Origin: Acetomicrobium hydrogeniformans
GTDB taxonomy: Bacteria > Synergistota > Synergistia > Synergistales > JAFGMB01
Direction of reading: 5' to 3'
DNA length: 64,000 nucleotides
NCBI GenBank assembly: GCA_016841745.1
Contig: JAENYO010000002.1
Coordinates: forward strand, 1-64,000
This document shows, piece by piece, positions 1-64,000 of this stretch. Position numbers and translations under genes: made by a program. The first letter of the stretch is position 1, and every line of letters begins with the position of its first letter. The notes under the pieces are model-generated. The model did no database searches, was not told the origin of the DNA, and saw only the letters and a program-made list of their open reading frames with translations.

Positions 1-79
1 CCAGTGCTACCGCACCGGGCTCAGTACATCCCAATGCAGGCTTCACTTCCGATCTCAAAAATTCCCTGATTGTAAACAA
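1..79 (-). CDS. L-cysteine desulfidase family protein (CyuA/UPF0597), 5' fragment
   Basis: Only the first 26 codons lie in the window; the gene runs off the left edge. The peptide contains EVKPALGCTEPGAVAL, which matches the N-terminal signature of the L-serine-dehydratase-like/L-cysteine desulfidase family (CyuA, YhaM), where the Cys belongs to the iron-sulfur/active-site region. These enzymes split cysteine into pyruvate, ammonia and sulfide. A TTG start is chosen because CTGGAGGT sits 7 nt upstream; no ATG is in frame. The gene lies 41 bp downstream of, and codirectional with, the YheO-type regulator, so the two are probably cotranscribed. The substrate assignment is from family only. Confidence 0.6.
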   Translation of the reverse strand, partial: MFTIREFLRSEVKPALGCTEPGAVAL

Positions 80-120
80 GATACTTACCTCCAGAACGTA
101 ATTCTTGATTTATATGATGT

Positions 121-801
121 TCAGTTTCCGTTAGTTATTGTTATCTTGCTCAAGTACCTGTAGATGGAGTTTTCCGATGTTTCCAGAAGACTTGCAACTT
201 CGCCCAGAGCACCTCGAAGAAGGAAGACTCCCCTGGAATTCAGTTTCTCCACGATATCCATTTTTTCGTCGGGAGTCATTCTTGAAGGCGGAACAGGGGA
301 ACTATGGATAGTATCCTTGATTATGGAATGCGTTAGATCCTCTATGGAATTATCTTCTTCCTCGGCAAGGATAACCGGTTGTGGTTCCTGCTGAACCCTT
401 ACTCCAGGTCCGAGAACGTATTCGTCCAGGAGTTCTTTAAGTTCTGAAAATCTGGTCAGGTCCATGTTCAGGCAGAGAAGGCCGACAAGATCTCCATCTT
501 CATCTTTTATCAGGTAAGAGGCAGTTTTACGCTTTCTTCCCTTCTCATCGGATACTATCCTTGATTTAATGAAATCTGCAGAAGGGTTTTCCTGTTCACG
601 AAAAAATCTTCCCAGGTTCTTCAGTGGATCTCCAATGGTTCGCCCACTGATATGGCTGTTCTCTATGGCGACTATAGATCTTTCGATATTTCTCACATCG
701 TGGAGGACTACTTCACAGTTATTTCCCAGGAAACGGGCTAAAAATTTTACCAGTGGAACGTAGGCTTGTAGTTTTCTACTGATTTCCTGAGCAGTTTTCA
801 T
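121..801 (-). CDS. YheO-like PAS / DauR-type HTH transcriptional regulator
   Basis: 226 aa. The N-terminal half (residues about 10-125) fits the YheO-like PAS sensor domain: a run containing LGNNCEVVLHDVRNIERSIVAIENSHISGR would be its core (seen here in part as NNCEVVLHDV and NSHISGR). The C-terminus (about 165-225), with KMDIVEKLNSRGVFLLRGA and a final SENSIYRYL, fits the DauR-like winged HTH. Family members such as DauR control amino-acid catabolism genes. Here it precedes a cysteine-desulfidase-like gene in the same direction, suggesting local control of amino-acid degradation. The ligand cannot be told from the sequence. Confidence 0.8.
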   Translation of the reverse strand: MKTAQEISRKLQAYVPLVKFLARFLGNNCEVVLHDVRNIERSIVAIENSHISGRTIGDPLKNLGRFFREQENPSADFIKSRIVSDEKGRKRKTASYLIKDEDGDLVGLLCLNMDLTRFSELKELLDEYVLGPGVRVQQEPQPVILAEEEDNSIEDLTHSIIKDTIHSSPVPPSRMTPDEKMDIVEKLNSRGVFLLRGALGEVASLLETSENSIYRYLSKITITNGN

Positions 802-1122
802 GATTATTCCTCCGAAAGTTAGAATTATTCCCAGGCGTAGATATGAAAAAATGTTTTCATAGAAATAAGAATTTTTTTTAACTCTGATAATAAACTTTTA
901 CCATAAAAAAATATTTTTACAAGGGGAAAATATTTGTATTATGTATTCGAATATTATTGGGGGAGAGAAATAGGGGTTCTTTTGTGAGATAATAATTTCA
1001 AAATCCGGAAAGAAGGGATGTATCCTGTTACAGGAGCTGTCAAGAATCATTCATCTTCACAGCTCCAAAAAGAATATTTACCGGATTCAACTTTCAGGCA
1101 GGGATGGAAGTATTTTGCCCGT
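802..1122. other. A+T-rich intergenic region upstream of the YheO-type regulator
   Basis: This gap holds the 5' region of the regulator and the 3' end of the TRAP operon. It is very A+T-rich between about 840 and 960 and presumably contains the regulator promoter. I see no gene or clear terminator in it. Confidence 0.4.
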
Positions 1123-2406
1123 TTACTTGATCATTTCCGGAAGATACATGATAACTGAAGGGAATATAATAGCCATAAGCAGGGAGATAACAGCGATAAG
1201 AACGATTGGAAGTACTGCCCTGCTGCTTTTAGCCAGATCCACATTCCCAACTCCCGAGGCTACGAAAAGACATGTTCCCACCGGGGGAGTGAGGGCTCCA
1301 ATACAGATGTTAAGAACCAGAAGCACTCCGAAATAGATCGGATCTATCCCTGCTATTTTTATCAGGGGAAGGGCAACCGGACTTATTAGAACCAGAATAG
1401 AAACTGCGTCGATAAAGCAGCCGAGGAAAAGGATGAAAATATTTAACAGGATCAGGATGATTAAGGGATTCTTTGAAACAGACAACAGTGATCTCGTTAT
1501 GGTCTGCGGTATCTGCTGACTTGTCAGAACCCAGCTTAGAAATGAAGCAACCGCTATTATGAACATTACCGAGGATGTATTTCGAGCAGCGCGGGCAAAA
1601 ACTTCAGGGATGTCTTTCCATTTCAACTCACCATAGATAAACTTACCTACCAGAAAAGCATAGACAGCCGCAACCACCGAAGATTCGGTTGCAGTGAAAA
1701 TTCCGCTCAGGATGCCGCCAAGTATTATCACTGGCATTAGAAAAGCAAGGAAACCCTTTTTAAAGGTCTTTACGAGTTTATCAAAACTGAAGTATGATGT
1801 TTCCCTGGGATAATTGTGGCGAAGGGCTTCGTAATATGAGTATGCCATCAGAAAGAGGCCGAAGGCGATGCCTGGAATAACCCCTCCAAGGAATAGTTTA
1901 GCCACTGATACATTTGCTATAACGGCATAAATAACCATGGGTATGCTTGGAGGAATTATGGGGCCTATTGCCCCGCCTGCTGCAATAAGTGCCGCGGCGA
2001 AACCTTCCCGGTATCCTTTTTCCCTCATGGAGGGTATCAGAAGAGAACCCACTGCAGCAGTATCCGCCACGGCCGAACCGCTCAAGCCTGCAAAAAGCAT
2101 GGATAACACAACTGCCACCTGGGCAAGACCGCCTCTCATTCGACCGACCAGGGCGAATGAGAATTCCATGAGTCTTCTGGAAATACCTCCTGCCTCCATA
2201 AGTGTTCCCGCAAGCATAAAGAAAGGAACGGCAAGAAGGGAGAAGTGGTCTACTCCCTGGTACATAACATGGCCCAGAAGTACGGGATTGAAAATGCCCT
2301 GTACTGATGCGATGAGAACACCTGTCAGCCCGAGGGCTATGGCAATGGGCATCCCGAAAATAACAGTAAGGAAAAACAGGATGAAATACAGGATGATCTG
2401 GAGCAT
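1123..2406 (-). CDS. TRAP transporter large permease, DctM family (system 1)
   Basis: 427 aa, the normal length for DctM, with about 12 hydrophobic segments. Family landmarks are present: GLSGSAVADTAAVGSLLIPSM around residue 110-130, AAGGAIGPIIPPSIPMVIYA, and GALTPPVGTCLFV near the C-terminus. DctM forms the ion-coupled transmembrane channel that works with DctQ and the periplasmic binding protein. Its start overlaps the end of the DctQ gene, and dctP lies upstream, giving the order dctP-dctQ-dctM on the minus strand. The substrate is unknown; no enzyme gene is linked. Confidence 0.93.
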   Translation of the reverse strand: MLQIILYFILFFLTVIFGMPIAIALGLTGVLIASVQGIFNPVLLGHVMYQGVDHFSLLAVPFFMLAGTLMEAGGISRRLMEFSFALVGRMRGGLAQVAVVLSMLFAGLSGSAVADTAAVGSLLIPSMREKGYREGFAAALIAAGGAIGPIIPPSIPMVIYAVIANVSVAKLFLGGVIPGIAFGLFLMAYSYYEALRHNYPRETSYFSFDKLVKTFKKGFLAFLMPVIILGGILSGIFTATESSVVAAVYAFLVGKFIYGELKWKDIPEVFARAARNTSSVMFIIAVASFLSWVLTSQQIPQTITRSLLSVSKNPLIILILLNIFILFLGCFIDAVSILVLISPVALPLIKIAGIDPIYFGVLLVLNICIGALTPPVGTCLFVASGVGNVDLAKSSRAVLPIVLIAVISLLMAIIFPSVIMYLPEMIK

Positions 2407-2904
2407 CTAGGCATCCTCCGCTGTTCTTGTCCAGTTGTGGATAAGGCGTTCAATAATAACGATAATAGCAAGTATTCCTGATACAGGTATCACAATGTAT
2501 ATCATGCCCATGGGTACATTTATGGAAGTGGCCATCTGCATCATCTGCCTTTTAACCAGGGGCAGACTTCCCTTGGATAGGTAATAAAAAAACAGTATGT
2601 AGCTTGCTGAAATAAATAAAGACATTATCCTTGCTCTCCAGCCTGTTAGTCTTGAAAGAAACAGATTGAAGGAAGTCATTCCTGATCTGTAGATCAAGGT
2701 TGGTACTCCGGCAAAAACGACCCAGGTAAAGAGAAAGCGTGAAAGTTCCTCGCTCCAGGGGATCGAAAAATTCAGGACATAACGGCAGAAAACCTGGGCA
2801 AACGTAGCTGTAGTCATAACAAGGAGAAATAGAAACAGTAGATAGGTGGAAATCCTGTCAATCGTATAGGCCGTTATTGAAAGGGTTTTTTTAAAAAACT
2901 GCAT
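2407..2904 (-). CDS. TRAP transporter small permease, DctQ family (system 1)
   Basis: 165 aa with four predicted membrane helices and the DctQ landmark FSIPWSEELSRFLFTWVVFAG. The start at 2904 (MQFFKKTLSI) is preferred because GGGAGG lies about 11 nt upstream; an upstream ATG would lengthen the protein but has no ribosome site and would read through the intercistronic hairpin. The protein bridges the binding protein and the DctM channel. It follows dctP after 86 bp and overlaps dctM. Confidence 0.88.
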   Translation of the reverse strand: MQFFKKTLSITAYTIDRISTYLLFLFLLVMTTATFAQVFCRYVLNFSIPWSEELSRFLFTWVVFAGVPTLIYRSGMTSFNLFLSRLTGWRARIMSLFISASYILFFYYLSKGSLPLVKRQMMQMATSINVPMGMIYIVIPVSGILAIIVIIERLIHNWTRTAEDA

Positions 2905-2935
2905 TGATGAAGATCCTCCCATGTAAGGAAACTTA

Positions 2936-2964
2936 AGGGGAAAAGGAATAGTTCCCTTTCCCCT
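2936..2964 (-). terminator. dctP-dctQ intercistronic hairpin (system 1)
   Basis: On the transcribed strand a 13-bp stem (AGGGGAAAGGGAA with UUCCUUUUCCCCU, one G-U pair) closes a 3-nt loop. No long U-tract follows, so it is more likely an RNA-stabilising or partial-attenuation structure between the binding-protein gene and the membrane genes than a full terminator. Confidence 0.6.
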
Positions 2965-2990
2965 GTGCATCTCTATCCTAGCTGTTAAGT

Positions 2991-3992
2991 TTACTGTACA
3001 GCTTTGATCCTCTCGATGTATTCTCCGGCGGTCTTTCCGTTGGCCTTGGTAAATTCATCGTAAATTGAACCCATATATTCTGCGAACTCGCTCTTATCTA
3101 CTTCGTTTATCTCCATACCGTTATTTTTAAGATTTTCCAGGAGTTCCTTTTCCTGGTCTTCAACCATTGTACGAACTTCGGGCCTGACTTCTTCAAAGGC
3201 CGCTACAACTATCTTCTGCAGATCCTCAGGAAGGCTGTTATAGAACTGGTCAGATATCATTATAGTGACGGGAGAATAGATATGGCCTGTGAGAGAAAGA
3301 TATTTCTGAACCTCGTAAAGTTTTGATGCCCAGATTATGGAAAGGGGGTTCTCCTGACCATCAATAACTCCCTGCTGCAGAGATGTGTAGACATCACCGA
3401 AGGGCATTGGAACAGGGCTTGCTCCAAGAGCAGCGATAGTATCCATTACCGTTTTTGTTTCAGGAACGCGTATCTTCAGACCCTTGAAATCCTCTGGTTG
3501 TACAATTGCTTTCCTGGAGTTTGTCGTATTTCTGTAAAGGTTCATCCAGTAACCCAGGATTCTGATGCCTGTTTTTTCCCTGAACAGCTCGTTGAGTTCC
3601 TGACCGATTTCTCCGTCCACTGTGTTGTAGACATGCTGGTTATCACGGTAAAGATAGGGAAGTTCAAGAACACCAAGGAGGGGCATAAAGGATGCCAGTC
3701 CGCCGGGGCTCTGGGTACCTATTTCGATGGTTCCCAGCTGGAGGCCTTCAGAAATTGCTCTCAGGTTTCCCAACTGTCCGCTTGGATAGGCAGTAGCCTG
3801 GATCCGACCGCCAGATCTCTCGTTCATTATTGAAGCCATTTTCTCAAAACCGACATGAAGTGGATGTTCAGGAGCAGTGACATTTGCTATTTTGATAACG
3901 TATTTGTCTGCCGCAGATGCAGGTAAAGCAACTAAAGACAAGACGAGTATTGCTAATGCGGATAAGATTAACCACTTTTTCATGGAAAACAC
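2991..3992 (-). CDS. TRAP transporter substrate-binding protein, DctP family (system 1)
   Basis: 333 aa with an N-terminal signal peptide (LAILVLSLVALPASAAD; cleavage after about residue 27). The DctP fold is indicated by FEKMASIMNERSGGRIQATA, GTIEIGTQSPG, LKIRVPETK with the conserved Arg that binds the substrate carboxylate, and LQQGVIDGQENP. It captures a carboxylate-type substrate in the periplasm for the DctQM permease. First gene of its operon. A perfect palindrome lies 28 bp upstream of the start. An AGGAGT ribosome site supports the start. Confidence 0.93.
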   Translation of the reverse strand: MFSMKKWLILSALAILVLSLVALPASAADKYVIKIANVTAPEHPLHVGFEKMASIMNERSGGRIQATAYPSGQLGNLRAISEGLQLGTIEIGTQSPGGLASFMPLLGVLELPYLYRDNQHVYNTVDGEIGQELNELFREKTGIRILGYWMNLYRNTTNSRKAIVQPEDFKGLKIRVPETKTVMDTIAALGASPVPMPFGDVYTSLQQGVIDGQENPLSIIWASKLYEVQKYLSLTGHIYSPVTIMISDQFYNSLPEDLQKIVVAAFEEVRPEVRTMVEDQEKELLENLKNNGMEINEVDKSEFAEYMGSIYDEFTKANGKTAGEYIERIKAVQ

Positions 3993-4020
3993 TCCTTATA
4001 AGAATATGATTTTTTTCACA

Positions 4021-4055
4021 TAATCAGATATCGTATCCGATATCTGATTATTATA
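4021..4055 (-). promoter_or_regulatory. Palindromic operator and -10 box upstream of dctP (system 1)
   Basis: TAATCAGATATC (4021-4032) and GATATCTGATTA (4039-4050) are perfect 12-bp arms separated by 6 bp. On the minus strand a TATAAT -10 box (4055-4050) touches the distal arm; no good -35 is visible. The palindrome therefore covers the expected transcription start, a typical repressor position. The regulator is not identified. Confidence 0.6.
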
Positions 4056-4342
4056 TCATTGGTTCCAGATTATTTAATACCTCTTGAGTGTAACGATTAA
4101 TCTAATTTAAGACGAAATAGTTCCATGTTTTTCTCCAGGTATAATATGAGATCCTGGTTGCCTGAAGGATAAGTGATGAAAATATCTGTAAATGTGAACT
4201 CCTGATTTCAGAATACGTCTCTAGAACCTGGTTAATCCAAAATCGTAAATCAGAAATGGCTCAGGTTTGCCCTTTTTTAAATGTAGAGGCATAATCAATG
4301 ACTGTGTTAGCTCTGGTCTTTTCTTCTTAAGGAGGTCCTTTT
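4056..4342. other. Divergent intergenic region before the TSUP gene
   Basis: About 290 bp between the divergent dctP and TSUP genes. Apart from the dctP operator at its left edge and an AAGGAGG ribosome site at its right edge I see nothing specific in it. Confidence 0.4.
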
Positions 4343-5131
4343 TTGCAGTTAGTGATAATTTCAATTGCTACATTTCTGGTTGCAGTTTTCATGACCATGG
4401 CAGGTCGCGGCGGGGGCAACTTTTATGTCCTTATCCAGGTGGCAGCGGGTGCATCAATTGGTATGGCCGCGAGTACCGGTCAGTTCCTGATGTTTTCCAC
4501 TTCCTTTGCTGCCATGTTTATCTTCAATAAACACAAGATCGTTTCATGGCCCATGGCGATCTTTATTGGATTCACCACGAGCCTTATGGCCTTTATCGGG
4601 GGATTTTCAGCCAGTTATTTCTCAGGCACAAGCCTGAAACTGGTCTTTTCGTTTATGCTGGTGGTTGCATCCATATTCATGCTCTTTCCGGTCAGGGAAA
4701 GAGGAGGGCAGTTGCCCACAGGTTTCGGTCTCTGGAAGATAACCTTTGGAGGAGAAGAATACGTCATCAACTTCTGGATAGCCCTTCCGGTAGCTCTTGC
4801 TACGGGATTTGTTGCCGGTATGGTGGGTGTTTCAGGAGGATCTTTCCTTATTCCGCTTATGGTTCTGGGCTGTCGCCTGCCCATGCACGTAGCAGTTGGA
4901 ACTGCTTCCGTAATGGTCGCAGCCACGGCAGGAATGGGTTTCCTCGGCCACCTTGCAGGCGGAGGAGTGGACCTTGCCTGGATATTGCCCCAGGCCGGAA
5001 CAGCCATTGTCGGCGGGGTTATTGGCAGCAGGCTTGCCCTTAAAACTAAACCAAAGTCTCTGAAGATGGTCTTTGCCATCACAACCCTTGTTGCTGCAGG
5101 TCTCATGTTCTTCAATGCCATTACAGGGTAA
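4343..5131 (+). CDS. TSUP-family membrane transporter (TauE/SafE type)
   Basis: 262 aa, about eight hydrophobic segments in two similar halves. Landmarks of the sulfite exporter TauE/SafE family: GRGGGNFYVLIQVAAG near the N-terminus and GFVAGMVGVSGGSFLIPLMVL in the second half, each followed by a transmembrane pair. Members move sulfite, sulfonates or organic anions. A TTG start is chosen since AAGGAGG lies about 6 nt upstream (4329-4335). Monocistronic. Substrate unassigned. Confidence 0.85.
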   Translation: MQLVIISIATFLVAVFMTMAGRGGGNFYVLIQVAAGASIGMAASTGQFLMFSTSFAAMFIFNKHKIVSWPMAIFIGFTTSLMAFIGGFSASYFSGTSLKLVFSFMLVVASIFMLFPVRERGGQLPTGFGLWKITFGGEEYVINFWIALPVALATGFVAGMVGVSGGSFLIPLMVLGCRLPMHVAVGTASVMVAATAGMGFLGHLAGGGVDLAWILPQAGTAIVGGVIGSRLALKTKPKSLKMVFAITTLVAAGLMFFNAITG

Positions 5132-5262
5132 GTCAATTTTAGATTGCCTATTTTAGATTTTGGATTTGAAACCATTAGCAGATGGAAACAGGATCGAGGA
5201 TCTTTTCCATGGGATAAAAGCCATATTCTCTGTAGATTCCCTGTTACTATCTTACTATCCCA

Positions 5263-5733
5263 TCATTTCTTTATTACTTTTCTGTCCAGGATGAAGTCTA
5301 CGGGAGTGGGTTCATTCACGCTGTCTACCACAGGGCAGAGAGATGCCACTTTTTCAATAAAAGCTTTCTTTTTAAAGTCATCAAGGGGAGAATCCAGGTT
5401 CACAAAAACCTTAATAACAGGAAAACCGACCCTGTTTGCTGAATCTCCACCCATGGTTTTCCTTACGTCTATTTCGCCTTCCACCTTTGCAGAGATCGAA
5501 TTTATAGGTACTCCAGCCTTGGTTGCAACCCTTCGAGCTGTGCTGACAAAACATGCTCCAACCGAAAAGGCAAAGGTTTCAAAAGGAGTTGGTGCCGTGT
5601 CTCCTCCTCCCAGGTTTTCGAGGAGATCTGTCTTAAGGGAGTATTTTCTTGCTTTTCCTACAACGGTATTACCCTCCCCTTCCTGGAGCGAAACACTTAC
5701 AGGCAGCATAACAGGTTTTCCTATCTCTACCAT
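5263..5733 (-). CDS. OsmC family protein
   Basis: 156 aa. The family core GGGDTAPTPFETFAFSVGACFVSTARRVA contains the first conserved Cys, and CPVVDSV near the C-terminus supplies the second (these two stretches are each shorter in the family motif GxxP-n-LLxxALxxC and CPV). OsmC/Ohr proteins use the Cys pair to reduce organic peroxides, though OsmC-like homologues of unknown role are common in anaerobes. The gene stands alone, convergent with the TSUP gene. Confidence 0.8.
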   Translation of the reverse strand: MVEIGKPVMLPVSVSLQEGEGNTVVGKARKYSLKTDLLENLGGGDTAPTPFETFAFSVGACFVSTARRVATKAGVPINSISAKVEGEIDVRKTMGGDSANRVGFPVIKVFVNLDSPLDDFKKKAFIEKVASLCPVVDSVNEPTPVDFILDRKVIKK

Positions 5734-6041
5734 GTTTTAAGACTCCTTCCATAAGATGATTATATTCATGCATTTCAGTTTAACAGCCCGAATGATAACG
5801 AGTCAACTAAATAAATAGTCATCTTGATATCAAATACAGGATCATGAATTCAATCTGAATTTCTGTTCCCTTGATCCTGAAATCAGTTTTCTGTTTATAA
5901 TATTAATTATTTTGCTGAATGATATAATCTTTTCAATAACACCTCCAATACGATCATTCAATACGCAACTGGAAGACAGAATACAGACCCATAATCATTC
6001 TCTTTTCATTTCAGATCATTCCGAGAAAAGGATCACATTAG
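5734..6041. other. Intergenic region upstream of the SulP gene
   Basis: About 300 bp, A+T-rich, between the divergent OsmC and SulP genes. It must hold both promoters, but no strong consensus box or hairpin stood out. Confidence 0.35.
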
Positions 6042-7700
6042 ATGATGCCAAAGATAAGGAGTATTTCCGGAGATCTTATAACAGGTTTAAGCATGGCAAC
6101 GATTCTTGTTCCCTTTTCAATGGCCTATTCCGTTAATGCAGGGCTTCCTGTATCTTACGGACTATCCGCTGCTGCAATACCGCCATTGATGTACCTGTTT
6201 TTCGGCACTTCTCCATATCTTTCGGTTGGCCCGGTGGCCATGCTTTCCCTTATCATATTCCAGGGGTGTTCCCCCTTTGCCTTACCCGGAACGACCGAGT
6301 ATATTTCATTAGTACTTATGGTTACCTTCATGGTTGGAGCCATACAGCTTCTGGCTGGTTTCATCCGAGCCGGTTTTATAATGTCCTTTCTTTCCCAGGC
6401 TGTGATAAACGGATTTACTTATGGTGCGGCTCTGGTAATTTTCACCAGCCAGTTTCGACATGTCCTGGGTATTGATATTAACCCTGTAGGATCCATGGCT
6501 CAGATCCTCTACAGGATTTTTCTGAACTTAAGGGAACTGAATGTTTTATCTCTGAGTCTGGGTCTCACTTCCCTGGTTCTTATCCTGACCATTGAGAGGA
6601 AATACCCCCGTTTTCCCGCTCCTCTAGTGGTGGTAGTAACGGGAAGTATCATGACCTATCTGCTGAGACTGGATAATCTCGGAGTGGGAGTAGTGGGTGA
6701 TATAGGAACCAGTTTTCCTGCCTTCGTTTTTCCCCTGGAGAATCTTCCGATGATACCCCATCTTCTGCCCGTAACATTTACGCTTTTGGTGGTGGGAATG
6801 ATGGAATCAGTTCCCATATCCCGTCATCTGGCTTCCCGGTCCAGGAAAAAGTTCCATATAGACGCGGAGTTGAAGGGCTTAGGTCTTGCAAACCTGGTGT
6901 CTTCCTTCCTGAGTGGATATGTAGTTACAGGGGGTCTGGCCAGAACTCTTTTCAACTACAGGTCAGGAGCCCAGACTAAAATATCATCGGCCATAACCTC
7001 TGTCCTGGTGATCATAAGCCTTGTAATGTTCAGGAACATTTTTTATTACATTCCACAGCCAGTCCTTTCCTCTCTTATCATGTCCTCGGCAATTTCCCTC
7101 TACATGACAGAGGATGTCCGTTATCTCTATCGGGTTGGAAAAACAGACGGAACTGTTCTGCTCCTGACTTTCATCACTACCATATTTGTGGGAGTCCAGT
7201 GGGGTCTTGTACTGGGAATACTGCTTTCTCTGGTATTGCTCCTCCATAAACATATACAACCCTGTACAGAGGAACTTGGTTACTCAAGGCAGGAGGACCA
7301 GTTTATGGAGATGTGTAAGTGCGGTGAAAAGGGATCTTTCGATGAGGGCGTTATCCTCAGGGCAAAAGGAGATCTTCATTTTGCCAATATCCATTATCTT
7401 GAAGATCTTGTCCATGAGAAGATCCTGGAAAAGCCCTCTCTGGTTTGGGTACTTCTGGACATGAAGGATGTCGGCGATATGGATGGAGTGGCAGTTCTGA
7501 AGATGGAAGAACTTATTGACCGTTGCAAGAGCAATAACATTTCCCTCCATATCTCAGGATTGCAGAGCGAAGTTAAAATAAGGCTCGATATACTTGGGTG
7601 GCCGGAAAAATATGGATCCACCATTCATAATGATCTGAAGAGTGCCCTGAATACAATAGATTCGGAGAAAAAGTACGATCCCTTTATCCGTTTTATCTAA
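6042..7700 (+). CDS. SulP family anion transporter with STAS domain
   Basis: 552 aa. Residues about 10-400 form the SulP transmembrane part (ISGDLITGLSMATILVPFSMAYS at the N-terminus is the SulP signature, followed by GLPVSYGLSAAAIPPLMY). The cytoplasmic C-terminus (about 430-540) is a STAS domain with the ILRAKGDLHFANIHYLED and LLDMKDVGDMDGVAV segments. SulP proteins carry sulfate, bicarbonate or dicarboxylates; the substrate is not evident here. In STAS domains of bacterial SulP proteins the middle region contacts partner proteins. Monocistronic. Confidence 0.9.
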   Translation: MMPKIRSISGDLITGLSMATILVPFSMAYSVNAGLPVSYGLSAAAIPPLMYLFFGTSPYLSVGPVAMLSLIIFQGCSPFALPGTTEYISLVLMVTFMVGAIQLLAGFIRAGFIMSFLSQAVINGFTYGAALVIFTSQFRHVLGIDINPVGSMAQILYRIFLNLRELNVLSLSLGLTSLVLILTIERKYPRFPAPLVVVVTGSIMTYLLRLDNLGVGVVGDIGTSFPAFVFPLENLPMIPHLLPVTFTLLVVGMMESVPISRHLASRSRKKFHIDAELKGLGLANLVSSFLSGYVVTGGLARTLFNYRSGAQTKISSAITSVLVIISLVMFRNIFYYIPQPVLSSLIMSSAISLYMTEDVRYLYRVGKTDGTVLLLTFITTIFVGVQWGLVLGILLSLVLLLHKHIQPCTEELGYSRQEDQFMEMCKCGEKGSFDEGVILRAKGDLHFANIHYLEDLVHEKILEKPSLVWVLLDMKDVGDMDGVAVLKMEELIDRCKSNNISLHISGLQSEVKIRLDILGWPEKYGSTIHNDLKSALNTIDSEKKYDPFIRFI

Positions 7701-7839
7701 AAGTATTTAAAATAGAGTCAATTAGGGGAAAAACGAATAAGAATGAGTTTTTACAAAACCTGTTTAACCGGATTTCTGCAGGACAAAGCTGTTGTCCCAG
7801 GAACAACCCTCCCAATTATTTGGAGAATGTAAAAGAGAT

Positions 7840-7867
7840 TTGACTTGATGTTTTTAGGTAATATAAT
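7840..7867 (+). promoter_or_regulatory. Sigma70-type promoter upstream of mscL
   Basis: TTGACT (7840-7845), a 16-bp spacer and a perfect TATAAT (7862-7867). It would start transcription about 265 bp before the mscL start codon. The long leader includes an imperfect hairpin at 7936-7967 (TGCTCTTT...AAAGAGCA). Confidence 0.55.
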
Positions 7868-8141
7868 AAAGCGATAAAGACATAATTATTCATAACCTGG
7901 ATATTTTAATCCTGATCAAACCAAAGTATTATAGCTGCTCTTTGCCTTCATCAATGAAGAAAGAGCACATACCTACATCAAGTTTAACTCCCCCATCAAG
8001 TCAAACCATATAATTCAGATTAATCCTTCATAGCTATTAATAAAAACACTCTATCTGCTTGATCTGATGCGGCAATTCAGGAGAATATCTGTAGATATTA
8101 AGACCAGTATGGACAATCTCAGGTGTCAGGAGGGTAATATC
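7868..8141 (+). other. Long untranslated leader of mscL
   Basis: No gene is visible between the promoter and mscL. The region holds the 7936-7967 hairpin and, at 7994-8005, CATCAAGTCAAA, the exact reverse complement of TTTGACTTGATG at 7839-7850 around the promoter -35 box. Confidence 0.4.
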
Positions 8142-8546
8142 ATGGGTATGCTGAAGGAATTCAAGGAATTTGCAGTAAAAGGAAATGTTGTCGATATGGC
8201 TGTCGGTATTATTATTGGTTCCGCCTTTGGAAAGATCGTTTCATCTTTTGTAGGTGATGTGATCATGCCTCCAATTGGAGTACTTCTGGGTGGAGTTGAT
8301 TTTTCCAATCTGGCGATTACGATCCAGGAGGCAGTAGGGGAGACGCCAGCTGTTGTTATTGCTTATGGCAAATTTATACAGACACTTATCGATTTCACGA
8401 TTATTGCATTCGCAATTTTCATTGCGGTCAAGGGAATAAATTCACTCAAGAGGAAAGAGGAAGAAGTACCTGAGGTGCCACCGGAACCTTCGACAGAAGA
8501 AGTATTACTTTCTGAAATTCGTGATTTGCTTAAAGAACAGAAATAA
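8142..8546 (+). CDS. mscL: Large-conductance mechanosensitive channel MscL
   Basis: 134 aa, standard MscL length. [19 protein letters not shown] is the N-terminal helix, followed by TM1 ([20 protein letters not shown]), the periplasmic loop and TM2 ([11 protein letters not shown]-type segment), then a charged C-terminal helical bundle. MscL opens under membrane tension to release solutes in osmotic downshock. The start at 8142 has AGGAGGG at 8127-8133; an in-frame upstream ATG at 8067 would add residues that do not belong to the family. Confidence 0.97.
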
Positions 8547-8685
8547 ACTCTATCCTGACTGATGTGGTATAAATACCGATCCGTTGTGTTGCATATCCGG
8601 TTAGGTTATGTCTGATGGTGCCATAATAGCGGCGGGTACTGAACCTCTATACTGAACGATTTGTTTGTGAAGAAGGCGAATTCAG

Positions 8686-9324
8686 ATGAATAAACCTTTC
8701 TCAACTGAACAGTTCCTAACTGTATTTGAAAACAGCATTTTGCCTTTCTGGCTAATGCAGATCCTTTTGTATGTATTAGCCTTTATCGTAATAATTTTCG
8801 CAATTAACAAGAAAAATTATTCTGATTGGGCTATAGGATTAATTATGTCCCTTTTCTGGTTATGGATGGGATTCGTTTGTCATTTGATCAATTTTACTTC
8901 ATTCAGTACAGCAACCCAGATATTTAGTGTTCTTTATCGAATTCAGGGACTTTTATTTCTTTTTTCGGGTGTTTTCAAAAATCAGCTATCCTTTAAATAT
9001 CGATCGGATATTTATGGGTTCCTCGGCGGTATTTTTATGCTGTATGCCCTGGTATTTTATCCGGTTCTAGGATATTTTTTCAGGCATCTATACCTGGTAT
9101 CCCCTGTCTTTGGAGTCCCTGGATCAATAACAATTTTCACATTCGGAATACTATTGTGGTCAGATAAAAAAGTACCCACATATCTTTTGGTAATTCCCTT
9201 ACTTTGGACAGTAGCCGGTTTCAGGGAAGCAATAGACATACATGTAAAAGAAGATTTTATCCTGGCCATATCGGGAATATCTGGAGTCATATTATTACTT
9301 ATCAAAGACAGAAAAAGCATATAA
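8686..9324 (+). CDS. DUF6064 family membrane protein
   Basis: 212 aa with about six or seven hydrophobic helices. The N-terminus (KPFSTEQFLTVFENSILPFW) and the segment VFGVPGSITIFTFGILLWS followed by VPTYLLVIPLLW fit the DUF6064 family as I remember it. No catalytic motif is visible and the function is unknown. It follows mscL by 139 bp on the same strand with no obvious terminator, so cotranscription is possible. GAAGAAGGCG before the start is a weak ribosome site. Confidence 0.7.
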   Translation: MNKPFSTEQFLTVFENSILPFWLMQILLYVLAFIVIIFAINKKNYSDWAIGLIMSLFWLWMGFVCHLINFTSFSTATQIFSVLYRIQGLLFLFSGVFKNQLSFKYRSDIYGFLGGIFMLYALVFYPVLGYFFRHLYLVSPVFGVPGSITIFTFGILLWSDKKVPTYLLVIPLLWTVAGFREAIDIHVKEDFILAISGISGVILLLIKDRKSI

Positions 9325-9536
9325 TTGAACACCGGATCGTCCAGTCTTTAACTTATTTAAGCCTTTCTATATCTGCAATAGCTATAAAGATCTGATGCAA
9401 TATGTAGGTATCCTTAGTAAGAACAACAAAAAATGACAGAAGTCAGGAAGATATTACAGTATCTTTGCCAACCATAAGTATAAGACTGCCCTTTTTGGAT
9501 ATACCCGCCATAAGTTCCTTCCTGTTCAATAGAGTG

Positions 9537-11219
9537 TTAAAATACCCTGTCCTCCAGCATGGCTCCCTCATCAGCCTGGAGTGCCATTTTGGCACATATA
9601 CCCAGAATTCCTCTGTTTACCTTGGGGGGCGGAGGAGTGAATGTTTCAAGCCTTTTCTGAATATCTTTGTCTGAAATGTCGAGATCCACTCTTCTGTTGT
9701 CGATATCTATAGTTACAGGATCACCATCTTCCACTATTGACAGAGGTCCGCCTGCTGCCGCTTCCGGAGTTATATGGCCTACGGCGGCGCCTTCTGTGAA
9801 ACCCGAAAACCTCCCATCCGTCAGGACATAAACATCCTGGCCAAGGCCTAACCCCACCAGAGCATCAGTAGTCATCATCATTTCCCTCATCCCGGGTGCG
9901 CCCCGAGGGCCTTCGTAGCGTATTACGACTACCTCTCCTTTTTGTATTTTTCCCGAGATCACAGCTTCATGAGCTTCGTCATCTGAATGGAAAACCCTGG
10001 CTGGGCCCCGGAAATGACGGATCTTCTGTTCTATCGTGGTGGTGCGGCATATGGCACCTCCAGGCATAAGGTTTCCCCGGATAACAGCGATACCTCCATT
10101 CTCAAAGACGGGATCATCTGTTGTGGTCAGAACATCCCTGTTCAGAGATCTGGCCTTGTTCATTATCTCCGAGGCATTTCCCCCTGAAACAGAAGCAGCA
10201 GAACCATCGAGGTAGTCTTTAATTTCGCCCATTATTGCAGGGACCCCGCCGGCATGATGGAGGTCCATAACAGTCGCCTTTCCGGTAGGAATGACTCTGG
10301 ATATTACAGGGACTTCCCTGGAGAGTCTGTCAAAATCGTCAAGGGTCAGGTCAATATCCAGTTCCCTGGCGTAGCTCAGCAGGTGGAGTACTCCGTTGGT
10401 GGAGCCTGCTATTGCAAGGAGAATGGTCACTGCGTTCAGGAGATTCTCCTTCTTGACGATGTCTGAAGGGGTTATCCCTTTTCTGGTAAGTTCAACGGCC
10501 TGTCTTCCGGTCTGGGTGGCATAGCGCAGTTTTTCGGCATATACTCCCGGGACGGTGGAAGAACCGGGAAGAGCCATCCCCATCCCTTCCATAAGTATCT
10601 GCATAGTGTTGGCAGTCCCCATGAGAGCACATGCTCCTGGACCGGGGCATACATGATCTTCCAGGTATTTCAGCTTTTCCGATACATCTTCATCTCCGTA
10701 CTGGGAACCGAAAACAAGCTGGTCAAGCTCGGACATAACAGCCTGTCTGCCCTCGAAGGTACATGTAAGCTGGGGGCCCCCTGAAAGGAAAATGGTCGGA
10801 AGTCCAGATCTTATAGCTCCTATGAAGACACCGGGGATTATGCTGTCGCATGAGGCAAGTATTACAAGGCCATCGAGGAGCTGGACATTGGCCATTATCT
10901 CCACAGAAGACGCGATGACGTCCCGTATCACAAGCTCGTATCTCATGTGAGGGGTCCCGATAGGGACGGCTCCGCAGGTTGCAATGGTCCGGAATTCAAA
11001 GGGAGTGCCGCCTGCCTGCCAGATTCCGGCTTTTACATGTTTGGTTAGCTGGTCAAGGTGGACGTGCCCCAGCCCGGCATCATTGGCGGGATTAACCACG
11101 CCTATGAGAGGTTTCGAAAGATCAATATCATCATAACCCGCACCTTTATATATGGCTCTCCTGGAAGCAGCAGCACTTGTTGAAAACAGTTTTTCTTTTG
11201 CAGAGCGGTAATTATTCAT
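9537..11219 (-). CDS. Dihydroxy-acid dehydratase / IlvD-Edd family dehydratase
   Basis: 560 aa, full length for IlvD. Candidate iron-sulfur ligands are Cys82 (ATCGAVPIG), Cys124 (ASCDSIIPG) and Cys197 (PGPGACALMGTANTM). The C-terminal GRFSGFTEGAAVGHITPEAA is the family hallmark. IlvD makes branched-chain 2-oxo acids from dihydroxy acids; Edd-type and sugar-acid dehydratases share the fold. The sequence diverges from housekeeping IlvD around Cys82 and no other ilv gene is near, so a sugar-acid or other hydroxy-acid dehydratase is possible. Start at 11219 has GGAGGGT upstream. It lies 172 bp downstream of the AIR-synthase-like gene. Confidence 0.82.
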   Translation of the reverse strand: MNNYRSAKEKLFSTSAAASRRAIYKGAGYDDIDLSKPLIGVVNPANDAGLGHVHLDQLTKHVKAGIWQAGGTPFEFRTIATCGAVPIGTPHMRYELVIRDVIASSVEIMANVQLLDGLVILASCDSIIPGVFIGAIRSGLPTIFLSGGPQLTCTFEGRQAVMSELDQLVFGSQYGDEDVSEKLKYLEDHVCPGPGACALMGTANTMQILMEGMGMALPGSSTVPGVYAEKLRYATQTGRQAVELTRKGITPSDIVKKENLLNAVTILLAIAGSTNGVLHLLSYARELDIDLTLDDFDRLSREVPVISRVIPTGKATVMDLHHAGGVPAIMGEIKDYLDGSAASVSGGNASEIMNKARSLNRDVLTTTDDPVFENGGIAVIRGNLMPGGAICRTTTIEQKIRHFRGPARVFHSDDEAHEAVISGKIQKGEVVVIRYEGPRGAPGMREMMMTTDALVGLGLGQDVYVLTDGRFSGFTEGAAVGHITPEAAAGGPLSIVEDGDPVTIDIDNRRVDLDISDKDIQKRLETFTPPPPKVNRGILGICAKMALQADEGAMLEDRVF

Positions 11220-11391
11220 TTTTCGACCCTCCAGCTTTCTCTGAAATAGGTTATTTAGCAGTATGGGTACGTCCATATATTGAAACAATTCAATTCTAAA
11301 GGAAAAGGCGGTTTCACATAAGACCAAAACCCTGAAACCCGGAGCTCAACGCAAAGGAAATCGTAAAACCTATCTACTATAAAGATACCGA

Positions 11392-12420
11392 TCACCTTTC
11401 CTTGTGGATGATCCACATTCTTGCGAGCTCGTCCTCTTCGCAGCGAATTTCTGTTTCTCTGGAGAGCTGCCCTTTCCTTATAACTGAAATACCATTACCT
11501 TTCCTTGCCTCTCCTACTCTTGCTGCGGGAATGCCGGCCTTATCAAGGTTATGCAATGTTTTTTCGGTGTTTTCAGGCGGCATGGTACATACGAGAGAAC
11601 CTGAAGAGATCATTTTCAGAGGGTCAAATGAAAAGGCTTGTGCAAAACGTTCCACAATGGGTCGGGAAGGTACAAGATCTGCATCTATTTCCATTGATAA
11701 TCCGGATAGCCGTGCTATCTCCATGGTGGTTTCCATTATCCCTCCCCTGGTTACGTCGTGCATAGCTGTGGCCCCATTATCTGCCATGATCATTGCTCCT
11801 TCCACTACACTGACTTCTTTTGCCAGTTTTGAAGCTTCCTGAATTTCGTCATCTGTAAGGCCAAGGAATTTCCCCTCTTCCCTGAAATCAGTGGCAAGAA
11901 TGGAAGTTCCCTCTATGCCGGCACCTCCTGTTATGATCACCTGGTCACCAGGTCTTGCTCCTCCGATTTTTACTATTCGACGTTTCATGGCAGGTGCCAT
12001 GGCCGTGACGGCAACCACTGGCCTGGAAATCCCCGAGGAGTAGCCTGTGTGTCCGCCTACGATGGTGACCTCTATTTCCGCCGCAGCCTTTGCAGCATCT
12101 GACATTATTTCCCTGACAAGCTGATGATCCTCTCTGGAAGGAACCAGCAGAAAAATCTGAGCCCATCTCGGCCTGATCCCGGAACAGGCAATGTCATTAC
12201 AGGCTACGTGCATGGCAAGCCAGCCTATACCTGAAACGGCACCCACAATGGGATCCACGTGGGAGAGAAGAATATCCCCGCCAACTTCGGTAAGTGCCAC
12301 ATCCTCCCCAAAGGTGGAACCCATGAGCACCGAAGGGTCATGATGGTTGCTTTTTGTGTAGGGATAAACGCACTCCTGTAGAATTTCAAAGGGAAATTTC
12401 AACACCTTTATCACCCTCAT
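11392..12420 (-). CDS. AIR-synthase-related protein (PurM/HypE/ThiL superfamily), copy 1
   Basis: 342 aa with the two-domain PurM-like ATP-binding fold: an N-terminal AIRS domain with GEDVALTEVGGDILLSHVDP and ACNDIACSGIRP (metal/ATP site Asp and Asn residues), then a C-terminal domain with GGAGIEGTSILAT, GATAMHDVTRGGIMET and ISSGSLVC. The C-terminus (ARMWIIHKER) lacks the Pro-Arg-Ile/Val-Cys tail of HypE, so it is not the hydrogenase cyanyl carrier. A second copy is at 54765-55784 and is similar throughout. Substrate unknown. The start is uncertain by a few codons. Confidence 0.82.
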   Translation of the reverse strand: MRVIKVLKFPFEILQECVYPYTKSNHHDPSVLMGSTFGEDVALTEVGGDILLSHVDPIVGAVSGIGWLAMHVACNDIACSGIRPRWAQIFLLVPSREDHQLVREIMSDAAKAAAEIEVTIVGGHTGYSSGISRPVVAVTAMAPAMKRRIVKIGGARPGDQVIITGGAGIEGTSILATDFREEGKFLGLTDDEIQEASKLAKEVSVVEGAMIMADNGATAMHDVTRGGIMETTMEIARLSGLSMEIDADLVPSRPIVERFAQAFSFDPLKMISSGSLVCTMPPENTEKTLHNLDKAGIPAARVGEARKGNGISVIRKGQLSRETEIRCEEDELARMWIIHKER

Positions 12421-12462
12421 CCATGAAAGAATTACCTATATTGAATACCTGGAAGATGCTGG

Positions 12463-12479
12463 GGTAAAGGTCCAGAAAT
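12463..12479 (-). promoter_or_regulatory. 17-bp element upstream of AIR-synthase-like copy 1
   Basis: GGTAAAGGTCCAGAAAT (plus-strand reading) occurs identically at 55835-55851 upstream of copy 2, at 43 and 51 bp from the respective starts. A second shared block (TTGAATACCT here, TTCAATACCT there) lies between it and the gene. The pair may be a promoter/operator shared by both copies or remnant upstream sequence from the duplication. Confidence 0.45.
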
Positions 12480-12643
12480 GCAGTGTTTGTAAATCTGTCT
12501 GCTTTTATGGCTCGTGCTTCCATCGTGTAGGGAGCTGACAAGCGGCGATCTGAAATTGATAGGGGGTAAATCAGGCCCTTTTATGTGAGATGTTTGTGAT
12601 CAGTAGGGAATAGGTAAATTGTTAAAAGATGGACGGGGTGGTC

Positions 12644-13861
12644 CTATTTTCTGTAAAAAGAAGTGAAGAGCCTTCTTTGAACATGATCAGATCCATCATA
12701 GGGAACTACCTTATTTCTTCCCCCTCTCTTGGCCTGATATAGTGCTGTATCCGCCTCCCTCATTATCAGGTCAAAGGTTTTGTCCCTTCCGTCCGTTGAA
12801 GTAATGCCGATACTGATAGTAAAGTTAATAGAATATCCTTCATAATTGAAGTTCATTCCTTCGATCATTGATCTGAGCCTTTCCGCCACTTTGAAGGCCT
12901 CTTCTTTGCCGGTGTCGGGCAGGAGGATGGTGAATTCCTCCCCGCCGATACGCCCTGCCAGATCAGTGGGTCTAACAGACTTGCTTAAAGTACTGGCAAA
13001 ATCATGGAGCGCTTTATCGCCGGCAGCATGTCCGTAAGTATCGTTGATCTCCTTGAAATGATCGATATCCAGAAGAAGTACAGAAAGGATACTATTATCC
13101 CTTCTTGCTCCTGCCATGGCTTTCCCGGCTAATGTTGAGAGGGCCCTGGTGTTGAACAATTCCGTGAGATGGTCTATCTCAGACAGTTGCCTGAGCTTTT
13201 CAACAAGGCGAACAGAGATAAGGAAAATGTATCCCAGGGTCATGGCAAAAATGAAGATTATGAGTTCTAAAAATACGATCTTTGCCATTCCTCCACCCTG
13301 AAAAAAGGGCATCTCAGGGGATGCAAAGGTCAGAAGGAAGGAACGGAGGAGATTAAAGATCCCATGAAGGAAAAAGGTTCCGGAAAAAGCCAGGTATGGT
13401 ATGGACCTGCTGGTCAGTTTCCGGGACGTTTCCCAGGATATAAGAAAACTCAGGGCTGCTGTGGCCACCGCAGTCAGGGATGCGCGACTGTTCAGGCTGA
13501 AGGAGGAGTAGGTAAAATATCCTTCATAAAGAACATACAGGATCATAAACAGGATAAAGATTTTATGTGAAGGAAGCCTTTTTTCCATATATGATCGAAC
13601 ACCAAGATAGATCAGGTAATATCCGCATAATATGAGGGAATTGGCAAGGATTATTGAAAGGAAGACAGTCAGATAAGGTCTTAATATGAGAAGAAAAAAT
13701 CCTGATGCCAGGGCAAGATTTCCAGCAGCCCAGAGAGGGATCCCCGGAACTGATGGATTCCAGATAAGAAGTACCATATGAGAAAAAATTACAATGCTTA
13801 CCAGGATACTATTTACGTAAACGAGGGTCTGCAGGTCAAGGCTTTCAAAGAAATCCAGCAA
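12644..13861 (-). CDS. Membrane-bound diguanylate cyclase (GGDEF domain)
   Basis: 405 aa. Six to seven hydrophobic helices occupy residues about 10-225, followed by a GGDEF domain (about 240-400) with LLLDIDHFKEINDTYGHAAGDKAL, the active-site loop RIGGEEF, and an upstream RPTD that fits the inhibitory I-site RxxD at the usual 5-residue distance. It should make cyclic di-GMP and be product-inhibited. The membrane part resembles the helical sensor regions of other cyclases but has no named domain I can identify. Start is a TTG with a weak ribosome site; it could be slightly downstream. Monocistronic. Confidence 0.88.
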   Translation of the reverse strand: MLDFFESLDLQTLVYVNSILVSIVIFSHMVLLIWNPSVPGIPLWAAGNLALASGFFLLILRPYLTVFLSIILANSLILCGYYLIYLGVRSYMEKRLPSHKIFILFMILYVLYEGYFTYSSFSLNSRASLTAVATAALSFLISWETSRKLTSRSIPYLAFSGTFFLHGIFNLLRSFLLTFASPEMPFFQGGGMAKIVFLELIIFIFAMTLGYIFLISVRLVEKLRQLSEIDHLTELFNTRALSTLAGKAMAGARRDNSILSVLLLDIDHFKEINDTYGHAAGDKALHDFASTLSKSVRPTDLAGRIGGEEFTILLPDTGKEEAFKVAERLRSMIEGMNFNYEGYSINFTISIGITSTDGRDKTFDLIMREADTALYQAKRGGRNKVVPYDGSDHVQRRLFTSFYRK

Positions 13862-14226
13862 TTATTTTTAACCTTTCAATTTATATGGGGAACATTCTAT
13901 CATTTTATATTCCGAAACAATATCTTTGAAGTCATAACGTGTCAAGGAGTCTGCGGTGATGGTTTATTGAAATAATGTAAGCATTCAAAATCGAAGAACG
14001 TCATCAGATAGTCCATGGGTTAAGATAATTGAGATATATATTCCTGAATGAAGAGATCTGAAAATAATGAAAGAATCTCTTCGCCAGAGAAAAGAAAGAG
14101 TCCTTTGAGATAAAATGTCTTTTCCCCGATCTTGACATAAGTCAAGGAAAGCATAGCAGTTATTTGACATTATATGCATGTAACAGGAAAAGCAGGTTAT
14201 TCCTGTTTCATGAGGGAGGCACAGAT
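13862..14226. other. Divergent intergenic region with a CRP/FNR-type palindrome
   Basis: About 365 bp between the divergent cyclase and cupin genes. The only distinct element is the palindrome at 14131-14146, listed separately. Confidence 0.4.
14131..14146 (+). promoter_or_regulatory. CRP/FNR-type palindrome upstream of the cupin gene
   Basis: CTTGACATAAGTCAAG is a perfect 6-bp inverted repeat with a 4-bp centre. Its half-sites TTGAC-N4-GTCAA have the spacing of FNR/DNR-type sites (TTGAT-N4-ATCAA). It ends 81 bp before the cupin start codon. The cognate regulator is not in the window. Confidence 0.5.
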
Positions 14227-14571
14227 ATGATAACCAGAAAACTTTCAGAAATGACAATAATGGACAACGCTCATGGAGTGGATGCCAGGAACCTTTACAA
14301 CACTGAAAATGCAGTGGTAACAGTGATCACTCTGGAATCCGTTCAGTCTCTCAAGAAACACATGACACCAGTGGATGTGGCATTCTACGTACTTGAAGGA
14401 ATCGGAGTGGTGGAGATAGGGGAGGAGAAACAGGAAGTTCAAAAAGATACTCTCATCGAAAGTCCTAAAGATGTTCTTCACTGCCGGTACAACGAAAGCA
14501 CCGAACCTCTCAGGTTCATGGTCATCAAGGCACCAGGGCCGACTAAAAGGACGGTCTTCGTAGCAAACTAA
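14227..14571 (+). CDS. Cupin domain protein
   Basis: 114 aa single-domain cupin. The beta-barrel motif is recognisable in HMTPVDVAFYVLEGIGVVEIGEE (motif 1, with one His) and TLIESPKDVLHCRYN (motif 2, His near the end). Metal ligands are fewer than in classic dioxygenase cupins, so it may be a binding or regulatory cupin. The start at 14227 follows GAGGGAGG; an upstream in-frame ATG at 14164 lacks a ribosome site. Monocistronic, followed by a strong terminator. Confidence 0.8.
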   Translation: MITRKLSEMTIMDNAHGVDARNLYNTENAVVTVITLESVQSLKKHMTPVDVAFYVLEGIGVVEIGEEKQEVQKDTLIESPKDVLHCRYNESTEPLRFMVIKAPGPTKRTVFVAN

Positions 14572-14592
14572 GAATTGATACAAGTTGAATTA

Positions 14593-14620
14593 GCGGCCCT
14601 GAAAGGGGCCGCTTTTTTTA
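14593..14620 (+). terminator. Rho-independent terminator after the cupin gene
   Basis: GCGGCCC (14593-14599) pairs with GGGCCGC (14606-14612), then seven T residues. Confidence 0.9.
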
Positions 14621-15122
14621 TTCAAATCTCCAGAACCATGGTTAACCACAGAGAAAATCTTTATGATTGGAGACCCCAAACCATTAAACCTTTTTCACCA
14701 CGGATCCGCCGTAACCCATTAAATAACCCGTGGACGGTCGGACGCTACGCGGGTCCGGGAGATATAGAAAGAAGTCAAGTAGGATGGCGCTTTAGCCCAT
14801 CAAAAATGACTTTAATGCCTCTCAATCGAAAATCCAAATTCTAATGTACTGGCCCACTGACTTAAAACCAGTATATAATTTAGAACTATCTGATCCAAGC
14901 AATTTCAGTATAAGAAAAAGATAACTGAAAAATTAGACTGGTTACCATGGTAATGGAGTACCAGAAAAGAAGGTGATGTCTGGGATCTATACTTTAGAAA
15001 GCATAATACTTCAACTGTGTGTTATTTGTGAAATGAGATCAGACTTTTACATACTTTTCACTACACTTTGGCTGGAGAACCAACAAAGGGGCGTTCCACA
15101 TTATTCTCAGGGAGGAATACAG
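14621..15122. other. Gap with degenerate dispersed-repeat sequence and inverted repeats
   Basis: No gene. The stretch 14640-14720 (AACCACAGAGAAAATC and CACCACGGATCC) and 14826-14840 (AAAATCCAAATTCTAA) resembles text seen again around 20000-20140. Two small inverted repeats precede the next gene: TACTGG-N15-CCAGTA (14847-14873), which runs into a TATAAT, and the palindrome TTACCATGGTAA (14942-14953). Confidence 0.4.
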
Positions 15123-16622
15123 ATGAAAAGAACTTTACTTGCTCTTGGCATTGTTGCGCTGGTTTTGAGTTTTTGCAGTTACGGTTTTGCTGAAAATTTT
15201 GACGTAGCAACATCAGACGATTTCAGGGCAGCTCTATTAAGTGCAGATTCGAACTCGGAAAATGACACTATCACATTGGACGCTGGAACATACCATACAG
15301 GTTGGAGTTACTTTTATTACTATGACTATCAAGGAATTTCAGGGAACCTTACTATCATAGGATCTGGAGATGTAATTCTTGATGGAGGAGGAACAAGTCA
15401 GGTACTGAATATCTATTCTGCGTCTAGCGCGGATATCACACTTCAGAACCTCACCTTACAGAGCGGAGATGCAGGCGATTATGGCGGCGGAGCGAATATC
15501 TACCTGTTTGAGGGAAATCTCAATGTCGTTGGATGTTCCTTCAAAGATAATGAATCAACTGGCGGCTACTACGGTGGTGGGCTTTACACTTACGTAGGTA
15601 ATGAGAATGGTGATGGTACTACCAATATCATAAACTGTGATTTTACTGATAATAATGCATCAGACTCTTACAACTACGGAGGAGGCTTATATGCTACGTC
15701 TTATGGAGACATAAATGTCGCGAATTCTTCCTTTTCCGGGAATTCCTGTACAGAAGACGGTGGAGGTGTTTATATTTATCCCTATGGCAATATAAACCTC
15801 ACAAATTGCACTTTTACGAATAACAACGCTCCAGGTTCCGGGGGCGGTGCCTATTTATATCCATGTTATAACGGCTGCATGGTCACCGGAAATGAATTCT
15901 CCAGTAATAGCGCTTCCTATGGCGGCGGCATATATTTGGCACCTTATGATGTTACCTCTCTTATGTTCAGTAACAATCTGGTGACAGATAACACATCTTC
16001 CGGGAATGGTGGAGGAGCATACTTCGACGCATATTATGATGTAGAAAATATTGAAATAATCAATAATACCATTACCGGGAACGTAGTTTCCGAGGCATTC
16101 GATGATGGTGGAGGTATCTACGTTTACTGTTCAGATTACAACAGCGATGGTTCCACGGTATCATCAATTTATAACAATATCTTATGGAATAACTCCGCGT
16201 CTGATGGTGATGACATCTATCTTGACGATGGTGGCTATCCAAATTCCTTTGACTTATATAACAACGATTATTCCGTTCTTTCCACAGATTTTACAGGGGA
16301 AAGTACTCTCGATAAAGACTTAAATCTGAACGTTGATCCCGATTTTGTTTCCGCTACAGATTACCGTCTCGAGGCAGGTTCACCTGTCATAGATATGGGA
16401 GATTTAGATGCACCTTCCCTTCCCTCAACTGACCTGGATGGAAACGCCAGGGTCTACGGAGATAACGTTGATATGGGAGCGTATGAATATGCGCCTGCCG
16501 GAGATGACGACGATGATATATCTACTTCCTCATCCGGTAACGGTGGCTGTAACACAGGAGCCTTTGTGCCTTCCGTTCTTATGCTCCTTGCTCCTCTGTT
16601 CATCCTTGCCAGAAAAAGATAA
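15123..16622 (+). CDS. Secreted right-handed beta-helix protein with Synerg-CTERM sorting signal
   Basis: 499 aa. Signal peptide at the N-terminus (KRTLLALGIVALVLSFCSYGFA). Residues about 60-400 are repeated short units rich in Asn, Gly and Tyr (patterns such as NCTFTNNNAPGSGGGAYLYP, repeated with GGG), typical of parallel beta-helix proteins. Residues about 400-460 fit a choice-of-anchor-Q type segment (SPVIDMGDLDAPSLPSTDLDG). The C-terminus has an acidic linker, GGCNTG, a hydrophobic helix and RKR, the Synerg-CTERM anchor/sorting signal. A surface or cell-wall-associated protein, perhaps polysaccharide-binding; no catalytic residues are claimed. Start at 15123 follows GGGAGG. Confidence 0.85.
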   Translation: MKRTLLALGIVALVLSFCSYGFAENFDVATSDDFRAALLSADSNSENDTITLDAGTYHTGWSYFYYYDYQGISGNLTIIGSGDVILDGGGTSQVLNIYSASSADITLQNLTLQSGDAGDYGGGANIYLFEGNLNVVGCSFKDNESTGGYYGGGLYTYVGNENGDGTTNIINCDFTDNNASDSYNYGGGLYATSYGDINVANSSFSGNSCTEDGGGVYIYPYGNINLTNCTFTNNNAPGSGGGAYLYPCYNGCMVTGNEFSSNSASYGGGIYLAPYDVTSLMFSNNLVTDNTSSGNGGGAYFDAYYDVENIEIINNTITGNVVSEAFDDGGGIYVYCSDYNSDGSTVSSIYNNILWNNSASDGDDIYLDDGGYPNSFDLYNNDYSVLSTDFTGESTLDKDLNLNVDPDFVSATDYRLEAGSPVIDMGDLDAPSLPSTDLDGNARVYGDNVDMGAYEYAPAGDDDDDISTSSSGNGGCNTGAFVPSVLMLLAPLFILARKR

Positions 16623-16645
16623 ATAGACCTGTATGTTAACAATTG

Positions 16646-16673
16646 GGGGCCTTAGGGCCCCCTTTATTTTTTG
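16646..16673 (+). terminator. Terminator after the Synerg-CTERM gene
   Basis: GGGGGCC and GGCCCCC form a stem with a short loop (16646-16663), followed by TTTATTTTTT. Confidence 0.9.
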
Positions 16674-17210
16674 AGAAACAGCCATCCCGGCAGGCATAAT
16701 TCAGAGGGTGGTTTTTTTCAATTTCCCTGGTTATGTCAGTCATATTCTGCCTCTGAAAGAAATAAAAAGGGAATGTTCAAGCCTTGCATGAGTGGTTTTG
16801 TGCAACAATCATCTAGCCCAGATGGAAACTTCTGGGTCGGTTTTTGAGGTTTCTAAATGACAAAACATTGCCTCATATCTTCTTTCTAGTTCCCTTGTAG
16901 TGAGCTTTGTTTTACGGTTTTTGTTCACCAGTTCCAGTTCCTATTTCCTCTCAAAGGGTAGTTGAAATTGAAGAAATGTTGATAATAGAAGGAGTTTCTA
17001 GGAATGATTTATAGATGCTATCATGTCTTTATCCAGAAAGAGATTTGAGCAGAATCTTGCTTAAACCAGGAGATACAGCTGAAATTCCTGGGTATAGGTT
17101 TTGATTGTTCCATCAGGTCTTTGAAAATAAACTTATTCCTGACATGACATCTCCTTTTTGCGGAATTTTGGACTATGCTTGTATTTTATTGAACAGGAGG
17201 GATAAAGGAT
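16674..17210. other. Long intergenic region without visible genes
   Basis: About 540 bp. I see no convincing reading frame, RNA gene or repeat; the promoter of the following lyase gene should be in its right half. Confidence 0.4.
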
Positions 17211-18068
17211 ATGAAGAAAAGGAAACTGAGAGAATTAATGGACAAGCCGGGAATTATCGTAGCTCCCGGAGTATGCGATGCCATTGGAGCTCGTCTGGTC
17301 GAAAAAGTTGGATTCGATGTCTGTTATATGACCGGTAATGGAGCGGTAGCAAGCATGATGGGCAAACCGGACATCGGTGTGGCTACCATGACCGAAATGG
17401 TCCAGAGAGCCCATAACCTGGCGGCATGTATAAATATTCCCCTGATCAGCGATGCGGATAACGGTTATGGAGGTCTGAACAACGTCAAACGAACGGTTGA
17501 AGAGTTTGAGGCAGCGGGTGTTTCCGCCATCCATATTGAAGACCAGGCCTCACCAAAAAAGTGCGGTGCAATGGAAGGGTTAAAGCTGGTTTCCATCGAA
17601 GAGATGTCCGAGAAGATCAGGATCGCCGTAAAAGCCCGTAAAGATCCTGATTTCCTGATAATTGCTCGAAGTGATTCCAGGAAGGTCCTTGGTTTCGAAG
17701 AATCCTTAAGACGGGCCAGGGCCTTTGCCGAAGCTGGTGCAGATGTGGTTTACGTCGAAATGCTTGAGAGCAGGGAAGAGATCTTAAAATTGACAACCAG
17801 CGTGGATGCCCCTGTCCTTTACGATATGCTTGAGATGTCAACGGAGAATATCTATTCCAACCAGGAACTGCAGGATCTCGGAGTAAAGATCGTGATCTAT
17901 TGCCTTTCCACGACCCTTTATGCAGCGAACAAGGTGAAAGAGATGCTGGAAGTGCTCAAACAAACAGGTACTACCAGGTCTCTGTTTGAGGAAATGATGC
18001 CCCTTCATGACTACGAAAAAGTCATTGGATTGACCGAAGAAAATAATATTCGTCAGCTTCTTGGTTAA
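17211..18068 (+). CDS. Isocitrate lyase / PEP mutase superfamily protein, copy 1 (active-site His replaced)
   Basis: 285 aa, the usual length of 2-methylisocitrate-lyase-like enzymes. Family features: PGVCDAIGARLVEKVGF, the metal-binding DADNGYGG and IHIEDQ. The catalytic loop reads PKKCGAMEG, where lyases of this family have K-[KR]-C-G-H; the His is Ala. Copy 2 in this window (35041-35901) keeps the His. The protein may therefore have a changed reaction (for example decarboxylation or hydrolysis) rather than the Claisen-type cleavage. An AGGAGG site precedes the start. Monocistronic. Confidence 0.85.
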   Translation: MKKRKLRELMDKPGIIVAPGVCDAIGARLVEKVGFDVCYMTGNGAVASMMGKPDIGVATMTEMVQRAHNLAACINIPLISDADNGYGGLNNVKRTVEEFEAAGVSAIHIEDQASPKKCGAMEGLKLVSIEEMSEKIRIAVKARKDPDFLIIARSDSRKVLGFEESLRRARAFAEAGADVVYVEMLESREEILKLTTSVDAPVLYDMLEMSTENIYSNQELQDLGVKIVIYCLSTTLYAANKVKEMLEVLKQTGTTRSLFEEMMPLHDYEKVIGLTEENNIRQLLG

Positions 18069-18107
18069 CAGTAATGTGCAAGGGGAAGCCTGACTGAGCA
18101 CCCAACT

Positions 18108-18160
18108 GTTCGCTACACCCTGGAACCGTATATTCTATACGGTTCCAGGGTGTAGCGAAC
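18108..18160. repeat. Perfect 25-bp inverted repeat between convergent genes
   Basis: Arms 18108-18132 (starting GTTCGCTACACCCTGG) and 18136-18160 are exact reverse complements around a 3-nt loop. It lies 40 bp after the lyase stop and 8 bp before the end of the convergent PLP-enzyme gene. There is no U-tract on either strand, so it is not a standard terminator, although it would form a very stable hairpin in both transcripts. Confidence 0.85.
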
Positions 18161-18168
18161 GATCGTTT

Positions 18169-19572
18169 TCAGGAAGTCCCTGGTAACAAAGCATTTTTCC
18201 TATCTCTGCGTATCTCAAGAATCTCGTTATCAATCTCTGCGCATTTTGCTTGTTCCTTTTTCCACCAACCGGGGTCTTTCTGGGCTTCCAACCCGGCGTC
18301 ATCCATTCCGCATTCCTTTACCCAGTATGAGCGCTTGATTTCAAACCACCTCTGGCGGTTGAAACTGGTACCTTCCTGGATATGATTGGTTCCCTGGTTC
18401 TGGAAGATCTTTTCAAAAATCTTTGCTGCCTTGTTCATGGTCATTCTGCCTTCCCTTTCCTCCATTTCTTTCATGACCGAATGGTAGCGGTCTATGGAAT
18501 CGGTGCATATTGTCACTATGTTCGTTCCTTTGGGGAGTTTATAATGTTTTGCGGTCCTTATGGCTCCCAGGAGGTTGCAGACACCCGATATACCGAAGTT
18601 CTGGGCCATTTTTTCGACCTCTTCCATGGATATATTCTCTTCCCGGGTCATGTATCTTCTCCCAACAGGATCAGTAAGGAGCCTCAGTCCCTTTTTGCAG
18701 TCCTTGTCATCCATGCATATGACAGCATCCATGTTATGAACGTTGTGGATCCAGGTGACAATACCATCCCCGATGCCCTGTATGTCATGGTCTCCACTGC
18801 CATTGCTGTAAAGGGTAGGGCATTGGAAAGGTTCGAGGGCTACGATCCGGTTTTCAGAAAAGGTTTGTTTCACCCTGTCTCCCGCCGCAATGGTTCCTCC
18901 GGAACCAACGGCCGAGATGAAGGCTTCACAGCGGCCATTCCCGATACCTTGGGATTGAAGGTATTCCATGAGTTCCACGATGGTATTGCCTGTAACGGTG
19001 TAATGAAAGCGGTAGTTGGCCATGGAGATAAATTGGTTCATCACCGTCATTCCAGGTTGGGAACCCACTTTTTTTGCCTCTTTGAACATTCCGGCGAGGC
19101 CTGAAGCCTTTATGTATCTTCCTCCATAACTGGTAATGCGGTCAAAACGTTCCCTGCTCACTGAAGAGGGGAGGATCACCAGAGGATCGTATCCCATTCT
19201 CACTGCCACCCAGGCGCCGCCAATGCCGAAGTTACCGGTTGACGGATAGACAAGGGTATCCCTTGAAGGATGTATGGTACCTTCCAGCTGTTTTTCCATT
19301 GTAACTGAGTATGTGGAACCCACCTTGTGGGATCCGGTGGGAAAGTTTTTTCCCAATAGAACTATGATGTTGGCATCCACTCCCGTTATCTGAGGGGGGA
19401 TGATCATGAAATAAGGGATATTGTCGCCATCTTTCCAGGTTATGTTGAAAAGGGCCTCCGGGATAAGGCTGTCCCTCTCTTTTATCGTCTTTTTTCGAAG
19501 GGCAGGATCCATCTTTTCGGGATGGAGCATTTCTTCATAAGTTGGTCCGAGGACCATTTGTGTATAAGACAT
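18169..19572 (-). CDS. PLP-dependent fold-type II enzyme, cysteine synthase/CBS-like
   Basis: 467 aa. The PLP lysine is Lys83 in PTGSHKVGSTYS; PSTGNFGIGGAW is the phosphate/substrate loop and SAVGSGGTIAAGDRVK the PLP phosphate-binding loop, all as in cysteine synthase-like enzymes. The protein is about 130 residues longer than CysK, with an extra C-terminal helical region (about 370-467) that is not a CBS pair. Its own transcript starts with a cysteine-rich leader peptide (19725-19856), which strongly suggests that it makes or uses cysteine. It is not TrpB: the TrpB signatures are absent. AAAGGAG precedes the start. Confidence 0.8.
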   Translation of the reverse strand: MSYTQMVLGPTYEEMLHPEKMDPALRKKTIKERDSLIPEALFNITWKDGDNIPYFMIIPPQITGVDANIIVLLGKNFPTGSHKVGSTYSVTMEKQLEGTIHPSRDTLVYPSTGNFGIGGAWVAVRMGYDPLVILPSSVSRERFDRITSYGGRYIKASGLAGMFKEAKKVGSQPGMTVMNQFISMANYRFHYTVTGNTIVELMEYLQSQGIGNGRCEAFISAVGSGGTIAAGDRVKQTFSENRIVALEPFQCPTLYSNGSGDHDIQGIGDGIVTWIHNVHNMDAVICMDDKDCKKGLRLLTDPVGRRYMTREENISMEEVEKMAQNFGISGVCNLLGAIRTAKHYKLPKGTNIVTICTDSIDRYHSVMKEMEEREGRMTMNKAAKIFEKIFQNQGTNHIQEGTSFNRQRWFEIKRSYWVKECGMDDAGLEAQKDPGWWKKEQAKCAEIDNEILEIRRDRKNALLPGTS

Positions 19573-19601
19573 GATATTTCTCCTTTCTTTTCATAACAGG
19601 C

Positions 19602-19629
19602 ATAAAAGGGTTGCCGTCATGAGGCAACC
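19602..19629 (-). terminator. Candidate attenuator hairpin before the PLP-enzyme gene
   Basis: On the transcribed strand GGUUGCC (19629-19623) pairs with GGCAACC (19615-19609) around UCAUGAC, followed by CUUUUAU. The U-tract is short. The 5' arm can alternatively pair with GGUAACC (19760-19754) inside the upstream leader peptide gene, giving a candidate antiterminator. Confidence 0.6.
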
Positions 19630-19724
19630 GGTATTTGGATAGCACCAGTTACAAGCTCCGTGATAGAACGAAGCTTCTGTAAATAGCAGTTGGAATAATT
19701 AATTGGGGTTTTACGCCGATGGGA

Positions 19725-19856
19725 TCAGAAAGAAAGGGTGTTCACACAAGAAGGGTTACCAACGGCGATGCCGATACATCGACAGGATATGGTTGTCTCG
19801 CGACAACAACAGGATGTGAAATTCCTTTTTCTTGTGGTTTTTTTGATATCCCTCAT
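19725..19856 (-). CDS. Cysteine-rich leader peptide (putative Cys attenuator)
   Basis: A 43-codon frame begins 25 nt after the expected transcription start, with the strong site GAGGAGGTGG 4-5 nt before ATG. It encodes MRDIKKTTRKRNFTS-CCC-RETTISCRC and further to IGIAVGNPSCVNTLSF: six Cys, three of them consecutive (codons 16-18, all TGT). The TGT run is embedded in a GTTGTC-GCGA-GACAAC hairpin. Runs of Cys codons in a short leader before a cysteine-synthase-like gene follow the logic of amino-acid attenuators: stalling at Cys codons when Cys-tRNA is short would let the downstream antiterminator form. The function is inferred, not known. Confidence 0.75.
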   Translation of the reverse strand: MRDIKKTTRKRNFTSCCCRETTISCRCIGIAVGNPSCVNTLSF

Positions 19857-19888
19857 TGGTCCACCTCCTCTAGTAGTTTAATAATTTA

Positions 19889-19916
19889 ATTATATATATT
19901 TATTTAAAAATGGCAA
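19889..19916 (-). promoter_or_regulatory. Promoter of the Cys leader / PLP-enzyme transcript
   Basis: On the minus strand TTGCCA (19916-19911), a 16-bp A+T-rich spacer and TATAAT (19894-19889). Transcription would start near 19882, leaving about 25 nt before the leader peptide start codon. Confidence 0.7.
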
Positions 19917-20166
19917 GCTATTAATTCCAGGTCTTTGGATGGATCATAAATCGACTGGCTGAAAAATAAAATTAACCATGTTTCTCCAGGGTGAAACGAT
20001 TTTGGATTTTAGAATTTGGATTTTCGATTACACCTATAGAAAACCTCTGCGGTTAGCTTGAGGTTTGAGGTTTTTGGGTTTATACCAAAAAAAGGTTTCC
20101 TCAGAGCTTTTCCTCCGTGTTCACAGTGGTGAGCCGATTTTAGAATTTGGATTAGGCCCCAGATCC
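19917..20166. other. Gap with degenerate repeat text
   Basis: No gene. GGATTTTAGAATTTGGATTT near 20001 and again near 20133, together with CCTCTGCGGTTAG and CCTCCGTGTTCACAG, resemble widely dispersed intergenic repeat text; related text is at 14640-14840 and 20990. No coding or hairpin feature is clear. Confidence 0.4.
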
Positions 20167-20874
20167 TTAATCGATCACTATCTCCTTCTTATCAACACTT
20201 AATACGGCGTTTTCACAGCTCCCGCCCAGGTTAGTCTGAACTCTCTCCACAAGGTCTTTAACTGCCTTTTCGAATTCTTCAAACCTGGTTTCATCCACAA
20301 GCTCAATGCACAGAAAGGCATTTTTTGTGTTCTCTGTGAGGATGGTCCTGGTGGCTTCACGCCAGTTCCAGCATCGACAGATGGCACCCTCGTCATCTTT
20401 GTATATCACTTCTCCTTCATAGGGTGGAGCACTCTCATCACTTCCAAGGGGCACAAATTCCTCGTCTCCTCTAGCGGTGGTGAGTTTGATATCTCCGACG
20501 AACGTGTCCATATCCTCGCCGCCGCAGGGGAGGGCATATTTCAGTGAAATGGAGTTGTAAATGTCCACCAGGGGATTTATGGTTCCAATGTGATTTCCCT
20601 TCTGAACCCTTTTGAGGAGGGCTTCGATAGATGACCTGGCGCCTTTCTTTGTCTTGAACTTCTGAAAGGCTTCCCTCCAGACCCTGATAGCCGTGTTATT
20701 GCTTAATTCCTGTTCCTGAATGTGTTTCAAAGCTTCCTGTTCTGCTTCCAGTATCATATTTTCAAATCTTTCCTTGTCCTTCAGTGAATTATCTATCCCC
20801 TTACAGGCAACTATCCCGATCTTTGATCCAGGAAAGATCTCCCAGAATTTATCTTCAACCACAAATTTCTTCAT
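20167..20874 (-). CDS. B3/B4 tRNA-binding domain protein
   Basis: 235 aa. Central residues (INPLVDIYNSISLKYALPCGG, then DTFVGDIKLTTARGDEEFVPLG and ICRCWNWREATRTILTENTK) fit the B3/B4 domain of phenylalanyl-tRNA synthetase beta found as a free-standing protein (COG3382). In the synthetase this domain edits or binds; the role of stand-alone copies is unclear, with tRNA or amino-acid proofreading a plausible guess. The start at 20874 (MKKFVVEDKF) follows GGAGGAATTC. A start-less remnant of its 5' end is at 28312-28390. Confidence 0.82.
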   Translation of the reverse strand: MKKFVVEDKFWEIFPGSKIGIVACKGIDNSLKDKERFENMILEAEQEALKHIQEQELSNNTAIRVWREAFQKFKTKKGARSSIEALLKRVQKGNHIGTINPLVDIYNSISLKYALPCGGEDMDTFVGDIKLTTARGDEEFVPLGSDESAPPYEGEVIYKDDEGAICRCWNWREATRTILTENTKNAFLCIELVDETRFEEFEKAVKDLVERVQTNLGGSCENAVLSVDKKEIVID

Positions 20875-21088
20875 CAGAATTCCTCCACACAATTGGTTTC
20901 AGGTGGTGAATTATAGCATTTTTCACACTATGGCATGTCAATGTGCCAGGTTTGTTTCAAATTCAAAGGGTTTCCTTCCACAGTGAACTGTGTTTTTGCG
21001 TTTCTCTGTATTTCTAATGTGGAAGTTGATAATTAATTGATCTTTTTACATTTTACACGTTAATTTAGTTAGTCAATTGAAATTTTAC

Positions 21089-21117
21089 TTGACTATGTAG
21101 AGGTGTCAGTTTAAAAT
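21089..21117 (+). promoter_or_regulatory. Promoter of the orphan dctP gene
   Basis: TTGACT (21089-21094), 17-bp spacer, TAAAAT (21112-21117). The paralogous gene has the same arrangement at 28609-28637, including the preceding TTTTAC. Confidence 0.75.
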
Positions 21118-21290
21118 GCTATGCAAACATTCTGAATTGAAATAATATTGTACAAAGTGGATTAAACAACCAGGCAGATTAATAAAGCCCTCCAGATTTT
21201 AGAAGCTCCATCAAGGTAACTTGCTGTTCAGAATAAATTACCAGTATTGGGAAATATCACCTTTAGATCATCGTTACGTCATAAAAGATT

Positions 21291-21308
21291 TACCCAACGA
21301 ATTGGGTA
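21291..21308 (+). ncRNA. Conserved leader hairpin, dctP copy A
   Basis: TACCCAA and TTGGGTA (7-bp stem, CGAA loop), followed by a conserved GCGGAAAAC. The same position in the other dctP leader holds CCCCAT-AACA-ATGGGG followed by GCGGAAAAC, so stem bases changed together while pairing was kept. A cis-acting leader element is likely; its role is unknown. Confidence 0.55.
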
Positions 21309-21366
21309 GTGTATGCGGAAAACTGGTATTTAGGAGATGCTTTAATATTCTGAGGGAGGTGTTTCG

Positions 21367-22431
21367 ATGAAACACAGAAGTTTGTTCGTATTTGGAATAG
21401 TATTAGCAGTGACTTTAGGCATTCTGGTCGCTGGCTGCACATCACCTGCCATGGCTAAGGATGAGGTTTTCAAGTGGAAATTCCAGAGCCATCACACCCC
21501 TGGATCCCTTGCAGTTGAATCCGTCATCAATCCCTTTATCGAAAGGGTAGACAAGATGTCAGGCGGCAGGCTGAAAATAAGTTTGCATTATGCCGGGGAG
21601 CTCGTGAATTATTCAGAAGTAGATAAAGCCCTCCAGGCAAACATGATCCAGATAGCCAATACCAGTTCATTGTTCTTCAGAGGTGCTATCCCCATGGGTT
21701 GGGTATCGGCACCGAATATGCCCCCCTTCGTTACCCGAACCAATGATGAGTTCAACGAACTGTTCCATCATAGGGGAATTGATAAACTGGTAGGAGAGGC
21801 CCTGGATGAGCGAGGTATCAAGTTCCTTGGCAGCCATAGCGTGGGTAACACCTACTTCTGGAGCAAAAAACCGATAAGGTCTCTTGAGGATCTGAAAGGA
21901 TTCAAGGTGAGGTTCTTCGGATCCATGTCGGACACCATGGAACATTTCGGGGCTACTCCGGTCATGCTTCCACACCCGGAGACCTATATGGCTATCGCCA
22001 CGGGCACCCTTGATGGCAGCGGCACCGCCTGGTGGCTGTATCGGGACCTCAAGCAATATGAGGTTTGCCCATATTTTATCGGTCCTGCAATGCAGGTACC
22101 TCAGGGAATGGAACTCTGGGCCTCCAAGAAGGCCTTTGATGCCCTTCCTGAAGATCTCCAGGCAGTCGTTGAGACAGCAGCCAGCGCTTTTAATACGGAT
22201 TTTATGGACGCTGTGACCATGCAGGAACGTGAGATGTTCAACAAGTCCTTCAAAGAGTGGGGAACCACTTACATCGAATTCAGTGATGAGGACGTGGAAA
22301 GGATAGCCAAAGAGTTCTCCCTTCCCTATCTGGACAAGATCGCTGCTGAACAGGGATCGAAGGATGAAAGAGTTGTCAAGGCCGTTGAGATCATCAAGCA
22401 GTTCATGAAGGACTACGGATACGTAGATTAA
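21367..22431 (+). CDS. TRAP transporter binding lipoprotein, DctP family (orphan copy A)
   Basis: 354 aa. Signal peptide with a lipobox ILVAGC (Cys28 as lipid anchor), then a DctP domain: FIERVDKMSGGRLKISLHYAG, GFKVRFFGSMSD with the ligand Arg, and MAIATGTLDGSG. The motif YRDLKQYEVCPYF replaces the more common ENP motif, placing it in a distinct DctP branch. Nearly identical to the protein at 28891-29958, differing at scattered residues. Unlike that copy it has no DctQ or DctM gene and is followed by a terminator. It may share the permease encoded at 30068-31936. Confidence 0.92.
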   Translation: MKHRSLFVFGIVLAVTLGILVAGCTSPAMAKDEVFKWKFQSHHTPGSLAVESVINPFIERVDKMSGGRLKISLHYAGELVNYSEVDKALQANMIQIANTSSLFFRGAIPMGWVSAPNMPPFVTRTNDEFNELFHHRGIDKLVGEALDERGIKFLGSHSVGNTYFWSKKPIRSLEDLKGFKVRFFGSMSDTMEHFGATPVMLPHPETYMAIATGTLDGSGTAWWLYRDLKQYEVCPYFIGPAMQVPQGMELWASKKAFDALPEDLQAVVETAASAFNTDFMDAVTMQEREMFNKSFKEWGTTYIEFSDEDVERIAKEFSLPYLDKIAAEQGSKDERVVKAVEIIKQFMKDYGYVD

Positions 22432-22444
22432 AGTAAAGATCAAT

Positions 22445-22483
22445 GAAAAACCCCCCTTCTCATACCAGTGGAGGGGGTTTTTC
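22445..22483 (+). terminator. Terminator after orphan dctP
   Basis: GAAAAACCCCC pairs with GGGGGTTTTTC (11 bp) and is followed by TTTATAG on the plus strand. Confidence 0.85.
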
Positions 22484-22715
22484 TTTATAGGTTTTTCAGC
22501 TCTATGTTGGAGGCGGGGGGATGCAACTTGGACTTACCAGTTCCGCCGTTACTACTGTTAATTCTTTCCTGCTTATCCTGAAACGACAATAAAATTTATC
22601 ATATATTTGCTGGAGTGTTATCTTTGTAGTTCTGAGTCTCTGTTTTAGATTTAGATTAACTCCACGATTTATTGCATTTCAGCTTTTCTCAAGTAATGAA
22701 AGGATCCCTGAAAGT

Positions 22716-22973
22716 TCAATAGCTGGAATGCAGGATATCTATGGTGAGGTACATAATATAGCATTTGCCGACCCGGCGCAGATATGTTTCATCTGTGGCA
22801 AAATGGGACAGAAGAGTGCTGGAAAGGTATGCGAAGGCCATCATGACCAGGAAAAAACCTGTTGTGATACCTGGCAGATAGTTAAAGGTTTTCCTGTATC
22901 CGTAAAGAATGCCCATTGATGCGTTTGAGATATTGTTAAGAGGTGCGTTATATAGAATAGTCAATCGAAGCAA
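22716..22973 (-). pseudogene. LysE-family exporter, fragment truncated at both ends
   Basis: The frame encodes 85 aa, of which NNISNASMGILYGYRKTFNY through LRRVGKCYIMYLTIDIL matches the first third of LysE/RhtB exporters (usually about 200 aa). The family motif TPGPNN appears as NAPLNN, consistent with decay, and the N-terminal helix before it is missing. The frame ends just after the second helix region, and no continuation is visible downstream. Its lost 5' end abuts the equally 5'-truncated regulator on the other strand. Confidence 0.7.
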
Positions 22974-23506
22974 TTGTAAACAATCTTCGGAGTATCCGGG
23001 AAAAGCGGAACCTAAGCCTTGATAAGCTTTCAGAACTTACCGGCGTAAGTAAAAGCATGTTGAGACAGATCGAAACCGGGAAATCAAGTCCAACCATAGC
23101 CATCATCTGGAAAATTGCAAATGGTCTGCATGTTTCCTTTACAGCTTTGCTTAGGGAACCTCTGATTCATAACGAGATCAGATCTTTTCGAGGAGAGAAA
23201 CCCCTTACTGCGGAATCCGGGCATTACCGCCTTTTTCCACTTATTTCCTTTGATCCCCAAAAATCCTTTGAAACCTATTATGTTGAAATTGATCCGGGAA
23301 CGGTTTTTTCGGGTGAACCCCACGAAGGAAATGTCTATGAATATGTATTTGTTACGAAAGGTAAACTCCTGGTATCTGTAAATGGAAAGGATTATGAGAT
23401 CTGCGAAGAGGAATTTCTTCAGTTCCAGGCCAACTGTCCCCATGAATACAAGTGTATAAGCAAGAACATGGCCTCAGCCATAATGCAGATCAGCTATCTT
23501 GCATGA
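22961..23506 (+). pseudogene. XRE-cupin transcriptional regulator, 5'-truncated
   Basis: The open frame encodes an HTH (VNNLRSIREKRNLSLDKL, then SELTGVSKSMLRQIETGK) and a C-terminal cupin sensor (about residues 100-180). The frame is open from a stop at 22958, but no ATG, GTG or TTG precedes the HTH; the first ATG (23057) lies inside the recognition helix and would remove half of the DNA-binding domain. This points to loss of the original start. XRE-cupin regulators are often divergent from LysE exporters, as here. Either broken or started from a non-standard codon. Confidence 0.65.
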
Positions 23507-23659
23507 TGCCAGGCTGAAATGTATTACATCATGCATTTCAACTGAGCGCTGAAAGTCTGACATGCCCTGAGTTATTTCACGATTTATGACGGAAAACCTG
23601 CGGTAAAACAGGTTTTCATGCTTTCCGAGGTTACGGGTTCTTCAGATTGTCCTCTGTTT

Positions 23660-24316
23660 CTATCTCGGCTCCATCCTTAGAATATTTAGTTCTCCTTCCC
23701 GGATCTTGTTCACTGCCTGCCTCATAAGTTCCGGGTCTTTTTTACCAGGTTCCGATTCCAGGCAACTGTTCAGATCCACTGCCGAAGGTCTGCATATACG
23801 AATAGCTTCGGCCACGTTATCCGGCCCCAGACCACCAGCTAGAATAAAAGTTTTTATTCCGGCAACCTGTTTTACCAGGGACCAGTCAAAGCTCTTTCCC
23901 GTTCCCCCGGAGCTTTTCCCGACCCGGGTGTCGTAAAGGAAATAGTCAGCCCCCTGATAATTCTGTATTTCTTGAAGATCCTGTTCCGAACTTATACCGA
24001 AGGCCTTGATGGTCTTTATCGGAAGACCCTTCAGCATCATGGGGTCTTCCTTTCCGTGGAACTGTATATGGGTGAAAAGACCGCTGGAGACTACCCCTGC
24101 CAGTTTCTCGGCAGGGGGATTAACCAACACTGCCACTGCGGAGACGAAGGGCGGAAGCCCCTCTGTAAGCTTAGCCACATCTTCAAGGGAAACCCGGCGC
24201 GGACTTTCTGCCAGGATAAATCCCAGCCCGTCCACCCCGAGTTCAACTGCTTTCAACACGTCTTTCCTGCGGGTCATGCCGCAGATCTTTATCCGTGTCA
24301 TTCGGTACCGGGTCAC
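23660..24316 (-). CDS. trpF: Phosphoribosylanthranilate isomerase
   Basis: 218 aa TIM barrel. RIKICGMTR at the N-terminus has the catalytic Cys, LGFILAESPRRV and QFHG are family motifs, DTRVG holds the catalytic Asp, and LAGGLGPDNV the phosphate loop. It converts N-(5-phosphoribosyl)anthranilate to CdRP, the third step of tryptophan synthesis. GTG start at 24316 overlaps the trpD stop by 4 bp (GTGA) and follows GGAGGAGGG. Last gene of the operon; trpC, trpB and trpA do not follow. Confidence 0.95.
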   Translation of the reverse strand: MTRYRMTRIKICGMTRRKDVLKAVELGVDGLGFILAESPRRVSLEDVAKLTEGLPPFVSAVAVLVNPPAEKLAGVVSSGLFTHIQFHGKEDPMMLKGLPIKTIKAFGISSEQDLQEIQNYQGADYFLYDTRVGKSSGGTGKSFDWSLVKQVAGIKTFILAGGLGPDNVAEAIRICRPSAVDLNSCLESEPGKKDPELMRQAVNKIREGELNILRMEPR

Positions 24317-25341
24317 GCGACACCCTCCTCCCGGGAACGGCCGAAGGCTGCTACTTCCCTGATTTTCGCCGCGGCAAGTCCTTTATCGATTATCTCTTCG
24401 GCCAATCGTGCTCCAGTCTTCAGGGAATCGACCCTTCCGGCAGTTACAAAGGATGCGGCAGCATTGAAGACCACCACATTCCTGCGTGGTCCCTTTTCTC
24501 CCTCAAAGATCCTTTCGATGATGCGGCAGTTTTCCTCCGCTGTGCCTCCTCTGGCATAACCGGTTTTGGCCAGGGGAAGCCCGGCTTCGTAAGGAGAAAT
24601 TTCCAGATCTTTCACAACCCCATCTTTCAGGAAGCTTACCCTGTTGGGTCCGCTCAGGGAAAGTTCGTCCATTCCCCCATGTCCATGGACCACAAGTGCA
24701 CGTTTAAGGCCCAGCTTTCCCAGAACCTCTGCCATAGGCCGGACAAGTTCGGGAGAGAATACTCCCATAAGCTGATGATCCGGACGTGCGGGATTTGTCA
24801 GGGGGCCCAGTATGTTGAATATGGTCCGCAGGCCCAGGGCTTTTCGCACGGGTGCAACATTTCTCATGGCTTTATGAAAATAAGGAGCGAAGATGAATCC
24901 GAACCCTGTCCTTTCAACACTTTCAGCCACATGGACAGGGTTTGAAAGGAGGGGAATACCCAGCGACTCCAGTACATCAGCACTGCCGCACTGGCTGGAT
25001 ACCGAGCGATTCCCGTGTTTGGCCACTTTCAGTCCGGCTGCAGCAACAACAAGAGCAGTCGCTGTTGAAATGTTGAAAGTCCCCGTGCCGTCACCCCCAG
25101 TTCCGACGATTTCCAGGAGAGGGCCATGTGCTATCTTTACTGGCAGGGCTTTTTCCCGCATCACCCGGGCGGCCGCGGCGATTTCCACCACGGTTTCGCC
25201 TTTGGCCCTGAGGCCTGTCAGAAATGACGCCATCTGGGCATCTGAAACCTTTCCCTCCATTATTACTTCCATAGCCCGATTCATCTCATGGGCCGTAAGG
25301 TCGGTGCGCATAAGAATCTTTTCCAGATATTCCCTGAGCAT
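24313..25341 (-). CDS. trpD: Anthranilate phosphoribosyltransferase
   Basis: 342 aa. GTGGDGTGTFNISTATALV is the PRPP-binding loop, KHGNRSVSSQCGSADVLE and RNVAPVRKALGLRTIFNILG are strongly conserved TrpD blocks. It joins PRPP to anthranilate. ATG at 25341 with GAGAGGAG upstream is preferred over an in-frame TTG at 25368. It starts 30 bp after trpG and overlaps trpF. Confidence 0.96.
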   Translation of the reverse strand: MLREYLEKILMRTDLTAHEMNRAMEVIMEGKVSDAQMASFLTGLRAKGETVVEIAAAARVMREKALPVKIAHGPLLEIVGTGGDGTGTFNISTATALVVAAAGLKVAKHGNRSVSSQCGSADVLESLGIPLLSNPVHVAESVERTGFGFIFAPYFHKAMRNVAPVRKALGLRTIFNILGPLTNPARPDHQLMGVFSPELVRPMAEVLGKLGLKRALVVHGHGGMDELSLSGPNRVSFLKDGVVKDLEISPYEAGLPLAKTGYARGGTAEENCRIIERIFEGEKGPRRNVVVFNAAASFVTAGRVDSLKTGARLAEEIIDKGLAAAKIREVAAFGRSREEGVA

Positions 25342-25371
25342 GTTCGTTTCAGCTCCTCTCTGACTCAAAAA

Positions 25372-25941
25372 TCATGCGATCTTCTGCATGTAAAAATTTC
25401 TCAGAAGTTCCATACCTGACTCCGTAAGGATGGATTCGGGATGAAACTGTACCCCGTAAAGAGGAAGGCTGCGGTGTTCCATGGCCATGATCGTCCCATC
25501 CTCCGTTCGGGCGGTAACCTCTAATACCTCCGGAAGGGATGATTCCTCTGCTACCAGAGAGTGGTACCTTGTGGCCCGGAAAGGCGCGGGAAGGCCTTTA
25601 AGAATCCCCTTACTCTCGTGATTGATTTCAGATACCTTTCCATGGAATGGTTCTGCTGCGCGGATAATCTTTCCACCCAGGACCTCGGCGATACTCTGGT
25701 GGCCCAGGCATACTCCCAGGATAGGTACACATTCCCTGAAGGCCAGGATCACTTCTTTCGATATGCCTGCTTCGGATGGTGTTCCCGGGCCTGGCGAGAT
25801 GACGATATGGCTTGGTTCCATAGCTCTTATCTCCGTCAGGGTGGCCTGGTCGTTACGTATCGTTATGACCTCGTCCAGTTCGGAAAGATACTGGACGAGG
25901 TTGTAGGTGAAAGAATCATAGTTGTCGATCATGAGAATCAT
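25372..25941 (-). CDS. trpG: Anthranilate synthase component II (glutamine amidotransferase)
   Basis: 189 aa class I amidotransferase: oxyanion loop SPGPGTP, nucleophile Cys in LGVCLGHQSI, and the His-Glu pair in VQFHPESI. It supplies ammonia to TrpE. It is a separate gene, not fused to TrpD. Its ATG overlaps the trpE stop (ATGA). Confidence 0.96.
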   Translation of the reverse strand: MILMIDNYDSFTYNLVQYLSELDEVITIRNDQATLTEIRAMEPSHIVISPGPGTPSEAGISKEVILAFRECVPILGVCLGHQSIAEVLGGKIIRAAEPFHGKVSEINHESKGILKGLPAPFRATRYHSLVAEESSLPEVLEVTARTEDGTIMAMEHRSLPLYGVQFHPESILTESGMELLRNFYMQKIA

Positions 25942-27479
25942 CGGGCATTTCTCCTTTCAAGGGTCTTTTCCAGGGCCCGTAAAAGGGCCCTGGCTTTATT
26001 GCGGGTCTCCTCATACTCTTTTTCAGGAACTGAATCGTAGACGATGCCTGCGCCTGCCTGGACACTGACGGTATTACCTTCCCGGACCAGGGTCCGGATG
26101 ACGATACATGTATCCAGATCTCCATCGAAGCCCATATAGCCTACAGCCCCTGCATAAGGGCCTCTTGGATAAGGCTCAAGTTCCTCGATGATCTCCATAG
26201 CCCGGATCTTGGGAGCCCCTGAAACTGTGCCCGCGGGAAAAGCAGACTCAAGCACATCCAGGGAACTGAATTCCTCACGTTTCTCCCCCTCCACCTGGGA
26301 TACGATGTGCATCACCTGTGAATAGTATTCCAACCCCATCAATTCCGTTACGGCGACAGTTCCCGTTCGGCATACCCTGCCTAAATCGTTACGGGAAAGG
26401 TCTATAAGCATAAGATGTTCAGCTCGCTCCTTTTCATCGGACAGGAGTTCTTTGGCCAAAATACGGTCCTCGATCTCAGAATTTCCCCGACGGCGGGTTC
26501 CAGCCAGCGGACGGGTGGTAATATGTTCACCCTCCACCCTGACCAGAACTTCTGGCGAGGAGCCGATGAGTTCAAGTCCAGGAAGGTTGAGGTAGAAGAG
26601 GTATGGGGAGGGGTTGATCTCTTTAAGGGACCTGTATATTTCGAGGGACGGAAGGTTGGTCTCGGTTGTAAAACGCTGTGACAGAACGACCTGACATATA
26701 TCGCCAGCCATGATGTGCTCCCTTCCCTTTCTTACCATTTCGAGGAAGTCACTTTTGGGTATGTTAGCCTGGATATTTCCCAGGAAGAAGGTTTTGCTGG
26801 AAGGGTTTTCTGTAGCTCCCTCTTCGATTCGATCAGCGATATTTTCAAGGACTCGTGCTCCATCCCGGTAAAGGGTTTTGAGAGTATTCTGATCTGTTCC
26901 TTCGGAAATCCGGATGTTGTGTACCAGGAGAATCTGCTCGGTCTCATGGTCGAGAGCCACAACAGTAACAAACCCCATAAGCAGGGCTGCATCATGCCTG
27001 GAGGGATTCAATTTTCTTTCCGTTCCATGGAACAGGTCCTCCCATTTCTCCACCATGCCGTAACCGAAGTAGCCTGCCACTCCTCCAGCAAAAGGAGGAA
27101 GGTCATCTGTCACTGGGGGGCGCCGGCAGGACAGGTAGTCATTGATGGCATCCCTGGTTCCTCCCGGTAAAGGATAAAAGCAGGCTGGATCACCATTTTC
27201 ATTGAGAACGGCACAGCCTTCTCCAGTTACCCGGAAGATCCTTTCGGGGTCCACTCCGATGAAGGAATAGCGGCCCTCTTTCCTTTTCCGATGGCTGCTC
27301 TCAAGGAGGAAAGAATTGGTCTTTCCTGTGCTGAGTGTTCGATAGATGGAAAGGGGTGTCTCTTCTCCCATATTCATTTCCAGAACCAGGGGAATGAGGT
27401 CATACTGGTTCGCCTGGGTAATGAATGCGTCCAGGTCCGTCATTCTCTGTTTTGTCATTATCGCTACCGGTCTCATCAT
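25938..27479 (-). CDS. trpE: Anthranilate synthase component I
   Basis: 513 aa. The N-terminal part carries the Trp feedback site motif (LLESSHRKRKEGRYSFIG, with the ESS block), and the C-terminal chorismate-binding domain shows PSPYLFYLNL, RPLAGTRRRG, DLSRNDLGRV and SAFPAGTVSGAPKIRAMEII. It makes anthranilate from chorismate with TrpG. Start at 27479 follows AGGAGGT; longer frames would read through the attenuator. Controlled by the TrpL attenuator upstream. Confidence 0.96.
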   Translation of the reverse strand: MMRPVAIMTKQRMTDLDAFITQANQYDLIPLVLEMNMGEETPLSIYRTLSTGKTNSFLLESSHRKRKEGRYSFIGVDPERIFRVTGEGCAVLNENGDPACFYPLPGGTRDAINDYLSCRRPPVTDDLPPFAGGVAGYFGYGMVEKWEDLFHGTERKLNPSRHDAALLMGFVTVVALDHETEQILLVHNIRISEGTDQNTLKTLYRDGARVLENIADRIEEGATENPSSKTFFLGNIQANIPKSDFLEMVRKGREHIMAGDICQVVLSQRFTTETNLPSLEIYRSLKEINPSPYLFYLNLPGLELIGSSPEVLVRVEGEHITTRPLAGTRRRGNSEIEDRILAKELLSDEKERAEHLMLIDLSRNDLGRVCRTGTVAVTELMGLEYYSQVMHIVSQVEGEKREEFSSLDVLESAFPAGTVSGAPKIRAMEIIEELEPYPRGPYAGAVGYMGFDGDLDTCIVIRTLVREGNTVSVQAGAGIVYDSVPEKEYEETRNKARALLRALEKTLERRNAR

Positions 27480-27520
27480 GGAAAACCTCCTGAATATCTC
27501 CGTACCCTGGGGCAGGATAT

Positions 27521-27554
27521 AAAAAAGGGGAGGGGCCAAACCAGGCCTCTCCCC
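27521..27554 (-). terminator. trp attenuator terminator
   Basis: Transcribed-strand stem GGGGAGAGGCC with GGCCCCTCCCC (one mismatch/bulge) around UGGUUU, then seven U. It lies 42 nt before trpE and ends transcription when Trp is plentiful. Confidence 0.92.
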
Positions 27555-27572
27555 GAGAAAAAAATACACGAA

Positions 27573-27614
27573 AGGCCTTGAAGTGAATCCCAATGGGATC
27601 CGCCTCCAAGGCCT
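27573..27614 (-). promoter_or_regulatory. trp leader antiterminator/pause hairpin
   Basis: AGGCCTTG (27614-27607) pairs with CAAGGCCT (27580-27573), with an inner GGATCCC/GGGATTC pairing. The AGGCC repeats can also pair with the 5' arm of the terminator, so this region can supply the alternative fold of a classic attenuator. Confidence 0.65.
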
Positions 27615-27662
27615 CACGCTAATCTATTATACTTGCGATCGATCAGGCTCTTGGCGGCAGAC

Positions 27663-27710
27663 TTAGAAGATCTGCCACCACCAACTCCGGGTTGTGAAAG
27701 CTTTACTCAT
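27663..27710 (-). CDS. trpL: trp operon leader peptide
   Basis: 15 codons, MSKAFTTRSWWWQIF, with three consecutive Trp codons (TGG), preceded by AGGAG. It sits between a consensus promoter and the attenuator hairpins, upstream of trpE. Ribosome stalling at the Trp codons when charged tRNA-Trp is low should favour the antiterminator. Confidence 0.93.
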   Translation of the reverse strand: MSKAFTTRSWWWQIF

Positions 27711-27745
27711 GATCGCACGCTCCTGTTGATAAGTTATTGGCGGAA

Positions 27746-27775
27746 ATTATATCTTGCTTCCAGTGGGCTTGTCAA
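27746..27775 (-). promoter_or_regulatory. trp operon promoter
   Basis: On the minus strand TTGACA (27775-27770), 18-bp spacer, TATAAT (27751-27746): both boxes are consensus. Transcription should start about 30 nt before trpL. Confidence 0.88.
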
Positions 27776-28025
27776 CCGGAGTTCATTTGGCTGGATCTTA
27801 TTTGAGTTCCTAAGCCTGGTTTCCGTAATTCATAGGATCGTTTTTTGAGTTTTTGTTCCAAGCTGGATTTATTTTCCTATCGGACTTATAATTTCATAAA
27901 TACCTTTCTTATTTATCAGATTAGAACGTTAAGATAAGATTGATAAAAATCCTGAAAGCAAAAACGTCAATACTACTTCCCGTATAATTTCACGTGAATC
28001 AAGGCATCCCCTGATAAGGGGTTAC

Positions 28026-28163
28026 ATGAAGAAAGATATTCTCGCCATAGTTATCATCGTGGCCCTATATGTGTGCTGGAACGAGTTCAAGAGCCTGGGA
28101 TCAGGCAGCAGCGAAAGATTGGCCGGCATGATTGGAGGCTGCCGTCCATCGCTTGTGTATTAG
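28026..28163 (+). CDS. Small membrane protein, unknown
   Basis: A 45-codon frame. Residues about 5-17 (ILAIVIIVALYVCW) would span the membrane; the C-terminal part is Gly/Ser-rich with a Cys (GGCRPSLVY). AAGGGG lies about 7 nt before the ATG. I recognise no family. It sits alone in the gap between trpL and the second TRAP operon and could be a real small protein or chance. Confidence 0.35.
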   Translation: MKKDILAIVIIVALYVCWNEFKSLGSGSSERLAGMIGGCRPSLVY

Positions 28164-28608
28164 TATCTCATCTTGAAACAGGGAGTGAAGTTAATAGAAT
28201 GGACGCCTAAGAATTTATTTTGATGATTAGGCGACGTCTACTTTGCTGTATGAATGTCTTGTCAAGTAAACAAGGTAAAATATAATTAGGCCAGCCCGTT
28301 GAGTGTTATCCATATCCTTACAGACAACTATTTCTTGTCTTTGCACAGAAAGATCTCCCAGAATTTATCTTCTACAACGAATTTCTTGATCAGAATTCGT
28401 TCATACAATTGGCTACAGGTTCTGAATTATATCATTTTGCCCAGTAGTGAAATATCAATTATTTCAAGTCTTAAATTTTTAACTATATGAAAAATACCTT
28501 TTCCCGAAACTGCTCTTTCGATTGTATCTTTCTTGTGAAGATCGATAGTTTCACAATATTTTTTAAAAATGACTTTATGCGGTTTCACAGAATGAAACAA
28601 GATTTTAC
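28164..28608. other. Intergenic region with a duplicated gene remnant
   Basis: About 445 bp without an intact gene. It contains the B3/B4 gene remnant (28312-28390) and about 200 bp of A+T-rich sequence leading to the dctP promoter. Confidence 0.5.
28312..28390 (-). pseudogene. Remnant of the 5' end of a B3/B4-domain gene
   Basis: The plus strand aligns with 20797-20874 and beyond: AGATCTCCCAGAATTTATCT is shared, and similarity continues across the start codon into ACAATTGG. The start codon position reads ATC instead of ATG, and the ribosome site is lost. Only about 26 codons remain. It lies upstream of the second dctP copy just as the intact gene lies upstream of the first, so both belong to one duplicated segment. 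Confidence 0.75.
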
Positions 28609-28637
28609 TTGACTATAAAGAAACAGCAGTCTACAAT
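28609..28637 (+). promoter_or_regulatory. Promoter of the dctPQM operon (system 2)
   Basis: TTGACT (28609-28614), 17-bp spacer, TACAAT (28632-28637), preceded by TTTTAC as in the orphan copy. A leader of about 245 nt follows. Confidence 0.75.
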
Positions 28638-28814
28638 TCTAGGCACACATTCGAACTTAAAAAACTAGTATCTTAAATGGATACAATAACCATGTCGAGT
28701 ATGAAGATCCTCCCGATTTTATGGTCTCACGCAAAGCAATTCGGTTTTCCATTTTAATGTTACCTTTGTTAATGTTCATGTGTATGAAATTATCATAACA
28801 AAATAAAAGTTTTT

Positions 28815-28830
28815 CCCCATAACAATGGGG
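28815..28830 (+). ncRNA. Conserved leader hairpin, dctP copy B
   Basis: CCCCAT-AACA-ATGGGG, 6-bp stem, followed by GCGGAAAAC at 28838-28846. Corresponds to the hairpin at 21291-21308 with different stem bases. Confidence 0.55.
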
Positions 28831-28890
28831 GAGTTAGCGCGGAAAACGGGTTTTTGCACAGTTCTTTTACTTTTTGAAGGAGGTGTTTCG

Positions 28891-29958
28891 ATGAAACACA
28901 GAAGTTTGTTCGTATTGGGAATAGTATTTGCAGTGACTTTGGGTATTCTGGTCGCTGGCTGCACATCACCTGCCATGGCTAAGGATGACAAGGTTTTCAA
29001 GTGGAAATTCCAGAGCCATCATACACCTGGCTCCCTTGCAGTTGAATCCGCCATCAAACCCTTTATTGAAAGGGTAGACCAGATGTCAGGCGGCAGGCTG
29101 AAAATAAGTCTGCATTATGCCGGGGAACTGGTAAATTATTCGGAAGTAGATAAAGCCCTCCAGGCGAACATGATCCAGATAGCCAACACCAGTTCATTGT
29201 TCTTCAGAGGGGCTATCCCCATGGGTTGGGTATCGGCACCGAATATGCCCCCCTTCGTTACCCGAACCAATGATGAATTCAACGAACTGTTCCATCATAG
29301 GGGAGTTGATAAACTGGTAGGAGAGGCCCTGGAAGAGCGAGGCATCAAGTTCCTTGGCAGCCATAGCGTGGGTAACACCTATTTCTGGAGCAAAAAACCG
29401 ATTAACTCACTGGAGGATCTGAAAGGATTCAAAGTGAGGTTCTTCGGGTCCATGTCGGACACCATGGAACATTTCGGAGCTGCTCCGGTCATGCTTCCCC
29501 ACCCGGAGACCTATATGGCTATCGCCACGGGTACCCTTGATGGAAGCGGTACCGCCTGGTGGCTGTATCGGGACCTCAAACTTTATGAGGTTTGCCCATA
29601 TTTTATCGGTCCGGCAATGCAGGTACCTCAGGGAATGGAACTCTGGGCCTCCAAGAAAGCCTTTGATGCCCTTCCTGAAGATCTCCAGGCCATCGTTGAG
29701 ACAGCGGCCAATGCTTTTAACACGGATTATATGGACGCTGTGACCATGCAGGAAAAGGAGATGTTCAACAAGTCCTTCAAAGAGTGGGGAACCACTTATA
29801 TCGAATTCAGCGATGAGGACGTGGAAAGGATAGCCAAAGAGTTCTCCCTTCCCTATCTGGACAAGATCGCTGCTGAGCAGGGACCGAAGGATGAAAGAGT
29901 TGTCAAGGCCATCGAGATCATCAAGCAGTTCATGAGGGATTACGGATACATAGATTAA
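28891..29958 (+). CDS. TRAP transporter binding lipoprotein, DctP family (system 2, copy B)
   Basis: 355 aa lipoprotein (lipobox LVAGC) with a DctP domain; paralogue of 21367-22431 with one extra residue after the signal (KDDKVF versus KDEVF) and scattered changes such as YRDLKLYE versus YRDLKQYE. Such close similarity suggests a recent duplication with slight change of ligand specificity possible. Start at 28891 follows GAAGGAGG; a longer in-frame start at 28825 would destroy the signal peptide. First gene of dctPQM system 2. Confidence 0.93.
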   Translation: MKHRSLFVLGIVFAVTLGILVAGCTSPAMAKDDKVFKWKFQSHHTPGSLAVESAIKPFIERVDQMSGGRLKISLHYAGELVNYSEVDKALQANMIQIANTSSLFFRGAIPMGWVSAPNMPPFVTRTNDEFNELFHHRGVDKLVGEALEERGIKFLGSHSVGNTYFWSKKPINSLEDLKGFKVRFFGSMSDTMEHFGAAPVMLPHPETYMAIATGTLDGSGTAWWLYRDLKLYEVCPYFIGPAMQVPQGMELWASKKAFDALPEDLQAIVETAANAFNTDYMDAVTMQEKEMFNKSFKEWGTTYIEFSDEDVERIAKEFSLPYLDKIAAEQGPKDERVVKAIEIIKQFMRDYGYID

Positions 29959-29974
29959 AGGAATGATCAATAAG

Positions 29975-30008
29975 GGAACCTCCTCCCCTTCCCAGGGGAG
30001 GGGGTTCC
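29975..30008 (+). terminator. dctP-dctQ intercistronic hairpin (system 2)
   Basis: GGAACCTCCTCCCC pairs with GGGGAGGGGGTTCC (14 bp, one G-U) around a 6-nt loop; TCTTTAT follows. Probably a partial terminator or 3' stabiliser, giving more binding protein than permease. Confidence 0.75.
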
Positions 30009-30067
30009 TCTTTATCAGCTTTTGAAACAACTTTGAAACAACTTAAGTTTCCAATGAGGTGAAACGA

Positions 30068-30613
30068 TTGAACTTTTTAACTGGTTTTATAAGATCTGTT
30101 GACAAAATGAACGATAGGATGGGAAAGATCGTTGGCCTTCTCATTTATCCGATAATGCTCGTACTGGTGTACGAGGTGACAATGAGGTATGTCTTTAACA
30201 AGCCGACCATCTGGGCTCATGAGACTTCCTGCATGCTTTATGGAGCACACTTTGTACTGGGAGGAGCCTATGCCCTGCAACATGGTGCCTTCGTAAATGT
30301 TGAGGTATTCTATATACGGTTTTCCAAACGCACAAGAGCAATTATTGACCTTGTCAGCTGGACAATGTTCTATGTTTTTGTTGGGGCATTGCTCTTGAAA
30401 AGCGTACCCTGGGCATTGGAAAGTCTTTCAGTGAATGAATTCTCAGACAGTACCTGGGGTCCTTATGTCTGGCCTTCCAAGCTCACCATACCCTTCGCAG
30501 CTTTATTCATGCTGCTCCAGGGAATGACAAAGACCATCAAAGATGTTGTTTTGGCTGTGACCGGAAATGAGCTTGTTACTGTAGTGGACACCGAATCCAC
30601 TACTGGAAACTGA
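30068..30613 (+). CDS. TRAP transporter small permease, DctQ family (system 2)
   Basis: 181 aa (from the TTG start) with four membrane helices and the family motif NKPTIWAHETSCMLYGAHFVLGGAYAL (core: IWAHETS). TTG at 30068 is preferred over an in-frame GTG at 30059 because GAGGTGA ends 5 nt before it. Lies 109 bp after dctP and 9 bp before dctM. Confidence 0.88.
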   Translation: MNFLTGFIRSVDKMNDRMGKIVGLLIYPIMLVLVYEVTMRYVFNKPTIWAHETSCMLYGAHFVLGGAYALQHGAFVNVEVFYIRFSKRTRAIIDLVSWTMFYVFVGALLLKSVPWALESLSVNEFSDSTWGPYVWPSKLTIPFAALFMLLQGMTKTIKDVVLAVTGNELVTVVDTESTTGN

Positions 30614-30622
30614 GGTGACATT

Positions 30623-31936
30623 ATGGATATAAGCATTATTTCAATTCTTCTTTTTGGCAGCATGTTCATTCTTTTGGCCTCAGGACTTCCCGTTGCTTTT
30701 GTGCTGGGAGGGCTGGCTACTGTTTTTACCTTTATCTTCTGGGGTCCCGAGTCTCTCTTTATCATAGTTGCCAGAACTTATTCCATGATGTCCACCACTA
30801 CTCTGGTGGCCGCTCCTCTTTTCGTGCTGATGGCGGTAGTTTTGGAAAAATCAGGTGTAGCGGAGGACCTCTTCGAGATGATGTACCGCTGGTCGGGGGG
30901 CGTCAAGGGTGGATTGGCAGTTGGTACTGTTTTTGCCTGTACCCTGATAGCTGCCATGTCCGGCATAGCATCTACCGGAGTGGTGGTCATGGGTATCATG
31001 GCTCTCCCTGCGATGATCAAGAGGGGATATGACAAGAGACTTGCCACTGGCTGTATTCTTGCTGGAGGTGTTCTGGGTCCCCTTGTTCCTCCCAGTATCG
31101 CACTGGTGCTTTATGGAACCATCGCCCAGGTATCCGTAGGCGAACTCTTTGCCGGAGGAATGGGTGCCGGACTGCTCTGTTCTTCCCTGATCATCGGTTA
31201 CATATTGATCAGATGCTACCTGAACCCGGAATTAGGACCGCCTATTCCCGTTGAAGAAAGGTCTGACTGGGGGGCCAAGTTCGCTTCCCTTAAAGGGGTA
31301 ATCCTTCCCCTTCTTTTGATATTTGCCGTTCTGGGCTCGATCTACACAGGGATCGCTACCCCCACAGAGGCAGCTGCCGTAGGAGCTTTTGGCGCTTTTG
31401 TGTGTAGTGCCATCCATAAACGTTTGAACTGGGAACTGATCAAAAGCGCAGCCTACACTACCATACAAGTGCAGGGTTTCATGATGTGGATCCTCTTTGC
31501 CGCCCAGGCATTTGCGGCCGTATACATGGGTCTCGGAGCATCGAGGATGGTTATCAGTCTGGTTGAAAAATATCAGGTAGGCTGGTGGGCAATGCTCATA
31601 GGCATACAGGTGGTCTGGTTCCTCCTTGGTCTTGTCATCGACGCCTGGAGCATCTTGATGATAACCCTTCCCATCCTCCTTCCACTTCTGCCGATCTACG
31701 GTTTTGATCCCCTGTGGCTGGGTGTTCTTTACGCTGTAAATACGCAGACAGGTTACCTGACGCCGCCATTCGGAACTATGTTGTTCATGATGAAGGGAAT
31801 TGCGCCCAAGGAAGTGACCATGAACGATATTTACGCTTCCATAGTGCCCTTTGTTATAACCCAGTTGGTTTGCCTGACCTTGTGCATCATTTTCCCGCAG
31901 ATCATTACCTGGCTTCCGGACCTGCTTTTCAATTAG
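30623..31936 (+). CDS. TRAP transporter large permease, DctM family (system 2)
   Basis: 437 aa, about 12 membrane helices. AMSGIASTGVVVMGIMALP and LAGGVLGPLVPPSIALVLYG are DctM signatures; the C-terminal NTQTGYLTPPFGTMLFMMKG has the Gln/Thr-rich form found in the DctM branch that partners with binding proteins for 2-oxo or aromatic acids. GAGGTGAC precedes the start. Ends the operon, followed by a terminator. Confidence 0.94.
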   Translation: MDISIISILLFGSMFILLASGLPVAFVLGGLATVFTFIFWGPESLFIIVARTYSMMSTTTLVAAPLFVLMAVVLEKSGVAEDLFEMMYRWSGGVKGGLAVGTVFACTLIAAMSGIASTGVVVMGIMALPAMIKRGYDKRLATGCILAGGVLGPLVPPSIALVLYGTIAQVSVGELFAGGMGAGLLCSSLIIGYILIRCYLNPELGPPIPVEERSDWGAKFASLKGVILPLLLIFAVLGSIYTGIATPTEAAAVGAFGAFVCSAIHKRLNWELIKSAAYTTIQVQGFMMWILFAAQAFAAVYMGLGASRMVISLVEKYQVGWWAMLIGIQVVWFLLGLVIDAWSILMITLPILLPLLPIYGFDPLWLGVLYAVNTQTGYLTPPFGTMLFMMKGIAPKEVTMNDIYASIVPFVITQLVCLTLCIIFPQIITWLPDLLFN

Positions 31937-31996
31937 GGAGCTTTCGTGGGAGTAGAAAAATAAGAGCTTATTGAAATCTCTGAAAATCTGTAATTT

Positions 31997-32030
31997 AAGA
32001 AAGGCGAGGGAAATCCCCCTCGCCTTTCTT
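31997..32030 (+). terminator. Terminator after TRAP operon 2
   Basis: AAGAAAGGCGAGGG and CCCTCGCCTTTCTT form a 14-bp stem with a 6-nt loop; a weak T-rich tail follows. Confidence 0.88.
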
Positions 32031-32068
32031 ATTCTTAAAAGGTAAGGACCTTACCCCCTGTCCCTTCA

Positions 32069-32200
32069 ATGATCCCCCGTAGCAAAATTAAGGTTGTTTT
32101 TGGCTTTTTAGCGCTTGTTTTAGTGTTGGTTAACGCTATAGCCTGGGCAGATTCGGATAAGGGAAGGTTAGCCCCTGTTAATGCACAGTATCTGAATTAA
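32069..32200 (+). pseudogene. Signal-peptide fragment of a secreted protein
   Basis: A 43-codon frame begins MIPRSKIKVVFGFLALVLVL and continues VNAIAWADSDKGRLAPVNAQ: a clear signal peptide with an Ala-x-Ala-like site, followed by about 16 residues that resemble the start of secreted peptidase-like proteins. The stop is immediately followed by the dispersed repeat at 32201. No ribosome site is obvious. Most likely the 5' stub of a gene lost by a rearrangement at the repeat. Confidence 0.5.
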
Positions 32201-32216
32201 TAGGGTCAGGTCTTGA
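32201..32216 (+). repeat. Dispersed repeat, GGGTCAGGTCTTGA copy 1
   Basis: TAGGGTCAGGTCTTGA; near-identical copies at 47656-47670 and, inverted, 56101-56117. This short text is often seen next to REP-associated (Y1-type) transposase elements in other genomes, as far as I recall. Confidence 0.65.
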
Positions 32217-32381
32217 AGTGACGATTTCCTTGTCTAAGATATATTCACAAAGGTGACTTAAGTTCTGAATATGCCAGGTTCAAATCTTCATCCATCTTTT
32301 GGATTTCAGCCTGCAATTTATCTAATTAGTATGATAATATATAAAAATGAGTTTAATAATGCTAGTAGAGGAGTGAATCCC

Positions 32382-33434
32382 ATGAAATCCCCTTTTCCGA
32401 GAGTTCTAGGTATAGGTACAGCTGTTCCCGAGAACAGGTTTGAACAGGATAGGGTCAAAGAATTGGCAGGGGATTTCTTTAACGGTCATCTTCAGAACCT
32501 GGCTAGATTTCTGCCGGTCTTTGACAATACCCTTATCAGGACCAGGTATTTTGTTCGGGAAGTGGAATGGTATTTGAAATCCCATACCTTTGCCGAAAAA
32601 AATGATATTTTTCAGAAAACAGCCTTTGAACTGGCTGTGAAGGCTTCAAAGAAAGCTATCAGCAAGGCTGGAGTGGATCCAGCTGATATAGATGGAGTAG
32701 TTTTCGTCTCATCCACGGGGATCGCCACGCCTTCCATAGACTCATATCTTATGCAGGAACTTGATATTTCAAGGAACGCTGCCCGAATGCCCATCTGGGG
32801 GATCGGCTGTGCTGGCGGAGTATCGGGACTTGCCAGGGCAGCCGAGATGGTTCAGGCAAGGAATAGTGCGGCTGTTCTCCTGGTTTCGGTAGAAGTCTGC
32901 AGTATAAGTTTTCAGATGGAAGACAAAAGCCTTGCCAATCTTGTGGGAACAAGTCTTTTTGCAGATGGCGCAGCGGCAGTGGTGGTGGGGCGAGGAGAAA
33001 AAGGGATGGAGGTAAGAGGATCACATAGCCGTCTCTTCGACAATACCGATTACATGATGGGTTGGGAAATCCTTGACTCAGGGCTTAAAGTGATTTTTTC
33101 AAAGGAGATCCCCAGCTTTGTCCTTAACCGCATAAGCGGAATTATGGACGAGTTCTGCAGTTCCTTCGGGATCAACCGTGGTCAAGTTAAACATTTTGTG
33201 ACTCACCCTGGTGGACCCAGAGTTCTCGAAGCCTATGAGAAGGGACTTGAAATTGAAGGTGATAAACTCTCTTCCGCATATAAAGTTCTCGGAGATTATG
33301 GCAACATGTCCAGTCCTTCTGTGCTCTTCGTGCTGGAAGATTTTCTTGAGAATAATGAAGCTAGTGGTGACTATGGAGCAATGATGGCTCTTGGTCCAGG
33401 TTTTTCTGCGGAAGAACTGCTTTATAAATGGTGA
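32382..33434 (+). CDS. Type III polyketide synthase (chalcone/stilbene synthase-like)
   Basis: 350 aa. Catalytic triad visible: Cys in WGIGCAGGVSGLARA, His in FVTHPGGPRVLEA, Asn in LGDYGNMSSPSVLFVLED. TPSIDSYLMQELDISRN and SLFADGAAAVVVG are family blocks. It should condense a fatty acyl starter with malonyl-CoA units to alkylpyrones or alkylresorcinols. Start at 32382 follows AGAGGAGTG. It overlaps the following methyltransferase gene by 7 bp, an arrangement like BpsA-BpsB of Bacillus. Confidence 0.9.
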   Translation: MKSPFPRVLGIGTAVPENRFEQDRVKELAGDFFNGHLQNLARFLPVFDNTLIRTRYFVREVEWYLKSHTFAEKNDIFQKTAFELAVKASKKAISKAGVDPADIDGVVFVSSTGIATPSIDSYLMQELDISRNAARMPIWGIGCAGGVSGLARAAEMVQARNSAAVLLVSVEVCSISFQMEDKSLANLVGTSLFADGAAAVVVGRGEKGMEVRGSHSRLFDNTDYMMGWEILDSGLKVIFSKEIPSFVLNRISGIMDEFCSSFGINRGQVKHFVTHPGGPRVLEAYEKGLEIEGDKLSSAYKVLGDYGNMSSPSVLFVLEDFLENNEASGDYGAMMALGPGFSAEELLYKW

Positions 33435-33943
33435 AGTTATTTTTGGCAGGATTACTCCTTTTCCTGCTCATTGAAAGGCTATTAGAACTGAAAAGAGCCG
33501 AAAGAAACAGAAAAAAAATTATTCAGCAGGGTGGAAGTGAGTGGGGAGCATCTCATTATCCTCTTTTGTTTATTCTTCATGGAGCATGGTTTTTTTGCTG
33601 GCCCCTCGAGGCAATCTTGAGAGGGTTCAAACTTAACCCATGGTGGTTCTTCTGGCTGGGTATTTTCATTTCTGCTGATGCCCTGAGATATTGGTGCATG
33701 TATCTGCTGGGTTCCCTGTGGAATACGAGAATAGTGGTCCTACCCGGGGCCAGCCCGGTAAGAAAAGGTCCCTACAAGTGGTTCTCCCATCCAATATATT
33801 TTGCGGTTTCTCTCATTCTTCTTACTGTACCCCTTATTTTTGAGGCTGTGATTACTGCTGTAGTCATTTCAATGGCAAACATTCTGTTGCTTGTTTTTGT
33901 CCGCATCCCCCAGGAAAAAGCTGCCCTGAAAACCCTCAGATAA
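33428..33943 (+). CDS. Isoprenylcysteine carboxyl methyltransferase-family protein (alkylpyrone methyltransferase-like)
   Basis: 171 aa with about four to five membrane helices. The SAM-binding C-terminal block RKGPYKWFSHPIYFAVSLIL (the family R-x-GPY-x-x-x-x-HPxY) and the later RIPQEKAAL Glu are diagnostic of ICMT-like enzymes. Immediate coupling to a type III polyketide synthase points to O-methylation of its alkylpyrone product, as for BpsB. Overlaps the synthase gene. Confidence 0.86.
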   Translation: MVKLFLAGLLLFLLIERLLELKRAERNRKKIIQQGGSEWGASHYPLLFILHGAWFFCWPLEAILRGFKLNPWWFFWLGIFISADALRYWCMYLLGSLWNTRIVVLPGASPVRKGPYKWFSHPIYFAVSLILLTVPLIFEAVITAVVISMANILLLVFVRIPQEKAALKTLR

Positions 33944-34073
33944 AAACATTTGATCCGAATGGGAACAGGTTTTGAAATATAATCTTGTAGTCTCAGATCA
34001 GTAAAAGGGTTTTCAGGCGAGGAAATACCTTCCCTGCATAAGCGTATTTACTTCAGCAATGAGTAGTCCATTT

Positions 34074-34859
34074 CTAGATCTTGATATTTTTGAAGCCCAG
34101 GCCTGCCGAGATCTCTGAGGCGCCTCTTTTTATCTCAGTGATCATTTCATCCAGCGAGAGGTCTGTTACCCGGATAGAAGGAGCGACAAGGGTCAGACTG
34201 GCTGCCAGGTTGCCATAGGCATTGAAGATCGGTGCTGCCACGGAGTAAAATCCCTCTTTTCTTTCAGACTGACTCAGGGCACAACCCCATTGCCGCACCT
34301 TGTCTATTTCTTTGATCATCTGTTCCCTGTCCGTTATGGTATGTGGGGTAATCGGTTTTACCTCTTCCAGGATCCGATCCCTTTCTTTTTCTGCCATATA
34401 TGCAAGAAAGATCTTACTTGAAGCACCTGCCCAGATTATGGTTTTTGTACCCTTCTTTACGGATATCTTCAGGGGAAGGTGACTTTCCAGGGTTTCGTAA
34501 CATATCCTGTAATTACCATCACGGATCATTAAAATAACCGTTTCATTGAACAGTTCCCTTATCCCTTCCATAACAGGCAGGGATATCTGTTTCAGTGGAG
34601 CCGTTTCTTGAGAGATAACACCCAGAGTAGAGATCAGGTGTCCTAACCGGAATCTTTTTGTCTTGGGATCCCGGTCGATAATCCCCTCTTCATGGAGAAC
34701 CTTGAGAATTCTCGATGTGGTTGGCACCGGAAGACCCAGTTTTCTTGCTATCTCTGCCTGGCTAAGGGTAGGTGCTGTTATTGAAAAGCATTTAAGAACC
34801 GCTATGGCTTTTGAGATGGTTCTGGTTCCCTCTATATTCTTGATAACCTTTTCGTTCAA
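34074..34859 (-). CDS. IclR family transcriptional regulator
   Basis: 261 aa. N-terminal winged HTH (TISKAIAVLKCFS, then SQAEIARKLGLPVPTTSRIL) and C-terminal IclR effector domain (about 85-255, including VISQETAPLKQISLPVMEG and SQSERKEGFYSVAAPIFN). TTG start at 34859 follows AGGAGGAAGG; a longer frame to 34937 lacks a ribosome site. Divergent from the lyase-TRAP operon and presumably its regulator; a matching palindrome lies in the intergenic region. Confidence 0.9.
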   Translation of the reverse strand: MNEKVIKNIEGTRTISKAIAVLKCFSITAPTLSQAEIARKLGLPVPTTSRILKVLHEEGIIDRDPKTKRFRLGHLISTLGVISQETAPLKQISLPVMEGIRELFNETVILMIRDGNYRICYETLESHLPLKISVKKGTKTIIWAGASSKIFLAYMAEKERDRILEEVKPITPHTITDREQMIKEIDKVRQWGCALSQSERKEGFYSVAAPIFNAYGNLAASLTLVAPSIRVTDLSLDEMITEIKRGASEISAGLGFKNIKI

Positions 34860-34972
34860 GGATCCTTCCTCCTGGCATAAATTATTAATGATTAGTGAAA
34901 ACAAGTTGTCTGAAAATACTTGACATAAAACAACCATGGTTTATATTGAAAATATATTCCACATAATAATAT

Positions 34973-34995
34973 ATTATTCCATATATTGGAATAAT
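34973..34995. promoter_or_regulatory. IclR-type operator between the regulator and the lyase-TRAP operon
   Basis: ATTATTCCA-N5-TGGAATAAT. The core TTCCA/TGGAA symmetry matches the TGGAAA-TTTCCA style of IclR sites. An extra half-site TATTCCA lies at 34955-34961. It ends 45 bp before the lyase start codon. Confidence 0.65.
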
Positions 34996-35040
34996 TCAAG
35001 CCTGATATTTCAAGAAATATAAAAAGGGGGCCAGGTTCTA

Positions 35041-35901
35041 TTGAAAAAAACGACATTATTCAGAAAACTCATTAACGATCCTGAAATACTTGTTTTACCA
35101 GGTGCACATGATGCTTTAACGGCAAGGGTTATCGAGAAAACAGGTTTCAAGGCAGTTACATGTGGCGGGTACAGTCTGGCTGCCAGTCTTCTGGGGAAAC
35201 CCGATATCGGACTTCTTGGTATGAAGGAAATGGCAGATCAGTATCGAAATATGGTCGAGGCGGTCGACATACCTGTTTTTGCTGACGGAGATACGGGTTA
35301 CGGAGATGTTAATAACGTTATGCGCACGGTCAGGGAATATGAAAAAGCAGGTGTTGCCGGTCTGTTCATAGAGGATCAGGTTTTTCCAAAACGCTGTGGA
35401 CATATGGAAGGCAAGAATGTGATACCGGCAGAAGAGATGGTTGCCAAGATCCGGGCTGCTGTATACGCAAGGGAAGACGAGGATCTTGTCCTTATGGCGA
35501 GGACAGATGCCCTGGCAGTACATGGCATAGATGAGGCTATCAGGAGAGGAAACCTGTATGCAGAAGCAGGCGCGGATCTTATATTCATTGAAGCTGTCTG
35601 CACCGTGGAAGACATGAAAAGGGTTAACGCCGGGATCTCAAAACCAACCCTTGCCAACATGATAGAAGGTGGGAAAAGTCCCCTTCTTACCAATAAGGAG
35701 CTCGAAGAGATCGGCTACAATGCTGTGGTATATCCATGTACCCTTACCTATGCTGTAACAAAGGCTTCCCTGGAGTGCATGGAAGTTCTTAAAAATACTG
35801 GCACCACTGCAGGTTACATGTCGAATCTGGTTTCTTTTGAAGAGTTCTTCAGATTCATCGGCGCTGAGGAGATACGTAAGAAGGAAAAGACTTTTTATTA
35901 G
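35041..35901 (+). CDS. Isocitrate lyase / PEP mutase superfamily enzyme, copy 2
   Basis: 286 aa. Metal site FADGDTGYGD and LFIEDQVFPKRCGHMEG with the complete lyase loop KRCGH, then ARTDALAVHGIDEAIRRG. It fits carboxyvinyl-carboxyphosphonate phosphorylmutase/2-methylisocitrate lyase-like enzymes that cleave alkyl-malate-type substrates to pyruvate or glyoxylate products. TTG start follows AAGGGGG. It is the first gene of an operon with a TRAP system and divergent from IclR, so it probably degrades the imported acid. A paralogue lacking the His is at 17211-18068. Confidence 0.9.
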   Translation: MKKTTLFRKLINDPEILVLPGAHDALTARVIEKTGFKAVTCGGYSLAASLLGKPDIGLLGMKEMADQYRNMVEAVDIPVFADGDTGYGDVNNVMRTVREYEKAGVAGLFIEDQVFPKRCGHMEGKNVIPAEEMVAKIRAAVYAREDEDLVLMARTDALAVHGIDEAIRRGNLYAEAGADLIFIEAVCTVEDMKRVNAGISKPTLANMIEGGKSPLLTNKELEEIGYNAVVYPCTLTYAVTKASLECMEVLKNTGTTAGYMSNLVSFEEFFRFIGAEEIRKKEKTFY

Positions 35902-35938
35902 GACAAAATTTGTCAATTAACGAGGAGGTATGATTATT

Positions 35939-36922
35939 ATGAAGAGAGCGATAGTTATTTTAACGGTTTTAGCGTTCTGCCTGGTATCTGCAGGTGCTGC
36001 CATCGGAGCTGACAAGGTTTCCCTCAATCTCGGGCACACTGGTTCAACCAGTCATCATTATCACATCGCAAGTGAGAAGTTTGTTCAGCTTGTAAAGGAA
36101 AGGACCAATGGCGAGGTTGAGATAAATATCTTCCCTGCAAGCCAGCTCGGTTCCATTGCTGACATGACTGAATCAGTTCTTCTGGGTACCCAGGATATAG
36201 TCCTTACAGCCGGACCTATACTCGGGAATATGATCCCTGAGTTTCAGGCCCTGTATATGCCCTATATTTTCAGGGATTACGATCATATCGCCAGGTTTGA
36301 AAAGAGCGAAGCAGCTACTATTCTTGGAAACAAACTCAGGGATAATGGCGGAGTAATGCTTGGCTGGTGGGAAAATGGTTTCAGAGTACTCACTAATAAT
36401 AAAAAACCCATCGTAAAACCTGAAGATATGGCTGGAATGAAAATAAGGGTCGGCAAAGCACAGATCGCAGTAGATACATTCAAGGTTCTGAAGGTGAACC
36501 CGACTCCCATAGCCATAAGTGAACTTTATACTGCTCTTCAGCTTGGTACAGTGGATGGGCAGGAAAACCCGACTGGCAGGATCCTGAGCGCCAAGTACTA
36601 TGAAGTCCAGAAATACCTTTCTATATCTCACCATCAGCATGCTTTTGAGACCCTTGTCATGAACAGCGATAAATTCGATTCCCTGTCAGCAGAGAACCAG
36701 AAGATACTCCTTGATGCAGCAACAGAGGTGGCCCTTTCTGACAGACAGGCTGTTGCAGATCAGGAAGAATCACAGATCGAAGCTCTCAGGGAAAAGGGTA
36801 TGGCCGTTAATGAAGTGGATATGGCCGCCTTCCAGGAAGCCATGTCTTCTCTTTACGATAAATATAATACCGAACGTGGGGAAGAGTGGAAAAAACTGGT
36901 TGAACTGATCCAGTCTCTTTAA
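35939..36922 (+). CDS. TRAP transporter substrate-binding protein, DctP family (system 3)
   Basis: 327 aa with a cleavable signal peptide (MKRAIVILTVLAFCLVSAGA). DctP motifs: KFVQLVKERTNGEVEINIFP, QLGSIADMTESVLLGTQDI, MKIRVGKAQ with the ligand Arg, LQLGTVDGQENP. ATG at 35939 is preferred to ATG at 35930 because GAGGAGG lies 10 nt before it. Follows the lyase gene by 37 bp. Imports a carboxylate, probably the substrate of that lyase. Confidence 0.94.
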   Translation: MKRAIVILTVLAFCLVSAGAAIGADKVSLNLGHTGSTSHHYHIASEKFVQLVKERTNGEVEINIFPASQLGSIADMTESVLLGTQDIVLTAGPILGNMIPEFQALYMPYIFRDYDHIARFEKSEAATILGNKLRDNGGVMLGWWENGFRVLTNNKKPIVKPEDMAGMKIRVGKAQIAVDTFKVLKVNPTPIAISELYTALQLGTVDGQENPTGRILSAKYYEVQKYLSISHHQHAFETLVMNSDKFDSLSAENQKILLDAATEVALSDRQAVADQEESQIEALREKGMAVNEVDMAAFQEAMSSLYDKYNTERGEEWKKLVELIQSL

Positions 36923-36942
36923 CCTATCCAGAACTGATCGCG

Positions 36943-36973
36943 AAGGTGTAGCCTGTTTTTCAGGCTGCACCTT
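36943..36973 (+). terminator. dctP-dctQ intercistronic hairpin (system 3)
   Basis: AAGGTGTAGCCTG and CAGGCTGCACCTT form a 13-bp stem (one G-U) with a T5 loop. Same position as hairpins in the other two TRAP operons. Only a weak T-run follows. Confidence 0.7.
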
Positions 36974-36993
36974 ACTCATACGGAGGTTGTGCA

Positions 36994-37488
36994 ATGTTGT
37001 TTCAGAGGGTTCTTGATCTGCTTAACAGGATAACTCGTATTTTCATGATAGGCATTATCCTATCCATGTCCCTTATCCTGCTGTTACAGATAGTTTCCAT
37101 GTTCCTGGTTTTCATGCCCCTTTCCTGGTCCCAGGAACTTCTTCAGTATCTGAATATCTGGCTTGTTTTTCTGGGAGCTGCTGTTGCCGTCAAAGAAAAG
37201 GCTCACATCAAAGTTGATTTTGTAGTGGAACACTTTACTGTTTCCGCAAGGAAATTCTTCAGGATCTTTTCCTATCTTGCAAGCGGTCTGCTTGTATCAC
37301 TTGTAGCAACCCAGGCCTACGAACTCATGGGTAAAACCATGAATAAAACCACGGGATCCTTTCCCGTGCCCGTGGGATATTTTTACTTAAGCCTTCTTGT
37401 TGGATGTTCTCTCATGACACTGAACTACGTTTTTCTTATCTATGCCGAACTCATCCCCTCAACAGAAAGGGGGAGCTTTGGATCATGA
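36994..37488 (+). CDS. TRAP transporter small permease, DctQ family (system 3)
   Basis: 164 aa, four membrane helices, with the family segment PLSWSQELLQYLNIWLVFLGAA followed by KEKAHIKVDF. GGAGGT precedes the start. Its stop overlaps the dctM start (ATGA). Confidence 0.92.
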   Translation: MLFQRVLDLLNRITRIFMIGIILSMSLILLLQIVSMFLVFMPLSWSQELLQYLNIWLVFLGAAVAVKEKAHIKVDFVVEHFTVSARKFFRIFSYLASGLLVSLVATQAYELMGKTMNKTTGSFPVPVGYFYLSLLVGCSLMTLNYVFLIYAELIPSTERGSFGS

Positions 37489-38765
37489 CAGCTTTTCTTT
37501 TCATAATCTTTGTAGTTCTGCTGCTCTTTTCCGTTCCGATAGCCGTATCACTTGGAGGAGCATCTTTACTGGGTATAGCCTTTAAAACAAGCATTCCCAC
37601 TTTTATAGTAGCCCAGAGAATGGTGGGGGGGATCAACAAATTCCCCATCCTTGCCCTGGTTTTCTTTATCCTGGCTGGAAACGTTATGACAGAAGGCGGA
37701 GTTTCAAGAAAGCTTGTTCAATTTGCTAATGCCTTTGTGGGTAAGCTTGCTGGCGGATTAGCCATAGTGTCAACCCTGGCTGCCATGTTCTTTGGTGCCA
37801 TATCAGGTTCTTCTGCTGCAACAACTGCAGCCATAGGATCAATAATGATCCCTTATATGAAAGAGGCGGGGTATAAGGAAGATTTCTCCGCGGCTGTAAT
37901 TGCCTGTTCAGGCCTGTTAGGACTACTGATACCTCCAAGCGGTACCATGATCCTTTATGCACTGATAGCAGATGTTTCCATATTACGGCTCTTTATTGCC
38001 GGAATAGTGCCAGGCGTGCTGATAGGGTTGAGCCTCATGTGCGTGGAGTACTTCATTTCAAAGAAGAGGGGCTATAAAGCCCTTGATCTGGAAAAGGAAC
38101 ATGTTTCAAAAGGAAAAATATTCAGGGACAGTATATTTGCCCTTCTCTCACCCTTCATAATCCTGGGAGGGATCTATTCCGGAATTTTTACTCCAACCGA
38201 AGCAGCAGGTGTGGCAGTATTCTACGGACTCTTTGTCGGTGTCTTCATATACAGGGATATGTCTCTGAAAAAACTTTTCAAAGCCTGTTACGGTTCGGCT
38301 CTCAGTGCTGCGGTCATAATGTTCCTGATCTCGACGGCTTCCATTTTTGCCTGGCTTCTTGCGACACAGCAGATCCCCCAACACCTGATCAGAATGGTTA
38401 CATCAGTATCAACGAACCCGAAGGTGATCCTCCTTCTCATCAACATCGGACTCCTTGTTGCAGGAACATTCCTTGATAATGTGGCAGCCATAACCCTGCT
38501 GACACCGATCCTGCATCCCCTGGTGGTATCTCTTGGTATTGATCCTGTTTTCTTCGGTGTTGTAATGATAACCAACCTTGCCATAGGGCAGGTTACTCCT
38601 CCAGTGGGAATGAACCTGTTTGTGGTATCCAACATCTCGAAGATACCCATAGAAAGAATAGCGAAAGAGGCCCTGCCATTTCTGGCGGTGCTTATCTTCG
38701 ATCTATTCCTCATTACCTATATACCAGGGCTGATCACCTTTTTGCCGAACCTGCTTCTTTACTGA
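37485..38765 (+). CDS. TRAP transporter large permease, DctM family (system 3)
   Basis: 426 aa with about 12 helices. AISGSSAATTAAIGSIMIPYM, GLLGLLIPPSGTMILYAL and AIGQVTPPVGMNLFVVS are DctM signatures. Start at 37485 overlaps dctQ by 4 bp. Last gene of the IclR-controlled operon; a terminator follows. Confidence 0.95.
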   Translation: MTAFLFIIFVVLLLFSVPIAVSLGGASLLGIAFKTSIPTFIVAQRMVGGINKFPILALVFFILAGNVMTEGGVSRKLVQFANAFVGKLAGGLAIVSTLAAMFFGAISGSSAATTAAIGSIMIPYMKEAGYKEDFSAAVIACSGLLGLLIPPSGTMILYALIADVSILRLFIAGIVPGVLIGLSLMCVEYFISKKRGYKALDLEKEHVSKGKIFRDSIFALLSPFIILGGIYSGIFTPTEAAGVAVFYGLFVGVFIYRDMSLKKLFKACYGSALSAAVIMFLISTASIFAWLLATQQIPQHLIRMVTSVSTNPKVILLLINIGLLVAGTFLDNVAAITLLTPILHPLVVSLGIDPVFFGVVMITNLAIGQVTPPVGMNLFVVSNISKIPIERIAKEALPFLAVLIFDLFLITYIPGLITFLPNLLLY

Positions 38766-38774
38766 TTCCAACAA

Positions 38775-38814
38775 AAATAAGGGATTGCCATTGAAGGCAG
38801 TCCCTTATTTTTTT
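38775..38814 (+). terminator. Terminator after the lyase-TRAP operon
   Basis: AAATAAGGGA-TTGCC pairs with GGCAG-TCCCTTATTT, followed by TTTTTC. Confidence 0.88.
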
Positions 38815-38856
38815 CTAAGAAAGGCGGTCCAGATTCTTTATTGAAAAAAGATAGCG

Positions 38857-39969
38857 TTATGAATATTTACAGCCCAATCTGGCCTCAACTACGGCCTCCA
38901 ATACCCTTACTCCATGGACTAAGGCCTCATGATCAAAAGACAATTCATTCGAATGCAATCCTGGTTTTAAATTTGCCCCAAGACCGATATACGCAGTCTT
39001 GATCCCGGCGAGGGTAGAATAATAATGAAAATCCTCACTACCTGGTGTGGTTATGGTATTTTGTGCTTTTCCAAGAACCCTGGTAATAGCATGTTTTACA
39101 ACTTCCACAGTGTCCGGGTCATATTCTGCAGCAGGAGAGCCTTCATCAAAGGATATATCAGGTACGCCGCCGTTAATACTTATACTCCGGGTAAGGACTT
39201 TCTGTACCTGTTCTTTCATAGTTGCCATCAATTCATTTGTTCCGCTTCGAAGATCCACAGTAAACTGCGAGTGGGATGGGACAAGGTTGTAAACTCCATT
39301 GCCTCCATGAAAGTCGGTTACTATCATGGTATGAGGTATAACTGGGTTGAAAAAAAGCGTCCGCATAGCGTTGATAGCTGTTACACCAGAATCTATAGTG
39401 TTTATACCCAGATGAGGTCTTGCTCCGTGAGTAGATTTGCCTTTGATATGGACAAAGACCTTGGAGCTTGCACCGTGTAACAACTCAGGGGTGGCCATAC
39501 CCAACGGAGCCTCTTCAATGGGGCGAAGATGTATTCCAACCATTTCGTCTATATGGGGTAAGGCTCCTGAATTGATTACAGCAAGAGCCCCCTTGAGGCT
39601 TTCTTCTGCCGGTTGGAAAAGAAGATATAGCCTGCCGTTAGTAATCCTGTTTACTGAAACAAGTTTGGAAAGCCCTAGTACCATAGCTGCATTTGCATCG
39701 TGCCCACAACCGTGAAAATTAAAGCTGCGATAGCCATCGTGAAAACTCAAGGCATCAATATCTGCCCTTATAGCAAAAGCAGGTCCTGGATTTGCGCTCT
39801 CAAGACAGGCCAGTATTCCTGTACCTGCAACATGAGATTTTACCGTAAAACCATTTTTCTCAAGTTCTGAAGAAATAAAAGCAGATGTACGGGTTTCTTC
39901 AAAGGCCAGTTCAGGCATAGAATGTAGATTAGAAAAAATTTCCTCCAGATATTTCGGAATATCCACCAT
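38857..39969 (-). CDS. M20 family amidohydrolase/peptidase
   Basis: 370 aa. Metal ligands of the M20D group are visible: RADIDALSF (Asp), FHGCGHDAN (Cys-Gly-His-Asp), PAEESLKGA (Glu) and later TPGSEDFHYY (Glu/His). M20D enzymes hydrolyse N-acyl amino acids or indole-acetyl-type amides. It is 18 bp downstream of the GntR gene on the same strand, so it may be cotranscribed with it and coupled to the catabolic cluster on the other strand. Confidence 0.88.
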   Translation of the reverse strand: MVDIPKYLEEIFSNLHSMPELAFEETRTSAFISSELEKNGFTVKSHVAGTGILACLESANPGPAFAIRADIDALSFHDGYRSFNFHGCGHDANAAMVLGLSKLVSVNRITNGRLYLLFQPAEESLKGALAVINSGALPHIDEMVGIHLRPIEEAPLGMATPELLHGASSKVFVHIKGKSTHGARPHLGINTIDSGVTAINAMRTLFFNPVIPHTMIVTDFHGGNGVYNLVPSHSQFTVDLRSGTNELMATMKEQVQKVLTRSISINGGVPDISFDEGSPAAEYDPDTVEVVKHAITRVLGKAQNTITTPGSEDFHYYSTLAGIKTAYIGLGANLKPGLHSNELSFDHEALVHGVRVLEAVVEARLGCKYS

Positions 39970-39986
39970 TTTTATCTTCTCTCTTT

Positions 39987-40697
39987 TTATAATTTATCTA
40001 GTGTATTGTTTATATCAAGTATAGTAGATTGAGGATTTAGCAGATGGCTAAAGGTATTAGAGATATGTTCTTTCATTAGCTGCTCTGCTTCTGCTTCTTT
40101 GTGTTCTGATATTGCTTTTATCAGTTTCGCATGTTCAATATGGCTAAGTCTTTGATGTTCAGAACGGAAGTCTATTAAACTTTGATCGAGGGTGTAAAAT
40201 CCTGCGAAAAAAAAGATATATAGTCTCGATCTCCAAAACACCTGCTTGATAAGTCTGTAAAGGTATGGATTCTTTGTCATTTTGGCGATAGTGAGATGAA
40301 AAATTTCGTTGTAATTAGCATATTTTTCTTTTTCGTTGTCGTAAAATGCCTTCATTTCCGACTCATTCATCTTAAGAAGAACTTCTATTTCCTTTGTTGT
40401 TGCTTGCCTGGCCGCCATTTTAGCAGCTTCTCCTTCCATCAAAGATCTGGTCTGGAATACGAATTTCATGTCTTCCGGGGAGAGGGAGGGAATTATGTAT
40501 CCTTTTTGACCATCAGGTTTTTCAAGAAAGCCTGCTGAAAGGAGTTGGCCCAAAGCATCCCTTATGGGGGTCCTGCTTAGGTTTAATTCCTGTGCAAGGC
40601 TGGTTTCCAGGATCCTGTCCCCTGGTTTGTATTTGTGGCTAATAATTAATTTAGCAATTTCCTGTAAAGCTACATCTGTGGCTTTTATTTTTCCCAT
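39987..40697 (-). CDS. GntR family transcriptional regulator (FCD/FadR subfamily)
   Basis: 236 aa. N-terminal winged HTH (YKPGDRILETSLAQELNLSR then TPIRDALGQLLSAGFLE) and a C-terminal all-helical FCD ligand domain (about 80-220) with the metal-binding His residues in FHLTIAKMTKNPYLYRL and EHQRLSHIEH. Divergent from the DRE-TIM/TctABC operon, with tandem TACGTA sites in between, so it very likely controls that cluster in response to the transported acid. Confidence 0.9.
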   Translation of the reverse strand: MGKIKATDVALQEIAKLIISHKYKPGDRILETSLAQELNLSRTPIRDALGQLLSAGFLEKPDGQKGYIIPSLSPEDMKFVFQTRSLMEGEAAKMAARQATTKEIEVLLKMNESEMKAFYDNEKEKYANYNEIFHLTIAKMTKNPYLYRLIKQVFWRSRLYIFFFAGFYTLDQSLIDFRSEHQRLSHIEHAKLIKAISEHKEAEAEQLMKEHISNTFSHLLNPQSTILDINNTLDKL

Positions 40698-40752
40698 GCA
40701 GTTTTCCTCCAGTGGTTACAGATCAAATTTTCACTACACCCGATATTTCTCA

Positions 40753-40781
40753 TTGACAATCTAACGGAATGATTATATCCT
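40753..40781 (+). promoter_or_regulatory. Promoter of the DRE-TIM/TctABC cluster
   Basis: TTGACA (40753-40758), 17-bp spacer, TATCCT (40776-40781). Start site near 40788, just before the tandem repeats. Confidence 0.7.
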
Positions 40782-40791
40782 TTCAAATTGG

Positions 40792-40823
40792 ATACGTAAA
40801 TAAATACGTAAATAAATACGTAT
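40792..40823 (+). promoter_or_regulatory. Three tandem GntR-type sites
   Basis: The palindrome TACGTA occurs at 40793, 40805 and 40817, exactly 12 bp apart within a repeated ATACGTAAATAA unit. Located right after the transcription start between GntR and its divergent target, it fits a cooperative repressor binding array. Confidence 0.65.
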
Positions 40824-40898
40824 AAACAAACAGTAATGTATTTATTAATGATTCTGATTATCAGGTTTTAGATTATGAGTTTTATCAGGAGGGATATT

Positions 40899-42122
40899 AT
40901 GGCTGCTGAGAATCATCCTTGGATTACAGAAAACTGGTGGGGAAGTCAATATAACTGGGTGGATTTTGTCAGAGATGAGTTTGACTTTTCTGACAAAATA
41001 TCTTTCCACGACGCTACATTGAGAGACGGAGAACAATGTCCTGGTGTTGTGTTCAGGAAAGAAGATAAGGTAGAGATAGCAAAGATGTTGGATGAGCTTG
41101 GAGTAGATCGTATTGAAGCGGGTATGCCTACTGTTTCAGATGAAGATTTCCAGGCGATAAAAGATATTGTTGCTCTTAATCTAAAAGCAAAAATAATGCT
41201 TTTCTGCAGAGCGCATCCCGCCGATATCGAAAAAGCAGTTGAAACGAAGGCAGATGGCTTAATCATAGAGGTTCCAAGCGGTTATCCAAGAATTAAGAAC
41301 CAGTTCCCGACCTGGACATATGATGATGTTAAAAAGAGGGCTATCGATGGAATTAAATATGCCAAACAGAAGGGATTTTATGTAACTTTCTTCCCCTATG
41401 ATACAACCAGGGCTGAGCCTGTCTTCCTGGAAAGTCTTTATAAGGATGTATGTGAACAAGCCAAGCCCGATTCTGTAGCTATAATCGATACCATAGGAAT
41501 GGCACTTCCGCAGGCAATTTACTATATGGTCAAAAAAGTTAAATCCTGGGTAAATGTTCCAGTAGAGATCCATACCCATAATGATTACGGGATGGGTGTC
41601 GCTACTTCTCTGGCGGCTGTTGAGGCTGGAGCCGAGGTTGTTCATGGCTGCATGACGGGCTTGGGAGAAAGGACTGGTAATGCGCCTCTGGAACAGATCA
41701 TGGTGGCAATGCAGACGCTCCTTGGACTGGATCTTAAAATAGATTTTTCCAAACTCTATTCGACCTGTCAGAGGATAAGTGAACTTTCCAAGGTGCCTAT
41801 TCCAATAAACAAGCCTTTTACTGGTGATGTGGCTTTTGCCAGAGAAATAGGTCTGGGTGCGAAACTCTTCAATACCTTTCCAACAACAATTTTCCCGGTA
41901 AAACCCTCCTTTTTAAACAGAGAGCCCCGGATAGTCCTTGGTAAGAAAAGTGGAAAGGATACTATTGCTATCAAACTCAACGAATTAGGGCTTTCACTGG
42001 TAGAAGAGAAAATACCCGAGCTGCTGAAAATGGTCAAAGAATACAGCATAGAAAAAGGCACATATGTAACAAATGAGGAATTTCAAAAATTGTACGATGA
42101 ACTTCAGGTTTCTGGATCTTAA
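40899..42122 (+). CDS. DRE-TIM (HMGL-like) acyltransferase/lyase, homocitrate synthase-like
   Basis: 407 aa. HDATLRDGEQCPGVVF is the DRE-TIM motif (Arg-Asp metal/acid site), EIHTHNDYGMGVA the metal-binding HxH, and GLGERTGNAPLEQ the C-terminal flap. Family members condense acetyl-CoA with 2-oxo acids (homocitrate, citramalate, isopropylmalate synthases) or cleave them. An unusual N-terminal extension (NHPWITENWWGSQYNWVDFV) precedes the barrel. Start at 40899 follows AGGAGGG. First gene of a cluster with a TTT transporter and two 2-hydroxyacid dehydrogenases; substrate unknown, LeuA and CimA are less likely since no allosteric domain follows. Confidence 0.82.
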   Translation: MAAENHPWITENWWGSQYNWVDFVRDEFDFSDKISFHDATLRDGEQCPGVVFRKEDKVEIAKMLDELGVDRIEAGMPTVSDEDFQAIKDIVALNLKAKIMLFCRAHPADIEKAVETKADGLIIEVPSGYPRIKNQFPTWTYDDVKKRAIDGIKYAKQKGFYVTFFPYDTTRAEPVFLESLYKDVCEQAKPDSVAIIDTIGMALPQAIYYMVKKVKSWVNVPVEIHTHNDYGMGVATSLAAVEAGAEVVHGCMTGLGERTGNAPLEQIMVAMQTLLGLDLKIDFSKLYSTCQRISELSKVPIPINKPFTGDVAFAREIGLGAKLFNTFPTTIFPVKPSFLNREPRIVLGKKSGKDTIAIKLNELGLSLVEEKIPELLKMVKEYSIEKGTYVTNEEFQKLYDELQVSGS

Positions 42123-42158
42123 ATAAATTCAGCCACATTTTCTTGACGGAGGTTTTCT

Positions 42159-42620
42159 ATGAAGGAAGAGTGGAACAACATAACAGTAGGGATATTGTTG
42201 CTTTTACTGGCAGTTGTAGTCTATTTCCTGGTAATTCCATCTCAAGTGTATCAGATGGGAGAGTCTGGTCTTTCACCCAGATTTTTCCCTCAAGCTACAA
42301 CGATTGCAATAGGTGTTTGCAGCTTTTTTCTAATACTGTCAAATTTCAAAAAGTTGAAAAAAAGCAATAAAGAACTTAAGTTTCATTTTTCCTTAGTGGA
42401 CAGACGGGATTTGAAAGTCCTGGTGGCGGTTGGGGCACTGTTTATGTTTATTTTTATCTTTGAAAAATTGGGTTTTCTTGTGGCATCAATTGCAACTTTA
42501 ATCCCCTTAATACGGTTTTTCGGAGAGAAGAGATATTTACTGAATATATCTATTTCGGTTGGTGTTTCTGCCTTTGTCTTCTATTTCTTTGAACATGCGT
42601 TGAAGATAGTTCTTCATTAG
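42159..42620 (+). CDS. Tripartite tricarboxylate transporter small permease, TctB family
   Basis: 153 aa with four membrane helices. The N-terminal GLSPRFFPQATTIAIGV is the TctB motif. Works with TctA as the membrane part of a TTT importer. GACGGAGG precedes the start. Followed by tctA after 58 bp. Confidence 0.88.
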   Translation: MKEEWNNITVGILLLLLAVVVYFLVIPSQVYQMGESGLSPRFFPQATTIAIGVCSFFLILSNFKKLKKSNKELKFHFSLVDRRDLKVLVAVGALFMFIFIFEKLGFLVASIATLIPLIRFFGEKRYLLNISISVGVSAFVFYFFEHALKIVLH

Positions 42621-42678
42621 AGGAGTTTGGCGTTTTCCTTAGAAATAAAAGACATAGAAACAGGGAGGCGAAAAAATA

Positions 42679-44157
42679 GTGTTAATAGATCTGGTACATG
42701 GTTTTGGTGCCATAATGACTTTTCAAAATATAGCAGCTATATTTGTTGGTGTGATTTTTGGTACTGGATTAGGAGCTTTGCCTGGCTTAACTGCTACCAT
42801 GGGTATAGCTCTGGTAATCCCTCTTACCTATACGCTTTCTCCAATTACTGCTTTTTCAATGTTATTGGGAGCCTATAAAGGAGGGACCTATGGTGGTTCT
42901 ATTCCCGCCATTTTAATAAACACGCCGGGCACCCCTGCAGCAGCAGCAACTTTTTTAGATGGATTTCCAATGGCACAGAAAGGAGAGGCTGGCAGAGCTA
43001 TGGCTATGGCTCTCTGGGCCTCAATAATAGGAGACATCTTTGGGACTCTTGCTTTGATATTCTGTTCGGTGTGGATATCCCAGTTTGCTCTTAAGTTCGG
43101 GCCAACGGAGTATGCAAGCCTGATCATTTTTTCTCTTACTATTGTTGCCAGTGTTTCTGGAGAATCGCTTTTGAAAGGGATCATTATGGCTGCTGTTGGT
43201 TTTCTGATAGCCATGGTTGGCCTTGACCCCATGATGGGTACTTTGCGTCTGACCTTTAGCTCCATATATCTCACAAATGGATTCAACCTTATAGTTGTAA
43301 TGATAGGGATGTTCGCTGTTTCCGAGATTCTTATGCAGGCATCCAATATAGGCAGTGGAGAAAACATTTCATATATACCTTCAGCCAAGGCCAGAATTTC
43401 CTGGACGGATCTGAAAGAGAGTTTTGGAACGATCATAAGGGGAAGCATTATTGGCGTGATAATAGGAGCCATTCCAGGTCTGGGTGCTACTCCAGCTGCT
43501 TACATGAGTTATGCGGAAGCTAAACGAACTTCAAAACATCCTGAAACCTTCGGAAAAGGTGAAATAAAGGGTGTTGCAGCTACGGAGTCTGCAAATAATG
43601 CTACCTGTTCCGCGACTATGATTCCACTATTGACACTGGGTGTACCAGGGAATGTTACCGCAGCTGTATTGCTGGGAGGTCTTATGATCCATGGTTTAAT
43701 CCCTGGACCGGCCCTTTTCAGAGAACATGCGGATGTTATCTACGCAATCTTTGCAGGACTTTTTGTTAGTGGAGTAGTTCTTTTCATAGTAGGTACACAG
43801 GCTATCAAAGTCTTTTCTCTAATGACGAAAATACCACAGCCCATCCTTTTCCCGATTACTCTGATCCTATGCTGCGTGGGAACGTATGGGGTGAACTCGA
43901 GTTTTTTTGATGTGGGAGTTATGGGTGTATTCGGATTGCTTGGATATTTTCTCAGGCGGCACAATTTCCCTCTTCCTCCGTTATTGATCGCATTTATCCT
44001 GGAACCAATAGGAGAAAGGGCTATCAGGCAGACTCTCTCTCTTTCAGATGGAAACTTAAGTATCTTTTTCACCAGACCCATATCTTTGTTTTTCCTTATT
44101 CTTGCAGTGATAGGCATTCTAATAACAAAAAAATATCATGTGATAGATGAGGAATGA
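42679..44157 (+). CDS. Tripartite tricarboxylate transporter large permease, TctA family
   Basis: 492 aa with about 12 helices. GALPGLTATMGIALVIPLTY, GGSIPAILINTPGTPAAAAT and GVAATESANNATCSATMIPL are TctA signatures; GLGATPAAYMSYAEAKRTSK matches the second half of the internal duplication. Sodium- or proton-driven uptake channel. Starts at GTG after GGGAGGCG. The binding protein tctC comes two genes later, separated by a dehydrogenase. Confidence 0.94.
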   Translation: MLIDLVHGFGAIMTFQNIAAIFVGVIFGTGLGALPGLTATMGIALVIPLTYTLSPITAFSMLLGAYKGGTYGGSIPAILINTPGTPAAAATFLDGFPMAQKGEAGRAMAMALWASIIGDIFGTLALIFCSVWISQFALKFGPTEYASLIIFSLTIVASVSGESLLKGIIMAAVGFLIAMVGLDPMMGTLRLTFSSIYLTNGFNLIVVMIGMFAVSEILMQASNIGSGENISYIPSAKARISWTDLKESFGTIIRGSIIGVIIGAIPGLGATPAAYMSYAEAKRTSKHPETFGKGEIKGVAATESANNATCSATMIPLLTLGVPGNVTAAVLLGGLMIHGLIPGPALFREHADVIYAIFAGLFVSGVVLFIVGTQAIKVFSLMTKIPQPILFPITLILCCVGTYGVNSSFFDVGVMGVFGLLGYFLRRHNFPLPPLLIAFILEPIGERAIRQTLSLSDGNLSIFFTRPISLFFLILAVIGILITKKYHVIDEE

Positions 44158-44233
44158 GTTCAGATTCAGTTGAAAAAAGGAATTAAAGAAAGCCATTAGA
44201 TCATTTTATTTTATCTTTTTGCGGGGTGTGGTT

Positions 44234-45184
44234 ATGGGAAAAATACTGTCTACTTCAGTAAGCTTTGGTCTTTATGCAAAAAAACCGGTTAAAAAACTGG
44301 AAGAACTGGGTCATGAGCTTGATTGTATGAAATATGATCCTGCAACCGGAAAACGTGACCTCATGGAAAAAATTAAAAATGCTGATGCTCTTATTGTTGG
44401 AACAGAAACAGTAGATGGAGAAGTAATGGATAGGGCTCTTCATTTGAAGATCATTGCAAAACATGGCATAGGTGTGGATAACATTGATCTTGAGGCTGCG
44501 AAAGAACGAGGGGTAGTAGTGGTCAATGCTCCTGGGACTAACGCTCGTGCAGTAACCGAATACACCTGGGCTTTGATAATGTGTTTATGTAGAAGGGTAC
44601 ATGAATCCATTGAAGAAGCAAAAGATTTAAAGTGGGGAAAGGTGATCGGCTATGAACTTCACGGAAAAACCCTTGGAGTGATTGGTCTTGGGAAAATAGG
44701 CAGAGAAGTAGCTCTTGTCGGTAGAGGGTTTGGTATGGAAATACTAGCTTTTGATCCTTTTCTGGACAAGGCTTTTGTCCAGGAGCATTCTATTCAAAGT
44801 GTTGGTATTGAAATGCTTCTGAGAAATTCAGATATAGTTACTATTCATACTTCCCTGAATGATTCAACTTACCATTTGCTGAACCATGAGCGTTTGGGGC
44901 TTATGAAGCAGACTGCATATCTGGTAAATGTTGCCAGGGGACCGATCATCGATGAAAAAGCCCTATATAGTGCTCTCCATGAAAACAGGATAGCTGGTGC
45001 GGCATGTGATGTCTTTGAAAAAGAACCGCCTGGAGATAACCCACTAATTAAATTGCATAACTTTTTGCCTACTCCTCACACCGCAGGATACACTTTTGAA
45101 GCTCTGGAGGCAATGGGCCTTGTTACCGTTGAGAATATTCACAATGTCCTTTCGGGTAAGCCAGTTATAAACAGGATTGTATGA
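44234..45184 (+). CDS. D-2-hydroxyacid dehydrogenase (SerA/SlcC-like)
   Basis: 316 aa. NAD site TLGVIGLGKIGREVALVGRG; catalytic Arg in LVNVARGPIIDE, Glu in VFEKEPPGDNPL, His in TPHTAGYTFEA. Lacks the ACT domain of housekeeping SerA, so it is probably a catabolic 2-hydroxyacid dehydrogenase. It lies between tctA and tctC, so the substrate is probably the imported acid. The combination with an Ldh2-family dehydrogenase and TTT genes resembles the SlcC/ComC sulfolactate set. Start at 44234 follows GGGGTGTGG. Confidence 0.9.
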   Translation: MGKILSTSVSFGLYAKKPVKKLEELGHELDCMKYDPATGKRDLMEKIKNADALIVGTETVDGEVMDRALHLKIIAKHGIGVDNIDLEAAKERGVVVVNAPGTNARAVTEYTWALIMCLCRRVHESIEEAKDLKWGKVIGYELHGKTLGVIGLGKIGREVALVGRGFGMEILAFDPFLDKAFVQEHSIQSVGIEMLLRNSDIVTIHTSLNDSTYHLLNHERLGLMKQTAYLVNVARGPIIDEKALYSALHENRIAGAACDVFEKEPPGDNPLIKLHNFLPTPHTAGYTFEALEAMGLVTVENIHNVLSGKPVINRIV

Positions 45185-45302
45185 GTCTTTAATAGCAGGA
45201 TAAATCGATGGACGGAGGTGGTAATGGCGGAAGAAGATGTGATGGAGAAGGTTATCGTATTAAACCCGGTTATTAAAATTAGAGAGAGAGGTGTAGGAAG
45301 TA

Positions 45303-46265
45303 ATGAAGAGATTTGGAATCTTTCTGGTAGTAGCTGTTATGCTTCTAACGTTGATGGGAACAGTTTGTGTAGCTGCAGACTGGCCTAATAAACCCATTAG
45401 ATTAGTGATTGGTTATGGAGCAGGTGGATCAACGGATATGGTTAGCAGATTATTAGCTTCCAAACTTGAAAAAGAGCTTGGTGTTTCTGTAATCTGTGAG
45501 AATAAACCTGGCGGAGGCGGTACTGTTACCGCATCTCTGGCGAAAGCCCAGAAACCTGACGGGAATTTCCTCTTCACATTAGTGACCGCTCCTGCATTCC
45601 TTACTCCTCACCGGCAGGATGTTCCCTTCAATCCAATAGAAGATTTTACTGTTATCGCCAGGGTTGCTAAATGGCATTATGCGTTGCTTGTGAAAGCTGA
45701 CGCTCCCTGGAAAGATTTTAAAGAATTTATAGCCTATGCAAAAGCTAATCCTGGAAAAGTTTCCTATGGATTATCTGGGGTTGGAAATCCTCAGGATCTG
45801 ATGATGGAATATCTGAAACAGGTAGAAGGCGTTAATTGGAAGAAAATACCTTATACAAAGGGCCCGGAAGCTATTGCTGCAACATTGGGAGGCCATGTGA
45901 GCTGTATGGTAGGAGTGGCCGAATGGGTTCCCCAGGTTAAAGAGGGGACACTAAGGCTTCTCGCTACCTTTGATGAAGAAAGAATGAAAATGTATCCGGA
46001 TGTTCCAACCCTGGGAGATCTTGGATATGATATTTCGGCACCTTCCCTTTATTCAATAGCTGCTCCCAAGGGAATCTCTCAGGATAAGGTGGAAATCCTT
46101 GACGCTGCAATTAAAAAAGCCTTTGATGAGCCTGATTTTCAGGATCTTCTTGATAAAATGTACATGATCCCAGCGTACAAGGGCCATGCTGAAATGCCAG
46201 AGATTATAAGCTCTACATACGAAAAAATGGGGAAAGTTATCAAGGATGCAGGTTTGGGTAAGTAG
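45303..46265 (+). CDS. TTT transporter substrate-binding protein, TctC/Bug family
   Basis: 320 aa with a signal peptide (RFGIFLVVAVMLLTLMGTVC, cleavage near AADWP). Bug-fold motifs: WPNKPIRLVIGYGAGGSTDM, ENKPGGGGTVTASLAKAQKP and the later DVPTLGDLGYDI. Binds a carboxylate in the periplasm for TctAB. GAGGTGTAGGAAG precedes the start. Followed by a terminator, so it ends the main transcript. Confidence 0.94.
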   Translation: MKRFGIFLVVAVMLLTLMGTVCVAADWPNKPIRLVIGYGAGGSTDMVSRLLASKLEKELGVSVICENKPGGGGTVTASLAKAQKPDGNFLFTLVTAPAFLTPHRQDVPFNPIEDFTVIARVAKWHYALLVKADAPWKDFKEFIAYAKANPGKVSYGLSGVGNPQDLMMEYLKQVEGVNWKKIPYTKGPEAIAATLGGHVSCMVGVAEWVPQVKEGTLRLLATFDEERMKMYPDVPTLGDLGYDISAPSLYSIAAPKGISQDKVEILDAAIKKAFDEPDFQDLLDKMYMIPAYKGHAEMPEIISSTYEKMGKVIKDAGLGK

Positions 46266-46335
46266 AAATAAGAATATTTTTATCTTTTTCTGTAATTCCG
46301 GGTATTTATAGCTCAGTCCAGATAAATACTTCTGG

Positions 46336-46376
46336 AAAAAGGCTACTGGTGATTCTGTCAGTAGCCTTTTTCTTTA
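46336..46376 (+). terminator. Terminator after tctC
   Basis: AAAAGGCTACTG and CAGTAGCCTTTT form a 12-bp stem with a 10-nt loop, followed by TCTTT. Confidence 0.88.
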
Positions 46377-46487
46377 TATTTTGCGAAAAATATTTAGAGG
46401 GCTTTCCTGAACAGGTATCTTGCCGATCTTTCTCTGCAGGCAGATAGATATAAATCATTATTAACAAAATAAGGGGGACACCTCCAG

Positions 46488-47561
46488 ATGAAAGGGATCA
46501 GCTATGATGATCTTATGTCTTTAACATTAGACATTTTGCAACAAGAATTGTCCTATCCGAAGGATAAGGCAGAAATTACCGCATGGACTCTGGTAGAGGC
46601 CGATGCCAGAGGAGTCAGTTCCCATGGTGTAGCGAGACTTCCAGCCTATCAGAAGCAGCAGGAAAAAGGTTTTGTTTTCCCTGAAAATGAACCGGTGGTT
46701 GAACTGGAGACCCCTGTATCTCTCGTTATAAATGGCAATTCTTGCGTTGGGCCTTATATCGCTGATTTTACAATGCAGAAAATTATTGAAAAGACAAATC
46801 AAACTGGTTGCTGTCTTGCTTCTGTTAAGGATTCAAATCACTATGGCATGGCAGGTCTATGGGCTGAAAAAGCTGCTCTCAGTGGACTTGTAGGTATGGC
46901 ATTTACCAATACACTCAAGTGTTGCCTGGTAACTTTTGGGAAAGAACGTATGCTAGGAACTAATCCTATTGCCATGGCAATTCCTTCAGGAGAAAAACAT
47001 AATATGTTTTTACTTGATATGGCAACGCCAGTGGTTGCAAACGGCAAGGTCCAGGTGTATGACAGGCAGACGAAGCCTATGCCTGATGGATGGTGTGTTG
47101 ATGAAAACGGATCGCCTTTAACGGATGCGACACGCATGAACCAATTAACGAAGACTCATGTACCAATGGGTGGACATTTGTTTCTTGGTGGTCAGGGCGA
47201 GATTATGGGGGGCCATAAAGGTTATGGGTTGGGATTACTGGTTGAATTACTTTGTTCTGGATTATCTTTAGGGCGAGCCAGTTATTCAACTTTTCAGAAT
47301 CCTGGTTCGGGAAGTGGAATATGTCACTTTTTTGGTGCCTTCCGGCTTGATCTATTTGGCGATGCGATTTCAATAAAGAGTCATATTTCCTCCATTCTGA
47401 ATGATATTAGAAAAAGCGCTAAGGAGACAGGTCAAAACCGGATATATATTCATGGTGAGAAAGAACGTGAATTTAGAGAAAATAGTATGAAAAACGGAAT
47501 AGTACTTGACGAGGCTACAGAAAAACTCTTAGATAAATATAAAAAGAAATTAGATATTTGA
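46488..47561 (+). CDS. Ldh2-family malate/lactate/sulfolactate dehydrogenase (ComC-like)
   Basis: 357 aa. Catalytic and NADH-site blocks of the Ldh2/MdhII family: EADARGVSSHGVARLPAY, VKDSNHYGMAGLWAEKAA with the catalytic His, LGTNPIAMAIPSG and MGGHKGYGLGLLVELL. The family oxidises (S)-malate-type or (R)-sulfolactate-type 2-hydroxyacids and usually has the opposite stereochemistry to SerA-type enzymes. GGGGGACACC precedes the start. It lies behind the tctC terminator, so it may have its own promoter or depend on read-through. Confidence 0.9.
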   Translation: MKGISYDDLMSLTLDILQQELSYPKDKAEITAWTLVEADARGVSSHGVARLPAYQKQQEKGFVFPENEPVVELETPVSLVINGNSCVGPYIADFTMQKIIEKTNQTGCCLASVKDSNHYGMAGLWAEKAALSGLVGMAFTNTLKCCLVTFGKERMLGTNPIAMAIPSGEKHNMFLLDMATPVVANGKVQVYDRQTKPMPDGWCVDENGSPLTDATRMNQLTKTHVPMGGHLFLGGQGEIMGGHKGYGLGLLVELLCSGLSLGRASYSTFQNPGSGSGICHFFGAFRLDLFGDAISIKSHISSILNDIRKSAKETGQNRIYIHGEKEREFRENSMKNGIVLDEATEKLLDKYKKKLDI

Positions 47562-47655
47562 CTACTCTAAAATAAAAATATTGTCCCAAAATAATCAATT
47601 TTTGCTGTAGGGTAATTATTATGGGGTCTAATATTAAAATGGCAGGAAACCTATT

Positions 47656-47670
47656 GGGGTCAGGTCTTGA
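47656..47670 (+). repeat. Dispersed repeat, GGGTCAGGTCTTGA copy 2
   Basis: GGGGTCAGGTCTTGA, followed by AATAACATTTT; compare 32201-32216 and 56101-56117. Confidence 0.65.
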
Positions 47671-47883
47671 AATAACATTTTACTGGAACAATATCTGAGT
47701 TATTTCGGGTTGTTCAGCATTTATAATCCCTTTTGCCGCATTTATTGATATCCACTAGGATTGTCGATTATCTGCGGATTTCCAGGATATCGATGTCAGC
47801 ATCGTTTCTGCTCTGGGTAAGCATGGGCATTTGGTGTTATTACAGGTCTTTCCTGGTACTCAAATTAACATGGTCGAAAGGAA

Positions 47884-47921
47884 TATAATGCCGGTTCCCT
47901 GGACAGGAGACCGGCATTATA
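47884..47921. terminator. Terminator hairpin between Ldh2-type gene and chemoreceptor
   Basis: TATAATGCCGGT pairs with ACCGGCATTATA around a 14-nt loop; ATTT follows on the plus strand. Probably serves the convergent chemoreceptor transcript as well. Confidence 0.6.
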
Positions 47922-47968
47922 TTTACCCTATTTCTGATAACAGGGAGGAAACTGCTAACCGATTTCCT

Positions 47969-50101
47969 TCAGTCTGTTACGACAGAAACAGTCGATTCTA
48001 TTGTTTTTTCGACATTGAACCGGGCCAGTTGTTCCTGAATGCGCTTGGCACCTTCCGTCAATTCCTGGGCATGGCTGGCTACGCCTTCAGAAGCTTTGGC
48101 GGTCTCTTCCGAGTTTTCACGGATGTTTGAGACAGATTCAACTATCTGATTTGTGGTGCTTGTCACCTGGTCTACTCCTGCAGCCATTTCTTCAGCAGCA
48201 GCCGCCTGTTCCTGGGCTCCAGAGGCTATGTTCTGCATAAGGTCTGTGATCTTGTTTATTTCGGAAAGACCTGCCGAAAGCTGTTCTTGTGCCTCTTTTG
48301 CTCCGGTAACTGTTTTCGCCATTATTGTTCCTGTTTCGCTAGTTACGTAGATGGCCTGTTGGGCTCCACTCTGGAGGGTGTCTATGAGTGTTTTGATTTT
48401 GCTGGCCGCCTTGCCGGAGCCTTCAGCGAGCTTGCGCACTTCGTCGGCAACTACGGCGAAACCTCGTCCCGCATCACCGGCACGGGCAGCTTCGATGGCC
48501 GCGTTAAGGGCCAGGAGGTTTGTCTGGTCAGCAATGCCCGTTATGGTTTCTACAAACCCTGAGATAGTGTTGACGGATCTGGCAAGTTCGGCGATAGTAT
48601 TTTCAATCTCTTTTGCCTTGCCTCCCACGACCTCTATATCATCAATTACAGCGTTTACACGATTAACGGCAACTTTTGCGACCTCGATCGTTTTGGCCGA
48701 CGCGGAAGCTCCCTGAGTCGAAGATTCAGCCGAATTGGTGGCGTTTGTTGAGACTTCCTGAACACCAGCGTTGGTCTGCTCCAGAGCTGCCGAGTTTTCC
48801 TCAGACATCGCAGCAACCTGTTCGACGGCACTCTTAACTTCCTCTACAGAGGCATTGGTCTCTTCCGAAAGGGCGAATAGAGACTGAGCGCTTTCGACGG
48901 TTTTAGCAGCCTCTTCGATGATAGCCGTTACTGACTCCCTCTGGGTAGCGATCATGGTCGCCAGGGCATCTGCCATCTGACCCAATTCATCACTTCCGTC
49001 ATAATTGAACTCTTCCCGACTCATGGTCAGATCACCAGAGCAGGCCCGTTCCGATAGACCAATAACAGTTTTCAAAGGTTTTGTGATCATTCGCGTTATC
49101 ACGAAAGCGATAACCATGCTGATGAGCGTAGACAGGCCTATAACGGTCATAATGAAGTTGATCGTCGTTTTAACCTCAGCGGCAGCGAAGTCTGCGATTT
49201 TAGTAGTTTCAGAAACACCACCATTAAGGACTTCGCCTGCAATAGCGACAAGTACTTGCTCTTCTTTTCCCAGCTTTTCAACGGCATCCTGGAGTCCGAC
49301 CATGTTTGTAAATAATTTATTGACATTGTCGGCATAGATCTGGCAATTGTTTCGAACCTTTTCAAGCAGTTCAATTCGCTTTGGGTCCTTCGTGATGGTC
49401 TTCAGTTGATCCAGCTTGACAGTTCCCTTTTGGAGCAGTTCCAGGGATAATTTCAGGCGTTCGGGATCTTGGTGAAGGAGTCCCAGTGCGGTGTTTATCC
49501 GCGTTTCTTTCCCGTAATTGGTGACTTCGTTGACAAGAGAGATCTTATGGAGACGATCCTTCAGGGTAGACGGAAGTGCGAATGAGTCTATATCGGTTAA
49601 AAATTGTTTGTTCTGGTTAGCAAGAAAGTTGTTGCAAAGCTGCATGTAGATCTCAGCGGCACTGCCAGCCGCCACAAGGGCTTTATTGAGGCCAGTAATA
49701 TAGCCCTGAGTGTTTTTCAGCAGGACATCATATCTATTCAGAGCAGCAAGTGCCCTTGGGGCATTTTCCCTGAGTTTGACAAGATTTTCGTACTTTTCTC
49801 CGTGAGCCTTGGCATTTTCAAGATACGTTCTGGTCTTATCCAGGTATTCTTTCCCTGATAGGAAGTATTTTTCTTCTCTGCTCAGAGAGTAGGCCTTAAT
49901 GTTATACTGGGCGTTCCGTGTGCTTCGCTCAACGTCTGTTGCCAAAACAACTTGTGGTACATATTTCACCGCCAGGCTAAGGGCCTGCTCTTCAACAACG
50001 GACATCTTTGACCAGCTTACAAACCCTATGACTCCAAAAAGTATCACCATTATCCCGAAACCCAGAAACAGCTTTGTGCCTATCTTCAGATTCTTAAACA
50101 C
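47969..50101 (-). CDS. Methyl-accepting chemotaxis protein with helical periplasmic sensor
   Basis: 710 aa. TM1 near residues 10-32, a long all-helical periplasmic domain (about 35-330, fitting an HBM/4-helix-bundle sensor), TM2 ([20 protein letters not shown]), HAMP ([19 protein letters not shown]) and a cytoplasmic MCP domain with the CheA/CheW tip ([20 protein letters not shown]). Senses a small ligand, perhaps an organic acid or amino acid, and signals to CheA. Transcribed alone; AGGGAAGTG precedes the start. Confidence 0.93.
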
Positions 50102-50455
50102 TTCCCTCCAACCCCTTTTTTGTTGTTCTCTCTGACTTTAAATCAGAGTGATTTTTCCTTTTTGTAATATTTTTATTTCCGGTGACACATCGGACATATA
50201 GAAACATCTAATACACCAATAAGTATATGTACATAAAGCAGCATAAACATAAATGAATTAATTTAGAATGAATTGTTTGTGCAGAGTCATAACGGAGAAA
50301 AATAACTTCTAATGTACGAGGTCTTGAAAGAACGGTTATATGTCAGAAAAACAGAAGGGTCGTGGTCTTTTGCAAGTAAATACGGCAGAGTATAATTAGG
50401 TTAGACTGTTGTTGGTGGATGAAAATAAAATTACCAATAACGAAAGAGGTGCCCC
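50102..50455. other. Divergent intergenic region
   Basis: About 350 bp A+T-rich sequence holding the promoters of the divergent chemoreceptor and methyltransferase genes; no hairpin or repeat stood out. Confidence 0.35.
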
Positions 50456-51208
50456 ATGGAAGGAATGGAATATTTCTACGAACTATATGAGGCTTTACCG
50501 CGATGCGGTCCTGGAAATAATGAATCCACCAGGCAGGCGTACAATTTTATTCCGGTTTTACCGGAGCATCCCCTTGTCCTGGATATAGGCTGCGGTCCGG
50601 GAGTTCAGACCCTTGAACTGGCAAGGATTTCAGGAGGCAGGATCATTGCCCTTGATAATCATAAGCCCTTCCTTGATGGATTGATGAAGAGGGCAAGGGC
50701 TGAAGGGGTCGCCCATCAGATAACTACTATGAATATATCAATGCATGACATGGATTTTGAGGACAAAAGATTCGATCTTATCTGGTCTGAAGGGGCACTT
50801 TATTTCATGGGATTTCAGAACGGTTTAAGGCGGTGTCATCAATTGTTGAAAAACAATGGATGCCTTGCTGTGACAGAACTGGTATTGCTTGATTCAGATC
50901 CGCCTCTCCCGGTAATGGAATATCTGAAAAATGAATATCCTGCAATTATGGATATCAGGAGTAATATTGAATTGATCGAAAATGAAAAATTTAGCGTGAT
51001 ATCCCACTTTTCTCTTGATAAGCCTGCATGGTTGGAGAGTTATTATTTGCCTATGGAAGGGGAACTGGCCCGCCTGGCAAAAAAATATGAGGGTAATGAA
51101 ATAGCCTCTGTTGCATTTGAGGGAATGAGAACGGAAATAGACATGTATAAAAGATACGGTGATTTTTATGGTTATGAATTTTTTGTTATGCAGAAGATCG
51201 GGTTTTAG
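50456..51208 (+). CDS. SAM-dependent class I methyltransferase
   Basis: 250 aa. SAM motif I is VLDIGCGPGVQTLELA, motif II IIALDNHKPFL, and DLIWSEGALYFMGF the post-motif. The substrate is unknown; the sequence resembles small-molecule methyltransferases of the UbiE/Tam type. AAAGAGGTG precedes the start. The next gene begins after 63 bp, perhaps cotranscribed. Confidence 0.85.
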   Translation: MEGMEYFYELYEALPRCGPGNNESTRQAYNFIPVLPEHPLVLDIGCGPGVQTLELARISGGRIIALDNHKPFLDGLMKRARAEGVAHQITTMNISMHDMDFEDKRFDLIWSEGALYFMGFQNGLRRCHQLLKNNGCLAVTELVLLDSDPPLPVMEYLKNEYPAIMDIRSNIELIENEKFSVISHFSLDKPAWLESYYLPMEGELARLAKKYEGNEIASVAFEGMRTEIDMYKRYGDFYGYEFFVMQKIGF

Positions 51209-51271
51209 GAAAAGTGTTTATCCAGCAATAAGAACTTGAAGAAAGGTTTGACCTTTCGAAAGGAGATTTTC

Positions 51272-51832
51272 ATGAAAACTCTTCGATATTTTGGTTCCAT
51301 AGCCTTTGTACTTGGTTTGTTCATTTCTTTCTTCCTTGGAATTCCATGGGCTGTCATTGTTGCAGATGATCCGCCCGTACCCTGGTGGTTGCGGGCAGCA
51401 GTTTTTGCCCTTTTAGGCGGCATACTAGTGGTCCTGGCCTCAGTGGCCATAGAGCAGAAGCTGAAGAAAGAAACCACAAAAAAGGGAATTCCTGTTACCA
51501 GAAGACCCCATGGATTGATCCTGCAGAATACGGCAGAGATCCCCGGCCGACAGGTTTCTGAAGTTCTTGGTATGGTGGAGGGACACACGGTATATGCAAT
51601 CTGGATAGGTAAAGATCTCTCAGCCCTTATCCGACTAATTCTCGGAGGCGAGCTGACGGAGTACACCAATATGATGGGTAAGGCCAGGATCCTTGCCACG
51701 AACAGAATGGTAGCAAGGGCCGAGAAGATGGGAGCAGACGGGGTGATCAACGTCCGATACATGACCACCAGTGTTATCGGCAGCGCCGCTGAACTTCTTG
51801 TTTACGGTACAGCAGTAAAACTCAGCGAATAG
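51272..51832 (+). CDS. YbjQ/UPF0145-type heavy-metal-binding-domain protein with membrane anchor
   Basis: 186 aa. Two hydrophobic helices at the N-terminus (residues about 5-25 and 40-60), then a YbjQ-like domain (about 85-185): NTAEIPGRQVSEVLGMVEGH, then NRMVARAEKMGADGVINVRY, ending GTAVKL. YbjQ proteins form pentamers of unknown role; the membrane-anchored version is less common. Start at 51272 follows GAAAGGAGA; a longer frame from 51236 is unsupported. Confidence 0.8.
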   Translation: MKTLRYFGSIAFVLGLFISFFLGIPWAVIVADDPPVPWWLRAAVFALLGGILVVLASVAIEQKLKKETTKKGIPVTRRPHGLILQNTAEIPGRQVSEVLGMVEGHTVYAIWIGKDLSALIRLILGGELTEYTNMMGKARILATNRMVARAEKMGADGVINVRYMTTSVIGSAAELLVYGTAVKLSE

Positions 51833-51864
51833 ATTCTCATATAGCAGTTTTGCTGCCAAAAGTG

Positions 51865-51928
51865 AAATCAAACCCGAGAGGAATAGCCTTTATCCATAGG
51901 TCGTCATCTTGGGTTTGATTTTTTTTGA
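51865..51928 (+). terminator. Terminator after the YbjQ-like gene
   Basis: AAATCAAACCC (51865-51875) pairs with GGGTTTGATTT (51911-51921) across a long loop, followed by TTTTTT. Confidence 0.6.
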
Positions 51929-52008
51929 CCTGCAATTGTCCCTGTTCGATTTGATTTTATATAATCAATGAGGTGTTTTTGAATCAGAAGGATCGGAGGA
52001 GTTGCTGG

Positions 52009-52518
52009 ATGATCGATATTACCCATCTTGAAAAATACATTAAGAGGGCTATTGAACTTGGAGCACAAGAATGCAAGGTAATTGATCCGGCCTCAGTTGT
52101 AAGTGCGCCATGGGTGAGACTGAAATGCCAGTATGGTTGCCAGTGTTATAACACAAATCGCTCCTGTACTCCCCACACACCGACGGATGAACAGATGCGG
52201 AAGATCCTTGATTCATACAGTTCCGCCCTGCTTATCCGATTTATAGGTCATGAAAAGGTTAATGAAGTAGTTGTCGGTCTTGAAAAGGAAATTCTTAAGG
52301 ATGGCTACTACAAGATTTTCGGGTTCGGGGCAGGTCCATGTCTGCTTTGTGATACCTGTGATATGGATAAATGCAGTTTCCCTTCCCTTGCCAGGCCTTC
52401 CCTTTCCGGGTGCGGAGTGGATGTTTTTGCCACTGTGAAGGCTAACGGTTTTTCGATAGAGATCAGTCTTGAAAATCCTTCAGAAGGAGACTGCTACGGC
52501 CTGATCCTTATAGAGTAG
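52009..52518 (+). CDS. DUF2284 metal-binding protein
   Basis: 169 aa rich in Cys. CQYGCQCYNTNRSCTPHTPT and GPCLLCDTCDMDKCSFPSLA are the two Cys clusters of the DUF2284 family, predicted to bind metal or an iron-sulfur cluster. The biochemical function is unknown. Start at 52009 follows GGAGGAG; an in-frame GTG at 51973 has no ribosome site. Monocistronic. Confidence 0.85.
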   Translation: MIDITHLEKYIKRAIELGAQECKVIDPASVVSAPWVRLKCQYGCQCYNTNRSCTPHTPTDEQMRKILDSYSSALLIRFIGHEKVNEVVVGLEKEILKDGYYKIFGFGAGPCLLCDTCDMDKCSFPSLARPSLSGCGVDVFATVKANGFSIEISLENPSEGDCYGLILIE

Positions 52519-52557
52519 ATATTGATGAAATTTTTCGAGAAAAAGATGCCCCGGTAT

Positions 52558-52587
52558 CTCCGTGGGTCAATACTCCGTGGGTCAATA
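52558..52587 (+). repeat. Two tandem 15-bp repeats
   Basis: CTCCGTGGGTCAATA is repeated exactly twice (52558-52572, 52573-52587) in the convergent gap. Likely a replication slip; no function apparent. Confidence 0.7.
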
Positions 52588-52618
52588 CTGAAATAACAGT
52601 TGAATTGGTGAGAACAGT

Positions 52619-53623
52619 TCATTCGTCATATTTTTTTGTGAGCCCGAACCTGTTCCTCAACTTTTGGAACTTGTTAAAGAACTGATTATTTTCTTCCGCT
52701 TTTCCAATAGTTATTCTGATAAAGCCCTGTGGCATCTGGTGAGAAAGATCCGTTATAAGGATCCCTTCTTTTTTCAGCTCTTCAACTACTTCCGGTATGG
52801 GTGAGTTTATGAGAATAAAATTGGCTGAAGTATCGTAGACTTCCACACCCTCTGTAAGCAGTTTTTCCACTAGTCTCTTTCTTTCCTCGATAATAAAGTT
52901 GACCCGTTCTTTCATCAGCTCCTTTTTATCAAGTGCTGCAAGACATGCATAAAGGGCAATCTGTGGAAGGTAGATGAAAAAATCTGAGAGTTTTTTCAGA
53001 AAAACATCTCCGGCAAGACCGAATCCTATTCTGGCACCGGCAAGGCTGAAAACTTTATCCATTGTACGGGTAACAAGGAGATTCGGATATTTCTCAACCA
53101 GGTTGGCACAGGTTATTCCGGAAAATTCATAATATGCCTCATCAACTATTAGAAGGACGTCTTCTTTCTCCAGAAGTGTCTTTACTTCATCGGGGGAGAT
53201 AACAATTTTCCCGGTGGGATTGTTGGGATTGTCAAGGATCAGAAGGCAGGGACCTTCCAGCTCGCTTTTCAGGAGATCCATGTTAAGTCTGAAATCCGGC
53301 AGGGAGAGTCTGAGTCTTGTGAGTTGATTTGTAGTCTGCCTTGCCGATGTGACCGTTGGTAGAAAAGAGGGGCACAGGGTCACAACTTTTCTCTGCTGGG
53401 TGAAAAGGTGTACTGCTTCTCTGAGAAGTATGTCCGATCCCGGAGACAGGATGATCCTTTCGGAGGCGATGCCTGTATAATCCCCTAACTTGAACATTAG
53501 TTCCTGAAGTTTCTTTTCATCCGAATAGCGGTTAAGCTTCTCAAGCCCTTTACGGGCGGCATCCAAAACTTCCTTTGGAGGAGGCCAGGGGAGTTCATTC
53601 AAATGGAGTCTGAGTGGTTCCAT
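52619..53623 (-). CDS. Aminotransferase class I/II, histidinol-phosphate aminotransferase-like
   Basis: 334 aa. ILDNPNNPTGKI (PLP ring contact Asn), VDEAYYEF (Asp-x-x-Tyr), and TRTMDKVFSLAGARIGFGLA with the Schiff-base Lys and phosphate-binding Arg. The usual Ser before Lys (SK) is Asp (MDK), so PLP phosphate binding may differ. No other his gene is in the window. It lies 1 bp downstream of the NAD-kinase-like gene in a three-gene operon with an AIR-synthase-like gene, which suggests a role other than histidine synthesis. Confidence 0.85.
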   Translation of the reverse strand: MEPLRLHLNELPWPPPKEVLDAARKGLEKLNRYSDEKKLQELMFKLGDYTGIASERIILSPGSDILLREAVHLFTQQRKVVTLCPSFLPTVTSARQTTNQLTRLRLSLPDFRLNMDLLKSELEGPCLLILDNPNNPTGKIVISPDEVKTLLEKEDVLLIVDEAYYEFSGITCANLVEKYPNLLVTRTMDKVFSLAGARIGFGLAGDVFLKKLSDFFIYLPQIALYACLAALDKKELMKERVNFIIEERKRLVEKLLTEGVEVYDTSANFILINSPIPEVVEELKKEGILITDLSHQMPQGFIRITIGKAEENNQFFNKFQKLRNRFGLTKKYDE

Positions 53624-53624
53624 G

Positions 53625-54728
53625 TCAGTATTTCACTTCCAGTACCACGGTTTCTCCGTAGCCCACTACGACTTTGGCGTATCCGCTCATGGATTTATCT
53701 ACTTCCAGATCTCCTGTATCTATATGAAGACAATCCAGACAGCTTACTTTGTCTCTGTCTCCCGCAAGAATAATATTTTCTTTCCCTGTCTTGGAAAGGA
53801 TTTCTGGGGTGAACTGTCTGCTTCCTCTTCCAAAAATAAAACCGTTTCCTCCAAGGGGAGTTACGATGATCTTCCGTTTATCATAATCCTGGTAAAGATC
53901 TAGAATGGCCATCTCATTCACATCTGTCTGGATCAATTTTCCATTCAATACAGCGTCTATTCCGAGCAGGGTTTTATCCAGTCCCAATCGGTCTGTGAGG
54001 CTTTTCATGGTAGTTCCCGGTCCCAGGAGATAAAGTACATCCCTTTCCATTTGTTCTTCCAGGTATCTTGATACTTCTTCCTTGTTTTCTTTTGCAGAAT
54101 AACCTGTAGATGAAGCTTTTTTGCCCACCTGTAAAAGATCTTTCAACATTGGCACCTTAAGGTATCCGTAAAGCCTGGCAGAAAGTATATTGTTCCGGAA
54201 GGCCTCTTCGTCGATATCAAGTACTTCCTCTTCTTTCAATTCCACTCCATTGAGGAATCGGTCCAGCATGGCTGCAGCAGACCTGGCGCTAAGGGCGAAT
54301 ACGGAGCTGAAGACTTTTACTCCGGAAGGGACCCCTATTACGGGAACCTCAAGTCCTTCAGCATCATAAACATCACGGGCAGTGCCGTCTCCTCCAACAA
54401 ATACAAGAAGATCGATCTTTTCTTTCAACAGGAGGCGGATGATCTTTTTTGTATCTTCAGCTGTGGTTTGTTTTTCGATAGAGCCAATGACAGTGTATTT
54501 CAGGTCCGTATTCTTCAGTATGTCTTCTCCCATTTTTTCGGGAGCGGAATAAAAATGAATGTCTTTCCTGTGTTTCACATTTGAAATAAAATTTTCAGTA
54601 CGAAAAGGAGCAACAGGTTTAGCACCCAATTTCAGGGCTTTCCTGTAAAAGTCGCCATCGGTGCCCTTCAAACCTACGCTGCCACCCATGCCTGCAACCG
54701 GATTGACCACAAGACCGATTTTTTTCAT
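53625..54728 (-). CDS. ATP-NAD/AcoX kinase-like protein (COG3199 type)
   Basis: 367 aa. IGLVVNPVAGMGGSVGLKGT at the N-terminus and LLVFVGGDGTARDV, the GGDG kinase motif, with VIGVPSGVKVFSSVFA, fit the ATP-NAD kinase-like family; the C-terminal half (LGPGTTMKSLTDRLGLDKTL, LGGNGFIFGRGSRQFTPEIL) is typical of the long COG3199 branch rather than housekeeping NadK. The phosphate acceptor is unknown. Starts 36 bp after the AIR-synthase-like gene; GGGGGGATGATAG is a poor but usable ribosome site. Confidence 0.82.
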   Translation of the reverse strand: MKKIGLVVNPVAGMGGSVGLKGTDGDFYRKALKLGAKPVAPFRTENFISNVKHRKDIHFYSAPEKMGEDILKNTDLKYTVIGSIEKQTTAEDTKKIIRLLLKEKIDLLVFVGGDGTARDVYDAEGLEVPVIGVPSGVKVFSSVFALSARSAAAMLDRFLNGVELKEEEVLDIDEEAFRNNILSARLYGYLKVPMLKDLLQVGKKASSTGYSAKENKEEVSRYLEEQMERDVLYLLGPGTTMKSLTDRLGLDKTLLGIDAVLNGKLIQTDVNEMAILDLYQDYDKRKIIVTPLGGNGFIFGRGSRQFTPEILSKTGKENIILAGDRDKVSCLDCLHIDTGDLEVDKSMSGYAKVVVGYGETVVLEVKY

Positions 54729-54764
54729 TTTGCTATCATCCCCCCTGGGTCGTTGTAAGATCTA

Positions 54765-55784
54765 TTATAATTCCTTGTGAATGGCCCACATCCTGGCCAG
54801 TTCGTCCTCCTCGCAATGCAACTCTGTTTCGGTGTATGTTTCCCCTTTTCTGAATATGCTGATGCTCTTTCCTTCCGTTACCATACCCACATGAGCAGCA
54901 TGAGTACCGGCCTTCTTTAGAGCCTCAAGGGTTTTTTTTGTATTCTCCGGTGGCAGGGTGCATACCAGTGAGCCCGAAGAGATCATTTTCATGGGATCGA
55001 AAGAGAAGGCTTCTGCAAAGCGGTTAACAATGGGTCTTGAAGGTACCATGTCAGCATGTATTTCAAGAGCGACTTCAGAGAGTCTGGATATTTCCATGGA
55101 GGTTTCGAGTATTCCTCCTCTAGTAACATCATGCATAGAGGTGGCGCCATGATCGGCTATTATCAAGGCTTCCTCTACTACGCTCACCTCTTCTGCAAGT
55201 TTTGCGGCTTCATCAAATTCTTCATGGGTAAGGCCAAGGAACTGTCCCTCCTCCCTGAAATCTGTTGCGAGAATTGATGTTCCCTCGATCCCGGAACCTC
55301 CCGTAATAATGATATGATCTCCTGGTCTGGCACCATTTGTACCGACAACCCGTCTGTTCATGGCAGGTGCCATTGCTGTCACAGCAACAACTGGCCGTGA
55401 AATTCCTGAAGAATAACCAGTATGCCCTCCTACAATGGTGACCTGGATCTCTGCTGCGGCTTTCGCTGCATCGGCCATGATCTCCTTTACAAGAGGATAG
55501 TCCTCTTTGGTCGGTACAAGCAGCAGGATCTGTGCCCATCTTGGCCTGATACCTGAACAGGCAATATCATTGCTGGCAACGTGCATGGCTAGCCATCCGA
55601 TCCCAGAAACGGCTCCGACAATAGGGTCTACGTGGGAGAGTAGAAGATCGTTACCGACCATTGTTAATGCTACATCCTCACCGAAAGTAGCGCCCAGTAT
55701 AACTGAAGGGTCTTCATGTTTCGGCTTTGTGTAGGGGTAAACACATTCCTGAAGTATTTCATATGGAAATTTTGACATATTCAT
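54765..55784 (-). CDS. AIR-synthase-related protein (PurM/HypE/ThiL superfamily), copy 2
   Basis: 339 aa, colinear with 11392-12420 throughout (for example FPYEILQECVYPYTKPKHED versus FPFEILQECVYPYTKSNHHD). ATP/metal motifs GEDVALTMVGNDLLLSHVDP, ASNDIACSGIRPRWAQ and HDVTRGGILETSMEISRLS are kept. The C-terminus (ARMWAIHKEL) lacks the HypE Cys. First gene of an operon with an NAD-kinase-like protein and an aminotransferase, whereas copy 1 is followed by an IlvD-family gene. AAGGGGATATG gives the ribosome site. Confidence 0.84.
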   Translation of the reverse strand: MNMSKFPYEILQECVYPYTKPKHEDPSVILGATFGEDVALTMVGNDLLLSHVDPIVGAVSGIGWLAMHVASNDIACSGIRPRWAQILLLVPTKEDYPLVKEIMADAAKAAAEIQVTIVGGHTGYSSGISRPVVAVTAMAPAMNRRVVGTNGARPGDHIIITGGSGIEGTSILATDFREEGQFLGLTHEEFDEAAKLAEEVSVVEEALIIADHGATSMHDVTRGGILETSMEISRLSEVALEIHADMVPSRPIVNRFAEAFSFDPMKMISSGSLVCTLPPENTKKTLEALKKAGTHAAHVGMVTEGKSISIFRKGETYTETELHCEEDELARMWAIHKEL

Positions 55785-55834
55785 ATCCCCTTAAGCGTTT
55801 ATTGTGTTTTAATTCAATACCTTATTGGAAGGAA

Positions 55835-55851
55835 GGTAAAGGTCCAGAAAT
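55835..55851 (-). promoter_or_regulatory. 17-bp element upstream of AIR-synthase-like copy 2
   Basis: Identical to 12463-12479, 51 bp before the start codon. Confidence 0.45.
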
Positions 55852-56100
55852 AGAACTTGATCCAGCTTTTCTGGGGTGTAGAGGCAAGCGCGGGCAATTT
55901 GGGATTGTAGAGTCTGGATCTCGATTCAAGAAGCGCAATGCAATATGCTTACCGAAGAATTGTAAGTCTCATTCAGATTCGAGTTATAAAAGATTTCAGG
56001 GGGCTGATGATGTATTGCTTTCCAGTGGTATTTCTGGGAATTGACACTTTTGAGATGATCAATGGATCTGATATTATTTATCCAGGAGAAAACTGTCAAC

Positions 56101-56117
56101 TCAAGACCTGACCCCTA
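56101..56117 (-). repeat. Dispersed repeat, GGGTCAGGTCTTGA copy 3 (inverted)
   Basis: TCAAGACCTGACCCCTA, the reverse complement of TAGGGGTCAGGTCTTGA; compare 32201-32216 and 47656-47670. Confidence 0.65.
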
Positions 56118-56131
56118 TTCGTATTGTTTTA

Positions 56132-56177
56132 AAAAAAGGGATCTGCCCCGGATCTCTCCGGGGCAGATCCCTTTTTT
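56132..56177. terminator. Bidirectional terminator after the dipeptidase gene
   Basis: A 20-bp perfect stem (56132-56151 with 56158-56177) with an ATCTCT loop. The outer 6 bp are A6/T6, so a T-tract is present in both directions. It lies 4 bp past the pepV stop. Confidence 0.93.
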
Positions 56178-56181
56178 ACAG

Positions 56182-57582
56182 TTACTTTGCCAATTCTATT
56201 ATGGCTGCAGCCATGATTTTTGTGGTTTCCATCATGTCCTCTATTTCCCAGCCTTCGTCTGCTTCGTGTATGTTATATGACTTCCCAGGCATCTCGGGTC
56301 CGAATGCCAGGATATTAGGCATGGCCTTGGCGTAGGTTCCTCCCCCTATGGCCAGGGGTTTCTCATCCCGTCCAGTCTTTTCCCGGTAGACCTTCATCAG
56401 TTTCTGAACCAGTTCGCTGTCTTCAGACATGAAGAGGGGGTCATCCTTCATTTTTACCGTTAAGGAAATTCCCTCATTTTCAAAGGATGAGATCAATGCA
56501 GGAAGGACTTCTTCCTCCCTGAAAGTTACAGGATATCTGGGGTTTATTGAAAAAGATACCTTCCCGTCTGTTGCTTCCATGGTTCCCCAGCATAAGGATG
56601 TATAGTGGGAAACGTCATCGTATAGGCAAATGCCGAGACTTTCACCATGATATTCGGTCCCTATCAGGCGGTTAACCGAGGAGAGAAATTTACCCTGTTC
56701 TCCTGTAATTCCAAGGGTTATGAGCAGCTTGACCATCCATGCAATGGAATTCACTCCAATATGGGGAGTACTGCCATGGCCCGAAACTCCTTCTACGGAA
56801 AGGGTTAATGTCCCATCTTCATTTTTCTTTAAAGATGCTGATGTTCTGGCCGGTCCTTCCCAGTTTTCGATGGTGTATCGGACCTTTTTCATGAGTTCAG
56901 GTGAAACTTTTAATATGGCTTCGCAGTGAGCGGGAACCACGTTATCAGCAATACCGCCCTTCAATGAGAGGATCTGAATATCTCCCTGGGGAATAAATGT
57001 AGCCTCGCCCTGACAGATAAGGATACCCTTTTCTCCGTTGATAAGAGGATAGTCTGCATCGGGGGTAAAACCTGCTACTGGAAGTTCCTGACCTTCTTCA
57101 ACATATTTTTTTACAGCCCTGCTGCCAGTTTCTTCATTTGTTCCGACCAGGACCCGGACCCTGTGTTTAAGGGTAATACCTGTCTCCCTTAAAGCCTTCA
57201 GAGCGAAAAGAGAGCAGATAACAGGCCCTTTGTCATCGACGACTCCCCGGCCATACATTTTCCCTTCGTGGATCTCTGCGCCGTATGGGGGATAGGTCCA
57301 TCCATCCCCTTCGGGGACAACATCGAGGTGACCCAGAATACAGACCATGGGTGCTTCCTTTTCTCCGTATTCCGCCCAGCCAACCATGTCTTCGAAGACG
57401 CCTGTCCTGAAGCCGAGGTGTTCTGAAATGTTAATAAAATTGTCCAGAGCCTTCTTTGGTCCGGCTCCGAAGGGCGCTCCTTCTTCAGGTTCTCCTCCAA
57501 CACTTTTAATAGAGACATTTTCCTGGATTGCAGTTATAAGATCATCTTTCAATCCGTCAATAATATTGTCAAACTGGTTCAT
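56182..57582 (-). CDS. pepV: M20 family dipeptidase, PepV-like
   Basis: 466 aa. Metal ligands: LGHLDVVPEGDGWTYPPYG (His, Asp), GRGVVDDKGPVI (Asp), GTNEETGSRAV (Glu-Glu), GFTPDADYPLI (Asp) and the C-terminal YNIHEADEGWE (His). The length and a long lid domain fit PepV/carnosinase-like dipeptidases that release amino acids from dipeptides. Start at 57582 follows GGGGGGCG. Monocistronic with its own terminator. Confidence 0.9.
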   Translation of the reverse strand: MNQFDNIIDGLKDDLITAIQENVSIKSVGGEPEEGAPFGAGPKKALDNFINISEHLGFRTGVFEDMVGWAEYGEKEAPMVCILGHLDVVPEGDGWTYPPYGAEIHEGKMYGRGVVDDKGPVICSLFALKALRETGITLKHRVRVLVGTNEETGSRAVKKYVEEGQELPVAGFTPDADYPLINGEKGILICQGEATFIPQGDIQILSLKGGIADNVVPAHCEAILKVSPELMKKVRYTIENWEGPARTSASLKKNEDGTLTLSVEGVSGHGSTPHIGVNSIAWMVKLLITLGITGEQGKFLSSVNRLIGTEYHGESLGICLYDDVSHYTSLCWGTMEATDGKVSFSINPRYPVTFREEEVLPALISSFENEGISLTVKMKDDPLFMSEDSELVQKLMKVYREKTGRDEKPLAIGGGTYAKAMPNILAFGPEMPGKSYNIHEADEGWEIEDMMETTKIMAAAIIELAK

Positions 57583-57667
57583 TTTTACTACGCCCCCCAC
57601 AAAACGTGTTTAGAAAACATTCAAATTTGATTGTATCACTCGTCAGGAGAGTAATGTTTATAAAGTC

Positions 57668-58309
57668 TTAAATCAGTTTTCTTTCGATACCGTCGAACCA
57701 GAAATAGCCCTCTTGAGGCTTGAACAGGTCTTTCATCCCGAAGGGGAAGTCGCTGGCAAAAACGATCCCGTCATCTTTTTTCCATTTGAGCATGTCCCTG
57801 TTGCCCTTCTTGATGAAAGGCTTCCCTTCGTAAAATCCAAAGAAATTAGCTTCGAAGGCCTGAAGGGTTTCGAAAAGGGGCATATCCATTTTGGAGATCA
57901 TTTGTAAAATGAACTCGCTGTCAGTTATGTTCTTGAGGTGAGCCAGAGGTGAAATTGTTTTTTCGTTTCCATTTACTGCGGCTACGATCTCTCTTTTTCC
58001 CTGGACATGGTAGGGGTGACAGTTCTCGTCGGAGATGGAACCGGTACTTGCCTCTCTGGTATGGAAGAGAAACCAGTCATATGCCTCGGACTCCATTGCC
58101 TGTGCTATTTCGGATACATGGAGATCTACACCCTTTTTAAATTCCTTGAGTTTTCCGTCCTTGAAAGTAGCATAGCCATTTCCATGTCCGCCTTCACGTA
58201 ATTCTAGATCGGCAAGGTATTTTACAAGGGTGGAACAGCCCGGAATTGCTTTGAGGGTTTCCTGGAGTTTCATAATTCCTTCGTGGTTAGCCATCAATAA
58301 TCTGCACAT
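57668..58309 (-). CDS. Class II glutamine amidotransferase domain protein
   Basis: 213 aa. The start at 58309 (MCRLLMANHEG) places Cys at position 2, the N-terminal nucleophile after Met removal; WFLFHTREASTGSISDENCHPY and AAVNGNEKTI supply the glutamine-binding Arg and Asn-Gly region. No synthetase domain follows, so it is a stand-alone amidohydrolase-type member like YafJ/Egt-type amidotransferases; partner unknown. AGGAAGGTG precedes this start, and a longer frame would hide the Cys. Confidence 0.85.
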   Translation of the reverse strand: MCRLLMANHEGIMKLQETLKAIPGCSTLVKYLADLELREGGHGNGYATFKDGKLKEFKKGVDLHVSEIAQAMESEAYDWFLFHTREASTGSISDENCHPYHVQGKREIVAAVNGNEKTISPLAHLKNITDSEFILQMISKMDMPLFETLQAFEANFFGFYEGKPFIKKGNRDMLKWKKDDGIVFASDFPFGMKDLFKPQEGYFWFDGIERKLI

Positions 58310-58499
58310 TCGATTCACCTTCCTGCTTTGTATGGTTTGTTGTATATGCATACATATGATAAAGAATGCATTGGTTTTAAAGACTAAAGAGATAATATCA
58401 TGTATTACAGTCTCTTATATCCTTTTCTCGACATGTTTTTTCTGTCAGTTAATATCGGGCAGTGCAGAGAGAACTGTTCCCAGGCATTCTTTTCTTTGC
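58310..58499. other. Divergent intergenic region
   Basis: Separates the amidotransferase gene and the secreted-protein gene; A+T-rich, with the direct-repeat operator starting at 58500. No gene seen. Confidence 0.35.
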
Positions 58500-58529
58500 T
58501 TAACACTCCTTAACATTCCTTAACCCTCC
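58500..58529 (+). promoter_or_regulatory. Three 10-bp direct repeats, PhoB/PhoP-like activator site
   Basis: TTAACACTCC, TTAACATTCC and TTAACCCTCC stand head to tail at exactly 10-bp spacing, with TTAACA as the repeated core. A -10 box TATAGT is at 58547-58552, and the -35 position (about 58524-58529) is non-consensus and covered by the third repeat, the arrangement of promoters activated by OmpR/PhoB-class regulators. Confidence 0.6.
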
Positions 58530-58598
58530 TCTTACACAAACTGGTATATAGTACCTGCGAAGAGTACTTACCATTCGATCCAAAGAGGAGGAACAGAA

Positions 58599-59270
58599 AT
58601 GAAAAAAACGGAGAATGCGGCTTTTCGCTCAATGGCATTTACAGCTATTGTTTTGTCCATGTTGGTTCTTCTGTCCGCTCCCCAGGCGGGGCATGCGTCC
58701 CCTTCCAGGAATTCCCGGTTCAGCGGCGAGTCTTACCGGATCTCAAGAACAATAGCGCGGGATCTGAATCTGAGACCTGTACAGCAGAAGAAGGTAATGT
58801 ACATTCTTGAAAAGGAAGGAAGATCCACCGAAAACAGCAGGGTTCAGCTCGATAGAATGCTGAAAAGAATTGAGAGTAATAATTTCAGGATCCCGGACAG
58901 AATGAAGTATAGGATCGAGAAAGTAACTTCATACCTGATCTATTCGAATTATAAAACAAGAGACAATATTTACAGTCTTCTTGGCAGACAGCAGAAGAAA
59001 AGTTTTTTCCTGAAAATGAGAAATTCATTTGATACTGAAAAGTATTTACGATCTTCCAGAGAAATGAAAAAGTACATGAATCATAACAAGGATCGTATTG
59101 AAAAGTTCCGTAATTCCGATAAAGCGATTAAGGCAATGATAATAAAAGATAATTTCTCTTTAGATAGAGCGAAGAAGCGTTGTGACACCCAGGCCAGGAT
59201 CCTGGTCCACATGATGATAAACACCAGGAATACCCGCTTTCTAGAACATTATGTGAATTATATCTGGTGA
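58599..59270 (+). CDS. Secreted basic helical protein, unknown
   Basis: 223 aa. Signal peptide at residues about 12-33 (FTAIVLSMLVLLSAPQAGHA). The mature part is strongly basic (many Lys/Arg) and predicted helical, with no Cys except one near residue 195 (KKRCDTQAR). I recognise no family; the spacing of Arg/Lys and helices loosely recalls periplasmic Spy/LTXXQ-like proteins, but the LTXXQ motif is missing. Preceded by an AGAGGAGG site and by PhoB-like repeats, and followed by a terminator: a well-expressed regulated gene. Confidence 0.75.
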   Translation: MKKTENAAFRSMAFTAIVLSMLVLLSAPQAGHASPSRNSRFSGESYRISRTIARDLNLRPVQQKKVMYILEKEGRSTENSRVQLDRMLKRIESNNFRIPDRMKYRIEKVTSYLIYSNYKTRDNIYSLLGRQQKKSFFLKMRNSFDTEKYLRSSREMKKYMNHNKDRIEKFRNSDKAIKAMIIKDNFSLDRAKKRCDTQARILVHMMINTRNTRFLEHYVNYIW

Positions 59271-59281
59271 AAACATTCAGC

Positions 59282-59328
59282 AACAGAAATAAACAGGTGA
59301 GAAGGAAACTCGCCTGTTTATTTCTGTT
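59282..59328. terminator. Bidirectional hairpin terminator after the secreted-protein gene
   Basis: A 20-bp stem with one G-U pair (59282-59301 with 59309-59328) around GAAGGAAA-type loop bases; the right arm contains TTTATTT. Confidence 0.8.
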
Positions 59329-59582
59329 CTAATGACTGGTGAACCTTCATTCCAGATTGTTCTTAAAACCTGATTCGATACTTTATTGATAAATGAGGAT
59401 CAGGGATTTATAATGATCTATATTTATACAAATAGTCAATTCATTCAAAAAGTACTAAAATACCTCTTCAGTTCAAACTCCTACTGCTTTATTTGATAAA
59501 TCCACTCTTGTTGATAAAAAATGTGTAATCTGACGCAGACATTCAGGTTTGTCCGGAATGTCTGCAGTCGAGCCTGGTAAAG
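59329..59582. other. Intergenic region before the TPR gene
   Basis: A+T-rich, 250 bp. GACGCAGACATTCAGG and CCGGAATGTCTGCAGTC (about 59533-59571) form a hairpin via GCAGACATTC/GAATGTCTGC just before the TPR gene's ribosome site. No gene. Confidence 0.45.
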
Positions 59583-59594
59583 GTGATGAGCAAG

Positions 59595-61055
59595 ATGAGA
59601 AAGATGACATTGATCTTTCTCCTTATTATTGTTGGAACAGGATTTGTCTTTTCTTCAACTGCTCATTGTTCCAGGGATGAGTGGGAGAATCTCAGTGTTT
59701 TTAAATTTTCCGATCCCAGAAGGAACCTGGTTGAAACTCTGAAAGAACTTGAATACCAGGAAAAGCTCCACAGAAAAGATTCAGTCCAATTGTGCAGTTA
59801 TATTGAAGATGTCGGCAGAGAATATAAGAGTCTACAGGAATTCGCAAAAGCAGTGCAATGTTTTGAGCGTTCTCTTCGTATACAGTCTAAAAATGATACA
59901 GCTTATATGAAAATTGATGATACGAGGTTGAAACTTTCTAATTTATATTTCTATATGGGCTTTTACCAAAAGGCAGAAGAACTGGTTTTAAAGGTTTTGG
60001 ATAATCAGGTGGAAACTCTGGGTGAAAGAAGCAGAGAGGTTGCCTCCACAAAAAATAGAATTGCAGTTTTATATAGATGGCAGGGGAGATTTAAAGAAGC
60101 CAGGGATCTGTATCAGCAGGCTATTTCTGTTTTTGAGGCTTTAAAGGACCCGAATTTACCACATTGTCTTAAGGATTATGCTTTCCTTCACGTTCATGAA
60201 GGGAAATACGAGGAAGCCGAGGTATTATTAAAACAGGCATTGAAGGATCTTGAACATATTGAGAAAGTTCAGGATAAACCTTGCTTTCATGTTCCGGTTT
60301 TTATGTCATACCTTGCTGACACTCTCGCAGTGCAGGGAAGATTTGAGGAAGCAGAAAAGATATATAGCAGTTGTCTCGACATCATTCAGGAAAGATATGG
60401 AAAGGGCAATTTTAACGAAAAGATATTCCACTTTATGCTTGCAAAATTTTATAGAAACTGGGACCATCCCATGGAAGCAGAAAGACATTACCGATATGTG
60501 GCAAGCATATTCTTTATAATGGGAATTATTCCAGATATGACTGTATTTCTGGAAGAGATCGCTGCCTTTTACCGTGAAGAATGCCGTTTTGATGAAGCGG
60601 AGATCGTCCTTCTTAAAGCAAAAGAGGGTGTAGAACTTGTGTATGGCAAGGATCACCCATTTTACGCATCGGTTCTTAACAAATTGGGAGTACTTTACCG
60701 GGAGTGGGGGAGAATGTTTTATCTCGAAGGGAAATATGAGCTGTCGGAAAAATATCTAAAAGAATCCATGGAAAGAACAGCAAAGATCGTTTCAGAAATA
60801 CATCCTTCCAGGATTTGCCTGCTTCATGAACTTGGTGTCCTATATCATTACCAGGAAAGATTTGATGAAGGGGAAAAGCTTTATAGAAAAGCTATTGACA
60901 ATTATACGGAAGGTTTCGGCCCTAGATTTTTCATGCTTCGCCAGGTGTTGCACGATATGGCCCTCCTTTGTCAGACCACTGGAAAGCTGGAGGAAGCTGG
61001 CGAGTTTAACGAGAGATCTGAGAGTATTCCTGATATCGCAAAATGGCTGGAGTGA
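59595..61055 (+). CDS. Secreted tetratricopeptide-repeat protein
   Basis: 486 aa. Signal peptide (MRKMTLIFLLIIVGTGFVFS). From about residue 60 to the end there are roughly ten TPR-type helix pairs, for example KNRIAVLYRWQGRFKEARDL, then YQQAISVFEAL, and LHELGVLYHYQERFDEGEKL. TPRs mediate protein contacts; no enzymatic domain is attached. The pattern resembles kinesin-light-chain-like TPR arrays. ATG at 59595 is preferred, with AAAGGTGA 9 nt before it; GTG and ATG codons 9-12 nt upstream are in frame. Confidence 0.82.
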   Translation: MRKMTLIFLLIIVGTGFVFSSTAHCSRDEWENLSVFKFSDPRRNLVETLKELEYQEKLHRKDSVQLCSYIEDVGREYKSLQEFAKAVQCFERSLRIQSKNDTAYMKIDDTRLKLSNLYFYMGFYQKAEELVLKVLDNQVETLGERSREVASTKNRIAVLYRWQGRFKEARDLYQQAISVFEALKDPNLPHCLKDYAFLHVHEGKYEEAEVLLKQALKDLEHIEKVQDKPCFHVPVFMSYLADTLAVQGRFEEAEKIYSSCLDIIQERYGKGNFNEKIFHFMLAKFYRNWDHPMEAERHYRYVASIFFIMGIIPDMTVFLEEIAAFYREECRFDEAEIVLLKAKEGVELVYGKDHPFYASVLNKLGVLYREWGRMFYLEGKYELSEKYLKESMERTAKIVSEIHPSRICLLHELGVLYHYQERFDEGEKLYRKAIDNYTEGFGPRFFMLRQVLHDMALLCQTTGKLEEAGEFNERSESIPDIAKWLE

Positions 61056-61086
61056 AAAGGATTCCGTTAAGGAATGGTCTTAATGG

Positions 61087-62187
61087 TCAGGTATCAGTTA
61101 GTTGAGAGTGTTCATATTTTTGTGTAAATGGATTAAGCTCAATCGGGGAAGCGCTCTTTGCCTTTATAACCTTACGGATGGACCGGTTAACAGACTCAAT
61201 GGCATTGGTGGTGTACATGACCCTTCGGATATCTTCCGGGTATTCGAAAAAGGGTATGATCCTCTCCCAGTTGTTCACCCACTTTTTTCTGATTGTGGGA
61301 TATTTGCCATCCCATTTCTGACCGAATTCCTCAAGCTTCTGAACAGCGGCACTTTCCGTAGGAGCTCCATATACCTCCTTCAGGTCTTTGCAGATTTCCT
61401 TCCGATCTTTCCAGTTAACGTATTTAATAGAGTTCCTCTCCATGTGGACTATGCATAACTGGACCTCAACTCCAGGAAAGGCTGTCTCTATGGCTTCAGG
61501 CAAGCCCTTGAGACCGTCCACGGATGCTATAAAAAGATCTTTCACTCCACGGTTTTTCAGTTCCGTCATTACTCCAAGCCAGAACTTGGCACCTTCACTA
61601 GGGGCTATCCAGAGACCTAATAGCTCCTTTTTGCCCTCCATGTTGATTGCCAGTGCCACGTAGACCGAACGATTGCTGACCTTTACGTCTTCCTTGCTCT
61701 TAACAACGATGCAGTCGAAGAAGATCAGGGGATAGACCGGATCGAGAGGACGATTCTGCCAGGAAACCACATCCTCGTATATCTTGTCTGTAACTCCGGT
61801 TATGATCCCTTCAGAAACCTCCACGTTATATATCTCCAAAAGAGTGGACTGGATTTCCCTTATACTCATACCTCGGGAGTACATGGCCAGGATCTTGTCG
61901 TCAAAACCGTCGAAACGTCTCTGATGTTTAGATACTATCTGAGGTTCATAGGTCCCCTCCCTGTCTCGGGGAACCTGGATATCTATTTTGTCTGTACTGG
62001 ATATCACTCTCTTCCGACTGTGCCCCTTACGGCAATTATCGCTTCCTTCAAGACTCTTGCCGTTCTTGGGGTAGCCAAGATGATCTTCCATCTCCGCTTC
62101 CATTGCCCGTTCCAAGAGCCGCTTCTTCAGCTCCGCAAAGATTCCGTTCTTGCCCAGAAGATCTTCCGGGTTACTGTAATCCTTCAA
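61087..62187 (-). pseudogene. IS256-family transposase, 3'-truncated
   Basis: 366 aa. The DDE residues are present: Asp in LIFFDCIVVKSKED, Asp in FIASVDGLKGLPEAIE, Glu in YTTNAIESVNRSIRK. After the block RKVIKA the normal last 40 or so residues are missing and replaced by codons running through the terminal inverted repeat, so an internal deletion near that end is likely. The frame continues upstream of the TTG start without a stop (EELLDELLKDYSNPEDLLGK region) but no standard start codon was found there. Probably inactive. Confidence 0.85.
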
Positions 62188-62310
62188 AAGTTCGTCCAGT
62201 AGTTCTTCGCGTATCCTGTCCTTCTGCGTTTTGGCCAGAGCTTCTTCTACCTCCAGTAATGATTATCTGATATTAACACTACGACCATTTACACAAAATT
62301 CTGTACAGAC
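61106..62310 (-). mobile_element. Degenerate IS256-family insertion sequence
   Basis: About 1205 bp. Imperfect 26-bp terminal inverted repeats (21 of 26 match): 61106-61131 and the reverse complement at 62285-62310, both ending in TTTTGTGTAAATGG on the inner side. Flanking bases (TTAGTTGA left, TCGAGTCG right) do not form a target duplication. The element is slightly shorter than usual for the family, consistent with the transposase deletion. Confidence 0.8.
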
Positions 62311-62327
62311 TCGAGTCGTGAAAATTC

Positions 62328-62994
62328 ATGGACTTGATCCAGATACCAACTGAACAGACCACGGCCTTCACCGATCTTATCCTTGGCATGGGTTCTTTAT
62401 TCTTCTCTTTTCTCGTAACAAAGATTTTTGCCAGAGTCAGGTTTCAACAGAAAATATGGTTTTTCTTTTTCTTTTTTCTTGGGTTGGCATCAATGATCGG
62501 TTCCTTTGTTCATGGAGTCGAGTTGTCCCCTGATCTAAACAGTCTCCTCTGGCATCCATTTTATCTCTCTCTAGGCTTGTCGGTGGCATTTTTTGTAATG
62601 GGGGCTGTTTTTGAGTTTTTGGGAGAGAAGAAAACAAAAAAAGTCTTTCCCTGGATGTTATCTGCCGCTATCCTGTTTTTTCTCATTACGATCTTTATTC
62701 CCGATTCTTTTGTGATCTTCAATGTATATGAAGGATTATGTTTTCTTTGTTGTCTTATTCTGTTCCTGCTTAAGTTTTTTCGAACAAAAAGGGCCGTTTA
62801 CTATCTTATGATTCTAGGGATCCTTATCACAGTTCTTGCCGCAGTTCTGCAGTCAATGCAGGATATATTGTTTCGGTTTATCTGGGAATTCGATCATAAT
62901 GGGATCTTTCATCTGGTACAGATAGATCATCGGGCTTATTTCCATCTACAGCGCTGCCAGGCAGTTATTGAATAGCGATAAAAAACTGGCTTGA
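62328..62994 (+). pseudogene. DUF6962-like membrane protein, frameshifted
   Basis: The first frame encodes 215 aa with six to seven membrane helices (EQTTAFTDLILGMGSLFFSF, then LASMIGSFVHG) resembling DUF6962-type proteins. At 62920-62927 AGAT is duplicated; with only one copy the frame continues as HLVQIIGLISIYSAARQLLN and ends SDKKLA at 62994, a membrane-helix end that fits the family. As sequenced, the frame ends at 62975 in an unrelated polar tail. It starts 18 bp past the IS end, so its promoter may have been lost too. Confidence 0.65.
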
Positions 62995-63151
62995 TCCCGT
63001 CTTGATCATATAAATTTCAGGAACATGAATCTTGCCTGAATTTAGAGCAGAGAAGAGCTCTTCCAAATATAACTGATATCCGATATCATATAATTTTTAT
63101 AAAGTCTCAGATTGACCATTCAGCGCATTCAGACCAAGGAGGAATTTTACA

Positions 63152-63529
63152 ATGGCATTTTTACCTGAATCAGTAAGCAGGGCATGGGAGGATCGAGATG
63201 GAGCAGTGGTCCTTACAACGGTAGATGAAACTGGAAATCCCAACAGCATATATGCCACCTGCGTGGGCAAGTTCAGTGAAAATACCCTGGTAGTTGCAGA
63301 CAACTATTTTGACAAGACGCGAAAAAATATTCTTGCGGGAAGCAGGGGATCAATCCTTTTCATAACGAAAGAGGGGAAATCTTTCCAGGTAAAAGGTTCC
63401 ATAGAGTACATAACCGAAGGTGAAGTATTCGATTTCATGAAAAGCTGGAATCCCGAAAAACACCCTGGTCATGCAGCCACTGTATTAAAGGTAGAGGAGG
63501 TCTACTCCGGAGCCCAGAAGCTTCTTTAA
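63152..63529 (+). CDS. Pyridoxamine 5'-phosphate oxidase-family FMN-binding protein
   Basis: 125 aa split-barrel protein. VVLTTVDETGNPNSIYATCV and LVVADNYFDKTRKNILAGSR are the flavin/split-barrel motifs of short PNPOx-like proteins in anaerobes. Probably binds FMN or heme; the reaction is unknown. GGAGGA lies before the start. Preceded by the palindrome TGATATCCGATATCA at about 63072-63086, and followed by a terminator. Confidence 0.82.
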   Translation: MAFLPESVSRAWEDRDGAVVLTTVDETGNPNSIYATCVGKFSENTLVVADNYFDKTRKNILAGSRGSILFITKEGKSFQVKGSIEYITEGEVFDFMKSWNPEKHPGHAATVLKVEEVYSGAQKLL

Positions 63530-63603
63530 GCCCACCAGGAGGTAGTATTTCATAGTGGTTTCACCAGCCTCTTAGAATCAAACGATAATCCGAATATTTT
63601 TCG

Positions 63604-63640
63604 AAAGAGCAGGACCTGTTCAAGGTCCTGCTCTTTCTTA
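63604..63640 (+). terminator. Terminator after the PNPOx-family gene
   Basis: AAAGAGCAGGACCT and AGGTCCTGCTCTTT form a 14-bp stem with a 5-nt loop, then CTTA. Confidence 0.85.
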
Positions 63641-63696
63641 CGTTAAAGGAGTTTCTGGGAATTTGTATGTCATTTTCGACAAACCCCCTGGGGTAG

Positions 63697-63728
63697 GGTA
63701 ATATCTATCGATATAGATTATCATTACC
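63697..63728 (+). promoter_or_regulatory. Inverted repeat upstream of brnQ
   Basis: Nested inverted repeats: GGTAAT/ATTACC outside and ATCTAT/ATAGAT inside with CGAT loop. Could be an operator or RNA hairpin; ends about 118 bp before the start codon. Confidence 0.4.
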
Positions 63729-63846
63729 AAAAGAGTCAGAAATTTAATTGAGTAGTTTGGGACACAGGAAGGGAGGCAATCCATTTTGTCCGAAGCAGGT
63801 TTTTATTTCCCATTATTCAATACGACCCGAGGAGGAGTTTGAGATC

Positions 63847-64000
63847 ATGAGTAAAAAAGAGTTATTGCCCGTATCTGTACTTATTCTTATAAGCGGTGCC
63901 ATGTTTTCTTCACATTTTGGAGTGGGAGATCTTATTTTCCCTCCCATTCTTGGAAGGGATACAGGAACAAGCTGGTTCACTGCATCCATGGGATATGCCA
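63847..64000 (+). CDS. brnQ: Branched-chain amino acid transporter BrnQ, 5' fragment
   Basis: Only the first 51 codons are in the window. SVLILISGAMFSSHFGVGDL followed by IFPPILG matches the N-terminus of BrnQ (FSMLFGAGNLIFPPFLG), the sodium-coupled Leu/Ile/Val symporter. GAGGAGGAG lies 10 nt before the ATG. Confidence 0.82.
   Translation, partial: MSKKELLPVSVLILISGAMFSSHFGVGDLIFPPILGRDTGTSWFTASMGYA

Follow-up and report, generated by a model that had tools for sequence, protein, structure and literature searches.

Does the short cysteine-rich ORF that precedes a PLP enzyme gene in this DNA sense cysteine and, if so, at which level would it control the gene? For the window, i.e., the whole 64,000-nt stretch that was analyzed, a preliminary description had applied the logic of trp/his attenuation to cysteine. 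Our answer, held with moderate confidence, is that the leader is a ribosome-mediated, cysteine-responsive uORF attenuator for the PLP enzyme gene, most likely acting on translation initiation. As in trp/his attenuators, ribosome stalling at the sensed amino acid's codons would be combined with alternative RNA folds, and the Cys-codon leader itself is conserved in a second genome (G001). However, trp/his attenuators have a terminator and an antiterminator, neither of which is supported at the window leader, and this part of the proposal does not carry over to G001.

All elements lie on the minus strand: a near-consensus promoter comes first, then the SD sequence GAGGAGG, a 43-codon ORF, 152 nt and the ATG of the enzyme gene at 19572. 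The promoter TTGCCA-16-TATAAT (19916..19889) matches 11 of 12 consensus positions and is the sole sigma-70-like match on this strand within the leader region. It predicts a 5′ leader of 26 nt that includes the SD (19864..19870), which could alternatively pair with codons 35–37 (19754-19748). The ORF, MRDIKKTTRKRNFTSCCCRETTISCRCIGIAVGNPSCVNTLSF (19725..19856), has Cys at codons 16, 17, 18, 25, 27, and 37. All six are UGU, and the uninterrupted run at codons 16–18 (UGUUGUUGU, 19803..19811) is the expected stall site. The promoter, the strong ribosome site and the 43-codon frame, whose six Cys codons include three in a row, are thus as the preliminary description had them, and the presence of a Cys-codon leader ahead of the enzyme gene is confirmed. 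SD-preceded ATG frames of 10–60 codons that contain CCC occur once in the window vs. 0.017 times per dinucleotide-shuffled window. The locus has what ribosome-mediated attenuators have in general, namely a translatable SD-led ORF with clustered codons of one amino acid. The peptide has no Pfam match, and no Rfam family, riboswitches and T-boxes included, reaches its gathering threshold in the window or in L046 (the corresponding locus of the second genome, G001; JAFGMB010000236.1, a Synergistales MAG).

G001, the only other genome of the window's family that was compared, represents a different genus. Its leader peptide is 79% identical (E 1.6e-17), likewise comprises 43 codons and keeps five of the six Cys codons, including the triplet. 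The −35 and −10 elements are retained at the same spacing and the leader-to-gene distance is 284 nt in both; the gene upstream of the promoter is not the same, and the DNA above the promoter has diverged. Between the two species, codons 1–33 show a dN of 0.06 and a dS of 0.66 (7 of the 11 changed codons are synonymous), and the dN of the enzyme gene is higher (0.11, with a dS of 0.91). This substitution pattern indicates that codons 1–33 evolve as a protein under coding selection. Codons 34–40, Cys37 among them, are mostly changed. Because coding selection acts on codons 1–33 and G001 keeps promoter, distance, frame length and all but one of the Cys codons, a Cys-sensing leader peptide is well supported, and we regard it as probable. 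The preliminary description had suggested that Cys-rich frames be sought upstream of enzyme homologs; the conserved frame in G001 answers to this, and no Cys leader precedes the more distant homologs of other lineages (50–59% identical). Among the 183 genomes of the order, the leader peptide was found convincingly in the window and G001 only. Other matches (E ≥ 6e-4) were rejected as chance, and those inspected sit in unrelated contexts.

If the leader senses cysteine, its output might be exerted on transcription. In this reading, which the preliminary description had drawn, a hairpin with a U-run (HP3, GGUUGCC..GGCAACC, 19609..19629) would be an intrinsic terminator and GGUAACC at codons 33–35 (19760..19754) the antiterminator. 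The 7-bp stem does exist (−10.6 kcal/mol) and is followed by CUUUU, but its tail, CUUUUAUG, has just four U. In G001 the stem is weaker (−7.2 kcal/mol, one pair showing a compensatory change and another being broken) and the tail, CUCUGAUG, lacks a U-run. Similarly, GGUAACC can pair with GGUUGCC in the window through six standard pairs and one G-U, but three of the seven pairs are lost in G001. Between leader and enzyme gene, no intrinsic terminator of the trp/his type and no conserved antiterminator competing with one was thus found in the comparison of window and G001, and setting both alternative folds side by side, as had been proposed, speaks against the original drawing. Moreover, the U-run falls in a conserved long-range helix (S2, see below), of which it forms the 3′ arm.

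Two observations made elsewhere speak for this reading: cysE leaders of the order carry intrinsic terminators, and the trp operon of the window has its own trp-type attenuator. The latter, called textbook in the preliminary description, is real: trpL (MSKAFTTRSWWWQIF at 27710; element 27560-27775, minus strand) has a 12/12 promoter and a terminator stem of −29 kcal/mol followed, after a short gap, by U5. This stem is far stronger than HP3, and together the terminators of the cysE leaders (mostly with U4–U8 tails) and trpL span −17 to −31 kcal/mol vs. −10.6 kcal/mol for HP3. We therefore consider classical transcription attenuation, with the terminator and antiterminator as drawn, unlikely.

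Given a leader, a translational expression platform is mildly favored. Helices were compared pair by pair between the window and G001, i.e., in two sequences only. Two hairpins lie within the ORF: P0 (GUUGUC GCGA GACAAC, 19792..19807) has a GNRA loop and Cys codons in its 5′ arm and shows two one-sided changes in G001, and P1 (UGUCGA UGUA UCGGCA, 19769..19784) spans Cys25 to Cys27 with one one-sided change. At the ORF end, the anti-SD CCUUUCUUU (19729..19737) forms helix S1 with 19590-19582, all nine pairs being present in both species; according to folding and pair comparison, the SD region of the enzyme gene (AAAGAAAGGAG, 19580..19590) is sequestered in S1. The adjoining helix S2 joins the post-stop segment GGCGUAAAA (19709..19717), paired in the two-sequence consensus fold, to UUUUAUGCC (19599..19607), the U-run mentioned above. 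In G001, one S2 pair is broken, one shows a compensatory change and one a one-sided change. Between these arms lies hairpin HP2 (19653..19676; one compensatory change, two one-sided changes and one broken pair). The alternative, anti-sequestor hairpin P2 pairs CGCCGUUGG at codons 30–33 (19759..19767) with CCAUCGGCG just past the leader stop (19714..19722), which overlaps the 5′ arm of S2; all eight pairs are identical in G001. No pair is broken between the species in S1, P0, P1, or P2, and S1 and P2 are invariant. The consensus fold contains S1/S2 and has a z of about −5.9 against column shuffles; the single-sequence folds reach −3.7 (window) and −2.4 (G001). For the window alone, the complementarity between anti-SD and SD does not stand out: 13% of shuffles match it, and it ranks about in the middle of 26 genes.

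On the strength of these two sequences, S1/S2 and the alternative P2 hairpin suggest translational attenuation. By default, the leader end and the post-stop segment would pair with the SD region of the enzyme gene (S1, S2) and keep the gene off. When Cys-tRNA is short, a ribosome translating the 43-codon leader would pause at the UGU codons 16–18, then at 25 and 27. A ribosome held there would let codons 30–33 pair with the post-stop segment, and P2 would then break S2, trap the anti-SD in its loop and free the SD, turning the gene on. Folding with the ribosome placed at given codons makes the G001 leader behave as such a translational switch: the SD is paired in the free RNA (0.87), and with a ribosome at codons 16–18 or 25, P2 reaches 0.82–0.88 and SD pairing falls to ≤0.07. 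At equilibrium, the window leader does not switch, as a ribosome stalled at codons 16–27 leaves S1 at about 0.9. Here, P2 lies above the sequestered state by 1.4 kcal/mol with the ribosome at the Cys triplet, 5.4 kcal/mol near codon 24 and 10.2 kcal/mol with no ribosome. Since the equilibrium fold keeps S1 and P2 is less stable, a switch in the window would need co-transcriptional trapping. With the ribosome upstream, the nascent leader of both species folds best into P2.

Cys-triplet leaders also occur upstream of cysE (serine acetyltransferase) elsewhere in the order. Short SD-led ORFs ending ..CCCRW.. precede cysE-cysK in G009, G007, and G024. We counted CCC leaders within 450 nt upstream of cysE by family (f2–f10) and found them at all loci of f4 (6/6), f6 (4/4), f7 (3/3), f8 (2/2), f9 (6/6), and f10 (2/2), at part of the loci of f5 (20/37) and f3 (5/30), and at none in f2 (0/2), where the leaders read CICRW in place of CCC. 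Canonical-type cysE loci (>180 bits) have a CCC leader in 48 of 57 cases vs. 0 of 35 divergent CysE loci (<170 bits), a bit-score split chosen after the pattern was visible. Most f5 leaders start 4–8 nt past a TANAAT −10-like box (L097, L101, L103, L137, L140, L142, L146) and thus are apparently leaderless, as in mycobacteria.

In an alignment of 21 cysE leader sequences from seven families (A4), hairpins 1:2 and 3:4 contain 19 cells changed on both sides, a value that none of 500 shuffles attains and that collapses when the helices are slid; the alternative helix 2:3 has 14 such cells (0/500 shuffles). Helix 1:2 of the consensus fold reaches into the Cys codons, and a terminator-like hairpin (−17 to −31 kcal/mol, U4–U8) precedes cysE in 18 of the 21 sequences. 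An antiterminator 4:5 beats shuffles in f3, is borderline in f4 and f10 and fails in the others, and is not claimed. Loci such as L065, L067, L068, and L084 unite Cys-triplet leaders, the covarying 1:2, 2:3, and 3:4 helices and usually a strong terminator. None of the cysE leaders scanned matches Rfam. As they carry compensatory base changes, an RNA family could be built from them and tested.

The window leader and the cysE leaders come from the same taxonomic order and share the UGUUGUUGU core and the Cys codons in a 5′ arm. However, the cysE leaders have 16–20 codons instead of 43, mostly with CCCRW or CCCRQ in the SD-led cases, and differ in their 1:2/2:3/3:4 helices, their usually strong terminator and the gene downstream. 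A covariance model (R1) recovers the cysE leader elements in f2–f4 and f6–f10, and weakly in f5; it has no match in the window or L046 at E ≤ 5 and none in G001 or the genome of the window (G000). Hence, the window leader lies outside the cysE-leader RNA family, and the Cys-triplet logic is common to both. The poly-Cys leaders that lie ahead of cysE in most of the order's other families count for an attenuator at the window locus; against it count the comparison of two sequences only, the putative relation of the enzyme to cysteine and the lack of a leader before its 50–59% identical homologs. G033 carries an additional, closely similar Cys leader, MARLSVRENCCCRWIVN, that lies away from cysE (L167, G033:C4:169634-169718).

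Instead of a Cys-tRNA shortage being read by the ribosome, the nascent peptide might itself sense cysteine, as a TnaC-like arrest peptide. The peptide is indeed conserved above the level of the enzyme (dN 0.06 vs. 0.11), including its Cys-free basic N-terminus KTTRKRNF, but this is seen in two genomes, the codons are constrained also by RNA structure inside the ORF, and Cys triplets are the common feature of otherwise differing leaders in the phylum, as codon sensing predicts. An arrest peptide thus appears quite unlikely. It is very unlikely that the ORF encodes a small Cys-rich protein that binds metal or thiols, is transcribed together with the enzyme and has no regulatory role. The conserved CCC-x6-CxC arrangement and purifying selection speak for such a protein, but codons 34–40 (including Cys37) are mostly changed, no Pfam family matches, the ORF sits between the promoter and the enzyme gene where alternative RNA folds are conserved, and short CCC leaders are numerous ahead of cysE.

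A ribosome-mediated Cys attenuator has counterparts in other phyla. Mycobacterial polycysteine short ORFs (Canestrari et al., 2020; cited in PMC13236596, ref. 47, and PMC9094748), which PMC13236596 describes as translation attenuation, are likewise short upstream ORFs with consecutive Cys codons and cysteine-related genes downstream. According to these citing papers, they lack a 5′ leader and are found in front of cys biosynthesis genes, whereas the window leader has an SD, a predicted 26-nt 5′ leader, 43 codons and another enzyme downstream, and does not share the leaderless start. The uORFC-8-2 motif, proposed upstream of cysS in Rhodobacterales (PMC8632094), resembles it in being a uORF whose first stem holds tandem Cys codons (positions 14-15), but has an intrinsic terminator with a U-run, a cysS target and another phylum as its host; the window has no Rfam match. 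Cys leader peptides predicted in Actinobacteria also have Cys-codon runs and no obvious terminator, but there the run is close to the stop codon and cys/cbs operons follow (PMC1262725). In a survey of structured RNAs that covers Thermovirga lienii, a synergistete, the main text makes no mention of cysteine (PMC6429828). Our search of freely accessible main texts found no published Cys-codon leader from Synergistota, in agreement with the preliminary description, which knew of no Cys attenuator in this phylum. Our data add a phylum in which cysteine-sensing attenuators appear common: of the canonical-type cysE loci examined, most have a Cys-triplet leader in front, either SD-led or leaderless.

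The gene downstream of the leader (18169..19572, minus strand) encodes a 467-aa fold-type II PLP enzyme (PALP) that is a distant relative of cysteine synthases (Pfam PF00291, TIGR01136, PDB CysK). Among profiles and PDB entries, its nearest likeness is to cysteine synthases (CysK), yet it is about 470 aa long. The term cysteine-synthase-like used for it earlier is apt for a distant resemblance, but the score against TIGR01136 falls far below the cut-off (122 vs. 344 bits). Family models and solved structures that might name its reaction gave distant cysteine synthase matches only. Orthologs are 80% identical in G001, 59% in f7 and 50–57% in Clostridium and other lineages; paralogs occur across the order at 36–39% identity. 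A recognizable cysE is present in 129 of the 183 genomes of the order and absent from the window's family (G000, G001), where weak hexapeptide-repeat-like matches are all that was found. A second CysK-like protein elsewhere in the window's genome scores better (260 bits). As recognizable cysE is lacking and a better CysK-like protein is present, a role of the enzyme in cysteine synthesis is only putative. In a family that lacks recognizable cysE, the Cys leader is in turn a marker that points to a place for this uncharacterized enzyme in cysteine metabolism. It would be a distinctly speculative extension that, in a lineage without a recognizable CysE route, the leader controls a cysteine-handling PLP enzyme via SD sequestration with the conserved peptide as part of the sensor.

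Some further observations concern the enzyme gene and its homologs. No T-box or riboswitch lies ahead of the clostridial homologs. Homologs from Clostridium and other Bacillota (L048, L052, L054, L056) adjoin carbamoyltransferase, peptidase, and permease genes, which, judged by eye, look like an anaerobic purine-degradation cluster. The two 59% identical f7 orthologs (L003:1501-2871 and L004:1501-2877) have a common in-frame TAG near window residue 315, past which the frame goes on; pyrrolysine was rejected as the reason, as no PylS scored above its cut-off. Finally, a near-perfect palindrome of about 53 nt (18108-18160) lies between the enzyme gene and a convergent methylisocitrate-lyase-like gene and is perhaps a bidirectional terminator.
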